Part shown: positions 1 to 64,000 of the stretch, piece after piece
How positions within the stretch are numbered: position 1 is the stretch's first letter
Layout of the letters: the number at the start of each line of letters is the position of its first letter
Assembly: GCA_019694355.1 (NCBI GenBank)
Contig: JAIBCB010000002.1
Span: forward strand, 186,001-250,000
Length of the DNA stretch: 64,000 nt
Source of the DNA: Pyrinomonadaceae bacterium
GTDB lineage: Bacteria; Acidobacteriota; Blastocatellia; Pyrinomonadales; Pyrinomonadaceae
Reading direction: 5' to 3'
Notes under the pieces: model-generated
Databases searched by the model: none
Told to the model about the DNA's origin: nothing
Seen by the model: only the letters and a program-made list of their open reading frames with translations
Position numbers and translations under genes: made by a program

Positions 1-179
1 CACGAACCGGTCGTGCTCGACGCCTTGCTTTTCAAGAATGTGCAAGACTTCAAGGTTTCAGCTCAGAGCGTAAATGGGAAGTAGGTAGCATAAAAGATCG
101 ATTCCGCGCAATTGGGAATGCCGTTCCTCCGCCGCTTTTTGCTGCTGTACTCAAGCCGATCGTGCCAATTTGGACGTAA
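1..179 (+). CDS. C-terminal end of a DNA (cytosine-5) methyltransferase, cut by the window start
   Basis: The window opens inside this gene. The frame that starts at base 3 is open to a TAA at 177-179. The readable 59 residues contain FQECARLQGF followed by FRAIGNAVPPPLF. In C5-cytosine methyltransferases the first block lies just before motif X, and IGNAVPP is motif X itself, which packs against the SAM pocket. The gene ends 13 bases before the ParB-like gene on the same strand, so the two are probably cotranscribed. The DNA is visibly AT-richer than the housekeeping genes further on. The recognition sequence cannot be told from this part. The family call is firm; the role as the modification arm of the adjacent nuclease genes is inferred. 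Confidence 0.85.
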   Translation, partial: RTGRARRLAFQECARLQGFSSERKWEVGSIKDRFRAIGNAVPPPLFAAVLKPIVPIWT

Positions 180-192
180 CTTGTGGAGAAAT

Positions 193-1263
193 ATGGCCCC
201 TCGTAGCCTTGAAGTCGAATTACAGACTCTTCATTTTGACCCGGACAATCCTCGCTTAGTTGGTGAGTTCGACGGAAATGAAAAGAAGATTTTTCGTTAT
301 TTAATAACAGATATTGGAGTGGATGATCTCCTTCAGTCGATGGGGACTATTGGTTTCATCGACGGAGACCCATTCATCGTTCGAGAACGACCGGAGGGCG
401 GCTATTTTGTCGTCGAGGGAAACCGACGCCTTGCTGCATTGAAGCTGCTGACAGGAGAAACGCCCGAGGATGGCGATCAGATTCCATCAGTGCCGGCCAT
501 ATCGACGGAAGCGGCAAATCGATTAAAACTAGTTCGCGTTCAAATTGGATGGTCAGATGATTTGCTGCAAGCTTACCTAGGATACAAACATGTCACTGCG
601 GCGCGGGAATGGCCTCCCGAAGCTAAGGCCAAGTTTGTCTTCAAACATGCGAAAGGAGATTTTTCAAAAGAGAATCTTACTAAATTTGCAAAGGTCCTAG
701 GAACAAAATATGCAAATCTAAAGCGCTGGTTGATTGCGTATCTTGCATTGCTCCAGGCCGAGAAGGAAGGCAAGTTCGATTTTGCGGAGGTGCCTTCCAA
801 ACGCTATTTCGGAACTTTTTATACCTTGCTTGGAGGAGCGAACGCCAAAGAATTTCTGTTGCTTAACGACGATCCAATTTCGATTGCTCCTGTGGCCGAT
901 GAGCGAATCGAACAACTCGGAGAGTTTGTAATATGGACTATTGGCTCGAAAACTAAGCCGTCGGTCGTCAATAGTCGGGATCAGGCCAAATTTGAACAAG
1001 TCCTCGGAAGTCCGAAAGCCCTCGACTATTTCAAGGTAAAGGAGGATTTAGAAGGCGCTCTATTCTATACAGAGTATACGGCGGGTCAAGTGGCAAGAAA
1101 GCTTCGCGAAGCTACATATACGGTGGACGAGTGTATCCCTAGACTGTATAACGTACGCGAAGATCAAACTGTCAGGGAAGCCTTTACGAGTTTTGAACAA
1201 ACATATAAGAAGGCACGGTTAAATATTCGTGGCGACGATCCCATTGCACCTACAGCCGAATGA
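193..1263 (+). CDS. ParB/Srx-fold protein of a restriction-like module
   Basis: I start this 356-residue protein at the ATG at 193. The ATG has GGAGA just upstream and lies after the methyltransferase stop, whereas the longer frame back to 112 would overlap the methyltransferase. The N-terminal 80 residues have the ParB/sulfiredoxin-like layout: a segment fixing a position in D-P-D-N-P-R, then VVEGNRRLAALKLL, the phosphate-binding motif of the fold. A helical region follows (residues about 150-190) that could be a ParB-type DNA-binding domain. Proteins of this fold can hydrolyse CTP or act as nucleases; neither activity is provable here. The gene overlaps the next one by four bases (ATGA), so translation is coupled. 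Low GC and the methyltransferase neighbour suggest a horizontally acquired defence gene. Confidence 0.7.
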   Translation: MAPRSLEVELQTLHFDPDNPRLVGEFDGNEKKIFRYLITDIGVDDLLQSMGTIGFIDGDPFIVRERPEGGYFVVEGNRRLAALKLLTGETPEDGDQIPSVPAISTEAANRLKLVRVQIGWSDDLLQAYLGYKHVTAAREWPPEAKAKFVFKHAKGDFSKENLTKFAKVLGTKYANLKRWLIAYLALLQAEKEGKFDFAEVPSKRYFGTFYTLLGGANAKEFLLLNDDPISIAPVADERIEQLGEFVIWTIGSKTKPSVVNSRDQAKFEQVLGSPKALDYFKVKEDLEGALFYTEYTAGQVARKLREATYTVDECIPRLYNVREDQTVREAFTSFEQTYKKARLNIRGDDPIAPTAE

Positions 1264-2105
1264 GCAGGATAGAATTGATTGCCGATGTCGTTGAATTGAG
1301 GACGTGGGCGAGCAACGAAAATGTTACCCTGAGTTCACTGAAGGAGGAGCTTGAAGCTGTTCTTTCCGAAGAAGAAAGTGAATTCGCGGAGGAACGCGCA
1401 GGCGAGGTTTTCGATGAACTCGAAAGACGAAGCAGATTGCTTGGTGAAGCGTATCCGTTTTCGCTTGTCGACTTTTCTTTTCGGACTAATAAATGTATTG
1501 AAGATTCGTCGTATTTATTCTGTCTTGGACTTGCCTCCTTCAAAGAGATTCCCTCTGACCTAAGAACGATTGAATTTGAATCTATTGTAAAAGGCGCCGC
1601 TGAGTCGTACTTCTGTGGAAAGGGGATCAGAATAGGAGCACCTTGGAAAACACCGGAGGTGACGGAGTACCGGCAATTACTAGAATCAGTGGTAGAACTC
1701 ATTCCAGACATTGGTCCTCCTAGTCGCGATGTGGCACCTGCCGGCGGAGATGGTGGCTGGGATATCGTCGTCGTAAAGAATTTCAGAGACCGAACTTATT
1801 CGAGAGTAATTGCTCTTGGGAATTGCGCTACTGGACGAACCGATTGGAGTAAAAAAGGCCAGGAGAAAGCTCCAAACGCATTTTGGAACTTTTTCAGTAG
1901 AAACCCGACGGATAGAAACGTCTGCCTTACGTTCATTGCCGTACCATTTGCCATGTCGGAAGATGAACGGATAGAGAAAACCTGGGCTAATTCGATTTCC
2001 TTTGATCGTTTTAGAATTTGTGAGCATTTTCCGACCGCTGGAGAAACAGCTATGAAATGGCTAGAAGGTTGCAAAGACGATGCTCTCGATCTTTCCTTGA
2101 TTTAG
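1260..2105 (+). CDS. Candidate Mrr-like PD-(D/E)XK restriction nuclease
   Basis: This 281-residue protein is translationally coupled to the ParB-like gene. There is no close match I can name. The centre carries a helix IEFESIVKGAAESYF (about 104-118), then PAGGDGGWDIVVVK (160-173), then VIALGNCATG (183-192). That order resembles the restriction-endonuclease fold of the Mrr type: helix with glutamate, G-G-D-G-G-x-D, then a strand where E/Q-x-K is expected. Here the last position is Asn-Cys, so either the core is unusual or the active site is built differently. As the last gene of the methyltransferase operon it is the natural candidate for the cleaving partner. Nuclease activity is inferred from motif spacing and context only. 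Confidence 0.5.
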   Translation: MSRIELIADVVELRTWASNENVTLSSLKEELEAVLSEEESEFAEERAGEVFDELERRSRLLGEAYPFSLVDFSFRTNKCIEDSSYLFCLGLASFKEIPSDLRTIEFESIVKGAAESYFCGKGIRIGAPWKTPEVTEYRQLLESVVELIPDIGPPSRDVAPAGGDGGWDIVVVKNFRDRTYSRVIALGNCATGRTDWSKKGQEKAPNAFWNFFSRNPTDRNVCLTFIAVPFAMSEDERIEKTWANSISFDRFRICEHFPTAGETAMKWLEGCKDDALDLSLI

Positions 2106-2116
2106 TATGATAGAAG

Positions 2117-2584
2117 TTACAAATTTATCTGATACTGAATTCTCCGTGTTCGGATTTTTGTTTCGAGTTCGGGGACGGTGAGGGTTGCGTGGGACGGTGA
2201 TTCCGGGTTCAGGCAGACGAAGCAGAAGCGGAATTTGTCGCCGAGGCGTTCACCGAAATCGAATTCGTTTTGGGTCGCTCCGAAGAAGAATCCTTTTGGG
2301 TTATTTGGGAGAAATGTGCGAGTGCATTTCAGTTCAATGAGCGTTAGCTCGCCAATGTGCGTCTCGATCGCGCCGAGTGTCAACTCGGCGCCGGCGAGAC
2401 GCGGGATTAGAACCATATCGAACGAACGCGAGAAATTCTTCGGCTGTTCGAGCAGTTCAAGGATTCGCCGTCGTTCGTCCTTATCGACAAAGAAAAAACC
2501 CGCGTTCAAAGATTCCAAATGTTGGATTCCTTCCTTCTCGGTCGCGTTATTCCTGCGAGTGATCGTGAACGCTTGGTCGGGCAT
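2117..2584 (-). CDS. Second candidate nuclease, DUF3883-like (IELK motif)
   Basis: A 155-residue protein whose ATG abuts the stop of the upstream regulator gene (2585), so the two form an operon read on the minus strand. The middle has SFDMVLIPRL with Asp56, then LTLIELKCT with Glu84 and Lys86, then a tail with NEF and GDKFRFCFV. Asp plus E-x-K with this spacing is a plausible PD-(D/E)XK nuclease centre. The pattern I-E-L-K-C-T...NEF...GDKFR resembles the DUF3883 nuclease-like domain seen in defence proteins. The gene ends 11 bases from the stop of the methyltransferase operon, with which it converges. Function as the restriction enzyme of a controller-type system is inferred. Confidence 0.55.
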   Translation of the reverse strand: MPDQAFTITRRNNATEKEGIQHLESLNAGFFFVDKDERRRILELLEQPKNFSRSFDMVLIPRLAGAELTLGAIETHIGELTLIELKCTRTFLPNNPKGFFFGATQNEFDFGERLGDKFRFCFVCLNPESPSHATLTVPELETKIRTRRIQYQINL

Positions 2585-2821
2585 CTAGCGTTCACCTCGC
2601 GCGTTGTCAAAATCGAGAAGCTCACTCTCCGACATCTCAAAAACTCTTGCAAAAACACCGATATTCGAAAGGGAAAGATTCCTCTCGCCGCGTTCGACCA
2701 TGCCGATGTAGGTGCGGTGGAAGCCGGTGAGTTCGGCGAGTTTTTCTTGTGAGAGGTTTCGGGCGGTGCGTAAGGTTCGGATCCTGCTGCCGAAGGCCTC
2801 AAGGAGAGGGCGGTTGAGCAT
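2585..2821 (-). CDS. XRE-family controller (C-protein-like) regulator
   Basis: A 78-residue helix-turn-helix protein made almost entirely of one XRE domain: GSRIRTLRTARNLSQEKLAE, then the recognition helix around TGFHRTYIGMVERGERN. Length and sequence are typical of controller proteins of restriction-modification systems, which bind their own promoter and delay nuclease expression until methylation is established. Its stop directly abuts the start of the nuclease-like gene. The upstream region carries repeated ATAC/GTAT half-sites that could be its operator. The fold is certain; the controller role is inferred from size, operon partner and the methyltransferase operon facing it. Confidence 0.75.
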   Translation of the reverse strand: MLNRPLLEAFGSRIRTLRTARNLSQEKLAELTGFHRTYIGMVERGERNLSLSNIGVFARVFEMSESELLDFDNARGER

Positions 2822-2833
2822 TTCAGATCAAAG

Positions 2834-2865
2834 CTATACGCATTGTATGCAGCGATCAACATACA
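2834..2865 (-). promoter_or_regulatory. Candidate operator of the controller gene
   Basis: Upstream of the XRE gene lie three half-sites: ATAC at 2836-2839, GTAT at 2845-2848 and ATAC at 2861-2864. They form two overlapping inverted pairs (ATAC-N5-GTAT and GTATG-N10-CATAC). Overlapping inverted half-sites just before the start codon are the usual arrangement of C-protein binding sites. Binding is inferred. Confidence 0.4.
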
Positions 2866-2890
2866 AAGAGTAGCGACGCGGGGCAACGGT

Positions 2891-2960
2891 GAATGGTGAA
2901 TGGTGAATGGTGAATGGTGAATTGTGAATTGTGAATTGTGAATTGTGAATTGTGAATGGT
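2891..2960. repeat. Ten tandem heptamers, left border of the REP/RAYT island
   Basis: Exactly ten head-to-tail 7-base units fill these 70 bases: GAATGGT four times, GAATTGT five times, GAATGGT once. The same words in the same orientation occur again at 4373-4421 on the other side of the REP/transposase island. Confidence 0.9.
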
Positions 2961-2961
2961 C

Positions 2962-3745
2962 GCCGCGTGAGCGGCCGCGTCAATGTAGCCGTGGGTGAAA
3001 CCCACGGTGTGTGCAGCGTAAGGCGTAGCGTCGCGTCAGCGACGGTTCAAACCGACGGGCCGCAGATCATCGCGGCTGTTTATCAATCGTCGCTGACGCG
3101 ACGGGATTCATCGTTGCATATCTTCCGTGGGTTGCACCCACGGCTACATTCAGGCCATCGCTACGCGATGAAGAATGGTAAATGGTGAATGGCGGCGGGC
3201 GTAACAATTGGGCCGCTGCGGTCGATGATCTTGCCGCGTTAGCGGCCGCGTCAATGTAGCCGTGGGTGAAACCCACGGTGTGTGCAGCGTAAGGCATCGC
3301 GTCGCGTCAGCGACGGTTCAAACCGACGGGCCGCAGATCATCGCGGCTGTTTATCAATCGTCGCTGACGCGACGGATTCATCGTTGCATATTTTCCGTGG
3401 GTTGCACCCACGGCTGCATTCAGGTCATCGCTACGCGATGAAGAATGGTAAATGGTGAATGGCGGCGGGGCGTAACAATTGGGCCGCTGCGGTCGATGAT
3501 CTTGCCGCGTAGCGGCCGCGTCAATGTAGCCGTGGGTGAAACCCACGGTGTGTGCAGCGTAAGGCATCGCGTCGCGTCAGCGACGGTTCAAATCGATCGG
3601 CAGATCATCGCGGCTGTTTATCAATCGTCGCTGACGCGACGGGATTCATCGTTGCATATCTTCCGTGGGTTTCACCCGTTTCGTGGGTTTCACCCACGGC
3701 TACATTCAGGCCATCGCTACGCGATGAAGAATTGTCGGCACCCAT
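2962..3745. repeat. Three tandem 271-base REP-type units
   Basis: The sequence starting GCCGCG at 2962 recurs at 3233 and 3504, a period of 271 bases, with few differences; the third copy diverges near its end. Each unit is a string of hairpins: CCGTGGGTgaaACCCACGG, GTCGCGTCAGCGAC, its counterpart CGTCGCTGACGCGACG, CCGTGGGTtgcACCCACGG and ATCGCtacGCGAT. This is the build of a BIME (several REP palindromes per unit). Open frames crossing the block on both strands follow the repeat and are not genes. Fragments of the same unit continue to 3809 and reappear at 4263-4372, so the copies surround the RAYT transposase gene. Confidence 0.9.
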
Positions 3746-3809
3746 TTCGAGGGTTTCACCCACGGAATGTTGCCAACAACAAAACGCGTCGCGTCAGCGA
3801 CGATTGATG

Positions 3810-4262
3810 TCATCCGAGGAGAAATCGTTCATCAAAATCGATCCCGTGGAGTTTGAGCAATGAGGCGTATTCGTCCTCGAAGCTCTGTTTCGCGTGGTGC
3901 GTTCGTTGGTTACGAATATATCGGCCGACGCGGTCGATCTCAGACCTCGAAACAGAGAACACGCCGTAACCGTCCTGCCAGGCAAATTGCGTCATTCCGG
4001 CGAATTCGTTGTGGATCCATTTCGAAGAATCGGCCTTCAAGAATTTCGCGATCTCGCTCGGCGAAAGCGTGGTCGGCGAACTCGTCAGCGCGTGGATGTG
4101 GTCGTCCATTCCACCGACCTGAATTGCGGCGAGGTGATGAGTCTTCGCGATTCCGGCGATGTATGCCCAAACGCGCGTCTCGATCTCGGGTTTGAGCCAC
4201 GGCTCGCGGTTCTTGGTGCTGAAAACGAAATGCAGGTAGACCTGGGAGAATGTGTTCGCCAT
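3810..4262 (-). CDS. REP-associated tyrosine transposase (RAYT, Y1_Tnp)
   Basis: I choose the ATG at 4262 (MANTFSQVYLHFVFSTKNRE), which gives the usual 150 residues; the longer frame runs into repeat sequence. The protein is of the IS200/RAYT type. Residues 10-20 carry the family N-terminal pattern, His55-Ile-His57 in MDDHIHAL is the HUH metal site, and Tyr115 in RYIRNQ is the expected nucleophile. RAYTs cut and move REP palindromes as single strands. Its gene lies between REP-type units on both sides, matching the known pairing of a RAYT with its own REP family. No IS200-style ends of its own were seen. Activity is likely but untested. Confidence 0.9.
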   Translation of the reverse strand: MANTFSQVYLHFVFSTKNREPWLKPEIETRVWAYIAGIAKTHHLAAIQVGGMDDHIHALTSSPTTLSPSEIAKFLKADSSKWIHNEFAGMTQFAWQDGYGVFSVSRSEIDRVGRYIRNQRTHHAKQSFEDEYASLLKLHGIDFDERFLLG

Positions 4263-4372
4263 CGGTTCAATCGTCGCTGACGCGACGGTATCTATTTTAC
4301 ACGTTGTCCGTGGGTTGCACCCGTTCCGTGGGTTGCACCCACGGCTACATTGAGCCATCGCTACGCGATGAA
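4263..4372. repeat. Right-hand REP fragment beside the RAYT gene
   Basis: This stretch repeats pieces of the 271-base unit: CGTCGCTGACGCGACG, a doubled CCGTGGGTTGCACCC hairpin arm, and ATCGCTACGCGATGAAGAATGG. It lies directly upstream of the transposase start, so the transposase promoter must be in or beyond it. Confidence 0.8.
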
Positions 4373-4421
4373 GAATGGTTAATGGTTAATTGTGAATTGT
4401 GAATTGTGAATTGTGAATGGC
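4373..4421. repeat. Seven tandem heptamers, right border of the REP/RAYT island
   Basis: Seven 7-base units in phase: GAATGGT, TAATGGT, TAATTGT, GAATTGT three times, GAATGGC. They are the same words, in the same orientation, as the array at 2891-2960. Confidence 0.85.
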
Positions 4422-4475
4422 GCGTGCCGTGCCGCGATGTGCGATCCAAGATCTATTGATCTACGCGATCGGGTT

Positions 4476-4880
4476 CTATCGGCCGAGGGTTTTTGCGTCG
4501 CCGAGGTCGAGGATGAGCACGCCTTGTCTGTCGATCTGGCAGCGGTCAAAGACGCGCGTTCCTTCGATCTTAATGCCGAATTCGCGCAGCATCTTGTGCC
4601 CGCGGATACGCACGCCGCCATGTTTCCCACGCGGACGCGCCGGGAACGCGTTCTTCTCGATGCCGAGCCTGGCTCGTCTTATGCCGATGACGTCGCGTTC
4701 GCGGTCGTACAAAAGTTGATAGGCATCGGGACTTACCATCGCTTCGTGCGTCACCCGGCTGAGGATGATGTCGCCGTAACGGTTTATCGACGCGTACATC
4801 GACGTCCAACGCGATTCCGCCGCACCCCTCGGACATACTTCCCAATTTCGCCGTACATTGATCGTTTCGATATACACCAT
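4476..4880 (-). CDS. Conserved-looking hypothetical protein, 134 residues
   Basis: I do not recognise a domain. The protein is basic and rich in Arg and Gly in its second half (FPARPRGKHGGVRIRGHKML), which could bind nucleic acid. It begins MVYIETINVRR and ends TKTLGR-like with DLGDAKTLGR. There are no membrane segments or cysteine motifs. The start is supported by a good promoter whose -10 box ends only ten bases before the ATG, implying a leaderless or near-leaderless message. It stands alone between the REP island and a hic pair. A Met at residue 28 is an alternative start. A regulator or a solo toxin-like gene are both possible; neither is shown. Confidence 0.6.
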   Translation of the reverse strand: MVYIETINVRRNWEVCPRGAAESRWTSMYASINRYGDIILSRVTHEAMVSPDAYQLLYDRERDVIGIRRARLGIEKNAFPARPRGKHGGVRIRGHKMLREFGIKIEGTRVFDRCQIDRQGVLILDLGDAKTLGR

Positions 4881-4890
4881 AACAAAACAA

Positions 4891-4919
4891 ATGATACACG
4901 AAATGTATCAAGTATGCAA
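4891..4919 (-). promoter_or_regulatory. Promoter with overlapping perfect palindrome
   Basis: On the minus strand TTGCAT (4919-4914), a 17-base spacer and TATCAT (4896-4891) make a good sigma-70-type promoter. A perfect 7-5-7 inverted repeat, TGATACA-N5-TGTATCA (4892-4910), covers the spacer and -10 box, so a bound repressor would block it. The ATG at 4880 lies ten bases after the -10. Confidence 0.6.
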
Positions 4920-5303
4920 CAGTGTATCACAAAAAAATGCTCGTCAGATCTTTGTGAACGCCGACGCGGGCGAATGCCGCGTGGAATCGGGACGGCGAAT
5001 GGAGACAGTGATGGAAAGGATGGCCGATCAGCGAATGCACGGCACGATGCGTGGGCGGTTGACCGGGAGATCAGGGGTGTCGGGTGCCGTTTTCGGCGCC
5101 GTGCGGACCGGGCATTTGAGGGGGTGTATTTCGAGCGCACACCGGCAGCGTACCAGGACCGAACGCTGAAACGCCCTATCTGCCCGTCGTCGATCCATGG
5201 CAGCGTGCCATTTCTCGCCAGTGCCAGGCTCCGGCCAGGTGCCGCGTGGCGGTATAGACCGAATTCAAAAGTCAAAAGTCAAAATTCAGGTTCAGAAGGC
5301 GGC

Positions 5304-5330
5304 CCGTCCGCTTACGCAGACGGTACTGAC
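5304..5330 (+). repeat. 27-base palindromic repeat ending CTGAC (copy 1)
   Basis: Begins CCGTCCGCT and ends GACGGTACTGAC, with pairing arms CCGTC/GACGG. Similar 27-base copies lie at 33915, 34708, 35362 and 35393, all on the plus strand with the same GGTNCTGAC end. Confidence 0.7.
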
Positions 5331-5353
5331 GCGGTTGGCCGCCTTACTACGTG

Positions 5354-5392
5354 CGGCGTTCCGCAACGGCGTTCCGCAACGGCGTTCCGCAA
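5354..5392. repeat. Three perfect 13-base tandem repeats
   Basis: CGGCGTTCCGCAA occurs three times without a gap at 5354, 5367 and 5380. No gene or known element explains it. Confidence 0.85.
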
Positions 5393-5485
5393 CGACCCGT
5401 CCGCGCACTGCTCACTGATCACCGCCTCCGCTCACCGCCCGGAAATGCTTGTAGATTGCAGGAAAAAGGCTTAAACTTGCAGTTG

Positions 5486-5731
5486 ATGTTGACCGAATAC
5501 ATACAGGCAGCGATGCGCAAGGCCAAGTACGAGATCCTCGAGGGCGATGAGGGTTTTTATGGCGAAATTCCGGGCTTTCAGGGCGTGTGGGCCAATGCAA
5601 AGACGCTTGAGGAATGCCGCGATGACCTTTCCGAAGCCCTGGAAACGTGGCTCTTATTTCGAATTTCGCGAGGGATGAAAGTCCCTTCGATCGGAAAACA
5701 CAAGCTTGCGGTCGAGTTCGGCGCGGTCTAG
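5486..5731 (+). CDS. hicB: HicB-type antitoxin
   Basis: An 81-residue protein starting MLTEYIQAAMRKAKYEILE at the ATG at 5486. The pattern of a short strand-rich fold with FYGEIPGFQGVWANAKTLEE and then a helix DDLSEALETWLLF is the HicB/UPF0150 family; there is no added DNA-binding domain at the C-terminus. HicB proteins neutralise the HicA mRNA nuclease. Here, unusually, hicA lies downstream on the opposite strand and the two stop codons overlap in CTAG, so they cannot share a message. The family call is strong; whether this HicB pairs with that HicA is inferred from adjacency. Confidence 0.85.
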   Translation: MLTEYIQAAMRKAKYEILEGDEGFYGEIPGFQGVWANAKTLEECRDDLSEALETWLLFRISRGMKVPSIGKHKLAVEFGAV

Positions 5732-5955
5732 AGCTTTTCCCACTCCTCCAGGGTAACACCAGCCTGTCTCAAGACCCTTTTCAGCAATCCGATATCATTT
5801 ATCACACCCGAACCGTGTTTATTAGGGATCGTGACGGTCAGATCTCCGCGTACCATAATATCGTGCCGCCGGCCTCCACCGTATGGACCGTCAAACCCAA
5901 GCTGGCGAAAGTATTTGACCAGCTGTTTGTGTTTTATCGGGCCGAGTTTGGGCAT
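5728..5955 (-). CDS. hicA: HicA-type mRNA interferase
   Basis: A 75-residue protein, MPKLGPIKHKQLVKYFRQLG, with the short dsRBD-like HicA fold. GGGRRHDIMVRGDLTVTIPN holds the catalytic histidine region (usually G-S-H-H), and the tail LKRVLRQAGVTLEEW is the family C-terminal helix. It would cleave mRNA at translating ribosomes. An AGGAT lies ahead of the ATG. It is transcribed towards hicB (5486-5731) and overlaps it by four bases, whereas normal hicAB genes run in the same direction. This calls for separate promoters for toxin and antitoxin. Confidence 0.85.
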   Translation of the reverse strand: MPKLGPIKHKQLVKYFRQLGFDGPYGGGRRHDIMVRGDLTVTIPNKHGSGVINDIGLLKRVLRQAGVTLEEWEKL

Positions 5956-6096
5956 CTGGGTCGAGAGATCCTACTTTTTCCGACCAATTTTAACGTGAAC
6001 ATCCGCCGACCGGCAAAAATGCCCGCTTTTCTTGACTCTTTACGCGGTAAACATTAGTATTTATGGTTTCGACTCTTGTAGCCGAAGTGTGTCTGT

Positions 6097-7587
6097 ATGT
6101 TCGAATCGCTGTCGGATAAGCTGAAGAATACGCTGCGAAATCTTCGTGGGGCGGGCAAATTGACGCCTGAGCACGTGGACGCGGCACTTCGCGAGATCCG
6201 GATGGCGTTGCTTGAAGCGGACGTGAACTACAAGGTCGCGAAGGATTTTGTCGAATCCGTACGCGTAAAGGCCGAGGGCGAAGAGGTCTGGAACGGCCTA
6301 AAACCGCACGAACAGGTCGTAAAGATCGTCTATGACGAGCTTTCCGCCTTGATGGGCGGAACGTCGTCGCGGCTCGTTTTTACAAAGCAGTCGCCGAACG
6401 TCGTGATGATCGTCGGCCTGCAGGGTTCGGGTAAAACGACCTCGACGGGCAAGATCTCGCGTTGGCTTCGCGATAATCAGGAGCGAAAACCGCTGCTCGT
6501 CTCGGTGGACGTTTATCGTCCCGCGGCACGTGCACAGCTGAAGGTCGTAGGCGACGCCGTCGGTATTCCGGTCTATGAGGCCGCGGAGACGAACGATCCG
6601 CTCGAACTTGTTCGCGGTGCCGTAAAACACGCGAACGAACTAGGTTTTGACACGCTTCTTATCGACACGGCCGGCCGTCTGCACATCGACGACGAGCTGA
6701 TGGTCGAGCTCGAGCAGATAAAGGCCGAAACAAAGCCGATCGAGGTTCTTTTCGTCGCGGACGCGATGACCGGCCAGGACGCCGTGCGTTCTGCAGAAGT
6801 TTTTCACGAACGCGTCGGCATCACGGGCGTTGTCTTGACCAAAATGGACGGCGATGCTCGAGGCGGCGCCGCTTTGTCGATCCGACAGGTCATCGGCCAG
6901 CCGGTGAAATTCGTCGGCGTCGGCGAAAAATACGACGCGATCGAGCCTTTTTATCCCGACCGCATCGCGCAGCGTATCCTCGGAATGGGCGACGTGCTCT
7001 CGCTGATCGAGGAAGTTCAGGGCAAGATCGACGAGCAGGAAGCACAGGCACAGCTTCTGAAAATGACCAAGAACCAGTTCACGCTGGAGGATTTTCAGAA
7101 CCAGCTCGGACAGTTCAAGAAACTCGGCTCGATGTCGAAGCTGATGAAAATGCTGCCTGATCAGATGACCGGCGGCCTTGAGATGAGCGACGAGCAGTCC
7201 GAGATGGTCGATCATCAGATGAAGAGAACTGAGGCGATCATTGGTTCGATGACGCGTGCGGAAAAGAACGACCACCGCATCATCGACGCAAGCCGAAAGA
7301 CACGCATCGCCGGCGGGTCGGGTTCGTCGATAAGCGAAGTGAACCAGCTTCTGCGTCAGTACGAGCAAATGCGGAAGATGATGGCTCAAATGAACCGCGG
7401 TGGACTTTTCGCCGGGATGGCAAAAAAAATGGCTGGAGGCCTCGCCGGCGGGCTTGGAAATATGCTTGGCGGAGGCCTCTCCAATATGCTTGGCAGCGGT
7501 TCGGCCATAGATCATTTGGATGACGTTGCGGCAGACGCACCGTCAAGGAGTATCAGGAAGAAGAAACGACACAAGAAGCGACGTTGA
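6097..7587 (+). CDS. ffh: Signal recognition particle protein Ffh
   Basis: A 496-residue SRP54-type GTPase. The N-domain helix bundle (1-95) is followed by the G domain with GLQGSGKTTSTGK (P-loop), DVYRPAARAQL, DTAGR and TKMDGDARGG. The methionine-rich M domain follows from about residue 310, with LLKMTKNQFTLEDFQNQL and LGSMSKLMKMLP. The tail after about 430 is longer than usual, glycine/methionine-rich (MAGGLAGGLGNMLGGG) and ends in a very basic RKKKRHKKRR. Ffh binds 4.5S RNA and signal sequences and targets ribosomes to the membrane. It heads the cluster with rpsP, khpA, rimM, trmD and rplS, an arrangement found in many bacteria. No SRP RNA gene was seen nearby. Confidence 0.98.
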   Translation: MFESLSDKLKNTLRNLRGAGKLTPEHVDAALREIRMALLEADVNYKVAKDFVESVRVKAEGEEVWNGLKPHEQVVKIVYDELSALMGGTSSRLVFTKQSPNVVMIVGLQGSGKTTSTGKISRWLRDNQERKPLLVSVDVYRPAARAQLKVVGDAVGIPVYEAAETNDPLELVRGAVKHANELGFDTLLIDTAGRLHIDDELMVELEQIKAETKPIEVLFVADAMTGQDAVRSAEVFHERVGITGVVLTKMDGDARGGAALSIRQVIGQPVKFVGVGEKYDAIEPFYPDRIAQRILGMGDVLSLIEEVQGKIDEQEAQAQLLKMTKNQFTLEDFQNQLGQFKKLGSMSKLMKMLPDQMTGGLEMSDEQSEMVDHQMKRTEAIIGSMTRAEKNDHRIIDASRKTRIAGGSGSSISEVNQLLRQYEQMRKMMAQMNRGGLFAGMAKKMAGGLAGGLGNMLGGGLSNMLGSGSAIDHLDDVAADAPSRSIRKKKRHKKRR

Positions 7588-7630
7588 GGCTTTCGAGAAA
7601 ATGAGAGATCAACCTCTCGACTTATAAATT

Positions 7631-8134
7631 ATGTTGGCAATAAGCTTAATGAGAATTGGCGCGAAGAAGAATCCCTTCTATCGCGTTGTGGTAAAGGAAA
7701 AGCGTTCAAAGCGCGACGGCAAATACCTTGAGAATCTCGGAACGTACGATCCGATGCAGGAACCGGCTGATGTAAAGCTCAATCACGAGCGTATTCAGTA
7801 TTGGATCGGCGTCGGTGCACAGCCGACCGAGACGGTCAAGAGCCTGATCAAGCACAATCCCGTAATGACGGAAGAAGAGCGTGCCGCCGCAGATGCTGCT
7901 CGTGCAGAAAAGAAAGCTGCTGCCGAGAAGGCAAAGGCCGACGCTCGTGCTGAGGCCGACCGCATCGCTGCGGAAAAGGCCGAGGCTGAAAAAGCCGCCG
8001 CTGAAGCCGAAAAAGCCGCTGCTGAAGCCGCTGCTGCCGAAGAGGCTGCCGCCACGGAAGCTCCTGCTGAGGAAGCTCCGGCTGCTGAAGCGGAAGCTGC
8101 ACCGGCCGCGGAAGAAGCTCCGGTCGCTGAATAG
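7631..8134 (+). CDS. rpsP: Ribosomal protein S16 with a long Ala/Glu-rich tail
   Basis: The first 85 residues are canonical bS16 ([20 protein letters not shown], then GTYDPMQEP and [12 protein letters not shown]). The family usually stops near residue 80-90, but this protein is 167 residues. The extra 80 residues are almost only Ala, Glu and Lys (repeated [15 protein letters not shown], then [13 protein letters not shown]), predicted as a long charged helix followed by a flexible acidic end. The tail is in frame and its DNA keeps the codon use of the gene. Ala/Glu tails on S16 are known in some phyla. The gene sits 43 bases after ffh. Confidence 0.97.
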
Positions 8135-8170
8135 TTTGCGGGCTTCGCCCCACGCTTTAAGGAAGACAAG

Positions 8171-8404
8171 ATGAAAGAGGCAGTCGAAAGGATGATCACG
8201 GCTCTCGTCGGCGAACCCGGCGCGATCGAGATCACAGAGATCGAGGACGGAAAGAACGTCCGGCTTGAGGTTCGGGTTGCTCCCCACGATATGGGACGCA
8301 TCATCGGCCGCGAAGGCCGCACCGTGAAGGCGATCCGCAATATCCTTTTTACCGCCGGGCAAAAGCACGGAAAGCGCTTTCATCTCGATCTGATCGAGGA
8401 CTAA
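8171..8404 (+). CDS. khpA: KH-domain RNA-binding protein KhpA
   Basis: A 77-residue single KH domain. The GxxG loop is in GRIIGREGRTVKAIRNIL, followed by the C-terminal strand HLDLIED. Such proteins always sit between rpsP and rimM in this cluster and bind small and ribosomal RNA, often with KhpB. It starts 36 bases after rpsP with GGAAGA before the ATG and ends one base before the rimM GTG. Confidence 0.95.
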   Translation: MKEAVERMITALVGEPGAIEITEIEDGKNVRLEVRVAPHDMGRIIGREGRTVKAIRNILFTAGQKHGKRFHLDLIED

Positions 8405-8405
8405 G

Positions 8406-8927
8406 GTGGCCGAGAACGCTGAGCTTGTCGCGATCGCACGAATCGCGCGTCCGCGTGGGCTTAAAGGCGAGGTCGTTGCCGATCTGCTCACCGATTTTCC
8501 TGAGCGTTTCGATGGGCTCGAGGCTGTAACCCTCGTTTTTGAGAATGGCGAACGCCGTTCTGCGAAGCTCGAGGATAGTTGGTCGCAGAGCGAGCGCATC
8601 GTGCTGAAGTTCGCCGATGTTGATTCTGCTGAAGGCGCGGAAACGCTTCGAAATGCTGAGGTTTGCGTCGCCGAGAATGACGCCGTCGATCTCGAAGCGG
8701 ATGACTTTTACGACTGGCAGCTTGAGGGCTGTAGGGTCGAGACGATACACGGAGAATTTCTTGGCGAGGTTCGCGAAGTGATGCGGACAGGCGGTACGGA
8801 TGTTCTCGTTGTCGTCGGAGAGAAGAAGGATTATCTGATACCCTTTGCAGCATCCATTTGCGTGGAGGTGCTGCCGCAGAACAGATATATTCGGGTCGAT
8901 CCGCCCGAAGGTTTGTTGGAGTTTTAG
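8406..8927 (+). CDS. rimM: Ribosome maturation factor RimM
   Basis: A 173-residue protein starting with GTG, AENAELVAIARIARPRGLKGEV, which is the typical RimM opening. The C-terminal PRC-barrel part has DDFYDWQLEGC, VVVGEKKDYLIPFA and a final VDPPEGLLEF, all diagnostic. RimM binds S19 and helps fold the 16S 3' domain. The start overlaps the ribosome landing zone of khpA and its stop is immediately followed by the trmD start, so the four small genes are read as one message. Confidence 0.97.
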   Translation: MAENAELVAIARIARPRGLKGEVVADLLTDFPERFDGLEAVTLVFENGERRSAKLEDSWSQSERIVLKFADVDSAEGAETLRNAEVCVAENDAVDLEADDFYDWQLEGCRVETIHGEFLGEVREVMRTGGTDVLVVVGEKKDYLIPFAASICVEVLPQNRYIRVDPPEGLLEF

Positions 8928-9644
8928 GTGAAGATTGATGTACTGACAATTTTCCCTGAGTATTTTGATTCGATCTTTGAATTCGGCATCATACGCCGAG
9001 CAAAACTGGCAGAGATCGTGGAGATCAACGTCCACGACATTCGCGAGTTCGCCACCGATAAGCACAAGATGGTCGATGATCGACCGTTTGGCGGCGGCGA
9101 TGGAATGGTTTTGAAGCCTGAACCGCTTTTTGCGGCGATCGAGCACTTGACCGGAGCATCAGACCGCGAAGGTTATGCGACGGGCTTGCGGGTCGTGCTG
9201 CTTACGCCGCAGGGAAGGCCGTTCAAACAGAGCGTCGCTGCGGAACTTGCCGCAGATGTCGAGCATCTGGTGCTGATCTGCGGACGTTACGAGGGCGTTG
9301 ATGAACGCGTAAACGAGCGGCTTGTAAATGATGAGATCTCGATCGGCGATTACGTGCTTTCGGGCGGTGAACCGGCCGCATCCGTTCTCGTAGATGCGAT
9401 CGTAAGACTGCTTCCCGGTGCTTTGGGAAGCGAGACCTCTGCCGAGAACGATTCTTTTTCTGACGGGCTGCTTGACTGCCCGCATTATACAAGACCTGCG
9501 GAATTTCGCGGGATGAAAGTCCCCGAGGTTCTGCTGAACGGCCATCATGCCGAGATAGAAAAATGGCGCCGCAAGATGGCGTTCGAAAAAACAAAAAAGG
9601 TCCGCGAGGACCTCATTATGGGAGAAAATGGTGAAAGTGAATAA
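8928..9644 (+). CDS. trmD: tRNA (guanine37-N1)-methyltransferase TrmD
   Basis: A 238-residue protein starting with GTG directly after the rimM stop: [25 protein letters not shown] trefoil-knot residues are present: [28 protein letters not shown] and the linker plus domain with [20 protein letters not shown] and [10 protein letters not shown]. It makes m1G37 in tRNAs reading CNN and related codons, preventing frameshifts. It is close to the usual length. The gap to rplS (118 bases) holds a perfect 11-base hairpin. Confidence 0.98.
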
Positions 9645-9646
9645 GT

Positions 9647-9707
9647 AGTTGCAGGTTACGAAGTTGCGAGGTTACGAAGTTAGGGGAATCCCGACAAACT
9701 TCGTAAC
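9647..9707 (+). repeat. Octamer words forming a perfect 11-base-pair hairpin
   Basis: After trmD come near-repeats of AGTTGCGA and GGTTACGA spaced about eight bases. The last word and its complement form GTTACGAAGTT (9671-9681) and AACTTCGTAAC (9697-9707), an 11-base stem with a 15-base loop, inside the message just before rplS. No T-run follows, so it is not a simple terminator; it may act in processing or translation control. Confidence 0.7.
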
Positions 9708-9762
9708 AACATCGAAACTTAGAGAACTTCGAAACTTTATTGACCTCTGGCCGACAAATAAA

Positions 9763-10125
9763 ATGAATAGACTGGATATTGTCGAAAAGACACAGATCAA
9801 AGAAAATATTCCCGCGTTCCAACCCGGCGACACGCTGCGCGTTCACGTGCGGATCAAGGAAGGCAATAAAGAGCGTCTTCAGGCATTCGAGGGCATTTGC
9901 ATCGCCCGCAAACATGGCGGGGTTCGCGAGACCGTTACGGTCAGAAAGGTGAGCTTCGGCGTCGGTGTCGAACGCATCTTCCCGCTGCATGCAACGGTTG
10001 TCGATCACATCGACGTTGTTCGTCGCGGTAAGGTTCGCCGTGCTAAGCTTTACTATCTTCGCGATCTTCGCGGTAAGGCTGCCCGCATCAAAGAACGCGA
10101 TACGCGCACAAAGAAAAAGTCCTAA
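9763..10125 (+). CDS. rplS: Ribosomal protein L19
   Basis: I start at the ATG at 9763 ([20 protein letters not shown]), giving 120 residues, the family length. The frame extends further upstream only through repeat sequence. The protein has the L19 signature region [34 protein letters not shown] and [16 protein letters not shown]19 sits at the 30S-50S interface. It closes the ffh-rpsP-rplS run and is followed by rnhB after 25 bases. Confidence 0.97.
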
Positions 10126-10150
10126 CTTTTAACTAACAAAGGTGAAAGAG

Positions 10151-10831
10151 ATGAACGTGAGAAAACGGGAGCGAGAAACAAGACTCGCTCCTGACTCTCG
10201 CGTTTCTCTTTTTGAGAACACTTTCGTTCACGGGCTTGGTTCGGATTTCGAGCGGACGGCACACGACGAAGGTTTTCTTTTTGTTGCGGGGGTCGATGAG
10301 GTCGGGCGCGGATGCCTCGCCGGTCCTGTGGTCGCAGGAGCCTGCATACTCGATCTCTCAACGCCACTGCCTGACGGGCTAAATGATTCGAAAAAGGTTA
10401 CGCCGGAAAAACGCGAGGCGATCGCTGCGGAATTAAAGGAAACGGCACTGGCATATTCCATCGGCCGTGTCGAGGCTGAAGAGATCGACCGCATAAACAT
10501 TCTCGAAGCAACAAAGAAAGCGATGCTGGCGGCGATCGATGCCCTAATGCCGGCGCCGGATTATCTGCTGATCGATGCTTTGCAGCTGAAGGGTACACGC
10601 CTGCCGCAGAAAGCGATCATAAAAGGCGATTCGATCTCGGTCTCCATCGCCGCTGCGTCGATCATTGCAAAGACGTATCGCGACGCTCTGATGCGCGAAC
10701 TGCACGATGAATTTCCTCAATACGGTTTTGACGGCCACAAAGGCTACGGTTGCGCCTCGCACTTTGCTGCGATCAGAGAACACGGCCCATGCCGCCTTCA
10801 CAGAATGACCTTCCGCGGCGTCGTGGTTTAG
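10151..10831 (+). CDS. rnhB: Ribonuclease HII
   Basis: I take the ATG at 10151, preceded by AAAGGTGA at good spacing, rather than the GTG three codons earlier. The protein has 226 residues. VAGVDEVGRGCLAGPVVAGA carries the first catalytic Asp-Glu pair, LLIDAL and SIAAASIIAKTYRD the others, and YGFDGHKGYG the conserved tail. It removes RNA and single ribonucleotides from DNA. About 45 residues ahead of the catalytic core are basic and poorly conserved. The stop interlocks by four bases (TTAG) with that of the convergent methyltransferase. Confidence 0.95.
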   Translation: MNVRKRERETRLAPDSRVSLFENTFVHGLGSDFERTAHDEGFLFVAGVDEVGRGCLAGPVVAGACILDLSTPLPDGLNDSKKVTPEKREAIAAELKETALAYSIGRVEAEEIDRINILEATKKAMLAAIDALMPAPDYLLIDALQLKGTRLPQKAIIKGDSISVSIAAASIIAKTYRDALMRELHDEFPQYGFDGHKGYGCASHFAAIREHGPCRLHRMTFRGVVV

Positions 10832-11658
10832 CTTCGCTTTCGATAAACGGCCCAGAAAAGATCTTCCGCCGGGTATGGGATCATCATATCTTCGGGTATC
10901 AGATCGAAGATACGTTTGTTCCCGAGCTTGTATTTGAGGAGTGATGCGGCGTGACCGCCGCTGATCCATTTCGCGGGCCGTCCGCCCGCAAGACGTTCAA
11001 AACCGATATGCGAGAGAAAATCGCTCAAGCCCTTTGCTGAGAACCATTGAACGACGCTCGGCGGCGAATACTCATGCCAACGTTTCCCGAAGATACGGGC
11101 GGAGATCGATGTTCGGTCCCAGGTCTCGATCAGTAAAAGACCTTCATCGTTCAGCAGATCGTGGGCCCTTCTGAAGGCCATTGCCGGATCAAATAGATGG
11201 CCGACGACCTGTATCATCGAGATCAGGTCGAAACGCTCTTCAAACTGGGCGTTCTCCAATGTGCCGGGAAGAACGTTTAGGCCGACCTCCGATCTTGCCA
11301 TCGCCGCCATAGAGCGGTTCGGTTCGATCCCGATTCCGTTCCAACCCGCATCGACGAATCCTTTGAGAAGGAATCCGCACGCTGCGCCCACGTCGAGGAT
11401 GCGGCCGGGATGCGTTATACCCGCAAGCTTCTTTGCATACATACGCCCACGCTCGATAAGCATTTCTTTCTCGGATGCGTAATCTGAATAGCCGGCACCG
11501 CCGCCCGTAAAATAATTATCGTCAAAGATCTGCGTAACGGTGTTGGCGCAATGCGTTGCTTTGTAGAAGCGATGGCTGCACTCTGAGCAATCAGCGATCG
11601 GAGCCTGCTTGATCGTGAACACAGTTTTAGCGGACGAGCCGCATAATGGGCAAAACAT
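10828..11658 (-). CDS. Class I SAM-dependent methyltransferase with N-terminal zinc ribbon
   Basis: A 276-residue protein. The first 30 residues form a zinc ribbon: CPLCGSS and CSECSHRFY. A Rossmann methyltransferase domain follows, with ILDVGAACGFLLKGF as the SAM-binding motif I, then an acidic turn GIEP and FDLISMIQVVGHLFDP. The layout is that of the Methyltransf_23 type proteins acting on sugars, lipids or quinones; the substrate is unknown. I use the ATG at 11658 because the longer TTG start would fall inside the terminator hairpin of the upstream gene. It converges with rnhB. Confidence 0.8.
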   Translation of the reverse strand: MFCPLCGSSAKTVFTIKQAPIADCSECSHRFYKATHCANTVTQIFDDNYFTGGGAGYSDYASEKEMLIERGRMYAKKLAGITHPGRILDVGAACGFLLKGFVDAGWNGIGIEPNRSMAAMARSEVGLNVLPGTLENAQFEERFDLISMIQVVGHLFDPAMAFRRAHDLLNDEGLLLIETWDRTSISARIFGKRWHEYSPPSVVQWFSAKGLSDFLSHIGFERLAGGRPAKWISGGHAASLLKYKLGNKRIFDLIPEDMMIPYPAEDLFWAVYRKRS

Positions 11659-11690
11659 ATTATTTCTGACAGAACAGACATGAGGAGAAA

Positions 11691-11726
11691 GACGCAATCG
11701 ACCGGCTTTTCCCGATCGATCGCGTC
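11691..11726 (-). terminator. Hairpin terminator after the TonB receptor gene
   Basis: Read on the minus strand, a 15-base arm beginning GACGCGATCG pairs (with G-U pairs and one mismatch) across a six-base loop with an arm ending GATTGCGTC, followed by TTTCTCCTC. It separates the receptor gene from the downstream methyltransferase. Confidence 0.6.
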
Positions 11727-11747
11727 CTTTGCTCAGCTACTTTTGCC

Positions 11748-13928
11748 CTAGAAATATCGAACGGTATAGCTCACTTTTACCCCGTGGCCTATTTCAGGAG
11801 AGATGTCCTTGATGAACGAGACGTGGTTGAAATAGAGCTTATTGTTGAGATTAAAGGCGTTTATGCTGAACATATGAGCAAGATGCTTCTTCACGATGAC
11901 ATAGCTAGCCGTTAGATTTACGATGCCGTATCCGGCGGTCGATGTTTCGCCCGTGAAGGTTCGATCTTGTCGAGTCACCGCCACAAACTCCGGCTTCAGG
12001 CTGAATGCGTTGTAATGAACGTCAAGCCCGATGCGTCCGCGAAGCGGCGGGATACGCGGGAGCGGCGTTCCGTTCGAGAGCTCCGCGTTAACGTAATCAG
12101 CACCGGCAAGGAGATCGACAAACTTTGTGAGCTTAACTTGGCCTTGCAGTTCCAGGCCCGAGAAGCGGCTAGTGCCCTGAAGATATCTCGCGATCGGGAA
12201 GCCGCTGTCCGCGTCGATGTCGCCGGTCGGTGCGAGAAAGACATAATCCTGCAGACGATAGTAGTAGAAAGAAGCATCTCCGCGAACGCGTTCCGAAGTT
12301 TGTGAGAATGAAAGGTCGATGCCGTCACCTATTTCGGGTTTCAGGGCATCGTTGCCGATCTCGAATGCGAGCGTCCCGTCATGTGGGCCGTGATTGTAAA
12401 GTTCATCTAGAGCCGGCGGGCGATATGAATGTTTGTAGCTTGCGACGAAACGGCCGCCTTTCCACCCATCATACTTTGCGCTTACGGCACCCGAAAGTCC
12501 TGAGAATCTACGGTCTGGCAGAAATTCGTTCCGTGGATCATAACGCCGGTGTTCGAGGCGGCCCGCGAATTCAAGCCCGTAACGTCCGAACTTTAGTTCC
12601 TCGAATGCAAATCCGGCAAATGAGCCTTCCTTGACCGGGCCATTGATCAGCATCTCTTCTCCGACGGTCGAGAAATCGCGGCCGGAGAATTCAAAACCGA
12701 ACTTTCCGTTCAGCATCTTATATGGCTTTTGTTCAAAGATCCCTCGGACGGAATTTGTGTCGTTGCGGAACGTCGTTCCAACGGCCGTGTCCGCGATCTC
12801 CTGGTGGCGATAACGTGAAAGATCGACCGTAAAACGGATCTTTGAGAACGGCAAGGCGCCGTCGTTATAGCCGAAGCTGAACCGCGTGTCGTTGCGGTGC
12901 ATACGCAGGGAGCGGAGTTCCGGTGCGGCTTCGCGTATATCGAGCGGAATGCCGTAGCGATTCTGGACGTAAGAGAATGAAGCGTTGATGAAAGCCTTTT
13001 CGCCGTAGTATCCAAGGCCGACCGTGCCGCCCGCAGAGCGTGTGAACGTGTTGAGCACCTTTCCCCAGCGGCCGCCTGCCGAATAAGCGTCTGATCGCTG
13101 TCCGTTCGCATTTCCCCAGACGAGCCAGTTCTTGTAGCCGTATTGAATACCACCCGCAGCTGTCGCAGAAAGGCCCGGAGCGCCGCCCGAGGTGGAAAAA
13201 TAGCCGCGTAAACCTGGATGAGCTTCTTCTTCGCGGCCGGAGACGGCGTTGACCACGCCGCCGATCGCACCGCTCGAATAAAGGAGCGTTTCCGGACCTT
13301 TGATCACCTCGATCCGTTCGACAGAGAGTGTGTCCACGGGTTCGGCATGATCACCGGATTGAGCCCCGAGCGAACCGACGCTCACACCGTCTGTCGTCAC
13401 TTTCACACGGTCACCGTCAAATCCGCGAATGACGGGTCTTGATGCGCCGGGCCCGGCTGAACGTTTTGCTACGCCGGCCTCGCCCGCGAGAACGTCGCCG
13501 AGGCCGGTCGCTGGCCGCGCTGTTATCTGGGCCGAATCGAGCGTGTTGACGTTCGAGAAGGCGACCTGTGGTGTTGCGTCGTCCGCCGAAACGCTCACGT
13601 CGGCCGCAACCCCCGCAAGCTGAATATCAAAATCGACCGTTAACGTTTCCCCCGTATGGACGACAACGGTCTTTGTGACATCCTTGAATCCTTGGATGTG
13701 GGTCGTCAGGCTGTACGTGCCGGCGGCAAGGCCGGTAAATCGGTATGTGCCTAGCTCGTCGGTCGCAGTAACGCGTTCGAGTTCCTTAATGCGAATGGAG
13801 ACGTTGTGGACAACTGCCTTGTCCGGGCCGTAAGTGACCGTGCCGCTGACCGAACCGCCTGTCTGCTGAGAAAATGCTGACGCCGCGAACACGATGATCG
13901 CGAAAATGGGAAAGATTAGATTCTTCAT
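11748..13928 (-). CDS. TonB-dependent outer-membrane receptor, probably for a metal
   Basis: I start at the ATG at 13928, giving 726 residues with a clear signal peptide (MKNLIFPIFAIIVFAASAFS-Q). Residues about 25-105 form a carboxypeptidase-regulatory-like domain (GSVSGTVTYGP...GTYRFTGLAAGTYSL), residues about 120-240 the plug (VLAGEAGV, RPVIRGFDGDRVKV, VERIEVIKGPETLLYSSGAIGGVVN), and the rest a beta barrel ending in aromatic VRYF. The barrel segment RPPALDELYNHGPHDGT and FEIGNDALKPE resembles zinc/copper-type receptors such as ZnuD, so a metal substrate is inferred. A small exported Cys/His protein is encoded just upstream on the same strand. Confidence 0.9.
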   Translation of the reverse strand: MKNLIFPIFAIIVFAASAFSQQTGGSVSGTVTYGPDKAVVHNVSIRIKELERVTATDELGTYRFTGLAAGTYSLTTHIQGFKDVTKTVVVHTGETLTVDFDIQLAGVAADVSVSADDATPQVAFSNVNTLDSAQITARPATGLGDVLAGEAGVAKRSAGPGASRPVIRGFDGDRVKVTTDGVSVGSLGAQSGDHAEPVDTLSVERIEVIKGPETLLYSSGAIGGVVNAVSGREEEAHPGLRGYFSTSGGAPGLSATAAGGIQYGYKNWLVWGNANGQRSDAYSAGGRWGKVLNTFTRSAGGTVGLGYYGEKAFINASFSYVQNRYGIPLDIREAAPELRSLRMHRNDTRFSFGYNDGALPFSKIRFTVDLSRYRHQEIADTAVGTTFRNDTNSVRGIFEQKPYKMLNGKFGFEFSGRDFSTVGEEMLINGPVKEGSFAGFAFEELKFGRYGLEFAGRLEHRRYDPRNEFLPDRRFSGLSGAVSAKYDGWKGGRFVASYKHSYRPPALDELYNHGPHDGTLAFEIGNDALKPEIGDGIDLSFSQTSERVRGDASFYYYRLQDYVFLAPTGDIDADSGFPIARYLQGTSRFSGLELQGQVKLTKFVDLLAGADYVNAELSNGTPLPRIPPLRGRIGLDVHYNAFSLKPEFVAVTRQDRTFTGETSTAGYGIVNLTASYVIVKKHLAHMFSINAFNLNNKLYFNHVSFIKDISPEIGHGVKVSYTVRYF

Positions 13929-14067
13929 TTCAAAACTTACCTGATGTCCATTTGGAAAGACGGATGAAACGCGCAAACGCATTTCACGTATCCGACGGGG
14001 CTGAGGCAGATCCTTTGACGCTCTTAGGCGCAAAGAAGCCTTTCAGCCAAAAATGCCGCGATCGGGA

Positions 14068-14445
14068 TCAGGTAAGTTTTGGAGGTCGGAATAGAAGGTC
14101 AGGCGGACGAAAACGAGAACTTGCACCGGGAAATAAGAAGACAGAGGAGCTTACTTGCGAGGTCGTCGCCTTCGGCAGCTGATAGCTTCCAAAAAGTCCG
14201 TTATGAGGCACTTTGTCGTGGGCGAACGAGGCCCTCTGCCGCTCTTTCTCACGAGTGTTGGAGCAGAGCACAACGGTTTGGCAAGGATCTTCGCTGTTGC
14301 GGTTCGAAGCCGTCATCGAAGGAGGCTCATCGTGGTCAACGACCGCGCAGATCGCACCGTGAGAAGCGAACTCGGCGAGCAGAATAACAAGGAAGAGGCC
14401 CGAAATGAGCCTGGTCCACCCTGTTCTGTTGCCGCCCAAGTGCAT
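14068..14445 (-). CDS. Small exported protein upstream of the TonB receptor
   Basis: A 125-residue protein with an N-terminal hydrophobic segment after a few basic residues (RLISGLFLVILLAEFASHG), so it is exported or membrane-anchored. Two cysteines (ICAVVDHDE and DPCQTVVLC) plus several His and Asp residues follow, and the end has a doubled RPP motif (FRPPDLLFRPP). I cannot name the family; its shape recalls small periplasmic proteins next to copper or zinc receptors. It lies 139 bases upstream of the receptor on the same strand and is probably cotranscribed. A TATACT box (14458-14453) lies seven bases before the ATG, suggesting a message with almost no leader. Confidence 0.55.
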   Translation of the reverse strand: MHLGGNRTGWTRLISGLFLVILLAEFASHGAICAVVDHDEPPSMTASNRNSEDPCQTVVLCSNTREKERQRASFAHDKVPHNGLFGSYQLPKATTSQVSSSVFLFPGASSRFRPPDLLFRPPKLT

Positions 14446-14562
14446 AAGACAGAGTATACGGCATAGGAGCCGCTAAAGTTGCATCCGTTGAAAGGTCGCA
14501 TTGCCCGACAATTTGCAGGCAGATAGAATATTTCTTTCGGGTGTTCCGATCTCTGCGCAAGG

Positions 14563-14579
14563 TTCACAAAGATTTAACA
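14563..14579 (+). promoter_or_regulatory. PHO-box-like direct repeat upstream of the response regulator
   Basis: TTCACA-AAGAT-TTAACA at 14563-14579 matches the spacing (two 6-base half-sites, 5-base gap) of PhoP/PhoB-type sites. It ends 45 bases before the response-regulator ATG, so autoregulation is a reasonable inference. Confidence 0.4.
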
Positions 14580-14624
14580 TCCGTTCTTTAGATTTAGATA
14601 GATGCAGGGAATACTGCACGATCT

Positions 14625-15311
14625 ATGAAGCAAAGCATTCTTGTTGTGGAAGACGACGCCGACATCGCGGAGAGTCTCGAATATAACCTCCAACGGGCCG
14701 GCTTTCGCCCGATCATTGCCGAATCAGGGGAAAAAGGCCTGTATCTCGCGCTTGATAAAAAGCGGCGGCCGAAGCTGATCATTCTTGATCTGATGCTTCC
14801 GGGAATGAGCGGAATGGAACTTTGCCGCCGAATAAGGCGCGAACCGACGGCAGCCGATACGCCGATCATTATGCTGACGGCACGATCTGCTGAGGCCGAC
14901 CGCATTGCCGGGCTGGACATCGGGGCGGACGATTACATCGTCAAGCCGTTTTCGGTAAAGGAGTTGATCGCCCGCGTAAACGCAGTTCTTCGGCGCAGCG
15001 AAAAGGACGAAAGCCGTATCTATCAGGACAAAAAGCTATTTGTCGATCTCGATGCGGTTCGCGTCGAGTGCGAAGGCATTCCCGTCAAACTCGCGCGAAA
15101 AGAGTTCTCGCTGCTCGAACATCTGATAAGCAACGCAGGCCGCGTTGCCTCCCGACAGCAGCTTCTGGATGCCGTTTGGGGGTACAGCTACTTCGGCGAT
15201 TCCCGAACCCTTGATGTGCACATCCGGCGACTGCGGCAGAAGCTTGGAAGTTGCGGTACGTCGATCGAGACGGTCATCGGCGTGGGATATCGCTTCGTCG
15301 GGTGCAAATAG
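14625..15311 (+). CDS. OmpR/PhoB-family response regulator
   Basis: A 228-residue two-domain protein. In the receiver, the acidic pocket is at EDD (9-11), the phosphorylated Asp is Asp55 in IILDLMLPG, the conserved Thr lies in IIMLTARS and Lys in DYIVKPFS. The winged-helix DNA-binding domain follows from about residue 130, with LARKEFSLLEHLI, SRQQLLDAVWGYSYFGDSRTL and HIRRLRQKLG. This closely fits PhoB/PhoP regulators of phosphate starvation. It is followed after eight bases by its histidine kinase. A PHO-box-like repeat lies upstream. Phosphate control is inferred. Confidence 0.92.
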   Translation: MKQSILVVEDDADIAESLEYNLQRAGFRPIIAESGEKGLYLALDKKRRPKLIILDLMLPGMSGMELCRRIRREPTAADTPIIMLTARSAEADRIAGLDIGADDYIVKPFSVKELIARVNAVLRRSEKDESRIYQDKKLFVDLDAVRVECEGIPVKLARKEFSLLEHLISNAGRVASRQQLLDAVWGYSYFGDSRTLDVHIRRLRQKLGSCGTSIETVIGVGYRFVGCK

Positions 15312-15319
15312 TTTGAATT

Positions 15320-16354
15320 ATGGACGCGAACGAACGCCGAGAGATCCTTTCCGCAATACTCGACACGACGCGTGAGTGCGTGATCGTTGCCAACAAGGAT
15401 TCGCGTGTTTCGGGTTGGAACGAGGCCGCAAGACGAGCCTTTTCGCCGAACAGCTCGCCGGACGGGCGAAGGATCAGCGAAGTCCTGCGCGACCTGGAGC
15501 TTCACGAAGCGTTCGGCCGAGCGCTAAACGACGGCCTTGAATCCGAGATCAGACTTGAGATCGCGGGCGGCGAGCGAAAGTTTGATGTTCACGTATCGCC
15601 GCTCGATCTGGGCGAGGACCGCGAGGCCATTGCCTTTTTCTATGAAACTACGCGCCTCGACCGTCTTGAGATCGTAAGACAGGAATTTCTCTCGAATATA
15701 TCGCACGAGCTCCGCACACCGTTGACCTCGATCCTCGCTTTCGTTGAAACGCTTGAAGACGGCGGGATCGATGATGAAGCGAACAATCGTCGTTTTCTGG
15801 GCGTCATCCGACGAAATGCCGAGCGAATGAACAGCCTGATCGCCGATATTCTCGAGCTTTCACAGATCGAGGCGGGACGGGTCGCCGTCGAACCGACCGC
15901 CGTTGCACTCGGTTCGCTTGTCAACGAGATATTCCTGGCTCTCGGCACCAAGGCTAATTCGCGTGAGATCAAGCTGGTCTCACGGGTCGATCCGTCGGTC
16001 CGTGTCTTTGCGGACATTCAGCGGCTCGAACAAATGCTCGTCAATCTGATCGATAACGCGATCAAGTTCGACCGAACAGGCGGCGTCGTTACTGTATCGT
16101 ATGAGAATCGGGGAAGCGTTGATGTGATAAGTGTGTCGGACACAGGTGAGGGAATATTGCCTGAGCACCTTGCACGCATCTTCGAGCGCTTCTATCGTGT
16201 CGATCGTGCCCGTTCACGCGAAATGGGCGGCACAGGCCTCGGGCTTGCGATCGTGAAGCACCTTGCCCGCCTGCACAAAGGCGATGCGGCGGTCGAATCG
16301 GCCTTGGGTCAAGGATCGACGTTCCGGATCGAACTTCCTGCCCTTGCAAAATGA
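15320..16354 (+). CDS. PhoR-like sensor histidine kinase without membrane segments
   Basis: A 344-residue kinase. A PAS domain (about 10-110, [10 protein letters not shown]) is followed by the HisKA helix pair with the phosphorylated His129 in [14 protein letters not shown], then the ATPase domain with N-box LIDNAIKF, G1 VSDTGEGI, F-box [11 protein letters not shown] and G2 [10 protein letters not shown]. No transmembrane helix or signal peptide is present, so it senses inside the cell or via a partner such as PhoU or a transporter. It is cotranscribed with the response regulator. Confidence 0.92.
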
Positions 16355-16495
16355 CACTCGCAAAGTTTCGAAGAATGTGATAAGCTGACCTTACTTTCTA
16401 AATTTATCGTTTGCCCGCCGAAGCTTGTAAATACAAGGTTTGACAGCAGTTTGTCACGCATCGTCCGATTTGGTACGACGCGGAATAAAGCGGCA

Positions 16496-17026
16496 ATGAA
16501 GCTCGAAATTGGTCAAAAAGTTTGTTACCCCGGTCAGGGTGTATGCTCTGTCGAATCTCGTACTGAACGAACGATCGGGGAGGCAAGGATCAGCGGCTTT
16601 TATCTTCGCGTGGTCAGCGATAAGTCGTCGATCTTCGTGCCGGAGTCGAATATCGATTCGGTCGGCCTTCGCCCTGTAATAAGCGGCTCGCAATGCAAGC
16701 GATTGATCACGCGATTGGCGGAGGATTTTGAGTCCGCATCATCGGACTGGAAATCAAGGTCACGCGAATTTATGCTGAAGCTTCAGTCGGGCGATATTTT
16801 TGCTGCGGCTGACGTCTTGAAGAAGCTTACATATCTAAGCCGCGAAAAACGTCTCTCTTTCCGCGAACAAACGCTGCTCGAGAAAGCCAAGTTCCTGATC
16901 GTCTCCGAAATCACAAATTCATCTTCGCAGGATCTCGCGACCTGTGAGAGCCAGGTAATCGCACGGGTCGAGAGAGCTTGTGCTAAACATTCTGCCGCTC
17001 ACCCGCATGCTGCCGCAGCGGGCTGA
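16496..17026 (+). CDS. CarD-like transcription regulator
   Basis: I start at the ATG at 16496 (MKLEIGQKVCYPGQGVCSVE), 176 residues. The N-terminal 60 residues form the CarD/CdnL RNA-polymerase-interacting domain (KVCYPGQGVCSVESR...FYLRVVSDKSSIFVPE), and the rest is helical (FESASSDWKSRSREFMLKLQ and LSREKRLSFREQTLLEKAK), as in CarD. The tail ends in an Ala/His-rich stretch. CarD proteins stabilise open promoter complexes, especially at rRNA promoters. It is a single gene, converging with queF. Confidence 0.88.
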   Translation: MKLEIGQKVCYPGQGVCSVESRTERTIGEARISGFYLRVVSDKSSIFVPESNIDSVGLRPVISGSQCKRLITRLAEDFESASSDWKSRSREFMLKLQSGDIFAAADVLKKLTYLSREKRLSFREQTLLEKAKFLIVSEITNSSSQDLATCESQVIARVERACAKHSAAHPHAAAAG

Positions 17027-17056
17027 TAAACCCATCAAAAACCAAGATAGTGAGGC

Positions 17057-17482
17057 CTAATAGTCGTCGCGTTTGTAGCTCGTCTTTACGACGGTCTTGA
17101 TGTTGCCGCGAACATTGAAATCGCCCTCGATCTCAAGTTCTAAGGGGTCGCAGGCAACAACAAAATCGTCGCGGATCAGGTTTATGACGTGTTCGTGAAA
17201 GATCTTTACGTCGCGGAACGAATTGATATAAAGCTTGAGGCTCTTTAGTTCGACGCAAAGTTCGAATGGAACGTACCGCAAGCGGATGGTCGCAAAATCT
17301 GGGAAATCGGAGAATGGGCAGACCGCGGTGAATTCTGGTATCTCGAACTCGACCCAGATCTTCTTGCCAACGTATTCGTATGGAAATGAATCGAGCGGCG
17401 TCAAATTCATCTCTTCCCGCGGCGTCGGCCTTATGTCGAGCCCTTGTGTGTTGCTGCCCTCAGGCTGCCTTTCGTCTAGCAT
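17057..17482 (-). CDS. queF: NADPH-dependent preQ0 reductase QueF
   Basis: I use the ATG at 17482, which has GAGGAAAAT upstream, for 141 residues (the short QueF class). [16 protein letters not shown] holds the catalytic cysteine (thioimide with preQ0) and aspartate, and [14 protein letters not shown] with FHEH is the substrate-binding QueF motif. It reduces 7-cyano-7-deazaguanine to preQ1 for queuosine. No other queuosine genes are near. Its start lies 22 bases inside the upstream exonuclease gene, so the two are coupled. Confidence 0.95.
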
Positions 17483-18290
17483 ATTTTCCTCGTCTTGAAG
17501 CAAGATTCTGTACGGTCGCAAGATCCGTTACACCATTGCTTCGCAACTGTTCAAGTAAGTTTACAAATACGTGAGCGGTCGCGAAGGCGTCCGCTCCGGC
17601 CCTGTGATGGTTCAATAGATCGATCGCGTAATATTCGGCGACGGTCTTGAGTTTGTGATTCTCGATGTCCGGAAGCAACCGTCGCGATAACTGCACGGTG
17701 CAGAGACATTGGTTCGCGAGGCGGTAGTCCGGGAAGACGAGACCGATCTCGTGATTGATGAACCGCATATCGAATCCGGAATTGTGGGCAACGAGAACCG
17801 CATCTCCGATAAATTCGAGAAAATCGTTCGCGATATCGGCAAAACGCGGTGCCTCAGCCACCATTTGATCATCGATGCCTGTAAGGGCTGAGATGAACGG
17901 CGGAATTGTCACTTCCGGATTTACGAGCGTCTGAAAAGTATCGAGAACCTGAAAACCTTTCACTCGAAAGGCGCCGATCTCGGTTACGCGATGCGGTTCT
18001 TTTGCTCCGGTGGTTTCGAGATCGAACACGACAAATTCCGTGTCCGCGATGTCGCCTGCCAACAGATCGTCGGCAAGCAGCACGACCGTGTCATCCAGCA
18101 GTTCGAGACGCGGATCACGATCGATCAGGTCAGTGACCAGAAGCCTTGCCATTAAAGGATCAGGCCGCCTGATCTTCATTACGAAATCGACAACGCTGAC
18201 GGCCGACGCTCGGCCGTTAAAGGAGCGCAGCAGCGAGATCGTCTCGTTTATTAGCAAAGAGTTGGAAATTAGGTTAGGATACCGTTTCAC
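17460..18290 (-). CDS. DnaQ-like 3'-5' exonuclease (DEDDh)
   Basis: The frame continues upstream into pyrE without a convincing start; I take a GTG at 18290, giving 276 residues. Residues about 95-250 form the exonuclease: VFDLETTGA (Asp, Glu), [12 protein letters not shown] (Asp) and [16 protein letters not shown] (His, Asp). The first 90 residues, with [24 protein letters not shown], look like a winged-helix-like extension. The final residues are basic (RRGKYARRK). It could be a proofreading-type subunit or an RNase T-like enzyme. It is divergent from pyrE with the intergenic space partly shared, and overlaps the queF start by 23 bases. Confidence 0.85.
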
Positions 18291-18333
18291 TTTCTGCTTT
18301 GAGTTTACCAAAACTTTTGCGAGCAGTTTAATT

Positions 18334-18915
18334 ATGGACGCAGAAAAGAGAATTCTCGATATGTTTCGCGAACGTGGAGCGTTGCTCGAAGGGCATTTCA
18401 TTCTTTCGAGCGGACGCCACAGCCGGGAATATCTGCAATGCGCGAAGGCCCTCGAATTTCCCGCCGATGCGAACGCTCTTGGCCGTGAGATCGCCGAACT
18501 TTTTGTCGATCAAGATATCGAGACGGTCGCGTCGCCCGCGATCGGCGGACTTGTAATCGGCTACGCGGTGGCCTCGGCAATGAACGTCCGTTTCCTCTGG
18601 ACAGAACGACAGAATGCCGAGATGACGCTTCGACGCGGCTTCGAACTGAGACGGAAAGAACGCATTCTTGTTGTCGAAGATGTGATCACGACGGGCGGTT
18701 CGACCCGCGAATGCATCGCAGAGCTCGAAAGGAACGGGGCCAATGTTGTGGCTGCGGCATCGATCATAGATCGCTCGAACGGCAGGGCCGATGTTGGCGT
18801 TCGCCGCAAGGCTCTCGTGAAGATGGATGTCGAGAGTTTCCTGCCTGAAGACTGCCCGATGTGTGCAGAAGGCCTGCCTGCCGTCAAACCTGGAAGCAGA
18901 ACGATCGTCGCGTGA
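18334..18915 (+). CDS. pyrE: Orotate phosphoribosyltransferase
   Basis: A 193-residue protein starting at the ATG at 18334. FILSSGRHSREYLQC is the orotate-side motif and ILVVEDVITTGGSTRE the PRPP-binding loop; FLWTERQN is the flexible catalytic loop region. It makes orotidine monophosphate in pyrimidine synthesis. Its TGA overlaps the GTG start of the ATP-grasp gene (GTGA), so they are translationally coupled. Confidence 0.95.
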   Translation: MDAEKRILDMFRERGALLEGHFILSSGRHSREYLQCAKALEFPADANALGREIAELFVDQDIETVASPAIGGLVIGYAVASAMNVRFLWTERQNAEMTLRRGFELRRKERILVVEDVITTGGSTRECIAELERNGANVVAAASIIDRSNGRADVGVRRKALVKMDVESFLPEDCPMCAEGLPAVKPGSRTIVA

Positions 18916-19757
18916 GAAAAATATGCTTCCTTTCGATGGACGACCTCACGGGCTACGTATCTGATGACGAGCTCGCTATCGAGCCTTTGGCGGGTCGAGG
19001 CATCGAGGTCGAAACGCTTTCTTGGCGGCAGACGGCAAACAAATGGAGCGACTTCGACGCTGTAGTAATAAGGACGACTTGGGATTATCAACGTTTTCCG
19101 AACGAATTCCTCTCGGTGCTTGACGAGATCGAGAGGTCAACTCGGCTCCTGAATCCTGCAAGTGTTGTTCGATGGAATTTTGACAAGATATACCTGAAGG
19201 AATTGTCAGAAAATGGTGTGAAGATCGTTCCAACGCTCTTCGAGACGCATTTCTCCCCTGAGAATTGTGCCGCGTGGCTTGAGGGGTTTGCAGCATCGGA
19301 GTTGATAATCAAACCGCGTGTAAGCGCAACAGCAGAGCACACTTACAGGCTTCGCACGTTCGATTCGGCCTTAACTGAAAGTTTCGAGAATCGGCCGTTC
19401 CTTGTGCAGCCATTCCTGGAAACCGTCGTTAGCGAGGGCGAATATTCGCTCTTTTATTTTAATGGGGAATTCAGCCACGCTATTCTGAAATCGCCAAAAC
19501 CGCAGGATTTTCGTGTGCAGGAAGAACACGGCGGGATCATCACGGCCATCGAGGCGACAGACGAAATGAGAGCGGCTGCATCAAATGCCCTTTCGGTCGT
19601 TTCCGAACCGCTATTGTATGCACGCATCGATCTCGTGCGGGATGCGTCGGGCGGTTTTTACCTAATGGAACTTGAGTTGATCGAGCCTGCACTTTACCTT
19701 CGAATGGACGCGGAGGCTCCGAGACGTTTTGCGAAGGCGGTCGAAGACAGCATCTGA
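18912..19757 (+). CDS. ATP-grasp enzyme of unknown substrate
   Basis: A 281-residue protein with a GTG start overlapping pyrE. VVIRTTWDYQRFPNEFL is typical of the glutathione-synthetase-like ATP-grasp group; NFDKIYLKELSENGVKIVPT, ELIIKPRVSA (ATP-contacting Lys) and FYLMELELIEPALYL (metal-binding Glu) follow in the expected order. Such enzymes ligate a carboxylate to an amine through an acyl phosphate. The substrate is not visible; the coupling to pyrE may be positional only. Confidence 0.8.
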   Translation: MRKICFLSMDDLTGYVSDDELAIEPLAGRGIEVETLSWRQTANKWSDFDAVVIRTTWDYQRFPNEFLSVLDEIERSTRLLNPASVVRWNFDKIYLKELSENGVKIVPTLFETHFSPENCAAWLEGFAASELIIKPRVSATAEHTYRLRTFDSALTESFENRPFLVQPFLETVVSEGEYSLFYFNGEFSHAILKSPKPQDFRVQEEHGGIITAIEATDEMRAAASNALSVVSEPLLYARIDLVRDASGGFYLMELELIEPALYLRMDAEAPRRFAKAVEDSI

Positions 19758-19772
19758 AACAGATATTTGGCG

Positions 19773-20528
19773 ATGGCAAATTTTAAGCTGCTTATCCAAT
19801 ACGACGGCACAGACTTTCACGGCTGGCAGGTGCAAGAGAACGCTCGCACGATCCAGGGTGAAATTGAGCGTGTTTGCCGGATGCTCGAGGATGCTGACGT
19901 CAAAGTGATCGGTTCGGGACGAACGGACGCAGGTGTACATGCCGAGGGCCAGGTCGCCAACGTCGTAATGCACAAGCCTTTCACGCCGGACGGCCTTAGG
20001 GCCGCGATCAACGGCAATCTTTGGCGTGACATCCGCGTGATGTCGGTCGAGAAGGCACCGGACGATTTTCATGCGAGATTCTCTGCGAAACAAAAGACAT
20101 ACGTCTATCGAATCATCAACGCTCCGGTGATGTCACCTCTCTGGCGGCGTTTTGCCCACCACGAATCAAAACCGCTCGCGCTTGAAAGTATGGTCGAAGC
20201 GGGAAGATTGTTCCTCGGCGAACACGATTGGTCGGCCTTTGCGTCGGCAAGTACCGAAAGCGAGAACAAAGTGCGGCTTGTAACGGACGTAGGCCTTCGT
20301 TCGGTATGGGATGCACGCGCGAACGCCTCGCTGATCGAGTTTCGCATCACGGCGACGGGCTTTCTTCGATATATGGTCCGCTCAATAGTTGGCACGCTGC
20401 TCGAGGTCGGGCAGGGCACAAAGAACGGTGATACAATTCAGACTGCGATCGTGACGGGAGACCGGCAATTATGCGGGCGTACGGCTCCGGCTCACGGATT
20501 GACGCTCGAAAGGGTCGAATACGAATAA
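19773..20528 (+). CDS. truA: tRNA pseudouridine38-40 synthase
   Basis: A 251-residue protein from the ATG at 19773 (MANFKLLIQYDGTDFHGWQ). The catalytic aspartate is in GSGRTDAGVHAEGQV, followed by FHARFSAKQKTYVYRI and the RNA-contacting FLRYMVRSIVGTL. It modifies uridines 38-40 in the anticodon arm. Length and order are standard. A DUF952 gene follows after 23 bases. Confidence 0.96.
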   Translation: MANFKLLIQYDGTDFHGWQVQENARTIQGEIERVCRMLEDADVKVIGSGRTDAGVHAEGQVANVVMHKPFTPDGLRAAINGNLWRDIRVMSVEKAPDDFHARFSAKQKTYVYRIINAPVMSPLWRRFAHHESKPLALESMVEAGRLFLGEHDWSAFASASTESENKVRLVTDVGLRSVWDARANASLIEFRITATGFLRYMVRSIVGTLLEVGQGTKNGDTIQTAIVTGDRQLCGRTAPAHGLTLERVEYE

Positions 20529-20551
20529 GCGGAGACTTTAGATTTCATCGA

Positions 20552-20848
20552 ATGCTTATCTACCATATCGTCGAAAAAGAGGTATGGGACGCGCTTGATT
20601 CCGAGCTCTATAGCCCCGCGGGCCTTGAACGCGAAGGCTTTATTCATTGCAGCTTCAAAGAGCAGCTCTTGGGTGTGATAGAGCGGTATTACGCAAAAGG
20701 CTCTGAGCTCGCAGTGCTGGAGATCGATCCGCAATATCTTATGTCACGCGTCGTTAACGAACCATCGACGAACGACGAGATCTATCCGCACATCTATGGG
20801 CAGATAAATCTTTCCGCGGTCGTTTCCGTCGAATACCGCAAAGCATGA
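20552..20848 (+). CDS. DUF952-family protein
   Basis: A 98-residue protein starting MLIYHIVEKEVWDAL at 20552. EREGFIHCSFKEQLLGVI and LEIDPQYLMSRVVNEP followed by YPHIYGQINLSAVV are the family hallmarks; the fold is related to ADP-ribosyltransferase-like domains but no activity is established. It overlaps uppS by four bases. Confidence 0.85.
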   Translation: MLIYHIVEKEVWDALDSELYSPAGLEREGFIHCSFKEQLLGVIERYYAKGSELAVLEIDPQYLMSRVVNEPSTNDEIYPHIYGQINLSAVVSVEYRKA

Positions 20849-21606
20849 TCGAAGCATTTGACGGCATCGTCAAACGAAATTCCAACGAAGCGAAACTACT
20901 CGCCGAGATCGACCATTCGCGTCTGCCTAGACACATTGCCGTGATAATGGACGGCAACGGTCGCTGGGCAAAGCTTCGCGGGCGACCTCGTATTTTTGGA
21001 CATCGCGAAGGCGCAGAATCAGTTCGCGCGATCTTGGACACATCTGCGCGTTTGGGCATTGAGGCACTTACGCTGTACGCCTTTTCGACCGAGAATTGGA
21101 AACGTCCGAAGGCCGAGGTCTCGGCCCTGATGTCGATGCTCAAACGCGTGCTAAAACGCGAGCTTCACGAAGTGCACGGAAATAATATTCGGTTCCGGAC
21201 GATCGGCGACGTTACCGCGTTGAGCGACGATGTTCGCGAGCAGCTGGCCGCGGCCGAGAAACTCACAGCGGCGAACACCGGCACAGTGATGAACGTCGCA
21301 TTGAATTATGGCTCGCGGGCCGAGATCGTTCGGGCAGCGAATTTGGCGGCAAAGAGCGGCGAGATCACGGAAGAGAGCATCGAGGCAAATCTCTATACGA
21401 GCGGCCTGCCGCCGGTCGATCTTCTAATTCGCACGAGCGGAGAATTTCGCATCTCGAATTTTCTTTTGTGGCAGATCGCGTACAGCGAGATCCACGTAAC
21501 GCCGACGTTATTTCCAGACTTTCGCCGACCGCAGCTTTTTGAGGCGATCGTCGATTTTCAGAAACGCGACCGGCGATACGGCGGACTCGGCAAAGGATCA
21601 AAATGA
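20845..21606 (+). CDS. uppS: Isoprenyl transferase (undecaprenyl diphosphate synthase)
   Basis: A 253-residue protein. HIAVIMDGNGRWAKLRG carries the catalytic Asp of region I, FGHREGAESVR and YAFSTENWKRP follow, and LLIRTSGEFRISNFLLWQ with EIHVTPTLFPDF complete the cis-prenyltransferase motifs. It makes the lipid carrier for peptidoglycan and surface sugars. Both ends overlap neighbouring genes by four bases (DUF952 and cdsA). Confidence 0.95.
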   Translation: MIEAFDGIVKRNSNEAKLLAEIDHSRLPRHIAVIMDGNGRWAKLRGRPRIFGHREGAESVRAILDTSARLGIEALTLYAFSTENWKRPKAEVSALMSMLKRVLKRELHEVHGNNIRFRTIGDVTALSDDVREQLAAAEKLTAANTGTVMNVALNYGSRAEIVRAANLAAKSGEITEESIEANLYTSGLPPVDLLIRTSGEFRISNFLLWQIAYSEIHVTPTLFPDFRRPQLFEAIVDFQKRDRRYGGLGKGSK

Positions 21607-22439
21607 AAACTCGCCTTCTGACAGCGGCCGTTGCCATTCCAATTCTCATTGCGGCGATCATCCTGCCGATCTGGGTGCCGTGGGCGGTCTGGCTGTTCGT
21701 TGCGATCGCGGTCTTTGGACTCGGTGCCGGACTCTTTGAGTTCTATCTGCTTACGAAAAAGCTCGAACTGAAAGCAGACGCGAGCATTGCATATCTCGGG
21801 GCGGCGGCGATCACGGTCTCGTTCATTTTTGACGCACCGTCGAAGGCACCCGAAGTGATGTTCTGCGTGATGGCCGCGTTCATCATCACGGTCTTTATTT
21901 CGCAGGCGTTTCGTTTTCAGAAGGATTTTACAAAGCTCTTGGCGGGCCTTGGGGTAACGATCGCAGGCGTATTTTACCTTGCGTTCATCGGCGGATTTTT
22001 GATCGGCGTACGTCTAGGTTTTGATGCCGTGTTGTCATCAAAATTGCTCTTGTTCTTTTTCGCAGTAGTGTTCGGTTCGGATGCCGGAGCTTATTTTGCG
22101 GGCCGAGCGTTCGGCAAACACAAACTCGCACCGGCGATCTCGCCCGGAAAGACCGTCGAAGGACTGATCGGCGGTATCCTTGCGGCCGCGGGCTTTGCGG
22201 CACTCGCGATCTGGTTATTCTTTCATGAACTCGGCTTTTTACCCGGCATCATTGTCGCGATCGCGATCACGATCCTCGGCGTGTTAGGCGACCTCGCAGA
22301 AAGTGCGATAAAACGCGGTTCAGGTGCAAAGGATGCGGCATCGATCTTGCCGGGACACGGCGGTTTTCTTGACCGTTTGGATAGTTTGCTCTTCGGCGCA
22401 CCCGTGCTGTATTATTTTGCTAGGTTTTATTTTGGATGA
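21603..22439 (+). CDS. cdsA: Phosphatidate cytidylyltransferase
   Basis: A 278-residue membrane protein with seven to eight hydrophobic segments. The signature VVFGSDAGAYFAGRAFGKHK, APAISPGKTVEGLIGG and the end KRGSGAKDAASILPGHGGFLDRLDSL are diagnostic. It makes CDP-diacylglycerol for phospholipid synthesis. The uppS-cdsA pair is a common arrangement; a strong terminator follows. Confidence 0.95.
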   Translation: MKTRLLTAAVAIPILIAAIILPIWVPWAVWLFVAIAVFGLGAGLFEFYLLTKKLELKADASIAYLGAAAITVSFIFDAPSKAPEVMFCVMAAFIITVFISQAFRFQKDFTKLLAGLGVTIAGVFYLAFIGGFLIGVRLGFDAVLSSKLLLFFFAVVFGSDAGAYFAGRAFGKHKLAPAISPGKTVEGLIGGILAAAGFAALAIWLFFHELGFLPGIIVAIAITILGVLGDLAESAIKRGSGAKDAASILPGHGGFLDRLDSLLFGAPVLYYFARFYFG

Positions 22440-22502
22440 AAGCCGTTCGATTCGATGACAATAATACGTAGGGCCGGATGCGGACACTTCTCTCGCGTCG
22501 CG

Positions 22503-22540
22503 GCCCTTCGTTGTCATAAACTCGAAGGGCTTTTGTTTTG
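22503..22540 (+). terminator. Rho-independent terminator after cdsA
   Basis: GCCCTTCG (22503-22510) and CGAAGGGC (22523-22530) form a perfect 8-base stem with a 12-base loop, followed by TTTTGTTTTG. Confidence 0.9.
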
Positions 22541-22576
22541 CCCGCGAATAACGCGAATGTTCGCGAATGGATCTTA
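22541..22576. repeat. 36-base repeat with three CGCGAAT words (copy 1)
   Basis: The word CGCGAAT occurs three times at spacings of nine and ten bases, followed by GGATCTTA. An identical 36-base copy lies at 22629-22664, ending on the A of the aspS start codon. Confidence 0.9.
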
Positions 22577-22628
22577 GAAAGGCTTTGCGAGTTGGGTAAG
22601 CTGGTTTGACGGCTGAAAAGCAGATTTA

Positions 22629-22664
22629 CCCGCGAATAACGCGAATGTTCGCGAATGGATCTTA
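22629..22664. repeat. 36-base repeat, copy 2, reaching the aspS start
   Basis: Identical to 22541-22576. Its GGATCTT provides the only Shine-Dalgarno-like sequence before the ATG at 22664, so this mobile-looking repeat appears to supply the aspS ribosome-binding site. Confidence 0.85.
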
Positions 22665-24469
22665 TGTTAGACACTCTTGGAAGTTTAGAGCGCACGCACA
22701 CGTGCGGTGAGTTGCGAAAGGAGAACGTCGGAAACGATGTTGTCCTGATGGGCTGGGTCGCGAAAAAACGTGATTTTGGACCGTTGACCTTTATCGATCT
22801 TCGTGACCGAGATGGCGTTACGCAGGTGGTCCTGAACGAGAAAACGTCACCTGACGCTCACGCAAAGGCAAAAGATATCCGCGGCGAATTCGTGCTCGGC
22901 ATCAAGGGCACGGTCGTCGAACGCGAAGGTACTCATAACGCAAGGCTTGCGACGGGCGACATCGAGGTTCACGCGACCGAGCTTCTGATCTTTAACACCG
23001 CAAAAGTTCCGCCATTTGAGCTCGAAAAGGCAGGCTCGCAGAACCTCGCTTCGGAAGACCTGCGGCTCAAGTATCGATATATGGACCTGCGGCGGCCGCA
23101 GCTTCAGCACAATATCCGTATGCGTGCGAAGGCCGTTCGTGCTATCCGCGAATACTTTGACGGCCGCGGGTTCATCGAGATCGAGACGCCGATCCTGCTG
23201 AAATCGACGCCCGAAGGCGCACGGGATTTCGTCGTTCCGTCGCGCATCCACACCGGGAAGTTCTTTGCATTACCGCAGTCGCCGCAGATCTTGAAGCAGA
23301 TCACGATGATCTCCGGCTTCGATAAGTACTTTCAGATCGCGAGGTGTTTCCGCGACGAAGACCTGCGGGCCGACCGACAGCCCGAGTTCACACAGCTCGA
23401 TATGGAGATGTCTTTTGTGAATCGCGAGCAGGTCTATCGTGAAATGGAAGGGATGTTCAACCACGTGATGAAGCTTATCGGAGTCGAGTTTCCGGCCGAG
23501 TGGCCAAGGATGACGCACTCGGAAGCGATGCGGCGATACGGCTCTGACAAACCTGACCTACGATTCGCTATGGAATTGATAGACCTCTCGGCCGAACTGA
23601 AAGACACCGACTTTGCTCCATTTGCGGATGTGCTGGCAAAAGGCGGCGAGATAAAGTGCATTGTCGTCAAAGGCCGCAGCGACTATTCGCGTAAGCAGAC
23701 CGATGAGCTTCAGGAATACGTAAAACGCTATGGTGCGGGCGCACTTGCGTGGATCAAGGTCGCCGATGATGCTCTCACGTCATCGCTCGCGAAGGTGCTC
23801 GGAGAAGAAAAGGTCGCGGAACTCGCCTCTGTTGCGGGCGCCGAGAAAGGTGACGCAATTCTCATTGTCGCCGGGCGAAGATCGGTAGTTGCTGCCGCGC
23901 TTGGGGCCTTGCGCCTTGAGGTTGCACGCCGCGAAGACTTGATCGATCGGACGGCCTATAAACCCCTGATCGTTACGGAATTCCCGATGTTCGAACACGA
24001 TGAGGAGAGCGACAGCTACGTGGCTGCTCACCATCCGTTTACTTCGCCGATGGACGAGGACGTTGAGCTTTTTAAGACGGCCGTGAACGATCCTTCGCAG
24101 CATCATCTTCTCGGACAGGTTCGAGCAAAGGCGTACGATGTCGTGATCAACGGCTACGAGTGTGCGGGTGGCTCGATCCGTATCCACCAGAAGGAAATTC
24201 AGGACCTGAACTTCAAGGCTCTCGGAATGACGCCTGAAAAGGCACGGGAGCGCTTCGGCTTCTTTCTCGATGCCCTCGAATACGGAACGCCGCCGCACGG
24301 TGGTTTTGCCGCCGGCATCGAAAGGACGTGCATGATCCTCTGTGGGACGGAGAATATCCGCGACGTTATGGCCTTTCCCAAGACTGCCTCGGCCCAGGAC
24401 CTGATGATGGATTCGCCGGGTGAGGTGGATGATTCGCAATTAAAAGAGCTTGGTATTAGCATCGGATGA
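22664..24469 (+). CDS. aspS: Aspartyl-tRNA synthetase
   Basis: I start at the ATG at 22664 (MLDTLGSLERTHTCGEL, 601 residues), because the ATG three codons earlier lies inside a repeat also found in non-coding DNA. The N-terminal OB fold contains FIDLRDRDGVTQVV. The class II core follows, with motif 1 around FIEIETPILLKSTPEGARDF, motif 2 YFQIARCFRDEDLRADRQPE and motif 3 GFAAGIERTCMILCG; the bacterial GAD insertion lies about 300-410. Whether it is discriminating or also charges tRNA-Asn cannot be judged here. Confidence 0.96.
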   Translation: MLDTLGSLERTHTCGELRKENVGNDVVLMGWVAKKRDFGPLTFIDLRDRDGVTQVVLNEKTSPDAHAKAKDIRGEFVLGIKGTVVEREGTHNARLATGDIEVHATELLIFNTAKVPPFELEKAGSQNLASEDLRLKYRYMDLRRPQLQHNIRMRAKAVRAIREYFDGRGFIEIETPILLKSTPEGARDFVVPSRIHTGKFFALPQSPQILKQITMISGFDKYFQIARCFRDEDLRADRQPEFTQLDMEMSFVNREQVYREMEGMFNHVMKLIGVEFPAEWPRMTHSEAMRRYGSDKPDLRFAMELIDLSAELKDTDFAPFADVLAKGGEIKCIVVKGRSDYSRKQTDELQEYVKRYGAGALAWIKVADDALTSSLAKVLGEEKVAELASVAGAEKGDAILIVAGRRSVVAAALGALRLEVARREDLIDRTAYKPLIVTEFPMFEHDEESDSYVAAHHPFTSPMDEDVELFKTAVNDPSQHHLLGQVRAKAYDVVINGYECAGGSIRIHQKEIQDLNFKALGMTPEKARERFGFFLDALEYGTPPHGGFAAGIERTCMILCGTENIRDVMAFPKTASAQDLMMDSPGEVDDSQLKELGISIG

Positions 24470-24553
24470 CTCGCCCGTTCGTGATTTGGAACTTTTCGGC
24501 TTTTTATCGCTGATCTCTCAATTCTTTCCTATATCGTACTTTTTGCATCCTAG

Positions 24554-24575
24554 ATAGTACTATATATGGTACTAT
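24554..24575. promoter_or_regulatory. Perfect palindrome upstream of hicAB, probable operator
   Basis: ATAGTAC-N8-GTACTAT is a perfect 7-8-7 inverted repeat placed eight bases before the first possible hicA start. HicB proteins with a DNA-binding tail repress their own operon at such sites. Confidence 0.6.
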
Positions 24576-24594
24576 GTAGGGTGTGACGATCTTT

Positions 24595-24858
24595 ATGGAG
24601 ATCTCGACGATTGTCAAAAAGCTGGAGAATGAGGCCGCGAACACCAGGTTCTCATTTCTGCTTCGGATTTGCGGTGAGTTTTTTGGTGAACCGCGAATAA
24701 ACGGAAGTCATCACATTTTCAAAACGCCTTGGCCGGGTGACCCGCGGTTAAATCTGCAGATGTCAAAAGGAAAAGCTAAACCGTATCAGGTTAGGCAGGT
24801 TATAGCGGCGTTGGCACGGCTTGAAGGCGTTAGGGATGGTGACGACAGTAAGAGGTAA
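24595..24858 (+). CDS. hicA: HicA-type mRNA interferase (canonical pair)
   Basis: The start is uncertain: a GTG at 24583 or the ATG at 24595 used here (87 residues). The C-terminal half has the HicA core INGSHHIFKTPWPGDPRLNLQ with the catalytic His pair, then GKAKPYQVRQVIAALARLE. It is longer than average, with an additional N-terminal helical stretch. Its TAA is one base before the hicB ATG. Confidence 0.85.
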   Translation: MEISTIVKKLENEAANTRFSFLLRICGEFFGEPRINGSHHIFKTPWPGDPRLNLQMSKGKAKPYQVRQVIAALARLEGVRDGDDSKR

Positions 24859-24859
24859 T

Positions 24860-25216
24860 ATGGCAAATAGTGGTGGCATGAACAAGCAAACGAACAACCC
24901 TGACCAATATAGCTACACAGTTACTTGGTCAGAGGAAGATGACGCATTCGTAGCTCGCGTGTCTGAGTTCCCGTCTCTTGCCGCGCACGGGCCTTCACAG
25001 ACACAGGCGCTTCGTGAACTCCGCAAGGTCGTAGCTTATGTTCTTGAAGAACTGAGCGCAGAAGGTGCGCCGATCCCACAACCTCTGGGATTGAGGCGTT
25101 TTAGCGGGAGACTCAATCTGCGTATGTCAAAGGATCTGCATCGACGTCTTGCCCTTGAATCTGAACTGCAAGGAGTTTCTTTGAACAGTCTGATAAACTT
25201 AAAACTCCAGCGTTAA
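24860..25216 (+). CDS. hicB: HicB-type antitoxin with DNA-binding tail
   Basis: I start at the ATG at 24860, with AGAGG upstream within the hicA end; 118 residues. The HicB fold is in YSYTVTWSEEDDAFVARVSEFPSLAAHG and ALRELRKVVAYVLEEL. The C-terminal GRLNLRMSKDLHRRLALESE with SLNSLINLKL is a ribbon-helix-helix (Arc-like) domain. It would neutralise HicA and repress the operon at the upstream palindrome. Confidence 0.9.
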   Translation: MANSGGMNKQTNNPDQYSYTVTWSEEDDAFVARVSEFPSLAAHGPSQTQALRELRKVVAYVLEELSAEGAPIPQPLGLRRFSGRLNLRMSKDLHRRLALESELQGVSLNSLINLKLQR

Positions 25217-25270
25217 AGCATCTAGAATTTTCGAACCATTTCGGTCAAAATATCGTTAAGATACGTTGTA

Positions 25271-25900
25271 ATGCCGTCAAAATACGACACAAACCAGCTC
25301 GATCCGGACTTTCCCGAAAAGGCGAAGGCCGCAGCAGCGACGGCGCAAGCCTCTGCTGAGACGGGCGGTGAAACGCGGCCGTTCGCAAATACGGAGAATT
25401 ACGAGCAGGAGACGCGCGAGTTCGGGCCGCGGGATTTTGGTGCGTATCAGGCTCCTCAAGGTGCGTATGCTCCTGCATTTTACGCTTCGTCGGCACCTGC
25501 GGCGGTCGAGGATGTACGGAACAGGCGTGTTGATAAGGTCGGGCTGAAAGAGAACATCGTAACCGCAATTCCCTATATTCCGTGGTATTTTGGCCTTGTT
25601 GTGGGAATCATTCTGCTCGTTCTGCTGCCAAAGAGCGAGGCAAAATCACGATTTCATGCCGCACAAGGGCTCGCCGCGCATCTTGGCATCCTGCTCGTTA
25701 CAACGCTGCTCGGTGTCGTCGGATCGATCACGAACGCAGTTCGGCCCGCGGTCGGAATCTTTTCGGCGATCACGACGATAATTCTGTTCGTCTTTGTTTA
25801 TAAGGCCTGGCGTGGCCGGCCGATCCATCTAGAGTTTCTCGAGGGCCTAACAGATTGGCTCGAGGAGAAGCTTACGCCCGATACGTTCAACAAAAAGTAA
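25271..25900 (+). CDS. Membrane protein with Tic20/DUF4870-like C-terminus
   Basis: A 209-residue protein. The first 100 residues are hydrophilic and rich in Ala, Glu, Tyr and Pro, without predicted fold. After VGLKENIVTAIPYIPWYFGLV come three or four hydrophobic segments, including SRFHAAQGLAAHLGILL, the pattern of the DUF4870/Tic20-like family. The function of the family is unknown. Its TAA overlaps the ATG of the thioesterase gene (TAATG). Confidence 0.7.
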   Translation: MPSKYDTNQLDPDFPEKAKAAAATAQASAETGGETRPFANTENYEQETREFGPRDFGAYQAPQGAYAPAFYASSAPAAVEDVRNRRVDKVGLKENIVTAIPYIPWYFGLVVGIILLVLLPKSEAKSRFHAAQGLAAHLGILLVTTLLGVVGSITNAVRPAVGIFSAITTIILFVFVYKAWRGRPIHLEFLEGLTDWLEEKLTPDTFNKK

Positions 25901-26364
25901 TGTCCGATCTCTCAGTACAGCAAGAATATTCACCGAACAGCATTTGTTTTGGCTGCGGCCCGGCGAACGAAAAGGGCCTGCGGATAAACAGTTTTCCGGA
26001 GGGCGACGAACTCGTTTGTGAGTTCCACGCTCGGCCCGAACACCAGGCGTTTCCGGGAATGCTGAATGGCGGGATCATCGGTGCGTTGCTTGATTGTCAC
26101 TCGAATTGGACGGCCGCCTATTTTATGATGAAGCGCGACGGCAAAGACCGGCCGGACTGCACAGTGACGGCGGATTTTCACGTCAAACTTCTCAGGCCGA
26201 CGCCATTCGATGCGACGATCTACCTGCGTGCGAGAGTTGTTGATTCAAAGGAAGATCGGGCGACGATCGAGGCAGAGCTGACCGCAAACGAGAAGGTTTG
26301 CGCGACCTGCCGCGGCACGTTCGTCGCCGTCAAAGAAGGCCATCCTGCATATCATCGTTGGTAG
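25900..26364 (+). CDS. PaaI-type hotdog thioesterase
   Basis: A 154-residue hotdog-fold protein. The first part has ICFGCGPANEKGLRI with a CxxC pair; MLNGGIIGALLDCHSNWTAAYF is the hotdog helix with the usual G-G-x-x-x-x-x-x-D catalytic pattern; VTADFHVKLLRPTP is the core strand. It probably hydrolyses an acyl-CoA; the substrate is unknown. Translation is coupled to the membrane protein upstream. Confidence 0.85.
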   Translation: MSDLSVQQEYSPNSICFGCGPANEKGLRINSFPEGDELVCEFHARPEHQAFPGMLNGGIIGALLDCHSNWTAAYFMMKRDGKDRPDCTVTADFHVKLLRPTPFDATIYLRARVVDSKEDRATIEAELTANEKVCATCRGTFVAVKEGHPAYHRW

Positions 26365-26402
26365 CCTTTTCAATATCTCGCACATCTAACTGGACTTGCT
26401 AA

Positions 26403-26574
26403 CTATTTCTGCAGCCGAGCGATGGCATCTTGTAATTCCAGTATTACTTCTTTGAACCAATAAGCTTTTGCGTAATCACTAGAAGAAGTTTCGAGGAGAT
26501 TCAGAGCTTTCGTATACGCGTCCAAGGCTTCGATATTCTTGCTGCTTGCCTCGTAGGCCTTTCCAAGTGCTAGC
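26403..26574 (-). pseudogene. Fragment of a TPR protein
   Basis: Read on the minus strand this frame gives LALGKAYEASSKNIEALDAY, TKALNLLETSSSDYAKAYW and KEVILELQDAIARLQ before a stop, a clear tetratricopeptide-like end. It has no start codon and begins inside the end of the RNase D-like gene, out of frame with it. It looks like the leftover tail of a lost gene. Confidence 0.5.
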
Positions 26575-27142
26575 CGATCTTATCCATCTGAGTATTGAAA
26601 TCCTCCATCAGGCCCAGCTTTTCGAGCCACGCGATCTGCTCCTGCATCAGACGCGGCAGGTGGCAGACGTCTGAGAGGGCGTAATCGACAAGTTCCTCGG
26701 TCCAGATACCGTCCCAACGCGAGTTGAACTTCTTTCTCTGCGATTTATCGAGATCCACCGCGAAATAGCGATAGAGCGTGTCGGCAAGCGACGCGGATTG
26801 GTGTGCTCCCTTAGTAAGAACCTTTTCGGCGATCATAGTGTCGAAGACATTTTCGGTCGTGAAACCGGCCTCGTTCAGAAAATCGAGGTCGAATCTCGCG
26901 TTATGAAAGATCTTGATGACCTCAGCGTCGGCGAGAATGTCCGCAAAAGGCCCGATGGCGATCCCTTCGCTAATGGGCAGCAGGAGCGACAGATCGCCGT
27001 CGGAGAACTGTATCGAAAAGATCTTGCCCGTGCGCGCGTTCAGCCCCGATGTTTCGGTATCACATCCAAGACACGTTGCTGTCGAGATTCGAGTGAAGGC
27101 AGCTTCGATCTCGTCCTCTGTGCGCGGGATTAGTATTTCCAT
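26570..27142 (-). CDS. RNase D-like 3'-5' exonuclease
   Basis: I start at the ATG at 27142 (MEILIPRTEDEIEAAF), giving 190 residues; the long upstream frame is not coding. The DEDDy exonuclease residues are visible: CDTETSGLN, FHNARFDLDFL and ELVDYALSDVCHLP (Tyr and Asp). It lacks the HRDC domains of full RNase D. It probably trims tRNA or other RNA ends. It is divergent from the YceH-type gene with a 36-base gap. Confidence 0.88.
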   Translation of the reverse strand: MEILIPRTEDEIEAAFTRISTATCLGCDTETSGLNARTGKIFSIQFSDGDLSLLLPISEGIAIGPFADILADAEVIKIFHNARFDLDFLNEAGFTTENVFDTMIAEKVLTKGAHQSASLADTLYRYFAVDLDKSQRKKFNSRWDGIWTEELVDYALSDVCHLPRLMQEQIAWLEKLGLMEDFNTQMDKIG

Positions 27143-27178
27143 CCAGATAGATTGTAAATTAGGGAAAGCGAAAGTTAC

Positions 27179-27829
27179 ATGCTCGAAACACTCAACGAAA
27201 TAGAAGCAAGGGTCGTCGGAGCCCTTGTCGAAAAACAACTCACCACGCCGGAATACTATCCCCTGACGCTGAACGCGCTCGTCAGCGCGTGCAATCAAAA
27301 GAATAACCGCGAACCGGTAATGACGCTCGATGCCGACGCGGTCTCGGCAGCTGTCGAACATTTGCGGGACCGGAATTTGGTGTATGTCTTTTACGGAAGC
27401 ACGAGCCGAGTGCCGAAGTACAAGCATATGCTGCCGAGTTACTACACGCTCGAGCCGGACGAGACAGCGTTGCTTGCCGTCCTGATGCTTCGCGGGCCGC
27501 AGACGCTGGGTGAACTTCGCGAACGCACGGGGCGGATGCACACATTCGACGGCCTCGGCGAGGTTCAGGAGGCTCTTGATCGATTGACTCGTCGCGATGA
27601 ACCGCTGGTGATGAAACTCGACCGCCTTCCCGGACGCAAAGAAGCCCGGTTTGCACACCTTCTTTCGGGCGAGATAACGCAGGACTCCATCGTGTTTTCG
27701 GAAGGCTCGGGCACGCCTCGTGTTTCAACGAACGGGTTTAGCGAACTGAGTGGCGAGATCGAATCGTTAAAGGCGGAGCTTGCAGCGCTGCAGGCAGAAT
27801 TCGCTGAGTTTCGAAAGCAGTTCGAATGA
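27179..27829 (+). CDS. YceH-type (DUF480) protein
   Basis: A 216-residue protein. The opening LNEIEARVVGALVEKQLTTPEYYPLTLNAL (shown here in part) and CNQKNNREPVM are diagnostic of DUF480/YceH, which consists of two winged-helix domains. The C-terminal 30 residues (SLKAELAALQAEFAEFRKQ) form a coiled coil. The function is not established. Confidence 0.88.
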   Translation: MLETLNEIEARVVGALVEKQLTTPEYYPLTLNALVSACNQKNNREPVMTLDADAVSAAVEHLRDRNLVYVFYGSTSRVPKYKHMLPSYYTLEPDETALLAVLMLRGPQTLGELRERTGRMHTFDGLGEVQEALDRLTRRDEPLVMKLDRLPGRKEARFAHLLSGEITQDSIVFSEGSGTPRVSTNGFSELSGEIESLKAELAALQAEFAEFRKQFE

Positions 27830-27839
27830 CGGAGGAAAT

Positions 27840-28103
27840 ATGAATTGGCAAAAGGCACGCCGTACCCTTGGTATTTGTACTCTTCTCAATTATGGGATCC
27901 TGATCATTTGGTTTGCCATCTTCTCCCTCAGTTACGACTGGATCTATCGTCTCCACACTTCGTGGTTCCCGATGTCGAAAGAGAATTATGACGTAGCGAA
28001 CTACCTTGCGATGGCCACCTACAAGATCCTCGTGCTTGTCTTCAATTTGATCCCGTATATTGCATTGCGGCTGACGGCGTCAGAGGAAAAACAAAAAAGC
28101 TGA
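27840..28103 (+). CDS. Small two-helix membrane protein
   Basis: An 87-residue protein with an excellent GGAGGAAAT before the ATG. Two hydrophobic helices (TLLNYGILIIWFAIFSL and YKILVLVFNLIPYIAL) flank a polar loop with WIYRLHTSWFPMSKENYD. It fits the DUF6868-like family of small membrane proteins of unknown role. It follows the YceH gene by ten bases. Confidence 0.75.
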   Translation: MNWQKARRTLGICTLLNYGILIIWFAIFSLSYDWIYRLHTSWFPMSKENYDVANYLAMATYKILVLVFNLIPYIALRLTASEEKQKS

Positions 28104-28149
28104 CAGAGCATGGCTATCAGCTTTCTTCGATCGTTTTTGAGCTCGGAGC

Positions 28150-29166
28150 CTATAGTTCGTCCCGCATAAAGCCCTTGCCGAGTCCGATCTTCATCTTTAC
28201 GATATCCTCGATCGATGCATTCGGATTCTTGGCTCTTGCGTTGCGGACATAGCCGGCATCGATGTTGAAGATGCGGCATTTTACGATGTCCTCGGCGGAG
28301 ATATTCGAAAGGCCGGCCGACCGGAGTTCGTTGAGAAATTCGGGCGTGACCTTGAAGATGCGGAATTTTACGAGCGCCTCGAAATCGCCTTTGTCATAAC
28401 CCATCGAGCGGATCTGGCTGACGTAGTTTGCATCGATCTTGAAGATGCGGGCCTTGACCAGATCTTCCATCGAGAGATTCGGATATCCCGTTGCCTTCAT
28501 CTCCGACATAAACTTTCCGTCGATCTTGAAGATCGTCGCTTTGAAAAGGTCGTCGATGCCGAGACTGCCGAAGTTCGCCGAAAGGAGATCGTCGGCGCGT
28601 TCAGCGGTTACGTTAAGGAAGAAAGCCGTCAATGCACGGTCCTCAAAGGTCGATCGCCTGACATTCTTTTCCTCGGCCTCTTCCTTGTAAAAATCAAATC
28701 CTCGCTGCTGCATCCGATCAAAGAAGCCGCGATCGGGCGTAAATGTGAATGTTCCTGAGCCTTGCCCATTTGAGAAGTTGCCGGTGAAGGACATCTGCCC
28801 GGCTTCGCGTGTAACGGTAAAGCTTGCCGGGCCGTTCTGTGTTTGAGCCTCTGTCAGGCCTGAGATCTCGGCAAAACGATAACTCTGGCCGTTCGACCAG
28901 TTCTCGCCCCGTCGGTCGCGTCGCAGATCGATGCGGAGCCTTGGGCCACTTCCGTTGTTATCCGGGCCGAAACGATCGAATTCTTCGTCGTCATCATCGT
29001 CATCGTTATTGTGTTTGCGGTTCTTTTCTGCCTTGTCGCGAGTGTTGGCCGTCCACGTGCCGGTTACATCGCCCTTTTGGGCAACGATCACAATGTTGCC
29101 GAAGACGATAATTATTACCAATAGGCTTGATAGAATTGCGGCTGAAGTAATGAGTTTATGTCGCAT
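28150..29166 (-). CDS. Exported protein of BlaR1-associated short repeats
   Basis: A 338-residue protein with an N-terminal hydrophobic export segment (LVIIIVFGNIVIVAQ). A poly-Asp stretch follows at about 55-62. Residues 65-150 resemble a beta-rich domain (FTGNFSNGQGSGTFTFTP). From about residue 205 at least four repeats of about 29 residues occur, built as DLVKARIFKIDANYVSQIR, MGY; DIVKCRIFNIDAGYV and so on. I know this repeat from the periplasmic part of acidobacterial BlaR1/M56 proteins, where it follows the protease; here there is no protease. The role is unknown, possibly a ligand-binding or sensory partner. Confidence 0.7.
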   Translation of the reverse strand: MRHKLITSAAILSSLLVIIIVFGNIVIVAQKGDVTGTWTANTRDKAEKNRKHNNDDDDDDEEFDRFGPDNNGSGPRLRIDLRRDRRGENWSNGQSYRFAEISGLTEAQTQNGPASFTVTREAGQMSFTGNFSNGQGSGTFTFTPDRGFFDRMQQRGFDFYKEEAEEKNVRRSTFEDRALTAFFLNVTAERADDLLSANFGSLGIDDLFKATIFKIDGKFMSEMKATGYPNLSMEDLVKARIFKIDANYVSQIRSMGYDKGDFEALVKFRIFKVTPEFLNELRSAGLSNISAEDIVKCRIFNIDAGYVRNARAKNPNASIEDIVKMKIGLGKGFMRDEL

Positions 29167-29246
29167 ATTTCAGTGGTTGTATGTGTTCTCCTTGGCGTTA
29201 GTAACAAGAGAACACCGGTGCAGGCGAATTTGTGACATTTGGGCGC

Positions 29247-29281
29247 AAAAAAGGCTGTCCGAGCATTTGCGTCAGACAGCC
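29247..29281 (-). terminator. Rho-independent terminator after the TPR gene
   Basis: On the minus strand GGCTGTC and GACAGCC (29281-29253) form a perfect stem over a 15-base loop, followed by six T. Confidence 0.85.
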
Positions 29282-29291
29282 TGAAAGTCAT

Positions 29292-29309
29292 GTTGGTCGA
29301 TCGACCAAC
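29292..29309. promoter_or_regulatory. Perfect 18-base palindrome at the end of the TPR gene
   Basis: GTTGGTCGA/TCGACCAAC reads the same on both strands. It lies one base after the stop codon of the TPR gene and ahead of the terminator. Without a loop it is a better protein site than a hairpin. Confidence 0.6.
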
Positions 29310-29310
29310 G

Positions 29311-30594
29311 TTAGTTCTTTATCTTCTGGGGCGTAATCTTCTCGCCTTTCAGCGTCGTAAGAATGCCTTCGGCATCCTTTTTAAGGCGATGCGTGTCGGG
29401 CGCGACCGAAACGAAGCGGCCAAGATAGTTTGCCGCTTCCTGGAGTTGGGCTTTGTCGCCGCTCGCATAACCGGAATTTACGAGGGCAAGGCCGATGCCC
29501 GCAAGAGCGTCGACATTATTAGCGTCTGCGGCAAGAGCTTCGCGATAGCTCTTGATCGCTTTTTCGATATCACCAGAGACGAGAAACATATCCGCAAGAT
29601 TTACGAGAGCCGCATTCTTTTTAGCGACGTCGGTCTCGGCGGCGATGTATTTCGGGATGAATTCTTCCGCGATGACCGGCAAACGCGGGTCCACCTGGCT
29701 CGACACGGCCGCGATGCGAACAAGTTCCTTGATCTGTGCAAGCGAGAATGAAGTAAGAGCCTTAGCGTTCTCTGGCGTAATGTCCTTCGGCGGAGCGGAA
29801 GCGACCATATCCAAGGTTTTTTTGAACAATTCCGCCGAGTCACCCATATCTTTGCGAGCCGTTGCGAACATTTCCAGCTTAATGGTCCGCTCTGCCTTGG
29901 TCGCTTTGTTATAAGTATCGATGGCACGCAATTTCAGGACATTTGCCTTCTGGGCGAGGAAGGTCGGAGCTGTTCCGGCAAAGTCTGGATCGCTCTGATA
30001 ACCTGCTTCATATTTTGCGAGCGCAAGGTCGTAGTTCTTAGCATCACTAGCGTCATTGCCTTCTTTCAAAAGCTTTTGAGCGTTCGCGAAATTCGCCTCG
30101 CTCTTGGCCTTTGCCTCGTCGTAAGCTTTCTTCTTCGCTTCGTACTCGGCTTGAGCCTTCTTGGCTTCTTCCTCTGTCTTGGGGTCGACGGTGTTGCCGC
30201 CCGATTTTGCCTTTTCCAGAGCATCACGCACCTCGGCCTCGGTATAATGCCTACCGTCGCCCGGCTTTACCTCGATCTCCATGCGGGTCGTGCCGCCCGA
30301 AACGCCCGGCTGGATCTCAGGCCCAATACCGGTACCGCTGACGACGAGCGTATATTTGTATCCCCACATCAGGCCGGCAAAGCTAAAATAGCCCTTCTTG
30401 TCGGTCTTAGTGGGAGTCATCGCATTGCTCTGGCCATAGGCCTCAATAAGAGCGCCTTCGACCGGCACCTTTTTGCCGTCCTTCATCATATAGACGGTTC
30501 CGCTTGTCGGGGCGGTCTGTGCCGATACCGAAATGGCGATCCCTGTCGCGAGAGAAAGCAGTGCGGCAACGGAAAATAATCTTTTACGAAACAT
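29311..30594 (-). CDS. Exported TPR protein with carboxypeptidase-regulatory-like domain
   Basis: I use the ATG at 30594 (MFRKRLFSVAALLSLATGIA), 427 residues, with a signal peptide ending at VSA-Q. Residues about 28-110 are the regulatory-like beta domain (TSGTVYMMKDGKKVPVEGAL and DKKGYFSFAGLMWGYKYTL). A Lys/Ala/Glu-rich coiled stretch follows (115-170), then TPR-type helices including ANAQKLLKEGNDASDAKNY and DIEKAIKSYREALAADANN. Such proteins act as periplasmic scaffolds; the partner is unknown. Confidence 0.8.
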   Translation of the reverse strand: MFRKRLFSVAALLSLATGIAISVSAQTAPTSGTVYMMKDGKKVPVEGALIEAYGQSNAMTPTKTDKKGYFSFAGLMWGYKYTLVVSGTGIGPEIQPGVSGGTTRMEIEVKPGDGRHYTEAEVRDALEKAKSGGNTVDPKTEEEAKKAQAEYEAKKKAYDEAKAKSEANFANAQKLLKEGNDASDAKNYDLALAKYEAGYQSDPDFAGTAPTFLAQKANVLKLRAIDTYNKATKAERTIKLEMFATARKDMGDSAELFKKTLDMVASAPPKDITPENAKALTSFSLAQIKELVRIAAVSSQVDPRLPVIAEEFIPKYIAAETDVAKKNAALVNLADMFLVSGDIEKAIKSYREALAADANNVDALAGIGLALVNSGYASGDKAQLQEAANYLGRFVSVAPDTHRLKKDAEGILTTLKGEKITPQKIKN

Positions 30595-30759
30595 TCCTTT
30601 TTTCAATCCTCCGAAATTCGATAGAAACTACCAGCGGTTTGATGCTAAGGGCTCCCATCGAGTTTGATATGAACAGAAAATTCTATCTCAACCGCGATGG
30701 AAAGGCGAACCCTGCGGGCCCTAAAACGAAGGCCCGTTGTGGTATCGTCAGAAATAGCG

Positions 30760-31848
30760 ATGGGTGAGATTATTTACAATTTTTCGGCCGGGCCGGCGAT
30801 GATGCCGCCCGAAGTGCTGGAGCAGGCCGCCGCCGAGCTTAGAGATGTCCGCGGTTCGCGAATGAGCGTGATGGAGATCAGCCACCGCTCGGCCCTTTTT
30901 GGTGAGATCCTTGCTGACGCTGAAAGCGGAATACGGCGCCTCTTAGGCCTTCCGAAGAACTATCGCGTGCTGTTTCTGCAAGGCGGTGCGACCTTGCAAT
31001 TTTCAATGGTTCCAATGAATCTGCTCGCTCCGGTCGATACGGCCGAGTACATAATCACGGGCTATTGGGGCAAGAAGGCGGCGAAATGTGCGGTTCAGTA
31101 CGGCGATGTGCGGACCGTCTATTCAGGTGAGAACGCCGGTTTTACGACCGTGCCGCAACAGGGCGAAGTTCGCGTGTCGCCGAACGCCGCTTACCTGCAT
31201 TACACATCGAACGAGACGATCGACGGCGTCGAATTCGGCTACGATCTTGATGCGGGTTCGGTGCCTGTCGTCTGCGATATGTCGTCCGACATTCTTTCAC
31301 GCCCGATCGATATCGAAAAATACGGCCTGATCTATGCCGGCGCGCAAAAGAACCTTGGTCCGAGCGGTCTCGTACTTGTCGTGATCCGCGATGACCTGCT
31401 TGACCGCAGTCCTCGCGAACTGCCCGATCTGCTTACATACAAGGTGCTAGCCGACAACGATTCGATGGCGAACACCCCGAATACTTGGGCAATTTACCTG
31501 CTTGGGCTGGTGTGCGGTTGGCTTGAGAAACAAGGCGGTGTGGCCGCGATCGAGAAGGTAAATCTAGAAAAGGCCCGCGTTCTTTACGAGGCGATCGACA
31601 AGAGCGACGGATTCTATTCCGGGCGAGCGGCGGCAGATGCGCGTTCGCGAATGAATGTGACATTCTCGCTGCCGAACGCAGAGCTCGACGCCAAATTTAT
31701 CAAAGAGGCCGAAGCCAACAGAATGAGCGGGCTAAAGGGCCATCGGGCCGTCGGCGGAATTCGAGCCTCGATCTACAACGCGTTTCCGCTTGCCGGTGTT
31801 GAACACCTTGTCGAGTTTTTGTCGGAATTTGCTCGTCGAAACGGTTAG
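30760..31848 (+). CDS. serC: Phosphoserine aminotransferase
   Basis: I start at the ATG at 30760 (MGEIIYNFSAGPAMMPPEVL), 362 residues, the standard SerC length. MEISHRSALFGEIL, FLQGGATLQFSMVPMNL and IYAGAQKNLGPSG (with the PLP lysine) are class V aminotransferase motifs of SerC; HRAVGGIRASIYNAF is the conserved end. It makes phosphoserine from 3-phosphohydroxypyruvate. Its stop interlocks with that of selA (TTAG). Confidence 0.96.
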   Translation: MGEIIYNFSAGPAMMPPEVLEQAAAELRDVRGSRMSVMEISHRSALFGEILADAESGIRRLLGLPKNYRVLFLQGGATLQFSMVPMNLLAPVDTAEYIITGYWGKKAAKCAVQYGDVRTVYSGENAGFTTVPQQGEVRVSPNAAYLHYTSNETIDGVEFGYDLDAGSVPVVCDMSSDILSRPIDIEKYGLIYAGAQKNLGPSGLVLVVIRDDLLDRSPRELPDLLTYKVLADNDSMANTPNTWAIYLLGLVCGWLEKQGGVAAIEKVNLEKARVLYEAIDKSDGFYSGRAAADARSRMNVTFSLPNAELDAKFIKEAEANRMSGLKGHRAVGGIRASIYNAFPLAGVEHLVEFLSEFARRNG

Positions 31849-33263
31849 CTCTCGCCTGCGATGTTCTCAAGAAGCGCGGAAACAAGACTTTCGGCATCCT
31901 CAACGGTGCGAAGATCGAGGCAGACCGCGCCGTTCTCGATCCGAGAGATCACGGGAACTTCGCATGAACGGAGTTTTGCCGCGATCGAATCAGGCGACAG
32001 GTGCGGATGAGCGATCTCGATCAAACAGGTTTCGAGCTTTGCAAGCGGTGCGGTGCCGCCGCCGGTGGTAGAAGAACCTTCTCTCAGCTTGATCGTAAAA
32101 CCTGCCTGCCCATACGCCTCACAGATCTTCTCCACAACCGCAGTTGCCCGTTCTCGGACGGAATCGACGGTCTCAGCGATCATTCGAAGGACGGGAATTT
32201 CGTCGACCGCCGTTTCGCGTGAATAAGCGAGCAGTGTTGCTTCAAGTGCGGCAGAAACCAGCTTATCAGTGCGAAAGGCACGATATAGCGGATGGCGACG
32301 GAGTTTCTCGACGAACTCGCGTTTGCCGACGACGATGCCGGCCTGCGGCCCGCCAAGCAATTTGTCCCCGCTAAAGGCGACCAGATGAACTCCCGCGTTG
32401 ACCGAATCGCGAACGGTCGGCTCGTCGCCCACTCCAAACTGCGAAAGATCGAGCAAGGCGCCGGAACCAAGGTCTTCAAAGAGGATGATGCCGTGTTTTT
32501 CTGCGAGTGAGGCAAGGTCGGCAAGCGACGCCTGTTCGGTAAAGCCGACAACACGATAGTTCGACGGATGAACACGCAAGATCATGCCTGTCGTTGGGCC
32601 GACCGCCGCTTCGTGATCTTCGATGCTTGTGCGGTTGGTCGTCCCGACCTCACGCATTGCGGCGCCGGATTCTGCAAGTATCTCGGGTACGCGAAAATCA
32701 CCGCCGATCTCGACAAGTTCGCCACGCGAGACGATCACTTCCTTGCCCGCCGCGAACGCCTTTAGAACGAGATAAGCTGCTGCTGCACAATTATTTACAA
32801 CGACAGCATCTTCGGCACCCGTAAGCTCGGCGAGCAGCCGTTCGGCAAGCGGAGCCCGGACACCACGCCCGCCCGTGTTCACGTCGAATTCGAGCGTGCC
32901 GTAACCGGAAGCACCGATGACCGCCTCTCTCGCCTCGTTCGAAAGCGGTGAGCGGCCGAGATTCGTGTGGAGAATGACGCCCGTTGCGTTGATCACCTTC
33001 CGCAGGCGGCGGTTTAGGCTCTGAGAAGCAAGCTCAGAAACCCGTGCGTCAATCGTTTGATCAATGTCTGCAAACTCTTCGCCCGTGAGAAGACTGCGGC
33101 GCGTATCAGCGATCGCCTGACGAACGATGTCGGTCAAGCGGCGTTTGCCGAGCCTCGCCAGAACGTCGCTGCCGGCAAGCCTCAACAGGCACTCATCAAC
33201 TGATGGCAGAGAGCGCAGAACCGATCCTTTTTCCGACAGCGAGTTCTTTTTCATTGAAATCAT
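31845..33263 (-). CDS. selA: L-seryl-tRNA(Sec) selenium transferase
   Basis: I start at the ATG at 33263 (472 residues); an ATG nine bases later is also possible. LRSLPSVDECLLRL, VINATGVILHTNLGRSPL, YGTLEFDVNTGGRG and HLVAFSGDKLLGGPQAGIVV (PLP lysine) are SelA motifs. It converts seryl-tRNA(Sec) to selenocysteinyl-tRNA. Its presence implies selB, selC and selD elsewhere; none was recognised in the window, nor a reading frame that clearly needs a recoded UGA. Confidence 0.95.
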   Translation of the reverse strand: MISMKKNSLSEKGSVLRSLPSVDECLLRLAGSDVLARLGKRRLTDIVRQAIADTRRSLLTGEEFADIDQTIDARVSELASQSLNRRLRKVINATGVILHTNLGRSPLSNEAREAVIGASGYGTLEFDVNTGGRGVRAPLAERLLAELTGAEDAVVVNNCAAAAYLVLKAFAAGKEVIVSRGELVEIGGDFRVPEILAESGAAMREVGTTNRTSIEDHEAAVGPTTGMILRVHPSNYRVVGFTEQASLADLASLAEKHGIILFEDLGSGALLDLSQFGVGDEPTVRDSVNAGVHLVAFSGDKLLGGPQAGIVVGKREFVEKLRRHPLYRAFRTDKLVSAALEATLLAYSRETAVDEIPVLRMIAETVDSVRERATAVVEKICEAYGQAGFTIKLREGSSTTGGGTAPLAKLETCLIEIAHPHLSPDSIAAKLRSCEVPVISRIENGAVCLDLRTVEDAESLVSALLENIAGES

Positions 33264-33384
33264 TTTAACCCAAGACGTTTTGAGGAAACTCGGCCCGTAT
33301 CGCAATTTCTTAAATATAGGCGCCCGATCTGCGGCACCATCGCTCACCCCCGCAACTCTTTTTGCAGCTCGGCAGGAAAAATAT

Positions 33385-33705
33385 ATGGCAATGATCGGAA
33401 ACAGGCTCTATCGCGGTGCTCAGGCAAAGAACGAGGAGGCTCTTGAGATAGACCAACAGCTTGCACGGCTCGAAGAGGACATTCGCCGGCTGAAGATCGA
33501 GTTCGACATTTACTTCAACGGCGCTACAAAGCGCCCGCCGCTCGAAATGCGCGCCCGCCTCGACGCCGTCATCCGCCGTATCTCCGACAAACGCACCCTG
33601 AATTACGCTCAGCGATATCAGTTCAACACGCTCGTTGCCCGCTTCACGTCATATCGCGAACTCTGGCGTCGCGGAATGAAGGCAAAAGGCGAGGATTTCA
33701 TTTAA
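33385..33705 (+). CDS. Small conserved-looking coiled-coil protein
   Basis: A 106-residue protein with GGCAGGAAA before the ATG at 33385. Residues 20-45 form a charged helix (EALEIDQQLARLEEDIRRLK), followed by EFDIYFNGATKRPPLEMRAR and YAQRYQFNTLVARFTSYREL. The FNGA-KRPP and YQFNTL blocks look conserved, but I cannot name the family. It is divergent from selA and not part of a larger operon. Confidence 0.65.
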   Translation: MAMIGNRLYRGAQAKNEEALEIDQQLARLEEDIRRLKIEFDIYFNGATKRPPLEMRARLDAVIRRISDKRTLNYAQRYQFNTLVARFTSYRELWRRGMKAKGEDFI

Positions 33706-33828
33706 ACTGCAATGCTCCACGCCCGCCCGGGAACGCGGACGCCCTCGTCCACGCTGACTGCGAGCGACCAGGCCGCGACAACTGGCTCTGCCCTCACCGC
33801 CTTTGCGGCTCTGCAGGAGCGGATCTAA

Positions 33829-33898
33829 TTCTCGATTTCTCGTTCCAAGTTCTCACATCTCAGATCCTAGATCTCAAATCTCAGACCTGAAATCTCGG
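33829..33898. repeat. Ten heptamers of the ATCTCAG family
   Basis: The 70 bases divide exactly into ten 7-base words such as TTCTCAC, ATCTCAG, ATCCTAG, ATCTCAA, ATCTCAG, ACCTGAA and ATCTCGG. The phase never shifts. Confidence 0.85.
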
Positions 33899-33914
33899 TT
33901 CCCCGCTCAAGAAC

Positions 33915-33941
33915 CCGGTCGCTACCGCTCCCGGTTCTGAC
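33915..33941 (+). repeat. 27-base palindromic repeat ending CTGAC (copy 2)
   Basis: Has the family core CGCTACCGC and the end CCGGTTCTGAC; flanking GAAC allows a longer inverted pair with GGTTC. Confidence 0.6.
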
Positions 33942-34165
33942 AGATCGTGCGGTTTGTACATTTTGTGCGGTTTGATACATTTCGTGCGGTTTGTGCTATC
34001 GCGCACGCCGGAACCTGAGTAAACTTTTATCTGTGGACGGACAGAGCGTCATTCAAGCGAAGGGAGAGGCGACCGTTTTCGTAGATGACACTAAGCTTGT
34101 TCGGATATCTCATAGCATCAAGAACGAAGATAAAGTTACGCCCAAAGATTCGGGCCGGAGGTTAT

Positions 34166-34639
34166 ATGAAACAGAGAGGAAGGGTGCGAAGTAGCGTTAG
34201 CCTAGTTGGGATACTCTTCACGATGGTGATGTTTGTTTTGGTTGCTTCTGGCCAAGATACGGATGAAGCAGTTAAAGTGCGTGCCGCAGTTGCGCCATTT
34301 TATCCACCCGCTGCTATGGCCCTATTGGAAGAGGGACGGTTCGAGATTCCTGTTAAGATCGCTCCGAATGGCGATGTCGGCGAGGCCGACTTCAAGAATG
34401 TCTCAAAGATGTTCGCTCCGGCCCTAAAACTCATTGTTCCAAAATGGAAATTTTCCGCTGCACGTCCGGGCCAAAAAACGGATCGCACCGTTACGCTCGT
34501 TTTTGTGTTCGTAATCAAATCCCAGGGCACTAACCGCTTGGATCTGCTTCCGATCTTTCGACCGCCCTATGAGGTCGAAATTAGGGACACACCCGCCTAC
34601 GTCGAAACCTCGAGCCGAAGAAGAAGCGGAAGAAGATGA
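34166..34639 (+). CDS. Exported protein with TonB-C-like domain
   Basis: A 157-residue protein with a perfect GGAGG five bases before the ATG at 34166. A signal segment (SLVGILFTMVMFVLVASG-Q) is followed by AVAPFYPPAAMALLEEGRFEIPVKIAPNGDV and VPKWKFSAARPGQKTDRTVTL, which match the TonB C-terminal domain style (YP..A...G...V.V.I...G.V). There is no Pro-rich spacer, so it is not a full TonB. Many acidobacteria have such short versions; the function is unknown. The end is basic (SSRRRSGRR). Confidence 0.7.
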   Translation: MKQRGRVRSSVSLVGILFTMVMFVLVASGQDTDEAVKVRAAVAPFYPPAAMALLEEGRFEIPVKIAPNGDVGEADFKNVSKMFAPALKLIVPKWKFSAARPGQKTDRTVTLVFVFVIKSQGTNRLDLLPIFRPPYEVEIRDTPAYVETSSRRRSGRR

Positions 34640-34707
34640 GGTGTAAGTGTCGAACCGACAAATTGAAGCTCGATTATTCATACGGCATCTGGCGACTGAG
34701 ATACTGG

Positions 34708-34734
34708 CCGCCCGCTTAGGCAGGCGGTTCTGAC
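34708..34734 (+). repeat. 27-base palindromic repeat ending CTGAC (copy 3)
   Basis: Starts CCGCCCGCT, ends GGCGGTTCTGAC, with CCGCC/GGCGG arms. Confidence 0.75.
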
Positions 34735-35061
34735 TGCGGACGATGGCGTCCGAGGTTCCATTCTTCGTCCCCGTAGGGGGACGGAAGAGTATAGCCCAGG
34801 GTGAGGCCGCTTCGGCCGCAACCCTGGGTTACCGTGGGCAGAACATCCATGGAGCGTGCGGAGCACGCGACAGAGAAGTGTCGGCGGCCAAGCCGCCTCC
34901 AGAAAAGCCGAGTACGCTCATCGGTCGGGCAAGCCCGACCGCACTGCCAAGGGGCAAGCCCGGAAGCAAGTGGCTTCTTTCTTCGCGTTCTTTGTGTTTA
35001 CGATCTTGTTTGAAACACAAAGGCCGCCAAGCGAAACCTCGCAAAGATCGCAGACGTTTAC

Positions 35062-35096
35062 ATCTCGAATTTCAAATTTCAGATCTGAGATTTGCG
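35062..35096. repeat. Five heptamers with internal palindrome
   Basis: ATCTCGA, ATTTCAA, ATTTCAG, ATCTGAG, ATTTGCG in phase. The centre CAGATCTG is a palindrome, so the array folds back on itself. Confidence 0.75.
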
Positions 35097-35361
35097 ATCG
35101 ATAAGGTTCCGATGGCGGTTTGATATTTTTTTTGCGAAATTCTGGGACAGATCGGGTAAGTGGCTGATAACACAGCACTTATTTGTCCCAGAGGCTGTCC
35201 CACGAGCATCTTGGCTGGGACAAAAGACGGCCATTGTCGGCGGCAAGCCGCCTCCGAGGTTGGTTTTGGGATCGGTTCCACGGCATAAATGCCGTGGCAA
35301 TTCGGGGGAAGCTGCGTTGAGTGTTACGCCCTTACTAGCGTGCGGGCCTCTGCAATACTGA

Positions 35362-35419
35362 CCGCCCGCTCACGCAGGCGGTTCTGACAAGACCACCCGC
35401 TACCGCAGGTGGTACTGAC
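35362..35419 (+). repeat. Two neighbouring 27-base CTGAC repeats (copies 4 and 5)
   Basis: Copies at 35362-35388 and 35393-35419, four bases apart. Both keep CGCT, CGCAGG and the CTGAC end; the second has compensating changes in both arms (CCACC/GGTGG), so pairing is preserved. Confidence 0.75.
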
Positions 35420-35542
35420 AGGGCCTGGCCGTGCGCGACGTGGGCTTGGGATCTGGCTAACACTGAACGCCCTTTCTAACGTGCGAGCTTCTGTAACCGA
35501 AAAACAACAGACAATTGGCGGACAAGAGGATCAATTACAGCT

Positions 35543-35570
35543 GTCAGCCATCAGCTATGAGCTATCAGCG
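35543..35570. repeat. Four heptamers of the ATCAGCT family
   Basis: GTCAGCC, ATCAGCT, ATGAGCT, ATCAGCG in phase. Confidence 0.75.
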
Positions 35571-35672
35571 AAAGAAGACCTATCGGTTGTCAGTGTCCGA
35601 AATGCTGGTCGAGCTCACGCGGAAAATGACGGAAAGTGACAGAATTTGTAAGACGAGCCTTGAAAAACGCCG

Positions 35673-35727
35673 ATTTTTGTTCCGTTCTGTTCCGCTTGTT
35701 CCGTTACACGCGGAACGGAACAAAAAT
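35673..35727. repeat. 15-base perfect inverted repeat upstream of the MgtE-like gene
   Basis: ATTTTTGTTCCGTTC at 35673-35687 pairs with GAACGGAACAAAAAT at 35713-35727 over a 25-base loop that repeats GTTCCG. It ends 55 bases before the next ATG and may be a leader structure or an operator. Confidence 0.75.
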
Positions 35728-35782
35728 ACGGCTTTCGCTTTCGCGGGGAATTGGGGCGTGGTAAAACTAATCAGGGAGAGAA

Positions 35783-37030
35783 ATGCTTTACGTATCTCAG
35801 CTCGTCGGGCGTCCTGTCTTTGATAAGAGCAACGACAAGATCGCGGTCATACACGACATAATCGTGCGTTATGGCCGGGATGATTATCCGCCGCTGGTAG
35901 GTTTGGTGGCGCGCTATCGCCGTAGGAATTTTTTCCTGCCGCGGCAGAACGTCGCCGAGCTTTCTTCGCACGGAGCGAAGATGCGGCTCGCGGTGCTCGA
36001 TCTTACGCCGTTCATCCGCCGCGAGGGCGAAGTGCTCCTGCGAAAGGACGTTCTTGATAATCAACTGATCGATGTTGACGGGAAGCGCGTCGTTCGGGTG
36101 AATGATGTTCAGTTGATCGAGACCGGCCATGTGTGGCGTGTTACAGGTGCGGACGTAACGTTTCAGGGGTTTGTGCGGCGGCTGATGCCGCAGGGGTTCT
36201 TCGGCAGCGACAGGCCGGTAGAGGTGATAGATTGGGCGGACGTCGGTTATCTTGCGACCGACACGACGACCGTAACCGTGCAGCTAAAGTCCTCGAAAGA
36301 CAAACTTTCGCGGCTTCATCCGGTCGAGATCGCACAGCTTGCCGAGACGCTGTCGCCGATCCACCGAACCGAGGTCGTCGAGAGCCTCGATGACGAGATC
36401 GCCGCCGACACGCTCGAGGAAATGTCCACAGAGGCACAGGCACGCATTCTCGAAGACCTTGACGAAGAGCGTGCCGCAGACATTCTAGAAGAGATGTCGC
36501 CCGACGATGCCGTTGACGTTCTCGACGAGATGGACGACGAGAAGAGCGAGCAGCTTTTCGCCCTGATGGAAGAGGACGAGAAGGCCGACGTCGCCGAACT
36601 GATGGCGTTCGAGCACGATACGGCCGGCGGATTGATGACGACCGAATTCGTGCATCTGGCCCGTGACCTTACGGTCGCCGAGGCGATCGTTTCGCTTCGC
36701 GGAATGGCTGAGACGCCGAATATGATCTATTACCTCTACGTCGTCGAGGGGGCGGACAGCTGGAAGATCTGCGGCCTGATCAGCCTGCGTTCGCTGATAC
36801 TCGCCGACCCAACAAAGAAGCTTTCCGAGGTGATGCGAACCGATTTTCGGAGCGCTCACCCGAACGATTCCGCACTCGATGCGGCACAGATGATCGCCGA
36901 ATACAACCTGCTTGCCCTTCCCGTCGTCGATGATGAAGGCGACATTGCGGGCATCATCACGGTCGATGATGCGATGGAAATACTTTTGCCGCGAAACCTC
37001 GAAAGCCGCCTGCCGCGTTTGTTCGGATAG
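35783..37030 (+). CDS. MgtE-like regulatory protein without channel domain
   Basis: A 415-residue soluble protein. Residues about 1-155 are PRC-barrel-like (QLVGRPVFDKSNDKIAVIHD and a second LIDVDGKRVVRVNDVQLIE). Residues about 175-280 are the MgtE N-domain, with repeated ILEDLDEERAADILEEM and DAVDVLDEMDDEKSEQL. Two CBS domains follow (TAGGLMTTEFVHLARDLTV and VMRTDFRSAHPNDSALD). The membrane domain of true MgtE is missing. Such proteins often sit beside Nramp metal transporters, but the next gene is TlpA-like. It may sense Mg2+ or a nucleotide. Confidence 0.85.
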   Translation: MLYVSQLVGRPVFDKSNDKIAVIHDIIVRYGRDDYPPLVGLVARYRRRNFFLPRQNVAELSSHGAKMRLAVLDLTPFIRREGEVLLRKDVLDNQLIDVDGKRVVRVNDVQLIETGHVWRVTGADVTFQGFVRRLMPQGFFGSDRPVEVIDWADVGYLATDTTTVTVQLKSSKDKLSRLHPVEIAQLAETLSPIHRTEVVESLDDEIAADTLEEMSTEAQARILEDLDEERAADILEEMSPDDAVDVLDEMDDEKSEQLFALMEEDEKADVAELMAFEHDTAGGLMTTEFVHLARDLTVAEAIVSLRGMAETPNMIYYLYVVEGADSWKICGLISLRSLILADPTKKLSEVMRTDFRSAHPNDSALDAAQMIAEYNLLALPVVDDEGDIAGIITVDDAMEILLPRNLESRLPRLFG

Positions 37031-37041
37031 TTTTTTTTAGA

Positions 37042-37923
37042 ATGAGATCGAATCGCTTTTTATTGATATTGGCTCTATTTGCCTTTGCCGCCGGTGCGCT
37101 TGCGCAAGGGAATATTCCCGTAAAACGCGTCGGCCCGAAGGTCTTGAAGATCGATGCTGCCGGCCTGAGAAAGATCATGCGCCCGACGAACCGCCCGATG
37201 GTAATAAACTTTTGGGCGACGTGGTGCGATCCTTGTCGCGATGAATTTCCGGAGCTTGTCAAGCTTCATCAAAAATATCGAGCAGATGTCGATTTCATAA
37301 CGGTCTCGCTCGACTATCTTTCCGAGATCGACCGCGACGTTCCGAAGTTCCTTGCCGAGATGCACTCAGAGATGCCGGCATATCTGCTAAAGACGAAGGA
37401 TGAGGCCGAGGACAACGAAGCCTACAGAAGCGTCAGCGACAAATGGGCGGGCAATCTTCCGCTCACGATCTTAAAGGACGTGCGCGGCTTTACGCTTTAC
37501 GAGCGCAATGGACGGTTTCGGACCGAGACGCTCGAAGCGGAGATAAAAAAGGCGATCGATCTCGCCCAGGCACCGATCTACACGGTCATCGAGTTCGTGA
37601 AATTCAAGAACGGCAATACGAAGCAGGCCGAGTATTTTTACGAGAATAATTGGAAGCTGTATCGCGACGAAGCAAAAAAGCGGAACGTGATCGCATCGTT
37701 CGATATGCTGCCCGCCGACCCGGAAGCCGAGGGCAAATTCGATCTGATGCTGATAACACGCTATCGCGGGAAGGCTCAGTTCGATAACTCGGAGAAAGGG
37801 TTCGAACCGATCTTAAAGGCCTTACGCCCGAACGGCCCCGCGTTGCTCGATGCCGTAAGGCCGGACGAGTTTCGCGAGACCGTTTTTGTATATCGCGGGC
37901 GTGAATTGCCGTCGGTCAAATGA
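37042..37923 (+). CDS. TlpA/ResA-like thioredoxin-fold protein with extra domain
   Basis: A 293-residue protein with a signal peptide (LLILALFAFAAGALA-Q). The thioredoxin domain (30-170) has VINFWATWCDPCRDEFPELV, with Cys62 and Cys65, and VDFITVSLDY. After residue 180 a second domain starts TVIEFVKFKNGNTKQAEYFY, resembling an antibiotic-biosynthesis-monooxygenase-like (ABM/dimeric ferredoxin-like) fold. The combination is uncommon. It probably reduces periplasmic disulfides. Confidence 0.85.
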   Translation: MRSNRFLLILALFAFAAGALAQGNIPVKRVGPKVLKIDAAGLRKIMRPTNRPMVINFWATWCDPCRDEFPELVKLHQKYRADVDFITVSLDYLSEIDRDVPKFLAEMHSEMPAYLLKTKDEAEDNEAYRSVSDKWAGNLPLTILKDVRGFTLYERNGRFRTETLEAEIKKAIDLAQAPIYTVIEFVKFKNGNTKQAEYFYENNWKLYRDEAKKRNVIASFDMLPADPEAEGKFDLMLITRYRGKAQFDNSEKGFEPILKALRPNGPALLDAVRPDEFRETVFVYRGRELPSVK

Positions 37924-37935
37924 CCTTGCCGACCG

Positions 37936-38301
37936 CTATTCGAGTTCCAGGATCACACCTGTGTTCTGGAAATCATAGACCTCGAGCTTTGCCTTTGCCC
38001 CGGCCTTTTCGAACTCATAAAAGTGCGAAGTTTCGCGGAGATCGGGCTGGGCCGAGAGTTTCCAGCCGTTCTTTTCGAGGGCTTTGACAAAAGCCTCGCC
38101 GACGGCCATTTTGTCAGCCTTGAGAGCGACCTTGAGTTTATTTGCGGAGCTTTCCCAGACAATTGCGTTGTCCTTTACGGGCAGATCCATTTTGTCCCAG
38201 GGTGCGGTGATCGGGACGGCCGTAACACTTGGGTTCCAACAGGCAGAGACTGTGAGAGCGATCATCGCGAGAGTGATGACCATAACAAAAGGTTTTTTCA
38301 T
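37936..38301 (-). CDS. Small lipoprotein
   Basis: A 121-residue protein with GGAGGA before the ATG at 38301. MVITLAMIALTVSAC is a lipoprotein signal with Cys21. The mature part has DLPVKDNAIVWESSANKLKV and GEAFVKALEKNGWKLSAQPD, a compact alpha-beta fold without recognised family. It converges with the TlpA-like gene at a 12-base gap. Confidence 0.75.
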   Translation of the reverse strand: MKKPFVMVITLAMIALTVSACWNPSVTAVPITAPWDKMDLPVKDNAIVWESSANKLKVALKADKMAVGEAFVKALEKNGWKLSAQPDLRETSHFYEFEKAGAKAKLEVYDFQNTGVILELE

Positions 38302-38506
38302 CCATTCCTCCAAATTGTTGTGATGTAAGGCGTTTATGCCTATTCGGTCGTTAGGAGCGGAGTGTAGCAAAAGTTTGGTGCAGCACAAAGCGGGCGGCCG
38401 CCGCGTCGCCGGTGCTCGATATATCGCACCTGAGCGGATCGACATTCGGTGCCCGAACGCGTTAAAGTATCTGTTTTATTTTTAACCGCGGAAGCAGGCC
38501 TTATAG

Positions 38507-40783
38507 ATGAGCGAACAAACGATCACATCCGAAACCATCAAGCAGCACAATTTGACGCAGGATGAATACGCAAAGATCTGCGATCTAATGGGCCGCGAAC
38601 CGAATCTGACAGAACTCGGCGTCTTTTCAGTGATGTGGTCGGAGCATTGTTCCTATAAATCATCGCGCGTGCATCTGAAACGGCTGCCGACACGCGGGCC
38701 GCGTGTTATCGTGCCGCCGGGCGAGAATGCAGGCGTTGTCGATATCGGTGACGACTGGTGCGTCGCTTTCAAGGTCGAATCGCACAATCATCCATCTTTT
38801 ATCGAACCGTTTCAGGGTGCTGCGACCGGCGTCGGCGGCATCTTGCGTGATGTCTTTACGATGGGCGCCCGTCCGATGGCCGCGATGAACTCGCTGCGTT
38901 TCGGCCCCTTGTCAGAAGCGTCTGCATCAGCCGACCGCCAAAGAACACTGAATCGAAACAAGTCTATCCTGAAAGGCTGTGTCTCCGGAATCGGCCATTA
39001 CGGCAACTGTTTTGGCGTTCCGACGATCGGAGGCGAGGTCGTCTTTGATGAATCCTACAGCCTGAATCCGTTGGTCAATGCGTTTGCACTTGGGCTTGTG
39101 CGGCAAGATCAGATCTTTTTCGGCAAGGCATCGGGCATCGGCAATCCTGTGATGTACGTCGGCGCAAAGACGGGCCGCGACGGCATTCACGGTGCGACGA
39201 TGGCGTCGGCAGAGTTCGACGAAGAGGCTCTCGAAAAGCGTCCGACGGTTCAGGTCGGTGATCCGTTCCTCGAAAAACTCCTGCTCGAAGCGTGTCTCGA
39301 AGCGATGCGTTCCGGTGCAATTGAAGGCATACAGGATATGGGCGCCGCGGGCCTGACGAGTTCGTCGGTCGAGATGGCAGCTCGTGCAGGAACGGGGCTT
39401 GAGATCGACCTGACGCTCGTGCCACAGCGTGAGACCGGAATGACGGCGTACGAGATGCTCCTTTCCGAATCTCAGGAGAGAATGCTCATCGTTGCGCGTA
39501 GAGGCCGCGAGAAAGAGGTCGTCGAGATATTCAACAAATGGGATCTCGACGCGGTCGTGATCGGCAAGGTCGTCGAAGGCGACCGCCTAAAGATAATTCA
39601 CAACGGCAAGGTCGAAGCCGATCTTCCTGTGCTTGCGCTGACCGATGAAGCTCCGAAGTATGAGAGGGAAATGAGTCCAAGGTCCAAAGTCCAAAGTCCA
39701 AAGACCGAGAGACCCGACTTTGGACATTTGAACCTGGACTTTGGACAGGTGCTGCGGACGCTGCTCGCTTCGCCGAACATCTGTTCGAAGCACTGGGTCT
39801 ATGAGCAGTACGATTCGATGGTGCGGACGAACACGGCAGTTCTGCCGGGTGCGGATGCGGCGGTAATTCGAGTTAAGGAAACGCGGCGTGCGATCGCGAT
39901 GTGTCTTGACGGAAATGGCAGATACGTCGGCGTCAACGCCTTCGAAGGGGCAAAATTGACCGTTGCCGAGGCCGCAAGAAACGTCGTCTGCGTCGGTGCA
40001 AAACCGATCGCGGTCACGAACTGTCTGAATTTCGCTTCGCCGGAAAGGCCGGAAGTGATGCGTTCCTTCTCGGATGTCATCGACGGTTTGATCGAAGCAT
40101 GCGAGACCTTCGAAACGCCCGTCGTTTCGGGGAATGTCTCGTTCTATAACGAGACGGACGGCCGCGGAATTTTGCCGACGCCGGTGATCGGAATGGTCGG
40201 CGTCGTCGATGATGTCCGCAAGCTCATCACTCAAGGTTTCAAGGCCGAAGGCGACGTCATCGCACTTCTCGGCACGACCGGCGATGACCTCTCGGTAAGT
40301 GAATTCGCACAGACGATCGCAGGTCTTTCTTTTGACGAGATGGCGGCAAAAGGCCGCGTGCCGCAGCTCGATCTCGCGCTCGAAAAACAAGTGCAGGACA
40401 CGTGCCTCAAGCTCGCAGACGATGGCCTCATCCGGTCTGCACACGATTGTTCGGATGGCGGCCTCGCGGTCGCACTCGCCGAACTGTGTTTCTCATCGCT
40501 TGGCCGCGATGCTGTCGGCGCAGAGATAGAGCTCGCAGGCAATGGCCTTCCAAAAAAAGCCGTCCTCTTTGGTGAAACGCCGTCGCGGATCATCATCAGT
40601 TTTGCCGCCGAAGATCTTGATAAGGTTAAAGCCGCTGTCGGCGACTGCCCGTTCGAGGTGATCGGCAAGGTCGCGGGTGCTAACCTTAGGATCAGCGTGG
40701 ATCAGAGCGTTGCGATCGATTCGCCCGTAGCTGAGCTCGAAGGCCTCTGGAAGAATTCACTGGCCAAAGAGCTTGAAGGTTGA
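38507..40783 (+). CDS. purL: Phosphoribosylformylglycinamidine synthase, large subunit type PurL
   Basis: A 758-residue enzyme. [69 protein letters not shown] and [11 protein letters not shown] are the PurL motifs in order, and the C-terminal AIR-synthase-like domain has [14 protein letters not shown]. It forms FGAM with PurQ and PurS, which are not nearby. Residues about 390-413 are encoded by a short-repeat insertion, in the linker just before [18 protein letters not shown], where relatives have no such sequence. The enzyme is otherwise intact and of near-normal length. Confidence 0.95.
39675..39746. repeat. Heptamer repeat inserted in frame inside purL
   Basis: Four 7-base words GTCCAAG, GTCCAAA, GTCCAAA, GTCCAAA (39675-39702) are followed by two copies of GACTTTGGAC (39716-39725 and 39737-39746), their complement. 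The 72 bases are a multiple of three and keep the reading frame. Confidence 0.9.
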
Positions 40784-40820
40784 GATCAGCAGCCAATACA
40801 TTATGATCAGCAATCAAATT

Positions 40821-40869
40821 TAATTAGTAATTGGTCAATTACTAATTACTAATTAGCAATGGCAAATTA
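40821..40869. repeat. Seven heptamers after purL
   Basis: TAATTAG, TAATTGG, TCAATTA, CTAATTA, CTAATTA, GCAATGG, CAAATTA in phase, between the convergent purL and methyltransferase genes. Confidence 0.8.
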
Positions 40870-40893
40870 ACCGTCCACAATTCACGGTCGCCC

Positions 40894-41496
40894 TCACCAT
40901 TTTGTGAATGGGATCAGGCCGGGCACTTTCTTTTTCCACGCGGCAAACTGTTCGCCGAAGGCTTCGCTTAGCAGACGGTCCTCGCTGGATGTGCGGATCC
41001 GTGTTCCGATGAGGAATAGGCAAACTCCTGCGATGAGAGCGATCCAATGGCTCATCACGAGAGCGGTCGCGAGCATCATCGCAAAGAACGCGGTATAGAT
41101 CGGGTGACGCACGATGCCATAAACACCGGTGGTGATGAGTTCGTGGCCCTCGATAAGGCGAGCCTGAAGCGCGAATTGCTTGCCGAGTTCTTTGACGGCA
41201 GAACGCGCGAACCAGATAGCACCGATCATCAACGCGATCGCGAACGTTTCGAGCACAATATTCAGCACGATCTGCCCTTCAATAAGCGGTGAAAGAAACG
41301 GTGTTCGATAGAAAGCCCAGACGACGGCGACCGCGATAGCTTGCAGTGCGATGCCTGCAAAAGACTGCGGCAGACGCTTTGCGTCGGGAGCCGCCGCGGG
41401 CTTTCGGTTTACAACGAATACGCCCAAGAATACGATCCACGAAAGGATGAGTGCGAAGTAGGCCGCGATCGAGAGATAGTCGGAAAGTTGCTGCAT
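40894..41496 (-). CDS. Isoprenylcysteine carboxyl methyltransferase-like membrane protein
   Basis: A 200-residue protein with about five membrane helices. LITTGVYGIVRHPIYTAFFAMMLA carries the R-H-P-x-Y motif of the ICMT/PEMT family, and RIRTSSEDRLLSEAFGEQFAAWKKKVPGLIPF (quoted here by its ends only) is the conserved C-terminal E-x-x-L region. SAM-dependent methylation of a lipid-linked group is likely; the substrate is unknown. Confidence 0.85.
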   Translation of the reverse strand: MQQLSDYLSIAAYFALILSWIVFLGVFVVNRKPAAAPDAKRLPQSFAGIALQAIAVAVVWAFYRTPFLSPLIEGQIVLNIVLETFAIALMIGAIWFARSAVKELGKQFALQARLIEGHELITTGVYGIVRHPIYTAFFAMMLATALVMSHWIALIAGVCLFLIGTRIRTSSEDRLLSEAFGEQFAAWKKKVPGLIPFTKW

Positions 41497-41557
41497 TACA
41501 TTGTGCGTATTGTAGCGCGTTGTTTCGGCGCGTGTGCGTCAATAGAATAGAACGAAG

Positions 41558-42748
41558 ATGACCGCGGGCGTTTATGTTCACATTCCATTCTGCAAGTCGC
41601 GGTGCTCATACTGCGATTTTGCGACCGACGTATATCGCGAGAGCGGTGCGGTGGAGCGATATGTGGACGCATTGTGTCGCGAGATCCGACAATTTCCGCC
41701 GCAGAATGACGCGAATCTGATACGAGGCGTCGATCTGCGTATTTTGCGTTCATCTGCGGCAGATCCTTCTCCGAGCGCCGACACGATCTATTTCGGCGGA
41801 GGCACTCCGTCGCTGCTAAATGCGTCACAGCTTGAGCGGATATTGAATGCGGTCAATGCAAAGTTCGATGTTGCGGATGACGCCGAGATCACGATGGAAA
41901 TGAACCCGGCGACCGTTACGCCGGAAACGCTTGCGCGCTATCGAGACCTTGGAGTAAATAGGGCGAGCTTTGGCGTGCAAACCTTTAACGATCGTGATCT
42001 CAAGTTGCTTGCGCGCGGCCACGATGCGAACGATGCGAGACATACGTTCCGAATGCTGCGTGACGCGGGGTTCTCGAACGTGAGCTTCGACCTGATCATC
42101 GGCCTGCCGGGCCAGACGCTCGACGATTGGCAGCGAAATCTCGATGAAGCTCTCTCGCTCGATCCCGAGCATCTATCGCTCTATATTCTCGAAGTTCACG
42201 AGGCGACGCCGCTCGCCGAACAGATCCGCAGCGGCCGTCGTCCTGTTCCGGACGAAGAGCTTGCCGCCGAGATGTACGAGCATCTTCTTGAACGCATCGA
42301 GACGACGAGCTTCGAGCAATACGAGATCTCGAATTTTGCGAAAAGCGGCTTTGCCTCGCGACACAATATGAAATATTGGAGGCTCGATCCCGTATTTGGC
42401 TTCGGTGTCTCAGCACATTCTTTTGATGGGCGGTCGCGATATTGGAATATTCGCGATACGGCCGAATATGTTTCGGCTCTCGAATCGGACAAGACGCCGA
42501 TCGCGGGCCGCGATATTCTTTTGGACGAAAAGCTTGCGGGCGAGTGTGCTTTTTTGGGCTTGCGGCTGACCGAGGGGATCTCGCTGACGGCGTATGAAAA
42601 GGAGACGAGCATCGATCTTGCAAAAAAGTACGCCGGCGAACTCGAACGGCTCGCCGACGCAGGTTTGATAGAATTCGCGGGCTCTCGCTTGAGGCTCACG
42701 CCGCGCGGAATGTTGTTCTCGAATGAGGTGTTTTCGATCTTTGCCTAA
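41558..42748 (+). CDS. hemW: Heme chaperone HemW (radical SAM)
   Basis: A 396-residue protein. VYVHIPFCKSRCSYCDFATD contains the CxxxCxxC cluster ligands plus the following Cys typical of HemN/HemW; TIYFGGGTPSLL, EMNPATVT and FDLIIGLPGQT follow. The short C-terminus without the HemN trip-wire supports HemW, which passes heme to respiratory enzymes, over coproporphyrinogen oxidase. Its stop interlocks with that of kynA (CTAA). Confidence 0.93.
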   Translation: MTAGVYVHIPFCKSRCSYCDFATDVYRESGAVERYVDALCREIRQFPPQNDANLIRGVDLRILRSSAADPSPSADTIYFGGGTPSLLNASQLERILNAVNAKFDVADDAEITMEMNPATVTPETLARYRDLGVNRASFGVQTFNDRDLKLLARGHDANDARHTFRMLRDAGFSNVSFDLIIGLPGQTLDDWQRNLDEALSLDPEHLSLYILEVHEATPLAEQIRSGRRPVPDEELAAEMYEHLLERIETTSFEQYEISNFAKSGFASRHNMKYWRLDPVFGFGVSAHSFDGRSRYWNIRDTAEYVSALESDKTPIAGRDILLDEKLAGECAFLGLRLTEGISLTAYEKETSIDLAKKYAGELERLADAGLIEFAGSRLRLTPRGMLFSNEVFSIFA

Positions 42749-43551
42749 GCTGCCGAGGCACCGACGGGCGAGACCGAAAGATGCGTTCGCGCTTCCCAAA
42801 GCTCAGGGAAGAATTTCTTCGAGAGCGTCGTTCTCAAGTACCCGACACCGTCGGAACCGCCGGTTCCGCGCTTCATACCGAGCATTCGCTCGACCATCAT
42901 TACGTGATCGTAACGCCAACTCGAAATGAGCTCGTCGTGTTCGATGAGAAGGTCCTGCAGCAGGTAAAGCTCCGCGTATTTTTCAGGATGCGTCAGGATC
43001 TCGACGATCGACGCGACGCGTTCGTCATGCGTTCCAGAAGAAAGCCCGTTTCTTGAGAGCAAATTCCAAAAGGCATCGGCGACCGAAGGGTCGCGGAAAC
43101 GCTTTGAGAGGCGCTCGTACGCGAGCTCGTCGTGCTTGAATGTTTCGAGGATCTTCTCGTCTTTTGCGCCGGAAGAGAATTCGAGTTCGCGAAACTGCAT
43201 CGATTGAAAGCCGCTAGCCGGGTTGAGCTTGTCGCGAAATTCGAGAAAGCCGATTGGCGCCATCGATTCCAAAATGTGTATCTGCTTGACGAGTATCTTC
43301 TCGATGGCGATCACGCCGCGAAGGCTGTGATTCGCCCTAAAGACGCGGCCTTCGTCAAGCCAACCGACGACGGCATCGACCTCGTGCAGGATCTGCTTGA
43401 ACCAAAGCTCGTAGGTCTGGTGGATGACGATAAAAAGCAGCTCGTCGTGGCTCGTCGGTTCTGACAAGGTTTCCTGCAGTTCGATAAGCTCGTGGACCTT
43501 CAGATATTTGTTGTAGGAGAGCGGCGTGTCGCCGCCATAATTCTGCGTCAT
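42745..43551 (-). CDS. kynA: Tryptophan 2,3-dioxygenase
   Basis: A 268-residue heme enzyme. YNKYLKVHELIELQ, HDELLFIVIHQTYELWFKQI, FRELEFSSG and SSWRYDHVMMVERMLGMKRG are TDO motifs; the last includes the proximal heme His and the substrate loop GTGGSDGVGYL. It opens the tryptophan ring to N-formylkynurenine. No other kynurenine genes are adjacent. Confidence 0.96.
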   Translation of the reverse strand: MTQNYGGDTPLSYNKYLKVHELIELQETLSEPTSHDELLFIVIHQTYELWFKQILHEVDAVVGWLDEGRVFRANHSLRGVIAIEKILVKQIHILESMAPIGFLEFRDKLNPASGFQSMQFRELEFSSGAKDEKILETFKHDELAYERLSKRFRDPSVADAFWNLLSRNGLSSGTHDERVASIVEILTHPEKYAELYLLQDLLIEHDELISSWRYDHVMMVERMLGMKRGTGGSDGVGYLRTTLSKKFFPELWEARTHLSVSPVGASAA

Positions 43552-43907
43552 ATTAGTTAACCTCGAAAATTAGTTTCGTTTTGCTAATCTTCGGCGAGCA
43601 CGGAGCTTAAGTCAATTTGACCGTTCCTGTCCGTTCAGCAAAAAAGCCTCTTGACAGCAGGTTCTAATTTCGCTAAATTCCTTGCGTCAACCTAAAAACA
43701 CGATCCGATCATCGCGAATCTTGCTGTTTAAGATTTGTTTGTTTTTAGAACGAATGAAGCAAGGTTCGCACGCCATTCTCTCGCCAAGATAACGACGTCG
43801 AAGTGATAACCCCTTGCTTGCTCGTGCGCGACAGCTCTATTTCGGGCGCCCCGGGCGTCCATACCAGACAACAAGGTTTTTGTTTTACTTCTAGGAGGAG
43901 TTTTTTG
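43552..43907. other. Long leader region of the cold-shock gene
   Basis: No gene is seen. A strong promoter at 43651-43679 would give a leader of about 220 bases before the csp ATG, ending in a near-perfect CTAGGAGGAG. Long leaders that refold with temperature are known for cspA-type genes; the same is inferred here. Confidence 0.6.
43651..43679 (+). promoter_or_regulatory. Strong sigma-70-type promoter of the cold-shock gene
   Basis: TTGACA at 43651-43656, a 17-base spacer and TAAATT at 43674-43679. Confidence 0.7.
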
Positions 43908-44129
43908 ATGTCAAGGACAGTTGGTAAGGTTAAGTGGTTCAACAATGCAAAGGGTTACGGCTTCATCGAACAGCCTGGTGAACAGGACATCTTTGTCCAT
44001 TACAGTGCGATCTCGGGTGACGGCTACAAGAGCCTGATTCAAGGCCAGGAAGTCGAATTTGAGGTAACCGACGGACCAAAAGGCCCCCAAGCCGAGAATG
44101 TTGCCGCTCTTGCGGCGGCCGCGGCCTAA
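43908..44129 (+). CDS. Cold-shock domain protein
   Basis: A 73-residue CspA-type protein ([20 protein letters not shown]). KGYGFIEQ and DIFVHYSAI are the RNP1 and RNP2 RNA-binding motifs. The C-terminus is a short Ala-rich extension (AALAAAAA). Strong GGAGGAG Shine-Dalgarno, own promoter and own terminator mark it as a highly expressed single gene and RNA chaperone. Confidence 0.96.
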
Positions 44130-44181
44130 CTAAATTCACACGAAATATTTTCCGGTTCATTTTCCGGAGCAGATCTTTTGA

Positions 44182-44220
44182 AGCCGAAACGGAGCGATCC
44201 AGTTCCGAACGGCTTTTTTT
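44182..44220 (+). terminator. Terminator after the cold-shock gene
   Basis: AGCCG-aaa-CGGA pairs with TCCG-aa-CGGCT, followed by seven T ending at 44220. Confidence 0.8.
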
Positions 44221-44441
44221 ACTTGTTCTTCAGTTCTGAGATCAGATGTTACAACAGGGTTAAAAGTTTCTAAATCTTTTTTTGGAATACTGCCGGCGTT
44301 AGGAGTTTCTTTTCTAAAGGAGGCAATGGCTAAGGCCCTTACCTCCTAAGAAGCGAACGGGGACATCCAACAGCGGCCAACAACGCAAATAGGCCGAATT
44401 TCCCGCTCAAAACCTTTCCAACCTGACCCAAACTGAGAATA
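44221..44441 (+). promoter_or_regulatory. Leader of the lytic transglycosylase gene with an SD-sequestering hairpin
   Basis: Within this 220-base leader AGGAGG (44318-44323) pairs with CCTCCT (44342-44347). The same segment encodes a seven-residue mini-frame, ATG at 44326 to TAA at 44347-44349, directly behind the AGGAGG. It could be a leader-peptide or riboswitch-like control, but I could not match it to a known class. Confidence 0.4.
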
Positions 44442-45305
44442 ATGAGAAGAAGCAACCTGCTTATTTTGGCGACGTGTCTTTTAGCCTGTGTCCCCGCATT
44501 TGCACAGGAAAGACCGCGATATTCCCTCGATAATTTCGACACTGCAAAAGGTGTTCACGTTACTCCGAAGCCGACCCCGGAGGTTGCATTCACCCGCAGC
44601 CGGCGTTCAAAAAAGAATTCCAGGAACAAGCTTGTCGAGAAGACAGCTTCGACGCGAACTGTCGCGTCTGATGGGATCGCTGACCGCGAGATCGCACGAA
44701 CATTGACCTCGCGGCAGCCTTCTACGCGTCTTGTGATGGGCACGGTCGCCGGGCTTAAAGGCTTTACGACAGGCGATACGGCGATCGACTCGTATATCGT
44801 CGATTCAAGCCGCAGATACCGTATCGATCCGCTGCTGATATACGCTCAGATGCACCAGGAGTCATCATTCAAGCTCCGAGCACTCTCAAATAAGGGTGCG
44901 AGCGGCCTGATGCAGCTTATGCCGGGGACGGCACGCCGTATGGGCGTTACGAATATTTACGATCCAAAGCAGAACATCGAGGGCGGCGTAAAGTATATGC
45001 GGCTCCTTCTCGACCTGTTCGGACAGGACGTGAACCTCGCACTTGCGGGCTATAACGCCGGCGAAGGCGCCGTGATTAAATACGGCAATTCGATCCCGCC
45101 GTACAGCGAAACACGAGAATACGTCCGCCGTATTTCGACGCGTTACCTTTCGATCTCGGACGGCTCGTATGCGCGGAGCATTCAACGGGTTTCGAACAGC
45201 AAGGCCGTCAAGATGGAAGAAAAGAAGGCTCTCGACCTCGGCTTCCAACAGGAAGCGGTCGTCATTCGCACTGCTGACGGACGAATGCGGCTCGTAAATC
45301 AATAA
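44442..45305 (+). CDS. Soluble periplasmic lytic transglycosylase (SLT family)
   Basis: A 287-residue protein with a signal peptide (LLILATCLLACVPAFA-Q). Residues 30-100 are a low-complexity basic linker. The SLT domain has the catalytic Glu140 in MHQESSFKLRALSNKGASG, GLMQLMPGTARRMG, NIEGGVKYMRLLL and ALAGYNAGEGAV. It cleaves peptidoglycan with formation of 1,6-anhydro ends. It is a single gene ending in a strong terminator. Confidence 0.93.
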   Translation: MRRSNLLILATCLLACVPAFAQERPRYSLDNFDTAKGVHVTPKPTPEVAFTRSRRSKKNSRNKLVEKTASTRTVASDGIADREIARTLTSRQPSTRLVMGTVAGLKGFTTGDTAIDSYIVDSSRRYRIDPLLIYAQMHQESSFKLRALSNKGASGLMQLMPGTARRMGVTNIYDPKQNIEGGVKYMRLLLDLFGQDVNLALAGYNAGEGAVIKYGNSIPPYSETREYVRRISTRYLSISDGSYARSIQRVSNSKAVKMEEKKALDLGFQQEAVVIRTADGRMRLVNQ

Positions 45306-45357
45306 CGTTTCTACAAGTTTCCCACAGCTCTTCTCCATTGGTCCTTAGAAAAGACAT

Positions 45358-45390
45358 GCGGCCGGATGCGTTGTCCGGCCGCGTTTTTTT
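45358..45390 (+). terminator. Strong terminator after the lytic transglycosylase
   Basis: GCGGCCGGA (45358-45366) pairs perfectly with TCCGGCCGC (45374-45382), seven-base loop, then seven T. Confidence 0.92.
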
Positions 45391-45482
45391 GTCAATTTTT
45401 AACGGGCCGCCCGCTAATGGAAGCCACCTTTGAGGCGATTTCTTGCTTCGTGGGAGTTTCCAGAATAGAATTATTCGCAAAT

Positions 45483-46850
45483 ATGAATTATCAAGACAAC
45501 GTACTCGGGCTGATCGGCGATACGCCGCTGGTCCGGATCAATAAACTCACAAAGGAAAGGAAGATCAAGGCGCAGGTATTTGCGAAGATGGAGAGCCTGA
45601 ATCCGGGCTATTCGGTCAAGGATCGGATCGGCGTGTCGATGATCGATTGGGCCGAGGAAAAGGGCGTGCTAAAGAAGGGCGGCACGATCATCGAGGCAAC
45701 GAGCGGCAACACGGGCATCGGGCTTGCGGTCGTCGCGGCAGTTCGCGGGTATAAGTGCATTTTTGTGCTGACGGAGAAGGTCTCGATCGAGAAGATGCGA
45801 TATCTAAAGGGTTTAGGGGCCGAGATCGTCGTTTGTCCCGCCGCGGCAAAGGCCGGAACGCCGGATCATTATCTCGTGACCGCAAAACGTATTGCCGACC
45901 AGACGCCGAATTCCTTCTATCCCGACCAGTACAATCATCCGGCGAACCCGGCGGCCCATTACCGCACTACGGGCCCGGAGATATGGCGTGATACCGAGGG
46001 CAAGATCACGCATTTTGTTGCGGGCATCGGAACAGGCGGCACGATCAGCGGCACCGGCCGTTATCTAAAGGAACAGAATCCGAAGATCAAGGTGATCGGT
46101 GCCGATCCGTATGGTTCGATATTCAAATCGTACAAAGATACGGGCCATGTGCCCGAGGCGACGCCGTACCTTGTCGAAGGCATCGGGCAGTCGCTGCCGA
46201 CCGGAAATGCCGATATGAACACGATCGATGAGATCGTGAACGTAACCGACCGCGAATCGTTCGATATCGCACGTCAGTTGGCACGTACGGAAGGCATTTT
46301 CTGCGGCGGCTCAACGGGGACGAACCTCGCCGGAGCGTTCAAGGTCGCTAAGGATCTCGATGAATCTGCAGTTGTCGTATTCATCGTTGCGGATACGGGT
46401 GAGCATTATCTGACGAAGTTCCATTCCGACGAGTGGATGAAGGAAAAGCTGCTGCTCGAACCGCAGCGTATCACGGCAAGCCTGATCGCCGACACGAAGA
46501 ACGAAAATTCGCCGACCGAGCTGATCTCGGTTTCGCCGGATGACATCGTTTCTGACGCTTTGACCCGAATGACCGAGGCCGGCATCACGCAAATGCCGGT
46601 GCTCGAGGGTAACGTTCCGGTCGGCTCGTTCCACGAAAGCTCGATCCTTGCAAAACTCCTAGGCGACAGGGAACTGTTCAATGCAAAGGTCTCGGACATT
46701 ATGGACAAGAGTTTTCCGGTCGTTGCCGTCGATACGAGTTTGAAGGTAATTAAAGAAAGATTGCAAAAACATCCTGCAGTCCTCGTCGAGGATTTTAAGC
46801 GGATCACGGGTATAATTACCCGGTCGGACGTTTTGGATATTCACGATTGA
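45483..46850 (+). CDS. Cystathionine beta-synthase-type PLP enzyme with CBS pair
   Basis: A 455-residue protein from the ATG at 45483. NPGYSVKDRIG holds the PLP lysine (Lys46), EATSGNTGIGLA binds the cofactor phosphate side, and GIGTGGTISGTGRYLK is the glycine loop. Two CBS domains fill about 335-455 (DIVSDALTRMTEAGITQMPV and IMDKSFPVVAVDTSLKVIKE). This architecture is that of bacterial cystathionine beta-synthase, though cysteine synthase activity is not excluded. It may feed transsulfuration from homocysteine. Confidence 0.92.
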   Translation: MNYQDNVLGLIGDTPLVRINKLTKERKIKAQVFAKMESLNPGYSVKDRIGVSMIDWAEEKGVLKKGGTIIEATSGNTGIGLAVVAAVRGYKCIFVLTEKVSIEKMRYLKGLGAEIVVCPAAAKAGTPDHYLVTAKRIADQTPNSFYPDQYNHPANPAAHYRTTGPEIWRDTEGKITHFVAGIGTGGTISGTGRYLKEQNPKIKVIGADPYGSIFKSYKDTGHVPEATPYLVEGIGQSLPTGNADMNTIDEIVNVTDRESFDIARQLARTEGIFCGGSTGTNLAGAFKVAKDLDESAVVVFIVADTGEHYLTKFHSDEWMKEKLLLEPQRITASLIADTKNENSPTELISVSPDDIVSDALTRMTEAGITQMPVLEGNVPVGSFHESSILAKLLGDRELFNAKVSDIMDKSFPVVAVDTSLKVIKERLQKHPAVLVEDFKRITGIITRSDVLDIHD

Positions 46851-46866
46851 CCAAACTCGAACGCGG

Positions 46867-47307
46867 ATGAGCGATCCCTGGCAAATGCCCGAGCCTGTAT
46901 TTCGCACCTCAGAAGGCGAGATCGTTGAGGCGCGCCCGCGAATCGAGACGCCGCCGAAGGTTGATGCGGCTCCAAGTGAAGACGCGGCCGCACTTGAGGC
47001 TCTTTATGCCCCGCCGGATGCGATAAAGCCCGCGAATACCGAGGCAGACTTTGCCGCGGTGCCGACAGCACCAGCCTCGCCGGCGCCCGCGGGAAAAGAA
47101 GCTGGCGGTGCGATTACCGATCAGCCATACGTCTCGGAGGAATATGACGTAGAGGAGATAAACGCCGCGGTCGCTGCCGCCACGCCGCAAAAGAGTTCAA
47201 AAGGCAGCCTGATCTTCAAGCTGCTGGCGGCCGCCGTTGTACTTGCTGCGTTGGCCGTTGCGGTAATCTTCCTCGCGTGGTTCTTGTTTATGCGGCCGAC
47301 AGAATAG
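46867..47307 (+). CDS. Tail-anchored Pro/Ala-rich protein at the head of the FHA genes
   Basis: A 146-residue protein. The first 110 residues are acidic and rich in Ala, Pro and Glu without clear fold (VFRTSEGEIVEARPR). The C-terminus is a single hydrophobic helix (FKLLAAAVVLAALAVAVIFL) ending in FMRPTE, so the protein is anchored by its tail with most of it in the cytosol. It precedes the three FHA-transglycosylase genes on the same strand; a functional link is inferred from position and shared acidic, Pro-rich composition. Confidence 0.6.
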   Translation: MSDPWQMPEPVFRTSEGEIVEARPRIETPPKVDAAPSEDAAALEALYAPPDAIKPANTEADFAAVPTAPASPAPAGKEAGGAITDQPYVSEEYDVEEINAAVAAATPQKSSKGSLIFKLLAAAVVLAALAVAVIFLAWFLFMRPTE

Positions 47308-47416
47308 AAATAGTTGCAAAGTTGCAGAGTTACGGAGTTGCGAGGGTATCGAGCTACAGGGGTCTGACCGCATGCTACTCTGTAGCTCTGTAGCTCTGTA
47401 ACCTCCTAACTTTTTC
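47308..47416. repeat. Octamer word array folding back on itself
   Basis: AGTTGCAA, AGTTGCAG, AGTTACGG, AGTTGCGA, GGGTATCG, AGCTACAG run in 8-base phase from 47312 to 47359. The other arm has CTACTCTG, TAGCTCTG, TAGCTCTG, TAACCTCC (47375-47406). AGTTGCGA is shared with the array between trmD and rplS. Confidence 0.75.
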
Positions 47417-49108
47417 ATGCAGTTCGCAATTCTAAAAACCGAAGATGGTGAGGTCGAGCTATCGAAGCCCGTTACCTCGATCGGACGCACGTCCGACAAC
47501 GATGTCTCATTTTCGGGCAATTCGAACATCTCGCGGTCGCACGCTGAGATCGAACTGCGCGACGGCATCTACTATTTGATCGACCCGGGCAGCAGCAACG
47601 GAACGACCGTCAATGACGAACCCGTGAAGGGCGAAGTTCGGCTCACAGACGGCGATAAGATCGTTTTTGGGGGCTCAGCCAAGGCAGAGTTCCTTTTTGG
47701 GTCTGCGACGCCTCAAAACGCCTCTGAAGGGCAAGCGGAGGCAAATCCACAAACGCCCTCCGCGGATGCCGCCGGTTCCGGCCCAAACCCGCTTTCGGAC
47801 GCGGGCGGCCAGATCGGTTATCAGGCCGATTATGCAATGAATCAGGGCCTTTACGATGCGGGAAGCGGGCTGCGGAACAACATCGCAAGTTCGCTCGCCT
47901 CGGGCGGTTCTTCTGGTGCATCAAGTGCGGCGGCAAGTTCCGCCGGAACGGCAGGAGCAGCGGCGGCTGAAACGGCTGCGGGCGGCAGCGGTTCGACGGT
48001 GATGGTCGCGGGCATTGTCGGCGGACTGGCGGTCGTAGCGATGGTTGGTGCCGGTGCTTATTACTACACGCGAGGTGCATCGTCTTGTTCGGCGACGGCG
48101 AAGATCACCAGCCCCGAACAGGGCGAAACGCTCGCAAAGCCGACCGATATTCAGCTTGATATCTCGGATGCCGATGGCTGCGTCGCTCGGGCCGTTTTGA
48201 TGGTCGATCAAAAGCCGGTCGCATCCGCCGAACCTCCGAATTTTGATGCGAGGATCGATCCGGCGGAGCACCCGGAACTTGCGGACGGCGATGTTCACGA
48301 TCTTTCCGTCGTACTTTATGACAAGAACGGCGGCGAGGCGGTGCAGAACAGCACTGTGATGCTTGCATTCGATTCTCGTTCGGTCGCGAAACCCGAAACG
48401 CAAAATACACCTCAAGCCGGAGTGACGCCGCCCCCGCAAAATCCGACCGCCGCGAAGGTCACGCTCCTTGATGTGCAAAAGATGTCGCAGGCGCTTGTCA
48501 AAGAGTTCACGGGCGGGTTGGCATACGATCTCTCCGACAAGCAGTTCATGCAGGAGATCCAGAAGCGGACGGCGGAATATGCGGTCCCGGGCTACACGGA
48601 AAGAGCCGCGAAATACCGCGATGCGATAAACGTATCGTTCACGCACGAACAGAACTTGGACGCGCCGCTCGGATTTATCCTTGCGATGAGCCGCAGCAAG
48701 TTCGATCCCGCGAAAAAGGGCGACCTTGCAGGCCTATGGCAGATGAGCGATGCCTTTGTCGCCGACAACAAATACAACGGAACATGCGGTACGGAGACCA
48801 TTGCCGACCCGGCGCAGAATTGTGCCGCGAAGGCCTGCGCGTTGTATATGAAGTTCCTTGTTTACAGTGTTTTTGATTCGGATCCGATATATGCGGCAGC
48901 CGCATTCGGGAAGTCGCCGGCGGACGCTGCTGCCTGGAAGGCGACATTTACTGCTGACAGGTCAAAGATTTGGAGTAATATAAAGACAGCGCCCGAACGT
49001 GAGCAGCTCGTAAGATTCTTTGCCGCAGGAATAGTCGCCGAGAACCCGCAAAAATTTGGCCTTGCCAACGAGCAGCCGCTTTCGGTGCTGTATCGTGTAA
49101 CGATGTAG
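47417..49108 (+). CDS. FHA-TM-transglycosylase-like protein 1 (catalytic Glu lost)
   Basis: A 563-residue protein, first of three paralogues. An FHA domain fills residues 1-95 with the phosphothreonine-binding set IGRTSDND (Arg24), SRSHAE (Ser41, His42) and GSSNGT (Asn61). A Gly/Ser/Ala-rich linker leads to one membrane helix (195-217, MVAGIVGGLAVVAMVGAGAY). Outside are an Ig-like region (about 225-320) and a domain shaped like the SLT transglycosylase (395-555). There, where FHA protein 2 has LAMIES, this one has LAMSRS, so the catalytic Glu is Arg426; GLWQMSD replaces GLMQ. It is probably a structural partner. It is in operon with the next two genes. Confidence 0.8.
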   Translation: MQFAILKTEDGEVELSKPVTSIGRTSDNDVSFSGNSNISRSHAEIELRDGIYYLIDPGSSNGTTVNDEPVKGEVRLTDGDKIVFGGSAKAEFLFGSATPQNASEGQAEANPQTPSADAAGSGPNPLSDAGGQIGYQADYAMNQGLYDAGSGLRNNIASSLASGGSSGASSAAASSAGTAGAAAAETAAGGSGSTVMVAGIVGGLAVVAMVGAGAYYYTRGASSCSATAKITSPEQGETLAKPTDIQLDISDADGCVARAVLMVDQKPVASAEPPNFDARIDPAEHPELADGDVHDLSVVLYDKNGGEAVQNSTVMLAFDSRSVAKPETQNTPQAGVTPPPQNPTAAKVTLLDVQKMSQALVKEFTGGLAYDLSDKQFMQEIQKRTAEYAVPGYTERAAKYRDAINVSFTHEQNLDAPLGFILAMSRSKFDPAKKGDLAGLWQMSDAFVADNKYNGTCGTETIADPAQNCAAKACALYMKFLVYSVFDSDPIYAAAAFGKSPADAAAWKATFTADRSKIWSNIKTAPEREQLVRFFAAGIVAENPQKFGLANEQPLSVLYRVTM

Positions 49109-49119
49109 GCCGACAGAAA

Positions 49120-50577
49120 ATGAAGTTCCTTTTCGTACAAGAAGTTGACGGCGAGATACGCGAGATCGTGCTTGAAAAAGAGCACACGACGATCGGGCGT
49201 GCGACGGACGTTGACCTGCAGCTGGACGATCAGGGGCTTTCGCGGCTGAATTCGACGATCTATCTTGACGCTGACACGGTGCGGATCGTCGATAATGGCT
49301 CGACGAACGGAACGCTCGTGAACGACGAACCTGCGTCGGCGGACGGCACGATCCTCGATGACGGCGATGTCGTGAAGATGGGCAGTTCGACGGTGTTGAA
49401 ATTCAAGAAAGTTGCGGATGAAGCACCGGCGAACGCCGATGATCACGTGCAGCCGGATGTGTCGGCCGCTGCTTTTGCTCCGGCGACGGCTCCCGTTGCA
49501 GTTCCTCCGCCAGCGCCAACGCCATTGAATTACTTACCGTTGGCGATCATCGTGGGTGCGATATTTGTCATCGGCATTTCTGCGGCGGTGATCGCGATGA
49601 CGGCCTTTTCAGGGAAAGGCGAGGTTGCCACGACAAATCCGTACACGGGCGACGACCCGACATCGTCGAGCGATCGCGACGGCGATCCCGGTTCCACGCC
49701 GACGAGTTCGCCATCGATTCAAGGTAGTTCTCAAACGGATACGAATACATCGTCGAATTCCGATCTTCCGACCGCGCAATCCACGCCCGTAAAGCCAGAC
49801 CTTCCCGCAAAGCAGTATTCCGCGATGACGGATGCGGAAAAGCGTGCGTATATCGAAGACCGTGCGATGCGCGTCGCCCAGATCATCGGCAATTCGACGA
49901 GTGAAAAGATTCCGCCGGACGCGGTTACACGGATCAAGAGTTTTGTGGATGCGTATGTTTCGCGGACGAAGGTCAAGCCGCTTTCGGGATGCCGTTTTGG
50001 CGACAATCTGCAAGCAACCTACACGCGAGCGAGCAAGAACGCGCCGTTCATCATTCGAGCGTTCAACGAAAAGGGAATGGATCCGCGGATCGGGCTTTAT
50101 CTCGCTATGATCGAGTCCGAACATTGCACGTGTCTGCAAAGTCCGACGGGGCCGCTCGGGATGTTTCAGTTTACGCAGGCTACCGGAAGGCTTCATGGGC
50201 TGAATATCATTCCCGGAGCGACGCCAGCTCATCCTGATGAACGGTGCGAGCCGGAACCGGCGTCGCGTGCCGCGGCATCGTATATGAAGGCGTTGGCAGG
50301 ACGCTACGGAACAGGGCCGTCGAGCATTCCGCTTGCGATCGGCAGTTACAACAGCGGCGAAGGCGGCCTCAGTTCGAACCTCGAAAAAGCATTGTCGTCC
50401 GGCACAGGTTTGCCTCGTGAATTCTGGACGCTTATCGAGAAGAGCGATATGCTCTCAAAGCAATTCCAATCGGAGAACTTCAAATACGTGCCGAAATTTT
50501 TTGCCGCAGCCATCATAGGCGAAAATCCGAGAGATTTTGGCCTCGACCTGAATCCGATCTCAACATATACGAAGTAA
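49120..50577 (+). CDS. FHA-TM-lytic transglycosylase protein 2 (active-site Glu present)
   Basis: A 485-residue paralogue. The FHA domain (1-97) keeps IGRATD (Arg27) and STNGT but has SRLN where S-x-x-H is usual (Asn44), so phosphopeptide binding may be altered. The membrane helix is 138-160 (YLPLAIIVGAIFVIGISAAV), so the FHA domain is cytosolic and the C-terminus periplasmic. After a Ser/Thr-rich linker comes an SLT domain: YLAMIESEHC with Glu332, GPLGMFQFTQATG, AAASYMKAL and IGSYNSGEGG. Four extra cysteines may form disulfides. It should cleave peptidoglycan locally. The gap to protein 1 is 11 bases. Confidence 0.85.
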   Translation: MKFLFVQEVDGEIREIVLEKEHTTIGRATDVDLQLDDQGLSRLNSTIYLDADTVRIVDNGSTNGTLVNDEPASADGTILDDGDVVKMGSSTVLKFKKVADEAPANADDHVQPDVSAAAFAPATAPVAVPPPAPTPLNYLPLAIIVGAIFVIGISAAVIAMTAFSGKGEVATTNPYTGDDPTSSSDRDGDPGSTPTSSPSIQGSSQTDTNTSSNSDLPTAQSTPVKPDLPAKQYSAMTDAEKRAYIEDRAMRVAQIIGNSTSEKIPPDAVTRIKSFVDAYVSRTKVKPLSGCRFGDNLQATYTRASKNAPFIIRAFNEKGMDPRIGLYLAMIESEHCTCLQSPTGPLGMFQFTQATGRLHGLNIIPGATPAHPDERCEPEPASRAAASYMKALAGRYGTGPSSIPLAIGSYNSGEGGLSSNLEKALSSGTGLPREFWTLIEKSDMLSKQFQSENFKYVPKFFAAAIIGENPRDFGLDLNPISTYTK

Positions 50578-50598
50578 CCTGCCGTTTTCGCTGCCTAA

Positions 50599-51795
50599 AT
50601 GAGTGATCTCCGACTAAAGTTCATTGACGCCGATGGCAGCGACGTCTCTTTTGAGGCCAGCGACAGCTTGATCACGATCGGGCGGCATTCGAATAATTCG
50701 CTTGTGATCGCTGACGGCAGACTTTCGCGAGAGCATCTGCGGCTCGAGCGCGAAGGCCCGAATTGGTACGCGGAAGATCTCGGTTCGTCGAACGGCACGA
50801 CGCTGAATGGCGAAACCCTTCGCGACCAGCAGCGGCTAAAGAATGGCGACAAGCTCAGCCTCGGCGGGCTTGAGATCGCGGTCGAGATCGAGCAGGCAAA
50901 GGCAGCGGAACCGGCAGTTCAGGCTCCGCCGCCTGTACAGACGAATGTTCCGGCTACTCCGGCAATGCCCGCTCCCGCGGCGGCGTCGAGCGGCGGACTT
51001 TCGTTTTCGTTCATCTTGCTCGCGCCGGCACTTGGATTGATAGTGATCTTGATCGCCGGCGGCTTTTTGTACTTTTCGAGTAAGAAAAAGCCCGAGACGG
51101 ATGCGAACGACATCACGTATTCGACGCCCGACGGCTCGAGCACACCGTCAACGGACGCGACGCCGGTCGCCTCGCAGACTGAGAACGCTGCAACGCCCGA
51201 GACTCCGAGCGGTACGCCGACAAAGGAAGATACCGCGACGCAAAAGGTCGAGAAGTTCGCCGCTCAATTTATGCGAAAGGCGGCGGGGAACGATCCGCGA
51301 TATTTTTTGACGGGAGCACAGGCCGCAGAGGTAGCAAAACGCGTGCAGTCGATGAGCGGAGCGGTGAAGGCCAATCTACCGTCGATCACAAAAAGGTCGG
51401 GTGAGTTGAGCAAACTCGCTGCGGCGAATGGTTTGAACGCTGATTTTCTCGCGGCCGCGGGCCTTGCAAAGCTTGGCTCAGGTCGCGGAGATGCTTTTGC
51501 CGCGGCAAGTTCGATGGCGGGCATTTTCTCTCGGCTGACAGGCCCGGTCGGGAATGAACTTGGCGACGATTGCCTTTTGATGGTCGCGGCATACGATCAG
51601 GGAGCGGCCGGCGACTTTTTGAAATTGCGAAATATGCTGCAGGATCTTGCGACAAAGGTCAACAATGTTCCGGCACGTGAGATACGCTCGATCTGGTACC
51701 TTAACAAGACGGGCAAGATAACATCGCAGGAATATGAACTCGCACTGCGATTCCTGGCAGCGGGCACGATAATGCAGGATCCTGCGTCGTTTTGA
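50599..51795 (+). CDS. FHA-TM-transglycosylase-like protein 3 (degenerate)
   Basis: A 398-residue paralogue. The FHA domain (1-98) is the most canonical of the three: IGRHSNN (Arg29), SREH (Ser43, His46), GSSNGTTLNG. The membrane helix is 136-159 (FSFILLAPALGLIVILIAGG). The periplasmic domain is shortened; the catalytic Glu position reads LAAAG (Gly288), while VAAYDQGAAG still mirrors the YNSGEG motif. It shares the final block RFLAAGTIMQDPASF with the other two. It is likely a scaffold or regulator of the active member. Confidence 0.78.
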   Translation: MSDLRLKFIDADGSDVSFEASDSLITIGRHSNNSLVIADGRLSREHLRLEREGPNWYAEDLGSSNGTTLNGETLRDQQRLKNGDKLSLGGLEIAVEIEQAKAAEPAVQAPPPVQTNVPATPAMPAPAAASSGGLSFSFILLAPALGLIVILIAGGFLYFSSKKKPETDANDITYSTPDGSSTPSTDATPVASQTENAATPETPSGTPTKEDTATQKVEKFAAQFMRKAAGNDPRYFLTGAQAAEVAKRVQSMSGAVKANLPSITKRSGELSKLAAANGLNADFLAAAGLAKLGSGRGDAFAAASSMAGIFSRLTGPVGNELGDDCLLMVAAYDQGAAGDFLKLRNMLQDLATKVNNVPAREIRSIWYLNKTGKITSQEYELALRFLAAGTIMQDPASF

Positions 51796-51851
51796 ACGGG
51801 CGAGCTTTTGGCACACGTGCATTGCGATCCAATACAAGGGGAAGGGAATTT

Positions 51852-52688
51852 ATGGCTGATGAATGGATAACCGGTAATTTTAAGCTCCGCATACACGGCG
51901 AGCCGATCGAGATGCAGGTGACCGTGCCGACCGCGAAGGTGAAGCCGCAAAGGATGCTGCCGCTCTTTCAGGAGATGGCATCGACGGTCGTTGACCAATG
52001 TGTTGCGGTGGTCGAGAGCGAAGGCAAAAAGGTGTCGTGCAAGGCAGGCTGCGGCGCGTGCTGTCGCCAGGCTGTGCCGATCTCGGAGATCGAGGCATAT
52101 CACATCGCCGAGATCGTGAACGAGATGCCGCCGGAGAGACAGGCCATTATTCGCAAACGCTTTGCGGATGCGCTTGCACATTTTCGCAAGATCAAATGGT
52201 TCGACGAGCTCATCGGCCTAAAGGATATGGCGTATGAAGGCTCGCCGGAATTTTCAGCGGAAAAATACGCCGAGGTTATCACGAAATATATGAAGCAGGG
52301 CTACGCGTGCCCGTTCCTCGAGGATGAGTCCTGCTCGATCCACAAAGATCGGCCGGCGGTCTGCCGAGAGTATCTCGTAACGTCACCAGCGGAGAATTGT
52401 GCCGATCCGCGTGCCGACACGATCAAGAAAGTGCCGATCTACCTGCGGCCGTCGAAAGCCTTGCTAAAATTAGGCAAAACGGAAACGACCGAGAACTGGT
52501 CTTCGGTGATAATGATCGAGGCCCTCGACCTGGTTGAGAAGAATCCGGACCGTTTGGAAGAGAAGACCGGGCCGGAATGGACCGAGGAATTCTTCAATGC
52601 GTTGGCATCGACCGAGAAGATCCTAAAGGATGATCCGGCGCCGTCCCGAAGGCGGAAAAAGCCGCGTCATTCTCGGAAGGGACGCTAA
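51852..52688 (+). CDS. YkgJ-type cysteine-cluster protein
   Basis: A 278-residue protein from the ATG at 51852. KVSCKAGCGACCRQAVPIS carries the CxxxCxxCC cluster (Cys63, 67, 70, 71), and the second group lies in ACPFLEDESCSIHKDRPAVC, together the metal site (Zn or Fe-S) of the YkgJ family. The central helical insert is about 60 residues. The end is strongly basic (SRRRKKPRHSRKGR). Role unknown. It lies between the FHA genes and tssK on the same strand. Confidence 0.85.
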   Translation: MADEWITGNFKLRIHGEPIEMQVTVPTAKVKPQRMLPLFQEMASTVVDQCVAVVESEGKKVSCKAGCGACCRQAVPISEIEAYHIAEIVNEMPPERQAIIRKRFADALAHFRKIKWFDELIGLKDMAYEGSPEFSAEKYAEVITKYMKQGYACPFLEDESCSIHKDRPAVCREYLVTSPAENCADPRADTIKKVPIYLRPSKALLKLGKTETTENWSSVIMIEALDLVEKNPDRLEEKTGPEWTEEFFNALASTEKILKDDPAPSRRRKKPRHSRKGR

Positions 52689-52777
52689 AGATGGCAGGTT
52701 CCGTCGCTAGGACAGTTTACTAAAAGCATCAAGTCGGTTTACTATCTTATTGCTTTTACAAAACTTATCCCCAAGCT

Positions 52778-54130
52778 ATGAGCAAATACCGAAAGATCGT
52801 CTGGAACGAGGGAATGCTGCTGACGCCTCAGCATTTCCAGCAATGGGATAATTATCACGAGGAACTCGTAAATTCTCGTGTGCGGTCGGTCGCGCCTTAC
52901 GCGTACGGCGTGCTCGGGATGCAGATAAACCACGAGGCGATCGGAAATGCAAATTTTCAGATCACGGCCTGTCGGGCGGTGATGCCGGACGGCCTCTATC
53001 TGAACTTTCCCGACCAGGAAGGCGCTCCGGATCTGCGGCCTGTCGGCGATCATTTTCACGCCGAGCAGGAAAAGCTGGGCGTCTATCTCGCGATCCCGGC
53101 AAAGAAGATGGGCGAGGCGAATTTCCAGGGAAGCGGAGCCGCACCGCAGCCGAACATTCGCTATCTGCAGGAAGGCGCGCTTGTCCGCGACGAGACCAGC
53201 GGAACGAACGAGCAGCCGGTCGCGTACGCACGCAACAACGTGCGCATCGTTTTTGATGACGAGATACGCGATGGATTTACCTCGATAAAGATCGCTGAGC
53301 TGACGCGAACGCCGACCGGTCAATTCCAGATCTCGAATGAATATATCCCGCCGATCCTTGATGTTACGGCGTCGGATTGGCTCGTGAGCATGCTTCGGCA
53401 GCTTGTTGAGGTGCTCATCACAAAGAGCGGCAGTCTCGGCGAACAGCGACGTCAGCGTCAGGCCGGACTTGCAGACTTTACGACGTCTGATGCGGGAGTT
53501 TTTTGGCTGCTGCACACGATCAATTCGTCGATCCCGACGATCGCTCATTATTTTCGGGCGCAGCTTGTTCATCCTGAGAAACTTTACCTGGAAATGGCGA
53601 CCTTGGCCGGCAAGTTGATGACCTTCTCGACGGATCACAATCCGAAGGACATCGTAAAATACGACCACGACGACCTTTATTTCACGTTCTACACGCTGAA
53701 TGCACAGCTTCGGCTGCTGCTCGAAACCGTTATTCCGAGCCGCTGTGTTGCGATTCCGCTTGAGAAGGTGCGCGATGCCCTGTATGTCGGCCGTGTCGAG
53801 GACGAGAGGCTCTTGAAGGAGGCCGGATTCTTCCTTGCCGTACGATCGCAGATGCCGGAGGCAAAACTTATCGAGGGCGTGCCGCGCGTCATCAAGATCG
53901 CGTCGCGTGATGTGATCGACACGGTCATCGGCTCGGCTCTGCCGGGCGTAGTGCTTTCGTATTCAAATCCGCCGCCGGCACCGATACCGGCTCGCATCGG
54001 GTTCAAGTATTTCAGTCTCGATTCGAACGGGCCTTATTGGGACGGCATACGCGGATCGAAGGTGCTCGCCGTTTATGTTCCCGACGAGATCCCGGGCGAA
54101 AAGCTCGAGATGTACGCCGTTAAGCCTTAA
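52778..54130 (+). CDS. tssK: Type VI secretion baseplate subunit TssK
   Basis: A 450-residue protein. The opening IVWNEGMLLTPQHFQQWDNY is the TssK signature, followed by AVMPDGLYLNFP, LYLAIPAK-like strands, and the C-terminal receptor-binding-type domain; length matches the family (about 445). TssK trimers join the baseplate to the membrane complex TssJLM. No other tss gene is in the window, but the three FHA proteins just upstream fit, since FHA proteins regulate T6SS assembly. The alternative, a TssK-like part of another contractile system, cannot be excluded. Confidence 0.9.
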   Translation: MSKYRKIVWNEGMLLTPQHFQQWDNYHEELVNSRVRSVAPYAYGVLGMQINHEAIGNANFQITACRAVMPDGLYLNFPDQEGAPDLRPVGDHFHAEQEKLGVYLAIPAKKMGEANFQGSGAAPQPNIRYLQEGALVRDETSGTNEQPVAYARNNVRIVFDDEIRDGFTSIKIAELTRTPTGQFQISNEYIPPILDVTASDWLVSMLRQLVEVLITKSGSLGEQRRQRQAGLADFTTSDAGVFWLLHTINSSIPTIAHYFRAQLVHPEKLYLEMATLAGKLMTFSTDHNPKDIVKYDHDDLYFTFYTLNAQLRLLLETVIPSRCVAIPLEKVRDALYVGRVEDERLLKEAGFFLAVRSQMPEAKLIEGVPRVIKIASRDVIDTVIGSALPGVVLSYSNPPPAPIPARIGFKYFSLDSNGPYWDGIRGSKVLAVYVPDEIPGEKLEMYAVKP

Positions 54131-54148
54131 GGGGTTCTGATCACAGCA

Positions 54149-54787
54149 ATGTATTGCGATAAATGCGGACTCGAAAATGCGGACGACGCGGCCTTCTGCA
54201 GAAGCTGCGGGCGTGAGCTGAAGGAGATCGAAACGCGGGTCGCCGCGAGGCCTGCCGCCGCGGAAATGCCTGACTATAAGGCGCCGCTTGCCGAAGTTCC
54301 TCAGGACGAGATACATGCAAAGAACGCGGACGACGAGCAGATCGTTTTCTCGATCGGGCCGACGCTCAAATTCGTTTACGCCGGTTATGTCATCGCCCTG
54401 CTCGGTGCGTTCGTGATCGCGGCGATCCTGGGCGGATTCTTTCAGTCCCCGTGGCTCGGTGTGGGCCTGGGTTTTTTGATCCTGCTTGTCCCGGTCTATT
54501 TTCACCTAAAGAAAAAACTCGTTCGATACACGCTCACGGACACAAAGCTTGAGATCGATTCCGGCTTTATTGCGAGGACGCGACGAAATATACCGCTGCG
54601 GCGTGTGCAGGATGTAACGGTCTCATCGACGTTCCTGCAGCGACTGCTCGGGTTTGGCGATGTGGTCATCGACAACGCGAGCGAGGGCGGCGAACGCATC
54701 ATTCTCGACGATATCGACAAGCCGCAGACGCGTGCCGATCTTATCCTCAAAGAGATGCGCCGGCTCGACACTCACTCGGATTTCTAA
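54149..54787 (+). CDS. Zinc-ribbon membrane protein with bacterial PH domain
   Basis: A 212-residue protein. MYCDKCGLENADDAAFCRSC is a zinc ribbon. Two membrane helices (FVYAGYVIALLGAFVIAAIL and LGVGLGFLILLVPVYF) follow. The C-terminal bPH_2 domain has YTLTDTKLEIDSGFIARTRR and IPLRRVQDVTVSSTFLQRLL with GFGDVVIDNASEGG. The function is unknown. It starts 18 bases after tssK and ends five bases before rfbB, so it may belong to either group. Confidence 0.82.
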   Translation: MYCDKCGLENADDAAFCRSCGRELKEIETRVAARPAAAEMPDYKAPLAEVPQDEIHAKNADDEQIVFSIGPTLKFVYAGYVIALLGAFVIAAILGGFFQSPWLGVGLGFLILLVPVYFHLKKKLVRYTLTDTKLEIDSGFIARTRRNIPLRRVQDVTVSSTFLQRLLGFGDVVIDNASEGGERIILDDIDKPQTRADLILKEMRRLDTHSDF

Positions 54788-54792
54788 GAAAG

Positions 54793-55815
54793 ATGCCTAG
54801 AAAGATCTTCGTTACCGGCGGTGCCGGATTTATCGGTTCTGCATTTGTGCGCCTCGTGCTCGAACGCGAAGCGGACACGGCGATCGTAGATTTCGACGCG
54901 CTCACATACGCCGGAAACCCAAAGAATCTTGAAGGCCTTGATCCCGCTCGACACACGTTCGTAAAAGGCGACATCTGCGACCGCAAAGCCGTTCTCGACG
55001 CCTTGCCGAGCGACACGGACGCTATCTTCAATTTCGCTGCAGAATCGCACGTCGATCGGAGCATCTATGCCGCAGATGAATTCCTGCGGACGAATATCAT
55101 CGGGACGCAGGTACTGCTAGATGCCGCACGCGAAAAAGGCGTCAGGCGTTTTGTGCAGGTCTCGACCGATGAGGTGATGGGAACATTGCCGGAAACGAGC
55201 GACGCGTTCTTTACCGAAGAGTCACCGCTGCAGCCGAATTCGCCATACGCGGCGTCGAAGGCCGCAGCAGAATTCGTCGTGCGTGCGGCACGCGAAACTC
55301 ACGGCGTCGATGCCGTCGTAACACGCTGCGGGAATAATTACGGGCCGCGGCAATTTCCCGAAAAACTCATTCCGCTGATGATCGCGAATGCGCTCGATGA
55401 CCAGCCTTTGCCGGTCTACGGAGACGGCAAGAACGTGCGTGACTGGATTTATGTTGACGATCATTGCCGAGGGATCTGGGCCGCTTTTGAGAAGGGACGG
55501 CCGGGCGAAGCGTACAATCTCGGCTCTCGGAATGAAAGGCAGAATATCGACGTCGTTACTTCGATACTTGACGCACTTGGAAAACCGCATTCGCTGATAC
55601 AGTACGTTACAGACCGTCTTGGACATGACCGCCGATACGCTATCGATGCGACAAAGGCCGAGACGGAACTCGGATTTCGCCCCGAGATGAGCTGGGAAAA
55701 AGGCATCCAGACGACGATCGATTGGTATCTGGAGAATCGTGAATGGGTCGAGGAGATCCGGAGCGGCGAATACCGAGATTATTATAAAAAAATGTACGGA
55801 TCGAGCCTCGGATGA
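54793..55815 (+). CDS. rfbB: dTDP-glucose 4,6-dehydratase
   Basis: A 340-residue extended SDR enzyme. FVTGGAGFIGSAFVRLVL binds NAD; ESHVDRSIYA, VSTDEVMGTL (Thr, Asp-Glu) and SPYAASKAAAEF (Tyr-x-x-x-Lys) are the catalytic parts, and NYGPRQFPEKLIPLMI is specific for the RmlB type. It makes the 4-keto-6-deoxy sugar for dTDP-rhamnose and related sugars. It overlaps rfbD by four bases. rfbA and rfbC are not in the window. Confidence 0.95.
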   Translation: MPRKIFVTGGAGFIGSAFVRLVLEREADTAIVDFDALTYAGNPKNLEGLDPARHTFVKGDICDRKAVLDALPSDTDAIFNFAAESHVDRSIYAADEFLRTNIIGTQVLLDAAREKGVRRFVQVSTDEVMGTLPETSDAFFTEESPLQPNSPYAASKAAAEFVVRAARETHGVDAVVTRCGNNYGPRQFPEKLIPLMIANALDDQPLPVYGDGKNVRDWIYVDDHCRGIWAAFEKGRPGEAYNLGSRNERQNIDVVTSILDALGKPHSLIQYVTDRLGHDRRYAIDATKAETELGFRPEMSWEKGIQTTIDWYLENREWVEEIRSGEYRDYYKKMYGSSLG

Positions 55816-56654
55816 AGATACTCGTAACCGGTGCAAACGGAATGGTTGCACGGGCGGTCGCTGAATACTGCCGCTCGTCGAACGATGAGGTCATTGCGCT
55901 TGACCGCAGATCGCTTGATATTTCGAGCCGCAATTCGGTGGTCGAGATCGTCGGCAGAAACACGCCTGACGCGATCATCAACTGTGCTGCTTTTACGGAC
56001 GTTGACGGTGCGGAGAGTAACGAGATCGCGGCCTATGCGGCGAATTCAGAAGGCCCGGCGAATCTTGCTGCCGCAGCGAAGGCCTGCGGTGCAAAGTTCG
56101 TAACGATCTCAACGGATTACGTCTTTGACGGCACCTTCGATGGTTTTTACACCGAAGACGACACGCCTGCTCCGCTTGGCGTCTATGCGAAAACAAAATA
56201 CGACGGCGAACTTCGAGCGGCTCGAGAAGATCCAGATTCGGTAATCGTCCGCTCGGGGTGGATCTACGGACACGGCGGCACTAATTTTCTGAGCGTAATT
56301 CCGGAGCTTTTGAAGGCCGGAAAATATATTACGGCGATCAGCGACAGCTTCGGGACGCCGACCTTTGCCGGCGACCTTGCAAGGCGTTTACGAGAACTCG
56401 CGGCAAGCGACATCCGGGGCGTCGTACACGTAACGAATGCGGGCGAAGGCTCGACATACTACGGCGTTGCGTGTGAGATCGCAGATCTATTGGGAATCGA
56501 GCGTTCGTGCATTACGCCGATCTCGGATGCCGATCTGAAGCGTCCGGCTCCACGTCCTCATTCTTCGAAGCTTGCAACAAAAAGGCTCGCCGAACTTGGG
56601 TTCGACGAGCTTCCGGATTGGCGCGATGCGCTAGCCCGTTTTGTTAAGGCCTAA
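55812..56654 (+). CDS. rfbD: dTDP-4-dehydrorhamnose reductase
   Basis: A 280-residue SDR enzyme. VTGANGMVARAVAEYC binds NAD(P)H, NCAAFTDVDGAE and FVTISTDYVFDG are RmlD blocks, and YAKTKYDGE contains the Tyr/Lys pair. It produces dTDP-rhamnose. The last 11 bases overlap the end of the convergent tyrosine-kinase gene. Confidence 0.93.
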   Translation: MKILVTGANGMVARAVAEYCRSSNDEVIALDRRSLDISSRNSVVEIVGRNTPDAIINCAAFTDVDGAESNEIAAYAANSEGPANLAAAAKACGAKFVTISTDYVFDGTFDGFYTEDDTPAPLGVYAKTKYDGELRAAREDPDSVIVRSGWIYGHGGTNFLSVIPELLKAGKYITAISDSFGTPTFAGDLARRLRELAASDIRGVVHVTNAGEGSTYYGVACEIADLLGIERSCITPISDADLKRPAPRPHSSKLATKRLAELGFDELPDWRDALARFVKA

Positions 56655-59190
56655 AGCTGTTTCCCTGATCCTGAACCGCTGCTGCTGCCGTGTCTGCACC
56701 TTCCATTATCGGGGTTTCATCATCGGCTCGGTGCTTGTAATAGTGGTAGTAGCCGGTTCCGTAATAATCGTACTCGACAGATTCGGATGTAATGCCATTG
56801 AGCACGACGCCGTAGATGCGTGCTCCAAGAGCTGAGATGCGTGTTCGGAATTGACGCATCAGGTGCATCGAACTCTTGCCTGCCATCGCGATCAGGACAA
56901 CGCCGTCAACCTGCGTAGAAAGAATGGCCGCATCCGTGAACGAGATCGCGGGAGGTGAGTCGATAATGATGTGCTTGAAGCGTCCGCGAAGGAACTGCAA
57001 TAGATTGCGCATCTCGTTGGACGACAAAAGCTCCGCAGGATTCGGCGGGATCGGCCCGCTCGTGATGATCTTCAAATGCGGTAATCCCGGAGCGGCCTTA
57101 ATAAGATTTTCGGTGGACTTCTCGCCCGACAGATAGTTCGTCAAGCCTTGAGCATTCGAAAGCCCAAAATGCGAGTGCATACGCGGGCGGCGAAGGTCGC
57201 AGTCGATAAGGACCACGTCGGCATCGGCCTGAGCCAAGGTGATCGCGGTGTTGATGGCGGTCGTCGTTTTGCCTTCGGACGGCTGTGAAGACGTGACAAG
57301 GATAGATTGCGGCGGCTTGCCGGCGCTCGAGAACAGGAGCGATGTGCGAAGGTGCCGATAGGCCTCGGCCATCGGCGAATGACGCTCTTCGAGCGTTATA
57401 AGAGCAGTGCTCGACGCTGCCTTTCCGTTGCTTTCCGAACCGATGCCGCGAATGCTGAGCCGCTTTTTTTCGTTGATCCCGTGATGCGGGATCATTGCAA
57501 GCGTCGGCAGGCCCAACGCACGAGACACATCGTCGCTCGTTCGAACTGAGTCATCAAGATAGTCAAGCAGGAATGCGAGGCCAATGCCTGCGAATAAAGA
57601 AGCGAGCAGAGCGATAAAGATATTGCGCGGACGATTCGGGCTTACAGGTGAGCTCGGAACGGTGGCAGAGCTCGAGATCTTGATGTTGTTGGGCTTTCCC
57701 GCGGCAAGGGCGAGCTCTTGCTCTTTCTGCCGCTGAGTGTACGTATCGAGCAGCCCACGATTTGTTTCGAGCGCACGCTTTAGCGTCGTTAGGGTCGTTG
57801 TTGCCTGTCCCTGGATGTTGGCCCGCTCAGCCTCTACCTCATAGGCGTTCAGGAGCTGGTCTTCGCGACGTTTTGCTGCATCGACCTGGGAGCGAAGCGA
57901 AACAAGGGCTCCGCTGACGGCATCTTTCTCGATCTTCTTTTGATCGCGGTCGATGATCTGCGAAACTTCGCTCTCTGTCTGCTGTTTGGTGGCTTTGAGC
58001 GACGAGATCTTTTCCTCGACCTGCTGAACTTTCACGTAAGCGGGCGTGTATTTGACGAGCAGCTCGGCCTTTTCGGTCTCGGCGTCCTTTATCTGCTTTT
58101 CAATGTCGCGGATCTGGTCCTGCAGCTTTGCCCGACGCTCTGTGTTCAGGCGAACGGTGTCCTGATAGACCTTGTTCTCATAAAGGTCGGGGATATTTTT
58201 TCCTTCGCCGCGGGAACTCGCCTGGACGGCGCCGTTATAGCGTGCTTCGAGTTTGCGTCGGTCGTCGGCCGCTGAAAGCCATTGCTCACTCAGCGTCTGC
58301 AGCCGGCTTGCCGCAAGGTCGGAGCCTTTTTCCTGAAGCGGCAGATTGCTCGACCGCATATAGTCGGTGAGTTTGGTTTCCTGGTCGGCGATCGTGACCT
58401 TGAGGTCCCCGATGGATTTTGTGAGCTCGTCGTAGGCGGACTGCGTGCCTTCAAGCTCGCGTTTTGCGTCCTCGTCGATAAAGATCTGTGCGACCTTGTT
58501 GGCAACGTCGGCGGCAAGCTGCGGATTCTTGTTGCTGACCGTAACTGTGAACAGGCTTGTGCGCTCCGTCTGCTCGACGTGGAGGCCGCCGGACAAGGCG
58601 GCGGCGTATTGATTCGCCCTGGCCGCCTCTTCCGGCGAAAGCTGAGCCTCGGAGGGATCAGCGTTCTCGGTGCCGGTCAGGACGGGAAGCGCACCTTGCG
58701 GTGCTTCTGCTTTTGCAGGGCTTGAGAAGATCGACTTGATCGATGCAAAAAAACCTCGGTTGCCGCTGCCGAGAAGGTCCGGTTCGCGCTGAAGCCCGAG
58801 GGCCAGGACGACCTTTTTCATAAGATCGGAATTCTGGAGCAGCTGGATCTGAGTGTTGTAATACGTCGTCTCGTCGCCGTCGAAATTGATGTTGATCGCG
58901 TCTTTCGCGGTCGGTGATGCCTTGCGAGGTTCGATCAGCATCTCGGCGCTCGCCGAATAGATCGAAGGCTGGCGGAAAGAATAGAACGCTGCCGCTGCGG
59001 TGACGACGATCGCGATCGCACCGATCATTGGGAGCCGTTTCGTGACAACGCGGACATAGTGCCGAAGTGTCCGCTGACTGGACTGGCTTTCGTGGTCGTA
59101 ATACGCCGCGTATGTTGCGGGCATTTCGCGGTTCGGCTGTGTTACATCAAGCCCCCGCGGCAGCGGCGTAAGTCTTTGATCCTGATCCAT
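56644..59190 (-). CDS. Polysaccharide co-polymerase with tyrosine autokinase (Wzc type)
   Basis: An 848-residue inner-membrane protein. The first helix is near residue 55 (PMIGAIAIVVTAAAAFYSFR). A Wzz-type periplasmic domain with long coiled coils (about 250-480) follows, with the second helix near 545 (IFIALLASLFAGIGLAFLLD). The cytosolic BY-kinase has Walker A SSQPSEGKTTT (Lys641), Walker A' VLIDCDLRRPR and Walker B IIIDSPPA. The tyrosine-rich tail is at 807-819 (YDYYGTGYYHYYK). It controls chain length and export of a capsular or exopolysaccharide. It sits beside dTDP-sugar genes. Confidence 0.93.
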   Translation of the reverse strand: MDQDQRLTPLPRGLDVTQPNREMPATYAAYYDHESQSSQRTLRHYVRVVTKRLPMIGAIAIVVTAAAAFYSFRQPSIYSASAEMLIEPRKASPTAKDAININFDGDETTYYNTQIQLLQNSDLMKKVVLALGLQREPDLLGSGNRGFFASIKSIFSSPAKAEAPQGALPVLTGTENADPSEAQLSPEEAARANQYAAALSGGLHVEQTERTSLFTVTVSNKNPQLAADVANKVAQIFIDEDAKRELEGTQSAYDELTKSIGDLKVTIADQETKLTDYMRSSNLPLQEKGSDLAASRLQTLSEQWLSAADDRRKLEARYNGAVQASSRGEGKNIPDLYENKVYQDTVRLNTERRAKLQDQIRDIEKQIKDAETEKAELLVKYTPAYVKVQQVEEKISSLKATKQQTESEVSQIIDRDQKKIEKDAVSGALVSLRSQVDAAKRREDQLLNAYEVEAERANIQGQATTTLTTLKRALETNRGLLDTYTQRQKEQELALAAGKPNNIKISSSATVPSSPVSPNRPRNIFIALLASLFAGIGLAFLLDYLDDSVRTSDDVSRALGLPTLAMIPHHGINEKKRLSIRGIGSESNGKAASSTALITLEERHSPMAEAYRHLRTSLLFSSAGKPPQSILVTSSQPSEGKTTTAINTAITLAQADADVVLIDCDLRRPRMHSHFGLSNAQGLTNYLSGEKSTENLIKAAPGLPHLKIITSGPIPPNPAELLSSNEMRNLLQFLRGRFKHIIIDSPPAISFTDAAILSTQVDGVVLIAMAGKSSMHLMRQFRTRISALGARIYGVVLNGITSESVEYDYYGTGYYHYYKHRADDETPIMEGADTAAAAVQDQGNSFRP

Positions 59191-59329
59191 AGGGTTTACA
59201 ACTAGCGAAGCGGCCCTTTTCGGTATTTTGCCTTGTGAGTGAAAGTTAAATTATGATGTCGTGCAAAGTGCGCGCTTGTACTTGCTTTTATATCACAATA
59301 AGCCGCCGAAAGCATAGGATTTGTGAGGC

Positions 59330-60334
59330 TCAGCGGGTCTTTCGCGCCTGGGACTGAACGGCAGTTATTGCGACCGCATCCACGATGTCTTCTGCCTTGC
59401 AGCCCCTCGAGAGGTCGTTGCAAGGACGATCAAGCCCTTGGAGGATCGGGCCGATGGCCGTGCCGCCGGTCAGTCGCTCGGTCAGTTTGTAGGCGATGTT
59501 GCCCGAATTCAGGTCCGGGAAGATAAGAACGTTTGCCTTTCCGCCAACCGGTGAACCCGGAGCTTTTGAAGCGGCGACGGCCTCGACAAGTGCCGCATCG
59601 GCCTGAAGTTCACCGTCGATCACAAGGTCCGGCCGACGAACACGCACCGTCTTTACCGCTTCGATCACCTTGTCGAGGCTTTGATGTTTTGCACTGCCTT
59701 TTGTCGAGAATGACAGCATCGCGACACGCGGCTCCGTGTTTAGAAGAGCTTTCGCCGAATCAGCAGATGCGATCGCGATCTCGGCCAATTCGGCGGAATC
59801 CGGATCGATCACGACGCCGCAGTCGGCATAGATCATCGCTCCTTTATCGCCGAATTTCTTGTCAGGCACGACCATCAAAAAGAAACTCGAAACGGTCTTG
59901 AAGCCTTTTGCGGGCCCGATACAGCGAAGTGCCGCGGTGACGGTGTGTGCCGTGGTGTTTGTCGCACCGGCGACCGAACCGTCCGCTTTTCCCTCACGAA
60001 CGAGGAGATTTCCAAAGTAAAGCGGGTCTTTGACGGCCTGTTCGGCCTCTTCGAGAGTTACGCCCTTTGCCCGGCGAAGTTCGTGGTAAAGACTCGCGAT
60101 TCGGCCGAGATCGTTCGCCTTCCGGTGGTCGAGTAGTGTGACGCCGTTCAGATTCGCTCCCGCGGCGGCGGCAAGATCGCGAACGACATCCTCACGGCCA
60201 AGAACAGTGATCTTCGCAATGCGGTCGTGTGCGCAGATGGCAGCGGCCTCGACCGTTCTTGGGTCTTCGCCCTCAGGAAGAATAATGTGCTGGGGTTCGG
60301 CGGCCGCCCGACGACGGATCTCTTCGAGGATCAT
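59330..60334 (-). CDS. pta: Phosphate acetyltransferase
   Basis: A 334-residue short-form enzyme. [66 protein letters not shown] and [19 protein letters not shown] match the PTA/PTB family, and the final [17 protein letters not shown] is typical of Pta. It interconverts acetyl-CoA and acetyl phosphate. No ackA is adjacent. Confidence 0.94.
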
Positions 60335-60484
60335 ACGATTCTTTGAAACCTTTCGAATTTATCACAACGTCCGATCATTAGGAACTGCAGGCCGATAACC
60401 GGCGACCGCATCATTTTTTTTTCGTCTTGTCACAAAAGGCGGCCCCGCGGTGTTCTCTTTCTTACGGCCCAAAAAATCTAAGCT

Positions 60485-62128
60485 ATGGATCCAATAAAAC
60501 TTCTATTCTCTCTCGCTATCTTGTGTGTTGCGGCCTTTCTTGTCGAAGCTCAAGACACCATTCCGACCATCAAGGCGAACTCGGCCACTGTCTCGATCAG
60601 AGACGGCGACGTTCTGAAGAAGGAAGCATGGAATCTCGCACCGGAAGCAAAGCCCGATATTTATGAGACCTTCGTCAAGAAAGGCTCCAAGAAGACCGTC
60701 GAATTCATTACTGATATTGACAAGATCGCCTTTCAGGTGGAGGCGGGCAAGACCTACGATTTCATCATCCAAAAGGGCGAAACGAAATGCTACACGCAGA
60801 TCAAGGCCTCAGAGCTTAAGTTTTGGAACGACGCCGATTTCTGGCAAAGCCCGTCGATCAAAACACCATACAGTGAAAATATATCGGATGCGGAAAAGGT
60901 CGCAGGGCTCTCGAAATTTTGGTCCGAAGCGAAATATAACTTCATCAATTTTGATCTTGTGCCCGACCTCGACTGGGACAAGACGTACCTTGACTTCATA
61001 CCAAAGGTCTTGGCTGCCAAGTCAACACTCGAATACTACCGTGTCTTGCAGGAGTTCGCGGGAAAGCTGCACGACGGGCACACAAATGTATCTTTTCCAA
61101 AAGAGCTGCAATCTGAGGTAATGGCCAGGCCGGCAATTTTTGCTCGATTGGTCGAGGGGCACGTGCTGATCGTCGAGATCCAAGATCCAAAACTGACCGC
61201 CGAAGGCATCGCCGTTGGGCAGGAGATCAAGAGTGTTGACGGCGTTCCCGTAAAGGACTACGCCGAAAAAAATGTGGCTCCGTATGTGAGCGACAGTACG
61301 CCGCAATCAAAGGCGACAAGCGTTTACGAATATTTCCTGCTACGCGGCTCAGTTTCCAAGCCCGTCGAACTCGAACTGAAAGACGCAGACGGAAAGATCT
61401 TTCGACGATCGCTGCCGCGTCTGACCCGTGAGCAGCTGAATAGCCTGCCGAACCCAACAAAGAACTTCGATCTTAGAATGTTGCCGAACAACATTGCGTT
61501 GGTCACGATAAACACAATGTCGGACGGGCCGGGCGAGGAGAAATTCATGGCCGAGAATTTTCCCGCGATGTCGAAAGCAGCCGGCGTGATCCTCGACCTA
61601 CGCGAGAACGGCGGCGGTAATTCGAGCGTCGGCTATAACATCTTGTCGTATTTCATAGACAAACCGTTCAAGGGGTCGAGCTGGTACACGCGCGAATATC
61701 ACCCGACGTTTCGGCCGTGGGGACAAAGTGACAAGGTCTTTGGCCAAGAAGCCGAGGCGATCTCAATGGAACAGATAAAGCAGATGCGAAATGGCGTCGA
61801 ACCATTTCTCGGCCCGCTCGTCGTGCTCTCAAGCCCGCGAACCTTTTCGGCCGCCGAGGATTTCCTTGTTGCATTCAAACCGACAAAACGCGGCCTTATC
61901 ATCGGCGAACCTTCTGGCGGCAGCACCGGCCAACCGTTAGTGATCTCGCTTCCCGGCGGCGGGACGGCCCGCATATGCTCAAAACACGACACATTTGCCG
62001 ACGGCACCGAGTTTATCGGAGTCGGAGTAATTCCGGACATTGCGGTGTCCCCGAAAGTAACTGACTTCACGCAAGGGAAAGATGCTGTGCTCGAAAGGGC
62101 GATCGAAGAGATCAAGAAGCGACAATGA
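60485..62128 (+). CDS. S41-family peptidase, exported
   Basis: A 547-residue protein with a signal peptide (LLFSLAILCVAAFLVEA-Q). A beta-rich N-terminal domain (25-110) precedes an S41 N-helical part, a PDZ-like region (GIAVGQEIKSVDGVPVKDY) and the protease core: GVILDLRENGGGNS and LSSPRTFSAAEDFLVA with the catalytic Ser. Twenty-five residues on, where CtpA proteins have Lys, this one has Ser (GEPSGGSTGQP), so it belongs with the tricorn/IRBP-like S41 group. It probably degrades peptides in the periplasm. Confidence 0.88.
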   Translation: MDPIKLLFSLAILCVAAFLVEAQDTIPTIKANSATVSIRDGDVLKKEAWNLAPEAKPDIYETFVKKGSKKTVEFITDIDKIAFQVEAGKTYDFIIQKGETKCYTQIKASELKFWNDADFWQSPSIKTPYSENISDAEKVAGLSKFWSEAKYNFINFDLVPDLDWDKTYLDFIPKVLAAKSTLEYYRVLQEFAGKLHDGHTNVSFPKELQSEVMARPAIFARLVEGHVLIVEIQDPKLTAEGIAVGQEIKSVDGVPVKDYAEKNVAPYVSDSTPQSKATSVYEYFLLRGSVSKPVELELKDADGKIFRRSLPRLTREQLNSLPNPTKNFDLRMLPNNIALVTINTMSDGPGEEKFMAENFPAMSKAAGVILDLRENGGGNSSVGYNILSYFIDKPFKGSSWYTREYHPTFRPWGQSDKVFGQEAEAISMEQIKQMRNGVEPFLGPLVVLSSPRTFSAAEDFLVAFKPTKRGLIIGEPSGGSTGQPLVISLPGGGTARICSKHDTFADGTEFIGVGVIPDIAVSPKVTDFTQGKDAVLERAIEEIKKRQ

Positions 62129-62195
62129 CGTTGAGTCGATGGCTGTGCCGAATGCACTTGCCATAATCTCTCTTTATCCTTAGACTTTGAGGGAA

Positions 62196-62699
62196 ATGGG
62201 GAAATTGGCACGACGTGAAAAAAGCGAACTGAAGGGCCGAATGCGGAGCTTCGTGATGTTTTTGCCGAATATGGCGAAGCTGCTCGCACGCCTTTTGAAA
62301 GACGCTCGTGTTCCTACGGCCGAGAAAGCCCTTTTCGTCGCCGCGATCGTGTACGTGATCTCGCCGCTCGATCTGATCCCGGATATTTTCCCTTTTATCG
62401 GCCAGGTCGATGATATATATATGGTCGCGTTGGTTCTGCTGCGGCTGATAAACCGGACGGATGTCGAGGTCGTTCGCGAACATTGGTCCGGCGGCGGTGA
62501 CATCGCGGCACTCGCCGATTCGATAGCAAATCTTGCACCAAAATTCCTGCCGAAGCGTATTTCACGCGTCCTTCGTTCGCGAGTTGAACTCGCACCCGCG
62601 GGCAAGATCCTCAAGAGCATCACAAAACGCGATGAGGCCGTCGTCATCGAGGTCGCTGACGATCCGCAGATCGAATCTGTCTCAACAATGTCCAACTAG
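62196..62699 (+). CDS. YkvA-type (DUF1232) membrane protein
   Basis: A 167-residue protein; a TTG at 62187 is an alternative start. EKALFVAAIVYVISPLDLIPDIFPFIGQVDD is the DUF1232 hallmark in the region about residues 45-75 (one re-entrant hydrophobic helix with SPLDLIPD). The C-terminal half is helical and basic (PKRISRVLRSRVEL). Role unknown. Follows the S41 gene by 67 bases. Confidence 0.85.
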   Translation: MGKLARREKSELKGRMRSFVMFLPNMAKLLARLLKDARVPTAEKALFVAAIVYVISPLDLIPDIFPFIGQVDDIYMVALVLLRLINRTDVEVVREHWSGGGDIAALADSIANLAPKFLPKRISRVLRSRVELAPAGKILKSITKRDEAVVIEVADDPQIESVSTMSN

Positions 62700-62754
62700 A
62701 TCCAAGAAAAGACCGCATTTGGTGACGCGGCCTTTTCCATGGATATTCACGCCT

Positions 62755-63231
62755 TCAAGCGGCCGCGGTTCCGTGCTTTGCGGTCGCGCTCTTCAGCATG
62801 GCGATCTGTGCGGCGTGGTGCACGTTGTGCCGTACGGTGCCGTGCAGAAAAAAGCTGAGTGAATAGTCGTTGTCCTCGAACTTTTCAGCGAGATCGCCGT
62901 CCGAGAGCTCTTCGATCGCACGGATCAAGTTTCCGAAAGAATCCGAAAGCTGCGTCTGCAGGGCTTGCCACGCTGCATCAGCAACCTGTTTCTCTTCCGG
63001 GAAATTCCCGTCGGGCGGTTCGGAGACTGGGTTTCCCTTGAGCCGTTCGGCCCAAACGTTGTTCCAACCCGAAATGTGTCCGGCGAGCTCCCAGATGCTG
63101 TGCGTACCTGGAAGTTTGAGGGCCGCGCGTCCGGCGTCTATGCCGCTGAGCGTCTCTTTAAGGCTGGCGGCGTGCCATGGTTCGCCGTCCAAGATCATTC
63201 TTAATTCGTCGATTATCTGCTGCTTTTCCAT
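62755..63231 (-). CDS. DinB-like four-helix protein
   Basis: A 158-residue protein. HSIWELAGHISGWNNVWAER and HGTVRHNVHHAAQIAMLK carry the three histidines of the DinB/DUF664 metal site, and the length fits. Family members bind metal and some use bacillithiol or mycothiol; the substrate is unknown. It is divergent from the CGNR regulator. Confidence 0.85.
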   Translation of the reverse strand: MEKQQIIDELRMILDGEPWHAASLKETLSGIDAGRAALKLPGTHSIWELAGHISGWNNVWAERLKGNPVSEPPDGNFPEEKQVADAAWQALQTQLSDSFGNLIRAIEELSDGDLAEKFEDNDYSLSFFLHGTVRHNVHHAAQIAMLKSATAKHGTAAA

Positions 63232-63283
63232 TTTTGGTCTCCCTTGAAATAATTTCGCCGTAACTGTCTAAAGCCGTGAGAGT

Positions 63284-63354
63284 GGTTACACAGTATCATT
63301 CATTATGTAACCTGTCAAGGGCTTATTGGCGGTTACGTGCAAGTGAGATATAAT
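63284..63354 (+). promoter_or_regulatory. Inverted repeat and promoter before the CGNR regulator
   Basis: GGTTACA (63284-63290) and TGTAACC (63306-63312) form a perfect inverted repeat with a 15-base spacer. Downstream TTGGCG (63326-63331), 17 bases and TATAAT (63349-63354) form a promoter only ten bases before the ATG at 63365, so the message would be leaderless or nearly so. The inverted repeat lies between this promoter and the DinB gene and could control both. Confidence 0.6.
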
Positions 63355-63364
63355 TTTATTTGAA

Positions 63365-64000
63365 ATGGAATTGCGGCCTGACAAATTCAAGCTCATCGCG
63401 GGCGACTTGAGCCTAGACCTTGTGAACACGGCGTCGGGCTGGCAGCGGACGGCGAGCGGCTGCATTCCCGCCGACGATAGTCTCGCCGATGTTGGCGATC
63501 TGGTCTCATGGGCCGTGAAAGCAAACGTGATCGGTGAGAAGGCGGCTCGCCGCCTTGTGAAAAATGCGGAAACGAACGATGCAGGCGCGTCGAGTTTGCG
63601 GCGTGCACGCAAGGCCCGTGCGGCGATCTATGGACTCTCCGTTGCGGTTGCCACGGGCGAAACTCCATTATCCGGTGACATCGAGCACCTCGAAAAAGAG
63701 CGGCGGCGGGCACTCGAAGGCCAAAGGATGGAGTATTCGGACGGACGCTTCGAACTAAAGCAACGCAGGGAGGCCGAACCGCTCGATGCGGTTCTCGATG
63801 CGGTCGTTTTTGCAGCGGTCGAGCTCTTTACTTCCGATCGTGCAAAGCGGATCCGCATCTGCGGCGGCGAGCCATGCGGTTGGCTATTTGTGGATGACAG
63901 CCGCGGCCGAAATCGCCACTGGTGCGATATGCGAGACTGCGGAAATCTCGCAAAGGTGAGGAGATTCCGAAAGAAAGCCTCGAAGGGCGATGGGCGGGAT
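63365..64000 (+). CDS. CGNR zinc-finger regulator with ABATE domain, cut by the window end
   Basis: The frame is open from the ATG at 63365 to the last base (212 codons), without stop. The N-terminal part with FKLIAGDLSLDLVNTAS is the ABATE domain, and the C-terminal CGGEPCGWLFVDDSRGRNRH followed by WCDMRDCGNLAKVRRF is the CGNR zinc finger (Cys-x4-Cys and Cys-x4-Cys), a DNA-binding element. Such proteins are stress-linked transcription regulators. Only a few residues are likely missing. Confidence 0.88.
   Translation, partial: MELRPDKFKLIAGDLSLDLVNTASGWQRTASGCIPADDSLADVGDLVSWAVKANVIGEKAARRLVKNAETNDAGASSLRRARKARAAIYGLSVAVATGETPLSGDIEHLEKERRRALEGQRMEYSDGRFELKQRREAEPLDAVLDAVVFAAVELFTSDRAKRIRICGGEPCGWLFVDDSRGRNRHWCDMRDCGNLAKVRRFRKKASKGDGRD

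Follow-up and report, generated by a model that had tools for sequence, protein, structure and literature searches.

The described enzymes that come closest to the protein considered here are the restriction nucleases of the Mrr type, in which a winged-helix-like N-terminus precedes a PD-(D/E)XK core (Mrr_cat, PF04471) with Gln on the third element, and those of the MspJI family, including AspBHI, which according to excerpts of PMC3874153 carry an SRA-like reader and cut methylated DNA. A catalytic lysine with more than one position is described for the cap-snatching endonucleases of influenza PA and bunyavirus L, where the motifs DxK.....T and ExT.....K are contrasted and the lysine is found on a strand or on a helix (excerpts of PMC2940753). 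In gene organization, the nearest systems are Type II restriction-modification and PD-Lambda-5, which was chosen from E. coli and has been compared with a compact RM plus Abi system of prophages (Vassallo et al. 2022, PMC9519451, in part).

The locus described here lies at the beginning of a 64,000-nucleotide stretch of DNA from a Pyrinomonadaceae bacterium, referred to below as the window. Its third gene codes for a protein (the effector) that shares with Mrr the predicted core, perhaps the winged-helix-like N-terminus and, in most relatives, the Gln of the third element, but differs by having lysine on the next helix, by matching no Pfam family and by belonging to an operon with a methyltransferase and a ParB-like gene. 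Its best structure matches were to the MspJI family, although no SRA-like reader was seen in the effector. The likeness to cap-snatching endonucleases lies in the reciprocal exchange of lysine between helix and strand; those proteins, however, are viral RNA endonucleases in which the exchange is with Thr, and kinship in sequence is not claimed. Profiles of the PD-Lambda-5 A component matched the ParB-like partner in its N-terminal part, but this match was partial, the effector matched no PADLOC model and the two components of that system were not both found. As in Type II systems, a methyltransferase and a candidate nuclease occur in one operon, whereas here a ParB-like third component is constant and the class of methyltransferase is exchanged. 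The locus points to a restriction-modification (virus-defence) system of an uncatalogued kind. No description of the three-gene system was found in the open-licence PMC literature, and nothing useful on lysine migration was found there. Among the reports considered, TaqII/TaqIII beside parB, in excerpts of PMC5587805, is a plasmid parAB adjoining a single-chain enzyme and not this system, excerpts of PMC13190303 use ParB as a label, and excerpts of PMC2771037 hold no description of the genes of phage WPhi that are considered below.

Organization of the locus

The effector gene is the third of a compact operon (G000:C5) in which it follows genes for a C5 DNA methyltransferase and a ParB-like protein (Table 1). 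The ParB-like gene starts 13 bp past the methyltransferase stop, and its own stop is joined to the effector start by an ATGA overlap. The full-length methyltransferase, read from the adjoining upstream DNA (L002), matched PF00145 with an E value of 1.3e-55. Neither the methyltransferase nor the ParB-like gene figured in the initial annotation of this DNA, which dealt with a putative nuclease core. The peptides that it quoted were present; thus, positions 1740-1835 of the plus strand read AGGDGGWDIVVVKNFRDRTYSRVIALGNCATG free of stops, corresponding to residues 161-192 of the effector. The helix FESIVKGAAESYF also preceded these peptides in the order claimed but was found upstream of the positions 1740-1835 to which it had been assigned.

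Table 1. Genes of the operon and elements of the predicted effector, by position in the window
Feature	Position	Strand	Remarks
C5 cytosine DNA methyltransferase, 3' end	1-179	+	5' part upstream of window (L002:9241-10179); TAA 177-179
ParB-like protein	193-1263	+	N-terminal DxxNPR, VVEGNRR (with P motif GxxR) and W..KA, followed by an HTH-like region
Mrr-like effector, 281 aa	1260-2105	+	ATG 1260, TAG 2103-2105; open reading frame, model, profile and structure comparison, alignment
N-terminal winged-helix-like region, residues 1-79	1260-1496	+	Suggested by structure matches
PD-(D/E)XK-like core, residues 98-267	1551-2060	+	Model secondary structure and VIA-align rows
Helix FESIVKGAAESYF, residues 106-118	1575-1613	+	Residue 107 is E in 21/25
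D164-G-G-W-D168, acidic element before/at strand 2	1749-1763	+	D168 25/25, D164 24/25
N188-C189-A190, site of Mrr Q-x-K, Lys absent	1821-1829	+	Q 22, N 3; K190 2/25; hhalign sets QC against Mrr Q-[AC]
W196-S-K-K199, putative relocated catalytic lysine on helix	1845-1856	+	K 23/25; H/G only in two Q-C-K rows
FDRFRIC, residues 248-254, conserved C-terminal element	2001-2021	+	R250, R252 25/25, D249 24/25; hhalign to Mrr LIDGxxLAxLM

Predicted fold and homology to Mrr

No Pfam, PADLOC or NCBIfam model matched the window effector at E ≤ 1; PF04471 likewise gave no match in 10 effector relatives scanned, and no PADLOC model was matched by the effector in 11 members scanned. Matches were noted to two PHROGs of unknown function, phrog_14650 (E 2.5e-16) and phrog_3984 (E 4.6e-13). 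Sequence searches of the PDB found nothing with the effector profile and weak fatty-acid-synthase matches only with the single protein.

The secondary structure of an AlphaFold2 model built from a 12-sequence alignment (pLDDT 73.2, pTM 0.77) comprised helices at 99-118, 133-147, 196-202 and 234-240 and strands at 121-124, 169-174, 182-189, 220-227 and 245-248, with confidence below 50 in residues 147-165 and 205-217, beside the motifs. This order of elements, alpha-beta-(alpha)-beta-beta-alpha-beta, is that of a PD-(D/E)XK core, as are the first 13 rows obtained with VIA-align over approximately residues 79-267, all of which were restriction-type nucleases or nuclease-fold proteins. Z scores were 8.4 for MspJI (rmsd 4.4, 136 aligned), 8.3 for BspD6I, 8.0 for FokI, 7.9 for AF1548, 7.0 for AspBHI and 6.7 for Cdn1, values near 8 being within the range that the tool flags as a possibly common arrangement and not decisive alone. 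Lower rows on the same region included HamA, Card1, Can2, HindIII and SduA, in a list from which absence does not rule a family out. Over approximately residues 1-79, the matches were to winged-helix chains (E2F-DP, Z 6.5; ScpB, 6.3; UFL1, 6.1; CapW, 5.5), in the common-arrangement range. Foldseek gave no match at E ≤ 0.001, the best being MspJI (E 0.012, probability 0.94).

Homology to Mrr was evident from a profile alignment (hhalign) of the effector core with 29 Mrr_cat domains from relatives, which scored 55.1 (E 5.2e-9) as opposed to at most 20.3 for 200 column shuffles, 9.8 for the reversed profile and 13.9 and 13.1 for two ParB alignments. Paired positions were the effector QC with Q-x of the Mrr Q-x-K, D..G.D with D.GID and FDRxRI with LIDGxxLA of Mrr. 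The FE helix of Mrr was set against residues 134-147 and not against the FE helix at 106-118, and the assignment of E107 is unsure for this reason. The best reading of the model and the profile alignment is that of an Mrr-type PD-(D/E)XK core behind an N-terminus that may be winged-helix-like. The Mrr-like core proposed in the initial annotation was thus borne out by model, structure comparison and profile alignment alike, and no fold other than PD-(D/E)XK, the outcome named there as counting against the proposal, appeared in the predicted structure.

Position of the putative catalytic lysine

Conserved residues were identified in an alignment of 25 effectors, corresponding to 20 non-redundant loci. 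Copies or near-copies (L004, which equals L006, L016-L018, L020, L040, L055-L057, L059, L061 and L064) were left out, as were the partial L021 and L065, the truncated L015, the fragment L043 (which reads QCASGEDWDTK) and the pseudogene L048. As in PD-(D/E)XK sites, an acidic residue at strand 2, D168, was present in all 25 rows; D164 was Asp in 24 and Glu in one, and residue 107 was Glu in 21 and Ala or Gln in four. At strand 3, residue 188 was Gln in 22 rows and Asn in three (window, L032 and L042), followed by Cys at residue 189 in 22. The lysine expected two positions past residue 188 is replaced by A190 in the window, and over all rows residue 190 was Ala in 14, Gly in eight, Thr in one and Lys in two. 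Residue 196 was Trp in 24 rows and residue 199, three past this Trp, was Lys in 23, His in one and Gly in one. The two rows with K190, L022 (QCKTGIHWREH) and L116 (QCKTGTSWTEG), were exactly the two without K199, so that one Lys occurred at exactly one of positions 190 and 199 in 25 of 25 rows; near-identical phage rows inflate these counts, and the tree rows (n = 20) comprised 18 with the helix Lys and two with the strand Lys. K199, which the initial annotation had passed over, lies nine residues beyond the lysine site of Q-x-K, on the next helix, and is the sole alignment column with Lys in at least 60% of rows. In L022 and L116 alike, the effector reading frame is open and adjoins ParB-like and methyltransferase genes. 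On a tree from which motif columns were excluded, they grouped with L009, a helix-Lys row, in a starred clade nested among other helix-Lys rows; judging from these sequences, the strand-Lys state may represent one evolutionary event and not two, because one change suffices on the tree.

These counts bear on the earlier proposal that an invariant-looking LGNCATG, with Asn-Cys in place of E/Q-x-K, forms a new catalytic variant. When N-C-A-T-G was followed through aligned relatives, Asn was a minority state, confined to three of 25 rows, and Gln was the family state for which Asn is a minor substitute; Asn-Cys as a catalytic variant is thereby ruled out. What holds of the proposal is that the third element is altered, Lys being gone from Q-x-K in 23 of 25 rows, but the change is not Asn-Cys and a lysine occurs nine residues later.

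By analogy to the cap-snatching endonucleases, K199 appears to take the role of the catalytic lysine. Sequence and model together point to a variant of the Mrr-type PD-(D/E)XK nuclease within a ParB-coupled restriction-modification-like operon, and we consider it probable that the effector is the active nuclease subunit, with its lysine moved to K199, of a three-gene system of this kind. The metal ligands would be D168 (with D164 or E107) and Q/N188, and the catalytic lysine, usually two past Gln, would act from K199 on the following helix. It is rather unlikely that the effector is instead a dead PD-(D/E)XK fold, serving as DNA-recognition or scaffold subunit while the ParB-like partner or a neighbour cuts, an alternative also raised in the initial annotation as an inactive recognition subunit. 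The absence of the canonical Lys from most rows, the Gln to Asn change in the window and the replacement of E107 in four rows are in its favour, as is the reported nicking of DNA by ParB-superfamily proteins (excerpts of PMC12839542); dead copies, however, would be expected to lose D168, Q/N188 and the single Lys, and the retention of the first two in every row together with the reciprocal exchange of the third argues against an inactive subunit. A nuclease with relocated lysine would be a bacterial example of what looks like movement of the catalytic lysine within the PD-(D/E)XK fold; because both states occur among natural members, the swap is testable by two mutations.

The ParB-like partner

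The GNRR sequence of the ParB-like protein, which contains the P motif GxxR, was present in 20 of 20 homologues. PF02195 matched the window protein weakly and below the cut-off (E 0.0095), and a PDB search with the ParB-like profile yielded one weak ParB-like chain, 6ryk (E 0.054). An HTH-like stretch was noted by eye, which we take to resemble the HTH of ParB. No parA gene neighbours the ParB-like gene at the window locus, where its neighbours are the methyltransferase and effector genes, and the PF02195-positive ParB of the source genome sits elsewhere (C6:136022). PADLOC models PD-Lambda-5_A and PDC-M38A matched the window protein weakly; profiles of the PD-Lambda-5 A component matched the N-terminal part of the protein with E values of 2.8e-12 for the window and 7.5e-23 for E. 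coli, the matches spanning approximately the first 80-170 positions of profiles that are 428-592 long. This likeness is consistent with a role in defence for proteins related to the ParB-like partner. In the ParB-CTPase fold, GxxR serves as the phosphate motif, and orphan proteins with this fold bind CTP, ATP or GTP, with no indication from sequence as to which (excerpts of PMC12704722).

Gene linkage and methyltransferase exchange

The ParB-like gene was directly upstream of the effector gene, on the same strand, in every one of the 20 intact, non-redundant loci (window, L003, L005, L006, L009, L010, L011, L012 twice, L013, L014, L022, L032, L034, L041, L042, L049, L050, L116 and L117). A DNA methyltransferase adjoined the pair in 16 of the 20, and three Pfam classes were represented: PF00145 in the window, L010, L011, L012, L042, L049, L050 and L117 (and, by annotation, L013), PF02086 in L003 (as L045), L005, L006, L041 and L116, and PF01555 in L009, L014, L022 and L032. 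In L012, a Z1-domain gene separates the methyltransferase from the first pair and the second copy is without its own methyltransferase; in L013, the C5 genes are farther upstream, with DUF262, Z1 and PD-(D/E)XK genes in between; and in L034, no methyltransferase was found within 28.8 kb. At least five changes of methyltransferase class were needed on the effector plus ParB tree, several branches of which are weak and in which the row for the window sits on a long branch; the methyltransferase has therefore been exchanged while the ParB-effector pair persists.

Further features were noted at several loci, including some outside this set of 20. The pair lies within larger Mza-like clusters with Z1-domain and C5 methyltransferase genes in L013/L053 (a Neorhizobium plasmid) and L012, the L013 cluster additionally having PD-(D/E)XK MzaD-like genes, and two divergent ParB-effector pairs are arranged tail to tail on the human-gut phage contig of L012 (4992-8585). 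By eye, the pair in L047:2871-6110 (G198) has an additional C5 methyltransferase-like gene beside it, together with a Vsr-like gene. A stop-broken effector gene was found beside a short ParB reading frame and an open methyltransferase gene in L048 (G452), and a small effector fragment in L043 (G597). In these loci the nuclease gene has degenerated, and the methyltransferase gene can outlast it.

In the three-gene system that we favour, the methyltransferase would mark host sites, and the ParB-like protein, as a DNA binder with an NTP-binding fold, would recognise or load on unmarked DNA and then recruit or activate the nuclease, which would cut it. A more specific form, in which a nucleotide-switched ParB-type clamp at unmethylated sites delivers a helix-lysine Mrr-type nuclease, the methyltransferase class being freely exchanged and the pair kept, is put forward tentatively as one possibility; the use of ParB-type DNA clamps in restriction becomes testable in this family. 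We regard it as quite unlikely that the effector is a type IV modification-dependent enzyme that, like Mrr and MspJI, cuts foreign methylated DNA while the methyltransferase does something else. MspJI and Mrr_cat, its closest fold and profile, are modification-dependent, but excerpts of the same source (PMC3874153) indicate, from the example of LlaGI, that methyl dependence does not follow from an Mrr-like nuclease domain, and a nuclease that cut the mark of a methyltransferase so regularly adjoining it would be self-destructive. Given the methyltransferase in the operon, unmodified DNA is at least as likely a target of restriction as methylated DNA.

Distribution of the family

Effector relatives were rare, occurring in 3 of 98 related genomes (own genome included), in 4 of 247, 6 of 396 and 5 of 395 genomes in overlapping draws from the same phylum, in 4 of 148 genomes of one class and 1 of 13 of another, and in 1 of 82 genomes in the phylum of L005. 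Further relatives came from genome contigs, viral contigs, phages and plasmids, while no relatives were found in a genome-contig scan with the single effector protein, in viral-contig scans with A1 and with L012 or in plasmid scans with the window effector and with L022.

All three genes were present in the E. coli phage 12474 types, in WPhi (gp98, gp96 and Mth) and in Pseudomonas phage D14A, and a hypothesis of function is thus provided for phrog_3984, phrog_14650 and unnamed genes of WPhi and E. coli. With at least 80% of the query covered, the WPhi-type locus occurred in 103 and the 12474-type locus in 36 of 5,426 complete E. coli genomes; the two sets are presumably disjoint, because their sum, 139, is the total touched by either query. 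In coliphages or E. coli prophages and in WPhi, the three genes adjoin P2 replication gene A, and in L016 they lie between gene A and a gene that by eye is portal-like. A P2 hotspot near gene A is described in excerpts of PMC9519451, and the coliphage loci occupy that site.

Genes flanking the operon

On the minus strand beyond the effector, the window carries an HTH control-protein-like gene and a gene for a 155-aa NOV_C-like nuclease with an IELK motif (2117-2821). It is highly improbable that this nuclease (2117-2584), with the HTH protein, is the true restriction enzyme and the ParB-effector pair a separate module: the 155-aa gene does end 12 bp from the effector stop, and the HTH protein matches PADLOC Control_protein (E 1.6e-20), but the gene was present in 12 of the 41 genomes of the genus (own included), of which 11 lack the effector, and had unrelated cargo beside it, a distribution that disfavours the HTH and NOV_C-like proteins as restriction partner, and it was seen in the reading-frame lists of none of the other effector loci. 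Flanks of the 155-aa gene in four of five cases held a C5 methyltransferase with Vsr and a restriction endonuclease, a C5 methyltransferase with a restriction endonuclease and Vsr, AbiU/AIPR-like genes or an uncatalogued 408-aa gene, and in the fifth housekeeping-like genes; the site of this gene is a defence-cargo slot of the source genus.

At 2880-3800, several near-identical repeats, each approximately 250 bp long, were noted together with short tandem units of the GTGAATG type, followed on the minus strand by an open reading frame (3810-4358) that presumably resembles a REP-associated transposase. Upstream of the window, at L002:2546-3258, genes for an RHH antitoxin-like protein and a VapC/PIN-like toxin appeared, by eye, to be inserted between the ATP synthase alpha and gamma genes.

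Follow-up and report, generated by a model that had tools for sequence, protein, structure and literature searches.

The membrane complex of the type VI secretion system (T6SS) has a width of about 18 nm. It is far wider than the pores of the peptidoglycan, and in EAEC the T6SS recruits the housekeeping lytic transglycosylase (LT) MltE, which is stimulated by TssM (PMC10433429). According to the published view, dedicated LTs are the exception in T6SS clusters, and the secretion system depends on domesticating an LT with a housekeeping function (PMC10433429). In Agrobacterium, Fha binds a phosphothreonine of TssL (PMC3953482), and in Acidovorax the assembly of the T6SS is governed by a PpkA-Fha axis (PMC12607579). 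Here we describe three adjacent genes of an uncultured acidobacterium (Pyrinomonadaceae), located in a stretch of 64,000 nucleotides (the window). The encoded proteins, P1, P2, and P3, have a common layout, in which an FHA domain is combined with a single membrane helix and with a C-terminal domain of predicted LT fold.

The trio shares the N-terminal FHA domain, the location in a T6SS cluster, and the phosphothreonine-binding residues with the Fha/TagH proteins, e.g., Fha1 of P. aeruginosa and Fha of A. tumefaciens. However, it consists of three proteins instead of one, and in each of them the FHA domain is linked to a membrane helix and to a domain with LT fold. Membership in the TagH family (TIGR03354) was considered and rejected, with 44.7, 32.0, and 53.1 bits for the three proteins versus a cut-off of 120.25. 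MltE of EAEC has the LT fold and the proposed opening of the wall for a membrane complex in common with the trio, but it is a housekeeping lipoprotein in its own right with a gene at another location, whereas the putative LT of the trio is encoded with the T6SS, predicted to be anchored in the inner membrane, fused to an FHA domain, and accompanied by two pseudoenzymes. Acinetobacter TagX (AsaE), which is found with TsmK and TslA, is likewise a cluster-encoded, wall-acting membrane protein of a T6SS with a membrane complex lacking TssJ, but it has been described as an endopeptidase, lacks an FHA domain, and is not part of a paralogous trio (PMC10564176). The closest solved structure is MltD of P. 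aeruginosa (8rhe, 8rhf, 8rhi), for P2 by sequence profile and for P1 and P3 by fold; unlike the trio, MltD carries LysM domains and lacks an FHA domain. Lastly, SctD/YscD of type III secretion and GltG of gliding motility also consist of an FHA-like cytosolic domain, a membrane helix, and a periplasmic domain, but the periplasmic part of the trio is LT-like, and the scores for the respective family models stay below the cut-offs.

The trio is undescribed in the searchable literature. A search that covered neither preprints nor most subscription journals found no paper joining type VI secretion and Blastocatellia, and, according to title and abstract, none of the papers touching on FHA domains, LTs, and type VI secretion deals with such a fusion.

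Layout and predicted fold of the three proteins

P1 (563 aa, 47417..49108), P2 (485 aa, 49120..50577), and P3 (398 aa, 50599..51795) are encoded by co-directional ORFs on the + strand, as are all other features of the window named below, and the gaps between them are only 11 bp and 21 bp. Pfam searches placed FHA domains, all scoring above the cut-off, at 47474-47671 in P1 (E 2e-18), 49186-49383 in P2 (E 2e-13), and 50671-50865 in P3 (E 1e-18). The residues that bind phosphothreonine (the Arg, Ser, and Asn-Gly positions) are conserved in the homologue sets of all three proteins. Each protein contains a single strongly hydrophobic segment, the predicted membrane helix, at about 47999-48061 in P1 (residues 195-213), about 49540-49602 in P2 (residues 141-159), and about 50998-51066 in P3 (residues 134-152). 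Conserved cysteines, even in number and paired, are present in the C-terminal part of P1 and of P2, which fits a periplasmic location.

The C-terminal domains differ in how easily they are recognized. The domain of P2 (49774-50574) matches Pfam SLT (PF01464) with an E value of 5e-13, and its 49 bits are above the curated cut-off of 21.3. The SLT match of the P1 domain (48437-49105) is sub-threshold (0.024), as is a match to the Ig-like domain Big_7 between helix and C-terminal domain (48095-48268), and the Pfam search yielded no match at all for the C-terminal domain of P3 (51214-51792). Profile-profile comparisons based on alignments of each paralogue from related loci reveal homology of the three domains along almost their entire length (P1-P2 99.5%, P3-P2 96.3%, P3-P1 92.1%), and the P2 profile matches P. 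aeruginosa MltD with an E value of 9e-16. The AlphaFold models are confident, with pLDDT values of 92.6 for the P1 domain and 95.6 for the P3 domain. The best solved structures for the P1 model are MltD (Z 13.3, rmsd 3.8, 180 aligned residues) and MltE (Z 12.8). The same two are best for the P3 model, with a middling Z of 8.4 for MltD (rmsd 3.4, 146 aligned) and 8.1 for MltE; however, LTs, lysozymes, and wall hydrolases fill the first 18 rows of the P3 list, in accordance with the sequence profiles. Foldseek returned no match with E < 0.001 for the P1 or the P3 domain model and is insufficient by itself, and thus the assignment of P1 and P3 is based on three other lines of evidence: the comparison of profiles, the results of the structural aligner, and the position of LTs at the head of both lists. 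Judged by profiles and models, all three C-terminal domains have the LT fold.

The initial annotation had recognized three adjacent genes for proteins with an FHA domain, one membrane helix, and an SLT-like domain, in agreement with coordinates, Pfam, and profiles. It had also pointed out a similar block at the C-termini, which is real and turned out to be part of the LT-like domain, and it had made its idea of one complex dependent on a relationship of the P1 and P3 domains to SLT, which predicted structures and profiles indicate for both. Two minor observations concern the edges of the trio. P3 of the window ends at the TGA at 51793-51795 and is a few residues shorter at the C-terminus than most relatives, and the same is true for the homologue in genome G022. 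An extra secreted SLT-domain protein (44442-45305, PF01464 E 7e-26) is encoded 2.1 kb upstream of P1, and similar proteins are found near the trio in close relatives as well.

One putative enzyme and two pseudoenzymes

The catalytic column was read from one alignment of all C-terminal domains, i.e., 64 of P2 type, 44 of P1, and 46 of P3. The P2-type domains have Glu in 64 of 64 cases, kinase fusions included, and in P2 itself this is the predicted catalytic acid Glu332 (50113..50115), which is accompanied by the GxxQ-type motif GMFQF (50158-50172) and the AYNxG-type motif SYNSGEG (50344-50364). The invariance of the Glu indicates that catalysis, or at least the handling of glycan by that acid, is still used. 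P1 has Arg426 (48692..48694) at this position, and Arg is found in 42 of its 44 homologues, the other two having Gln and Glu, respectively. P3 has Lys291 (51469..51471); Lys occurs in 34 of the 46 P3 domains, Glu in five, and Arg in four. Arg426 and Lys291 are both residue 86 of their domain, and the matching helix spans residues 76-87 in both AlphaFold models. P3 also lacks the GMFQF loop, but has retained AAYDQG where P2 has SYNSGEG. Accordingly, P1, without the catalytic Glu, and P3, without the Glu and without the GxxQ loop, are classified from their sequences as pseudoenzymes.

Both pseudoenzymes are maintained. The dN/dS values of the three C-terminal domains between close relatives are only 0.02-0.10, which reveals purifying selection on P1 and P3 and rules out that one of them is decaying to a pseudogene. 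P1 and P3 each form a single clade (SH-aLRT 96 and 99, respectively), and thus the trio predates the split of the sampled families. The P3 domains with Glu include those of loci L077, L139, L140, and L142, the single P1 with Glu is from L142, and all of them are deep branches in the tree. This distribution suggests that P1 and P3 descended from acid-bearing LTs. The trio represents a case of pseudoenzyme evolution in which a base apparently took the place of the acid; some deep-branching homologues of P1 and P3 still have the Glu, whereas most others have Arg or Lys.

It had been proposed before that the trio comprises one LT and two paralogues devoid of the catalytic acid. This view is supported, and both paralogues are conserved. 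Glu332 and the YNSGEG motif of P2 as well as the Arg of P1 had been assigned correctly; for P3, a Gly (Gly288) had been placed at the position of the Glu, and the multiple alignment shows that it is occupied by Lys291 instead.

Linkage to type VI secretion

The second gene after P3 in the window is tssK (52778..54130), which encodes the T6SS baseplate subunit (PF05936 E 5e-129; TIGR03353 391.7 bits versus a cut-off of 100). Between P3 and tssK lies a gene for a CxxCxxCC protein (51852..52688, PF03692), which is retained in most related loci, and a small protein with a C-terminal membrane helix (46867..47307) is encoded upstream of P1, as it is in many related loci. TssC is encoded about 82 kb downstream on the same contig, and the neighbouring genes resemble tssA, B, E, F, G, H, vgrG, and a PAAR gene, names that were given from the sequences and not by profile search. 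The genes tssL, tssM, and tagJ (ImpE) are located on another contig. In G038, a genome of the same genus, the order is small membrane protein, P1, P2, P3, CxxCxxCC protein, tssK, tssL, and tssM, and the cluster continues with genes for sheath, Hcp-like, baseplate, ClpV-like, and VgrG-like proteins. T6SS genes are thus found in three places of the window genome (C5:233-240 kb, C5:320-335 kb, and C6:552-557 kb) versus one cluster in G038.

Short conserved peptides were used to scan one genome each for 84,980 species, a procedure that may miss distant relatives. It led to 80 loci, nearly all of them from Acidobacteriota and chiefly from Pyrinomonadaceae and other Blastocatellia; in a few loci from Gemmatimonadetes and Nitrospiria the similarity is confined to the LT domain. 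P1, P2, and P3 occur in this order in 38 of these loci, and tssK follows in 30 of the 38, with or without the gene for the CxxCxxCC protein. In most of the remaining eight the contig ends near the trio, and in one, L119, the trio has no tssK nearby. The proteins occur mostly as a set and not as singletons, and the idea of one complex, which the initial annotation would have considered refuted by homologues occurring singly, has withstood this check as well. In two loci (L140 and L142, the latter from genome G073) P2 and the P3 domain are united in one protein with the order FHA-helix-LT-LT, which is encoded next to tssK; such a fusion points to a joint action of P2 and P3. Exceptions are L129, L130, and L147, where P1 or P3 is missing near P2, and genome G050, in which P2-like and P3-like proteins are encoded by divergent genes and lack the FHA domain.

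Co-occurrence was quantified in an even set of 297 Acidobacteriota, in which the P3 domain is present in 17 genomes and TssK in 51. The P3 domain was found in 17 of 17 TssK-bearing Blastocatellia and in 0 of 15 members of this class without TssK, and also in 0 of 34 TssK-bearing genomes of other classes (five of these 34 have only a weak TssK match). Because the sampled genomes are related, the Fisher value (2e-9) is only indicative. The trio is encoded with T6SS core genes and, within its class, is present only with them. Judged from gene order and co-occurrence, the trio belongs to the type VI secretion system, and this envelope accessory is real and conserved. From the interpretation of the initial annotation, the set of enzyme and pseudoenzymes, the FHA residues, and the co-occurrence have stood, while the Gly of P3 has given way to Lys291 and the membership in a T6SS had been overlooked.

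Several further genes were noticed in the vicinity of these loci and of the T6SS genes. The window genome encodes another FHA protein of about 505 aa near the main T6SS cluster (C5:341934-342440). Away from the T6SS genes, on C6, it contains a gene for a protein of 508 aa with TssB-like (VipA) and TssC-like (VipB) domains in one chain (L005:9327-10853), which makes it a sheath protein that is either fused or an orphan. Upstream of the trio, other lineages have a gene for a protein with an FGE-sulfatase domain (confirmed in L136:2400-4902), which recalls TagR of the threonine-phosphorylation pathway, and in L077 (14055-17990) genes for secreted DUF4384 proteins and a trypsin-like protease. An FHA-GAF-adenylate/guanylate cyclase protein is encoded about 3 kb from the P2 homologue of L129 (1861-3498).

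Putative role and alternative explanations

On balance, and with reservations, we favour the view that the trio is a dedicated LT module of one enzyme and two pseudoenzymes, a lineage-specific T6SS accessory of the Blastocatellia that opens the wall and is tied to phospho-signalling by its FHA domains. P1, P2, and P3 would reside in the inner membrane, with the FHA domain in the cytosol and the LT-fold domain in the periplasm. P2 would be a working lytic transglycosylase whose local cuts in the peptidoglycan would make room for the insertion of the TssL-TssM membrane complex, and P1 and P3 would be pseudoenzymes that hold, position, or restrain P2 in a joint complex, which may be recruited to TssL-TssM. 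The FHA domains may bind phosphothreonine, either on a T6SS component or on a partner within the trio, and this binding would tie wall opening to T6SS assembly. More tentatively, we put forward that this may be a class-wide T6SS variant, in which the envelope complex has its own phospho-gated cutter, i.e., one FHA-LT enzyme held by two FHA pseudo-LTs with the acid changed to a base, compared to a single soluble Fha and a borrowed housekeeping LT elsewhere. The trio thus bears on the question of how the T6SS membrane complex crosses the peptidoglycan, and since an LT tied to a T6SS locus and a phospho-reader are part of the same polypeptide, a link between threonine phosphorylation and wall opening becomes directly testable.

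A few points speak against this role. No kinase is encoded beside the T6SS genes of the window genome; all 14 kinase matches are located elsewhere in the genome, and a partner kinase adjoining the locus was therefore rejected (0 of 14). The proteins of G050 without FHA domain, the incomplete sets of L129, L130, and L147, and the absence of tssK from the vicinity in L119 are also at odds with it. Furthermore, the same LT family occurs outside of T6SS loci in fusions with kinases, an arrangement as compatible with sensing as with cutting. A known example of a sensor built on an enzyme fold is BlaR1. Similarly, the LT-fold domains could bind peptidoglycan, P2 perhaps with a slow turnover, and the state or damage of the wall could be reported from the outside to the FHA domains, licensing or placing T6SS assembly. 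In line with this, two of the three LT-fold domains at the T6SS lack the catalytic acid, and of 14 relatives of the P2 domain outside of T6SS loci, 13 are joined to Ser/Thr kinases and one to a BlaR1-type M56 peptidase. Because the domain has repeatedly been joined to signalling parts, a role in wall sensing retains some plausibility. However, the catalytic Glu is invariant in all 64 P2-type domains including the kinase fusions, as expected if catalysis matters, and an FHA domain reads phosphorylation but does not write it. We regard sensing as the foremost alternative, but as unlikely.

It is improbable that the trio is a structural element, either an inner-membrane collar around TssL-TssM comparable to the SctD ring or a stand-in for TssJ, with LT folds that bind peptidoglycan. 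The layout is that of SctD/YscD, and PF16697 scores above the cut-off in P2 and P3, but P2 reaches only 16.8 bits versus 86 with the SctD/YscD family model (TIGR02500), which has no match listed for P1 and P3, and the catalytic Glu of P2 is conserved. The trio precedes tssK at the place where G250, a genome of another class, has TssJ, and the TssJ family (PF12790) gave no match in 23 trio-type and related T6SS genomes; however, the same is true for 17 of 20 T6SS-bearing genomes of other classes. Beyond this phylum, too, a considerable share of the genomes with a T6SS is devoid of TssJ (PMC10564176). As TssJ goes unrecognized in most other T6SS of Acidobacteriota, its absence is uninformative, and the replacement of TssJ by the trio was dropped and is not claimed. 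Lastly, a function in general wall metabolism with tssK as a chance neighbour is hardly credible: the split of the T6SS genes over three places in the window genome makes adjacency by itself weak evidence, but chance is contradicted by the co-occurrence, the presence and absence matching TssK exactly within the class, and by the conserved order in 30 loci and the full cluster in G038.

In the 13 kinase fusions outside of T6SS loci, e.g., L083:8491-10503, L084:5647-7752, and proteins from loci L144-L165 (alignment A5), a Ser/Thr kinase is joined to a P2-family LT domain, and they can be regarded as the writer version of the FHA-LT reader proteins. In several loci their genes adjoin a gene for an ECF-type sigma factor, and in L083 and L084 the fusion is accompanied by the gene for a stand-alone LT protein of about 275 aa. 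The sole member without a kinase (L160:5442-7304) is apparently a fusion of a BlaR1-type M56 peptidase and the LT domain, and it contains a HELAH motif.
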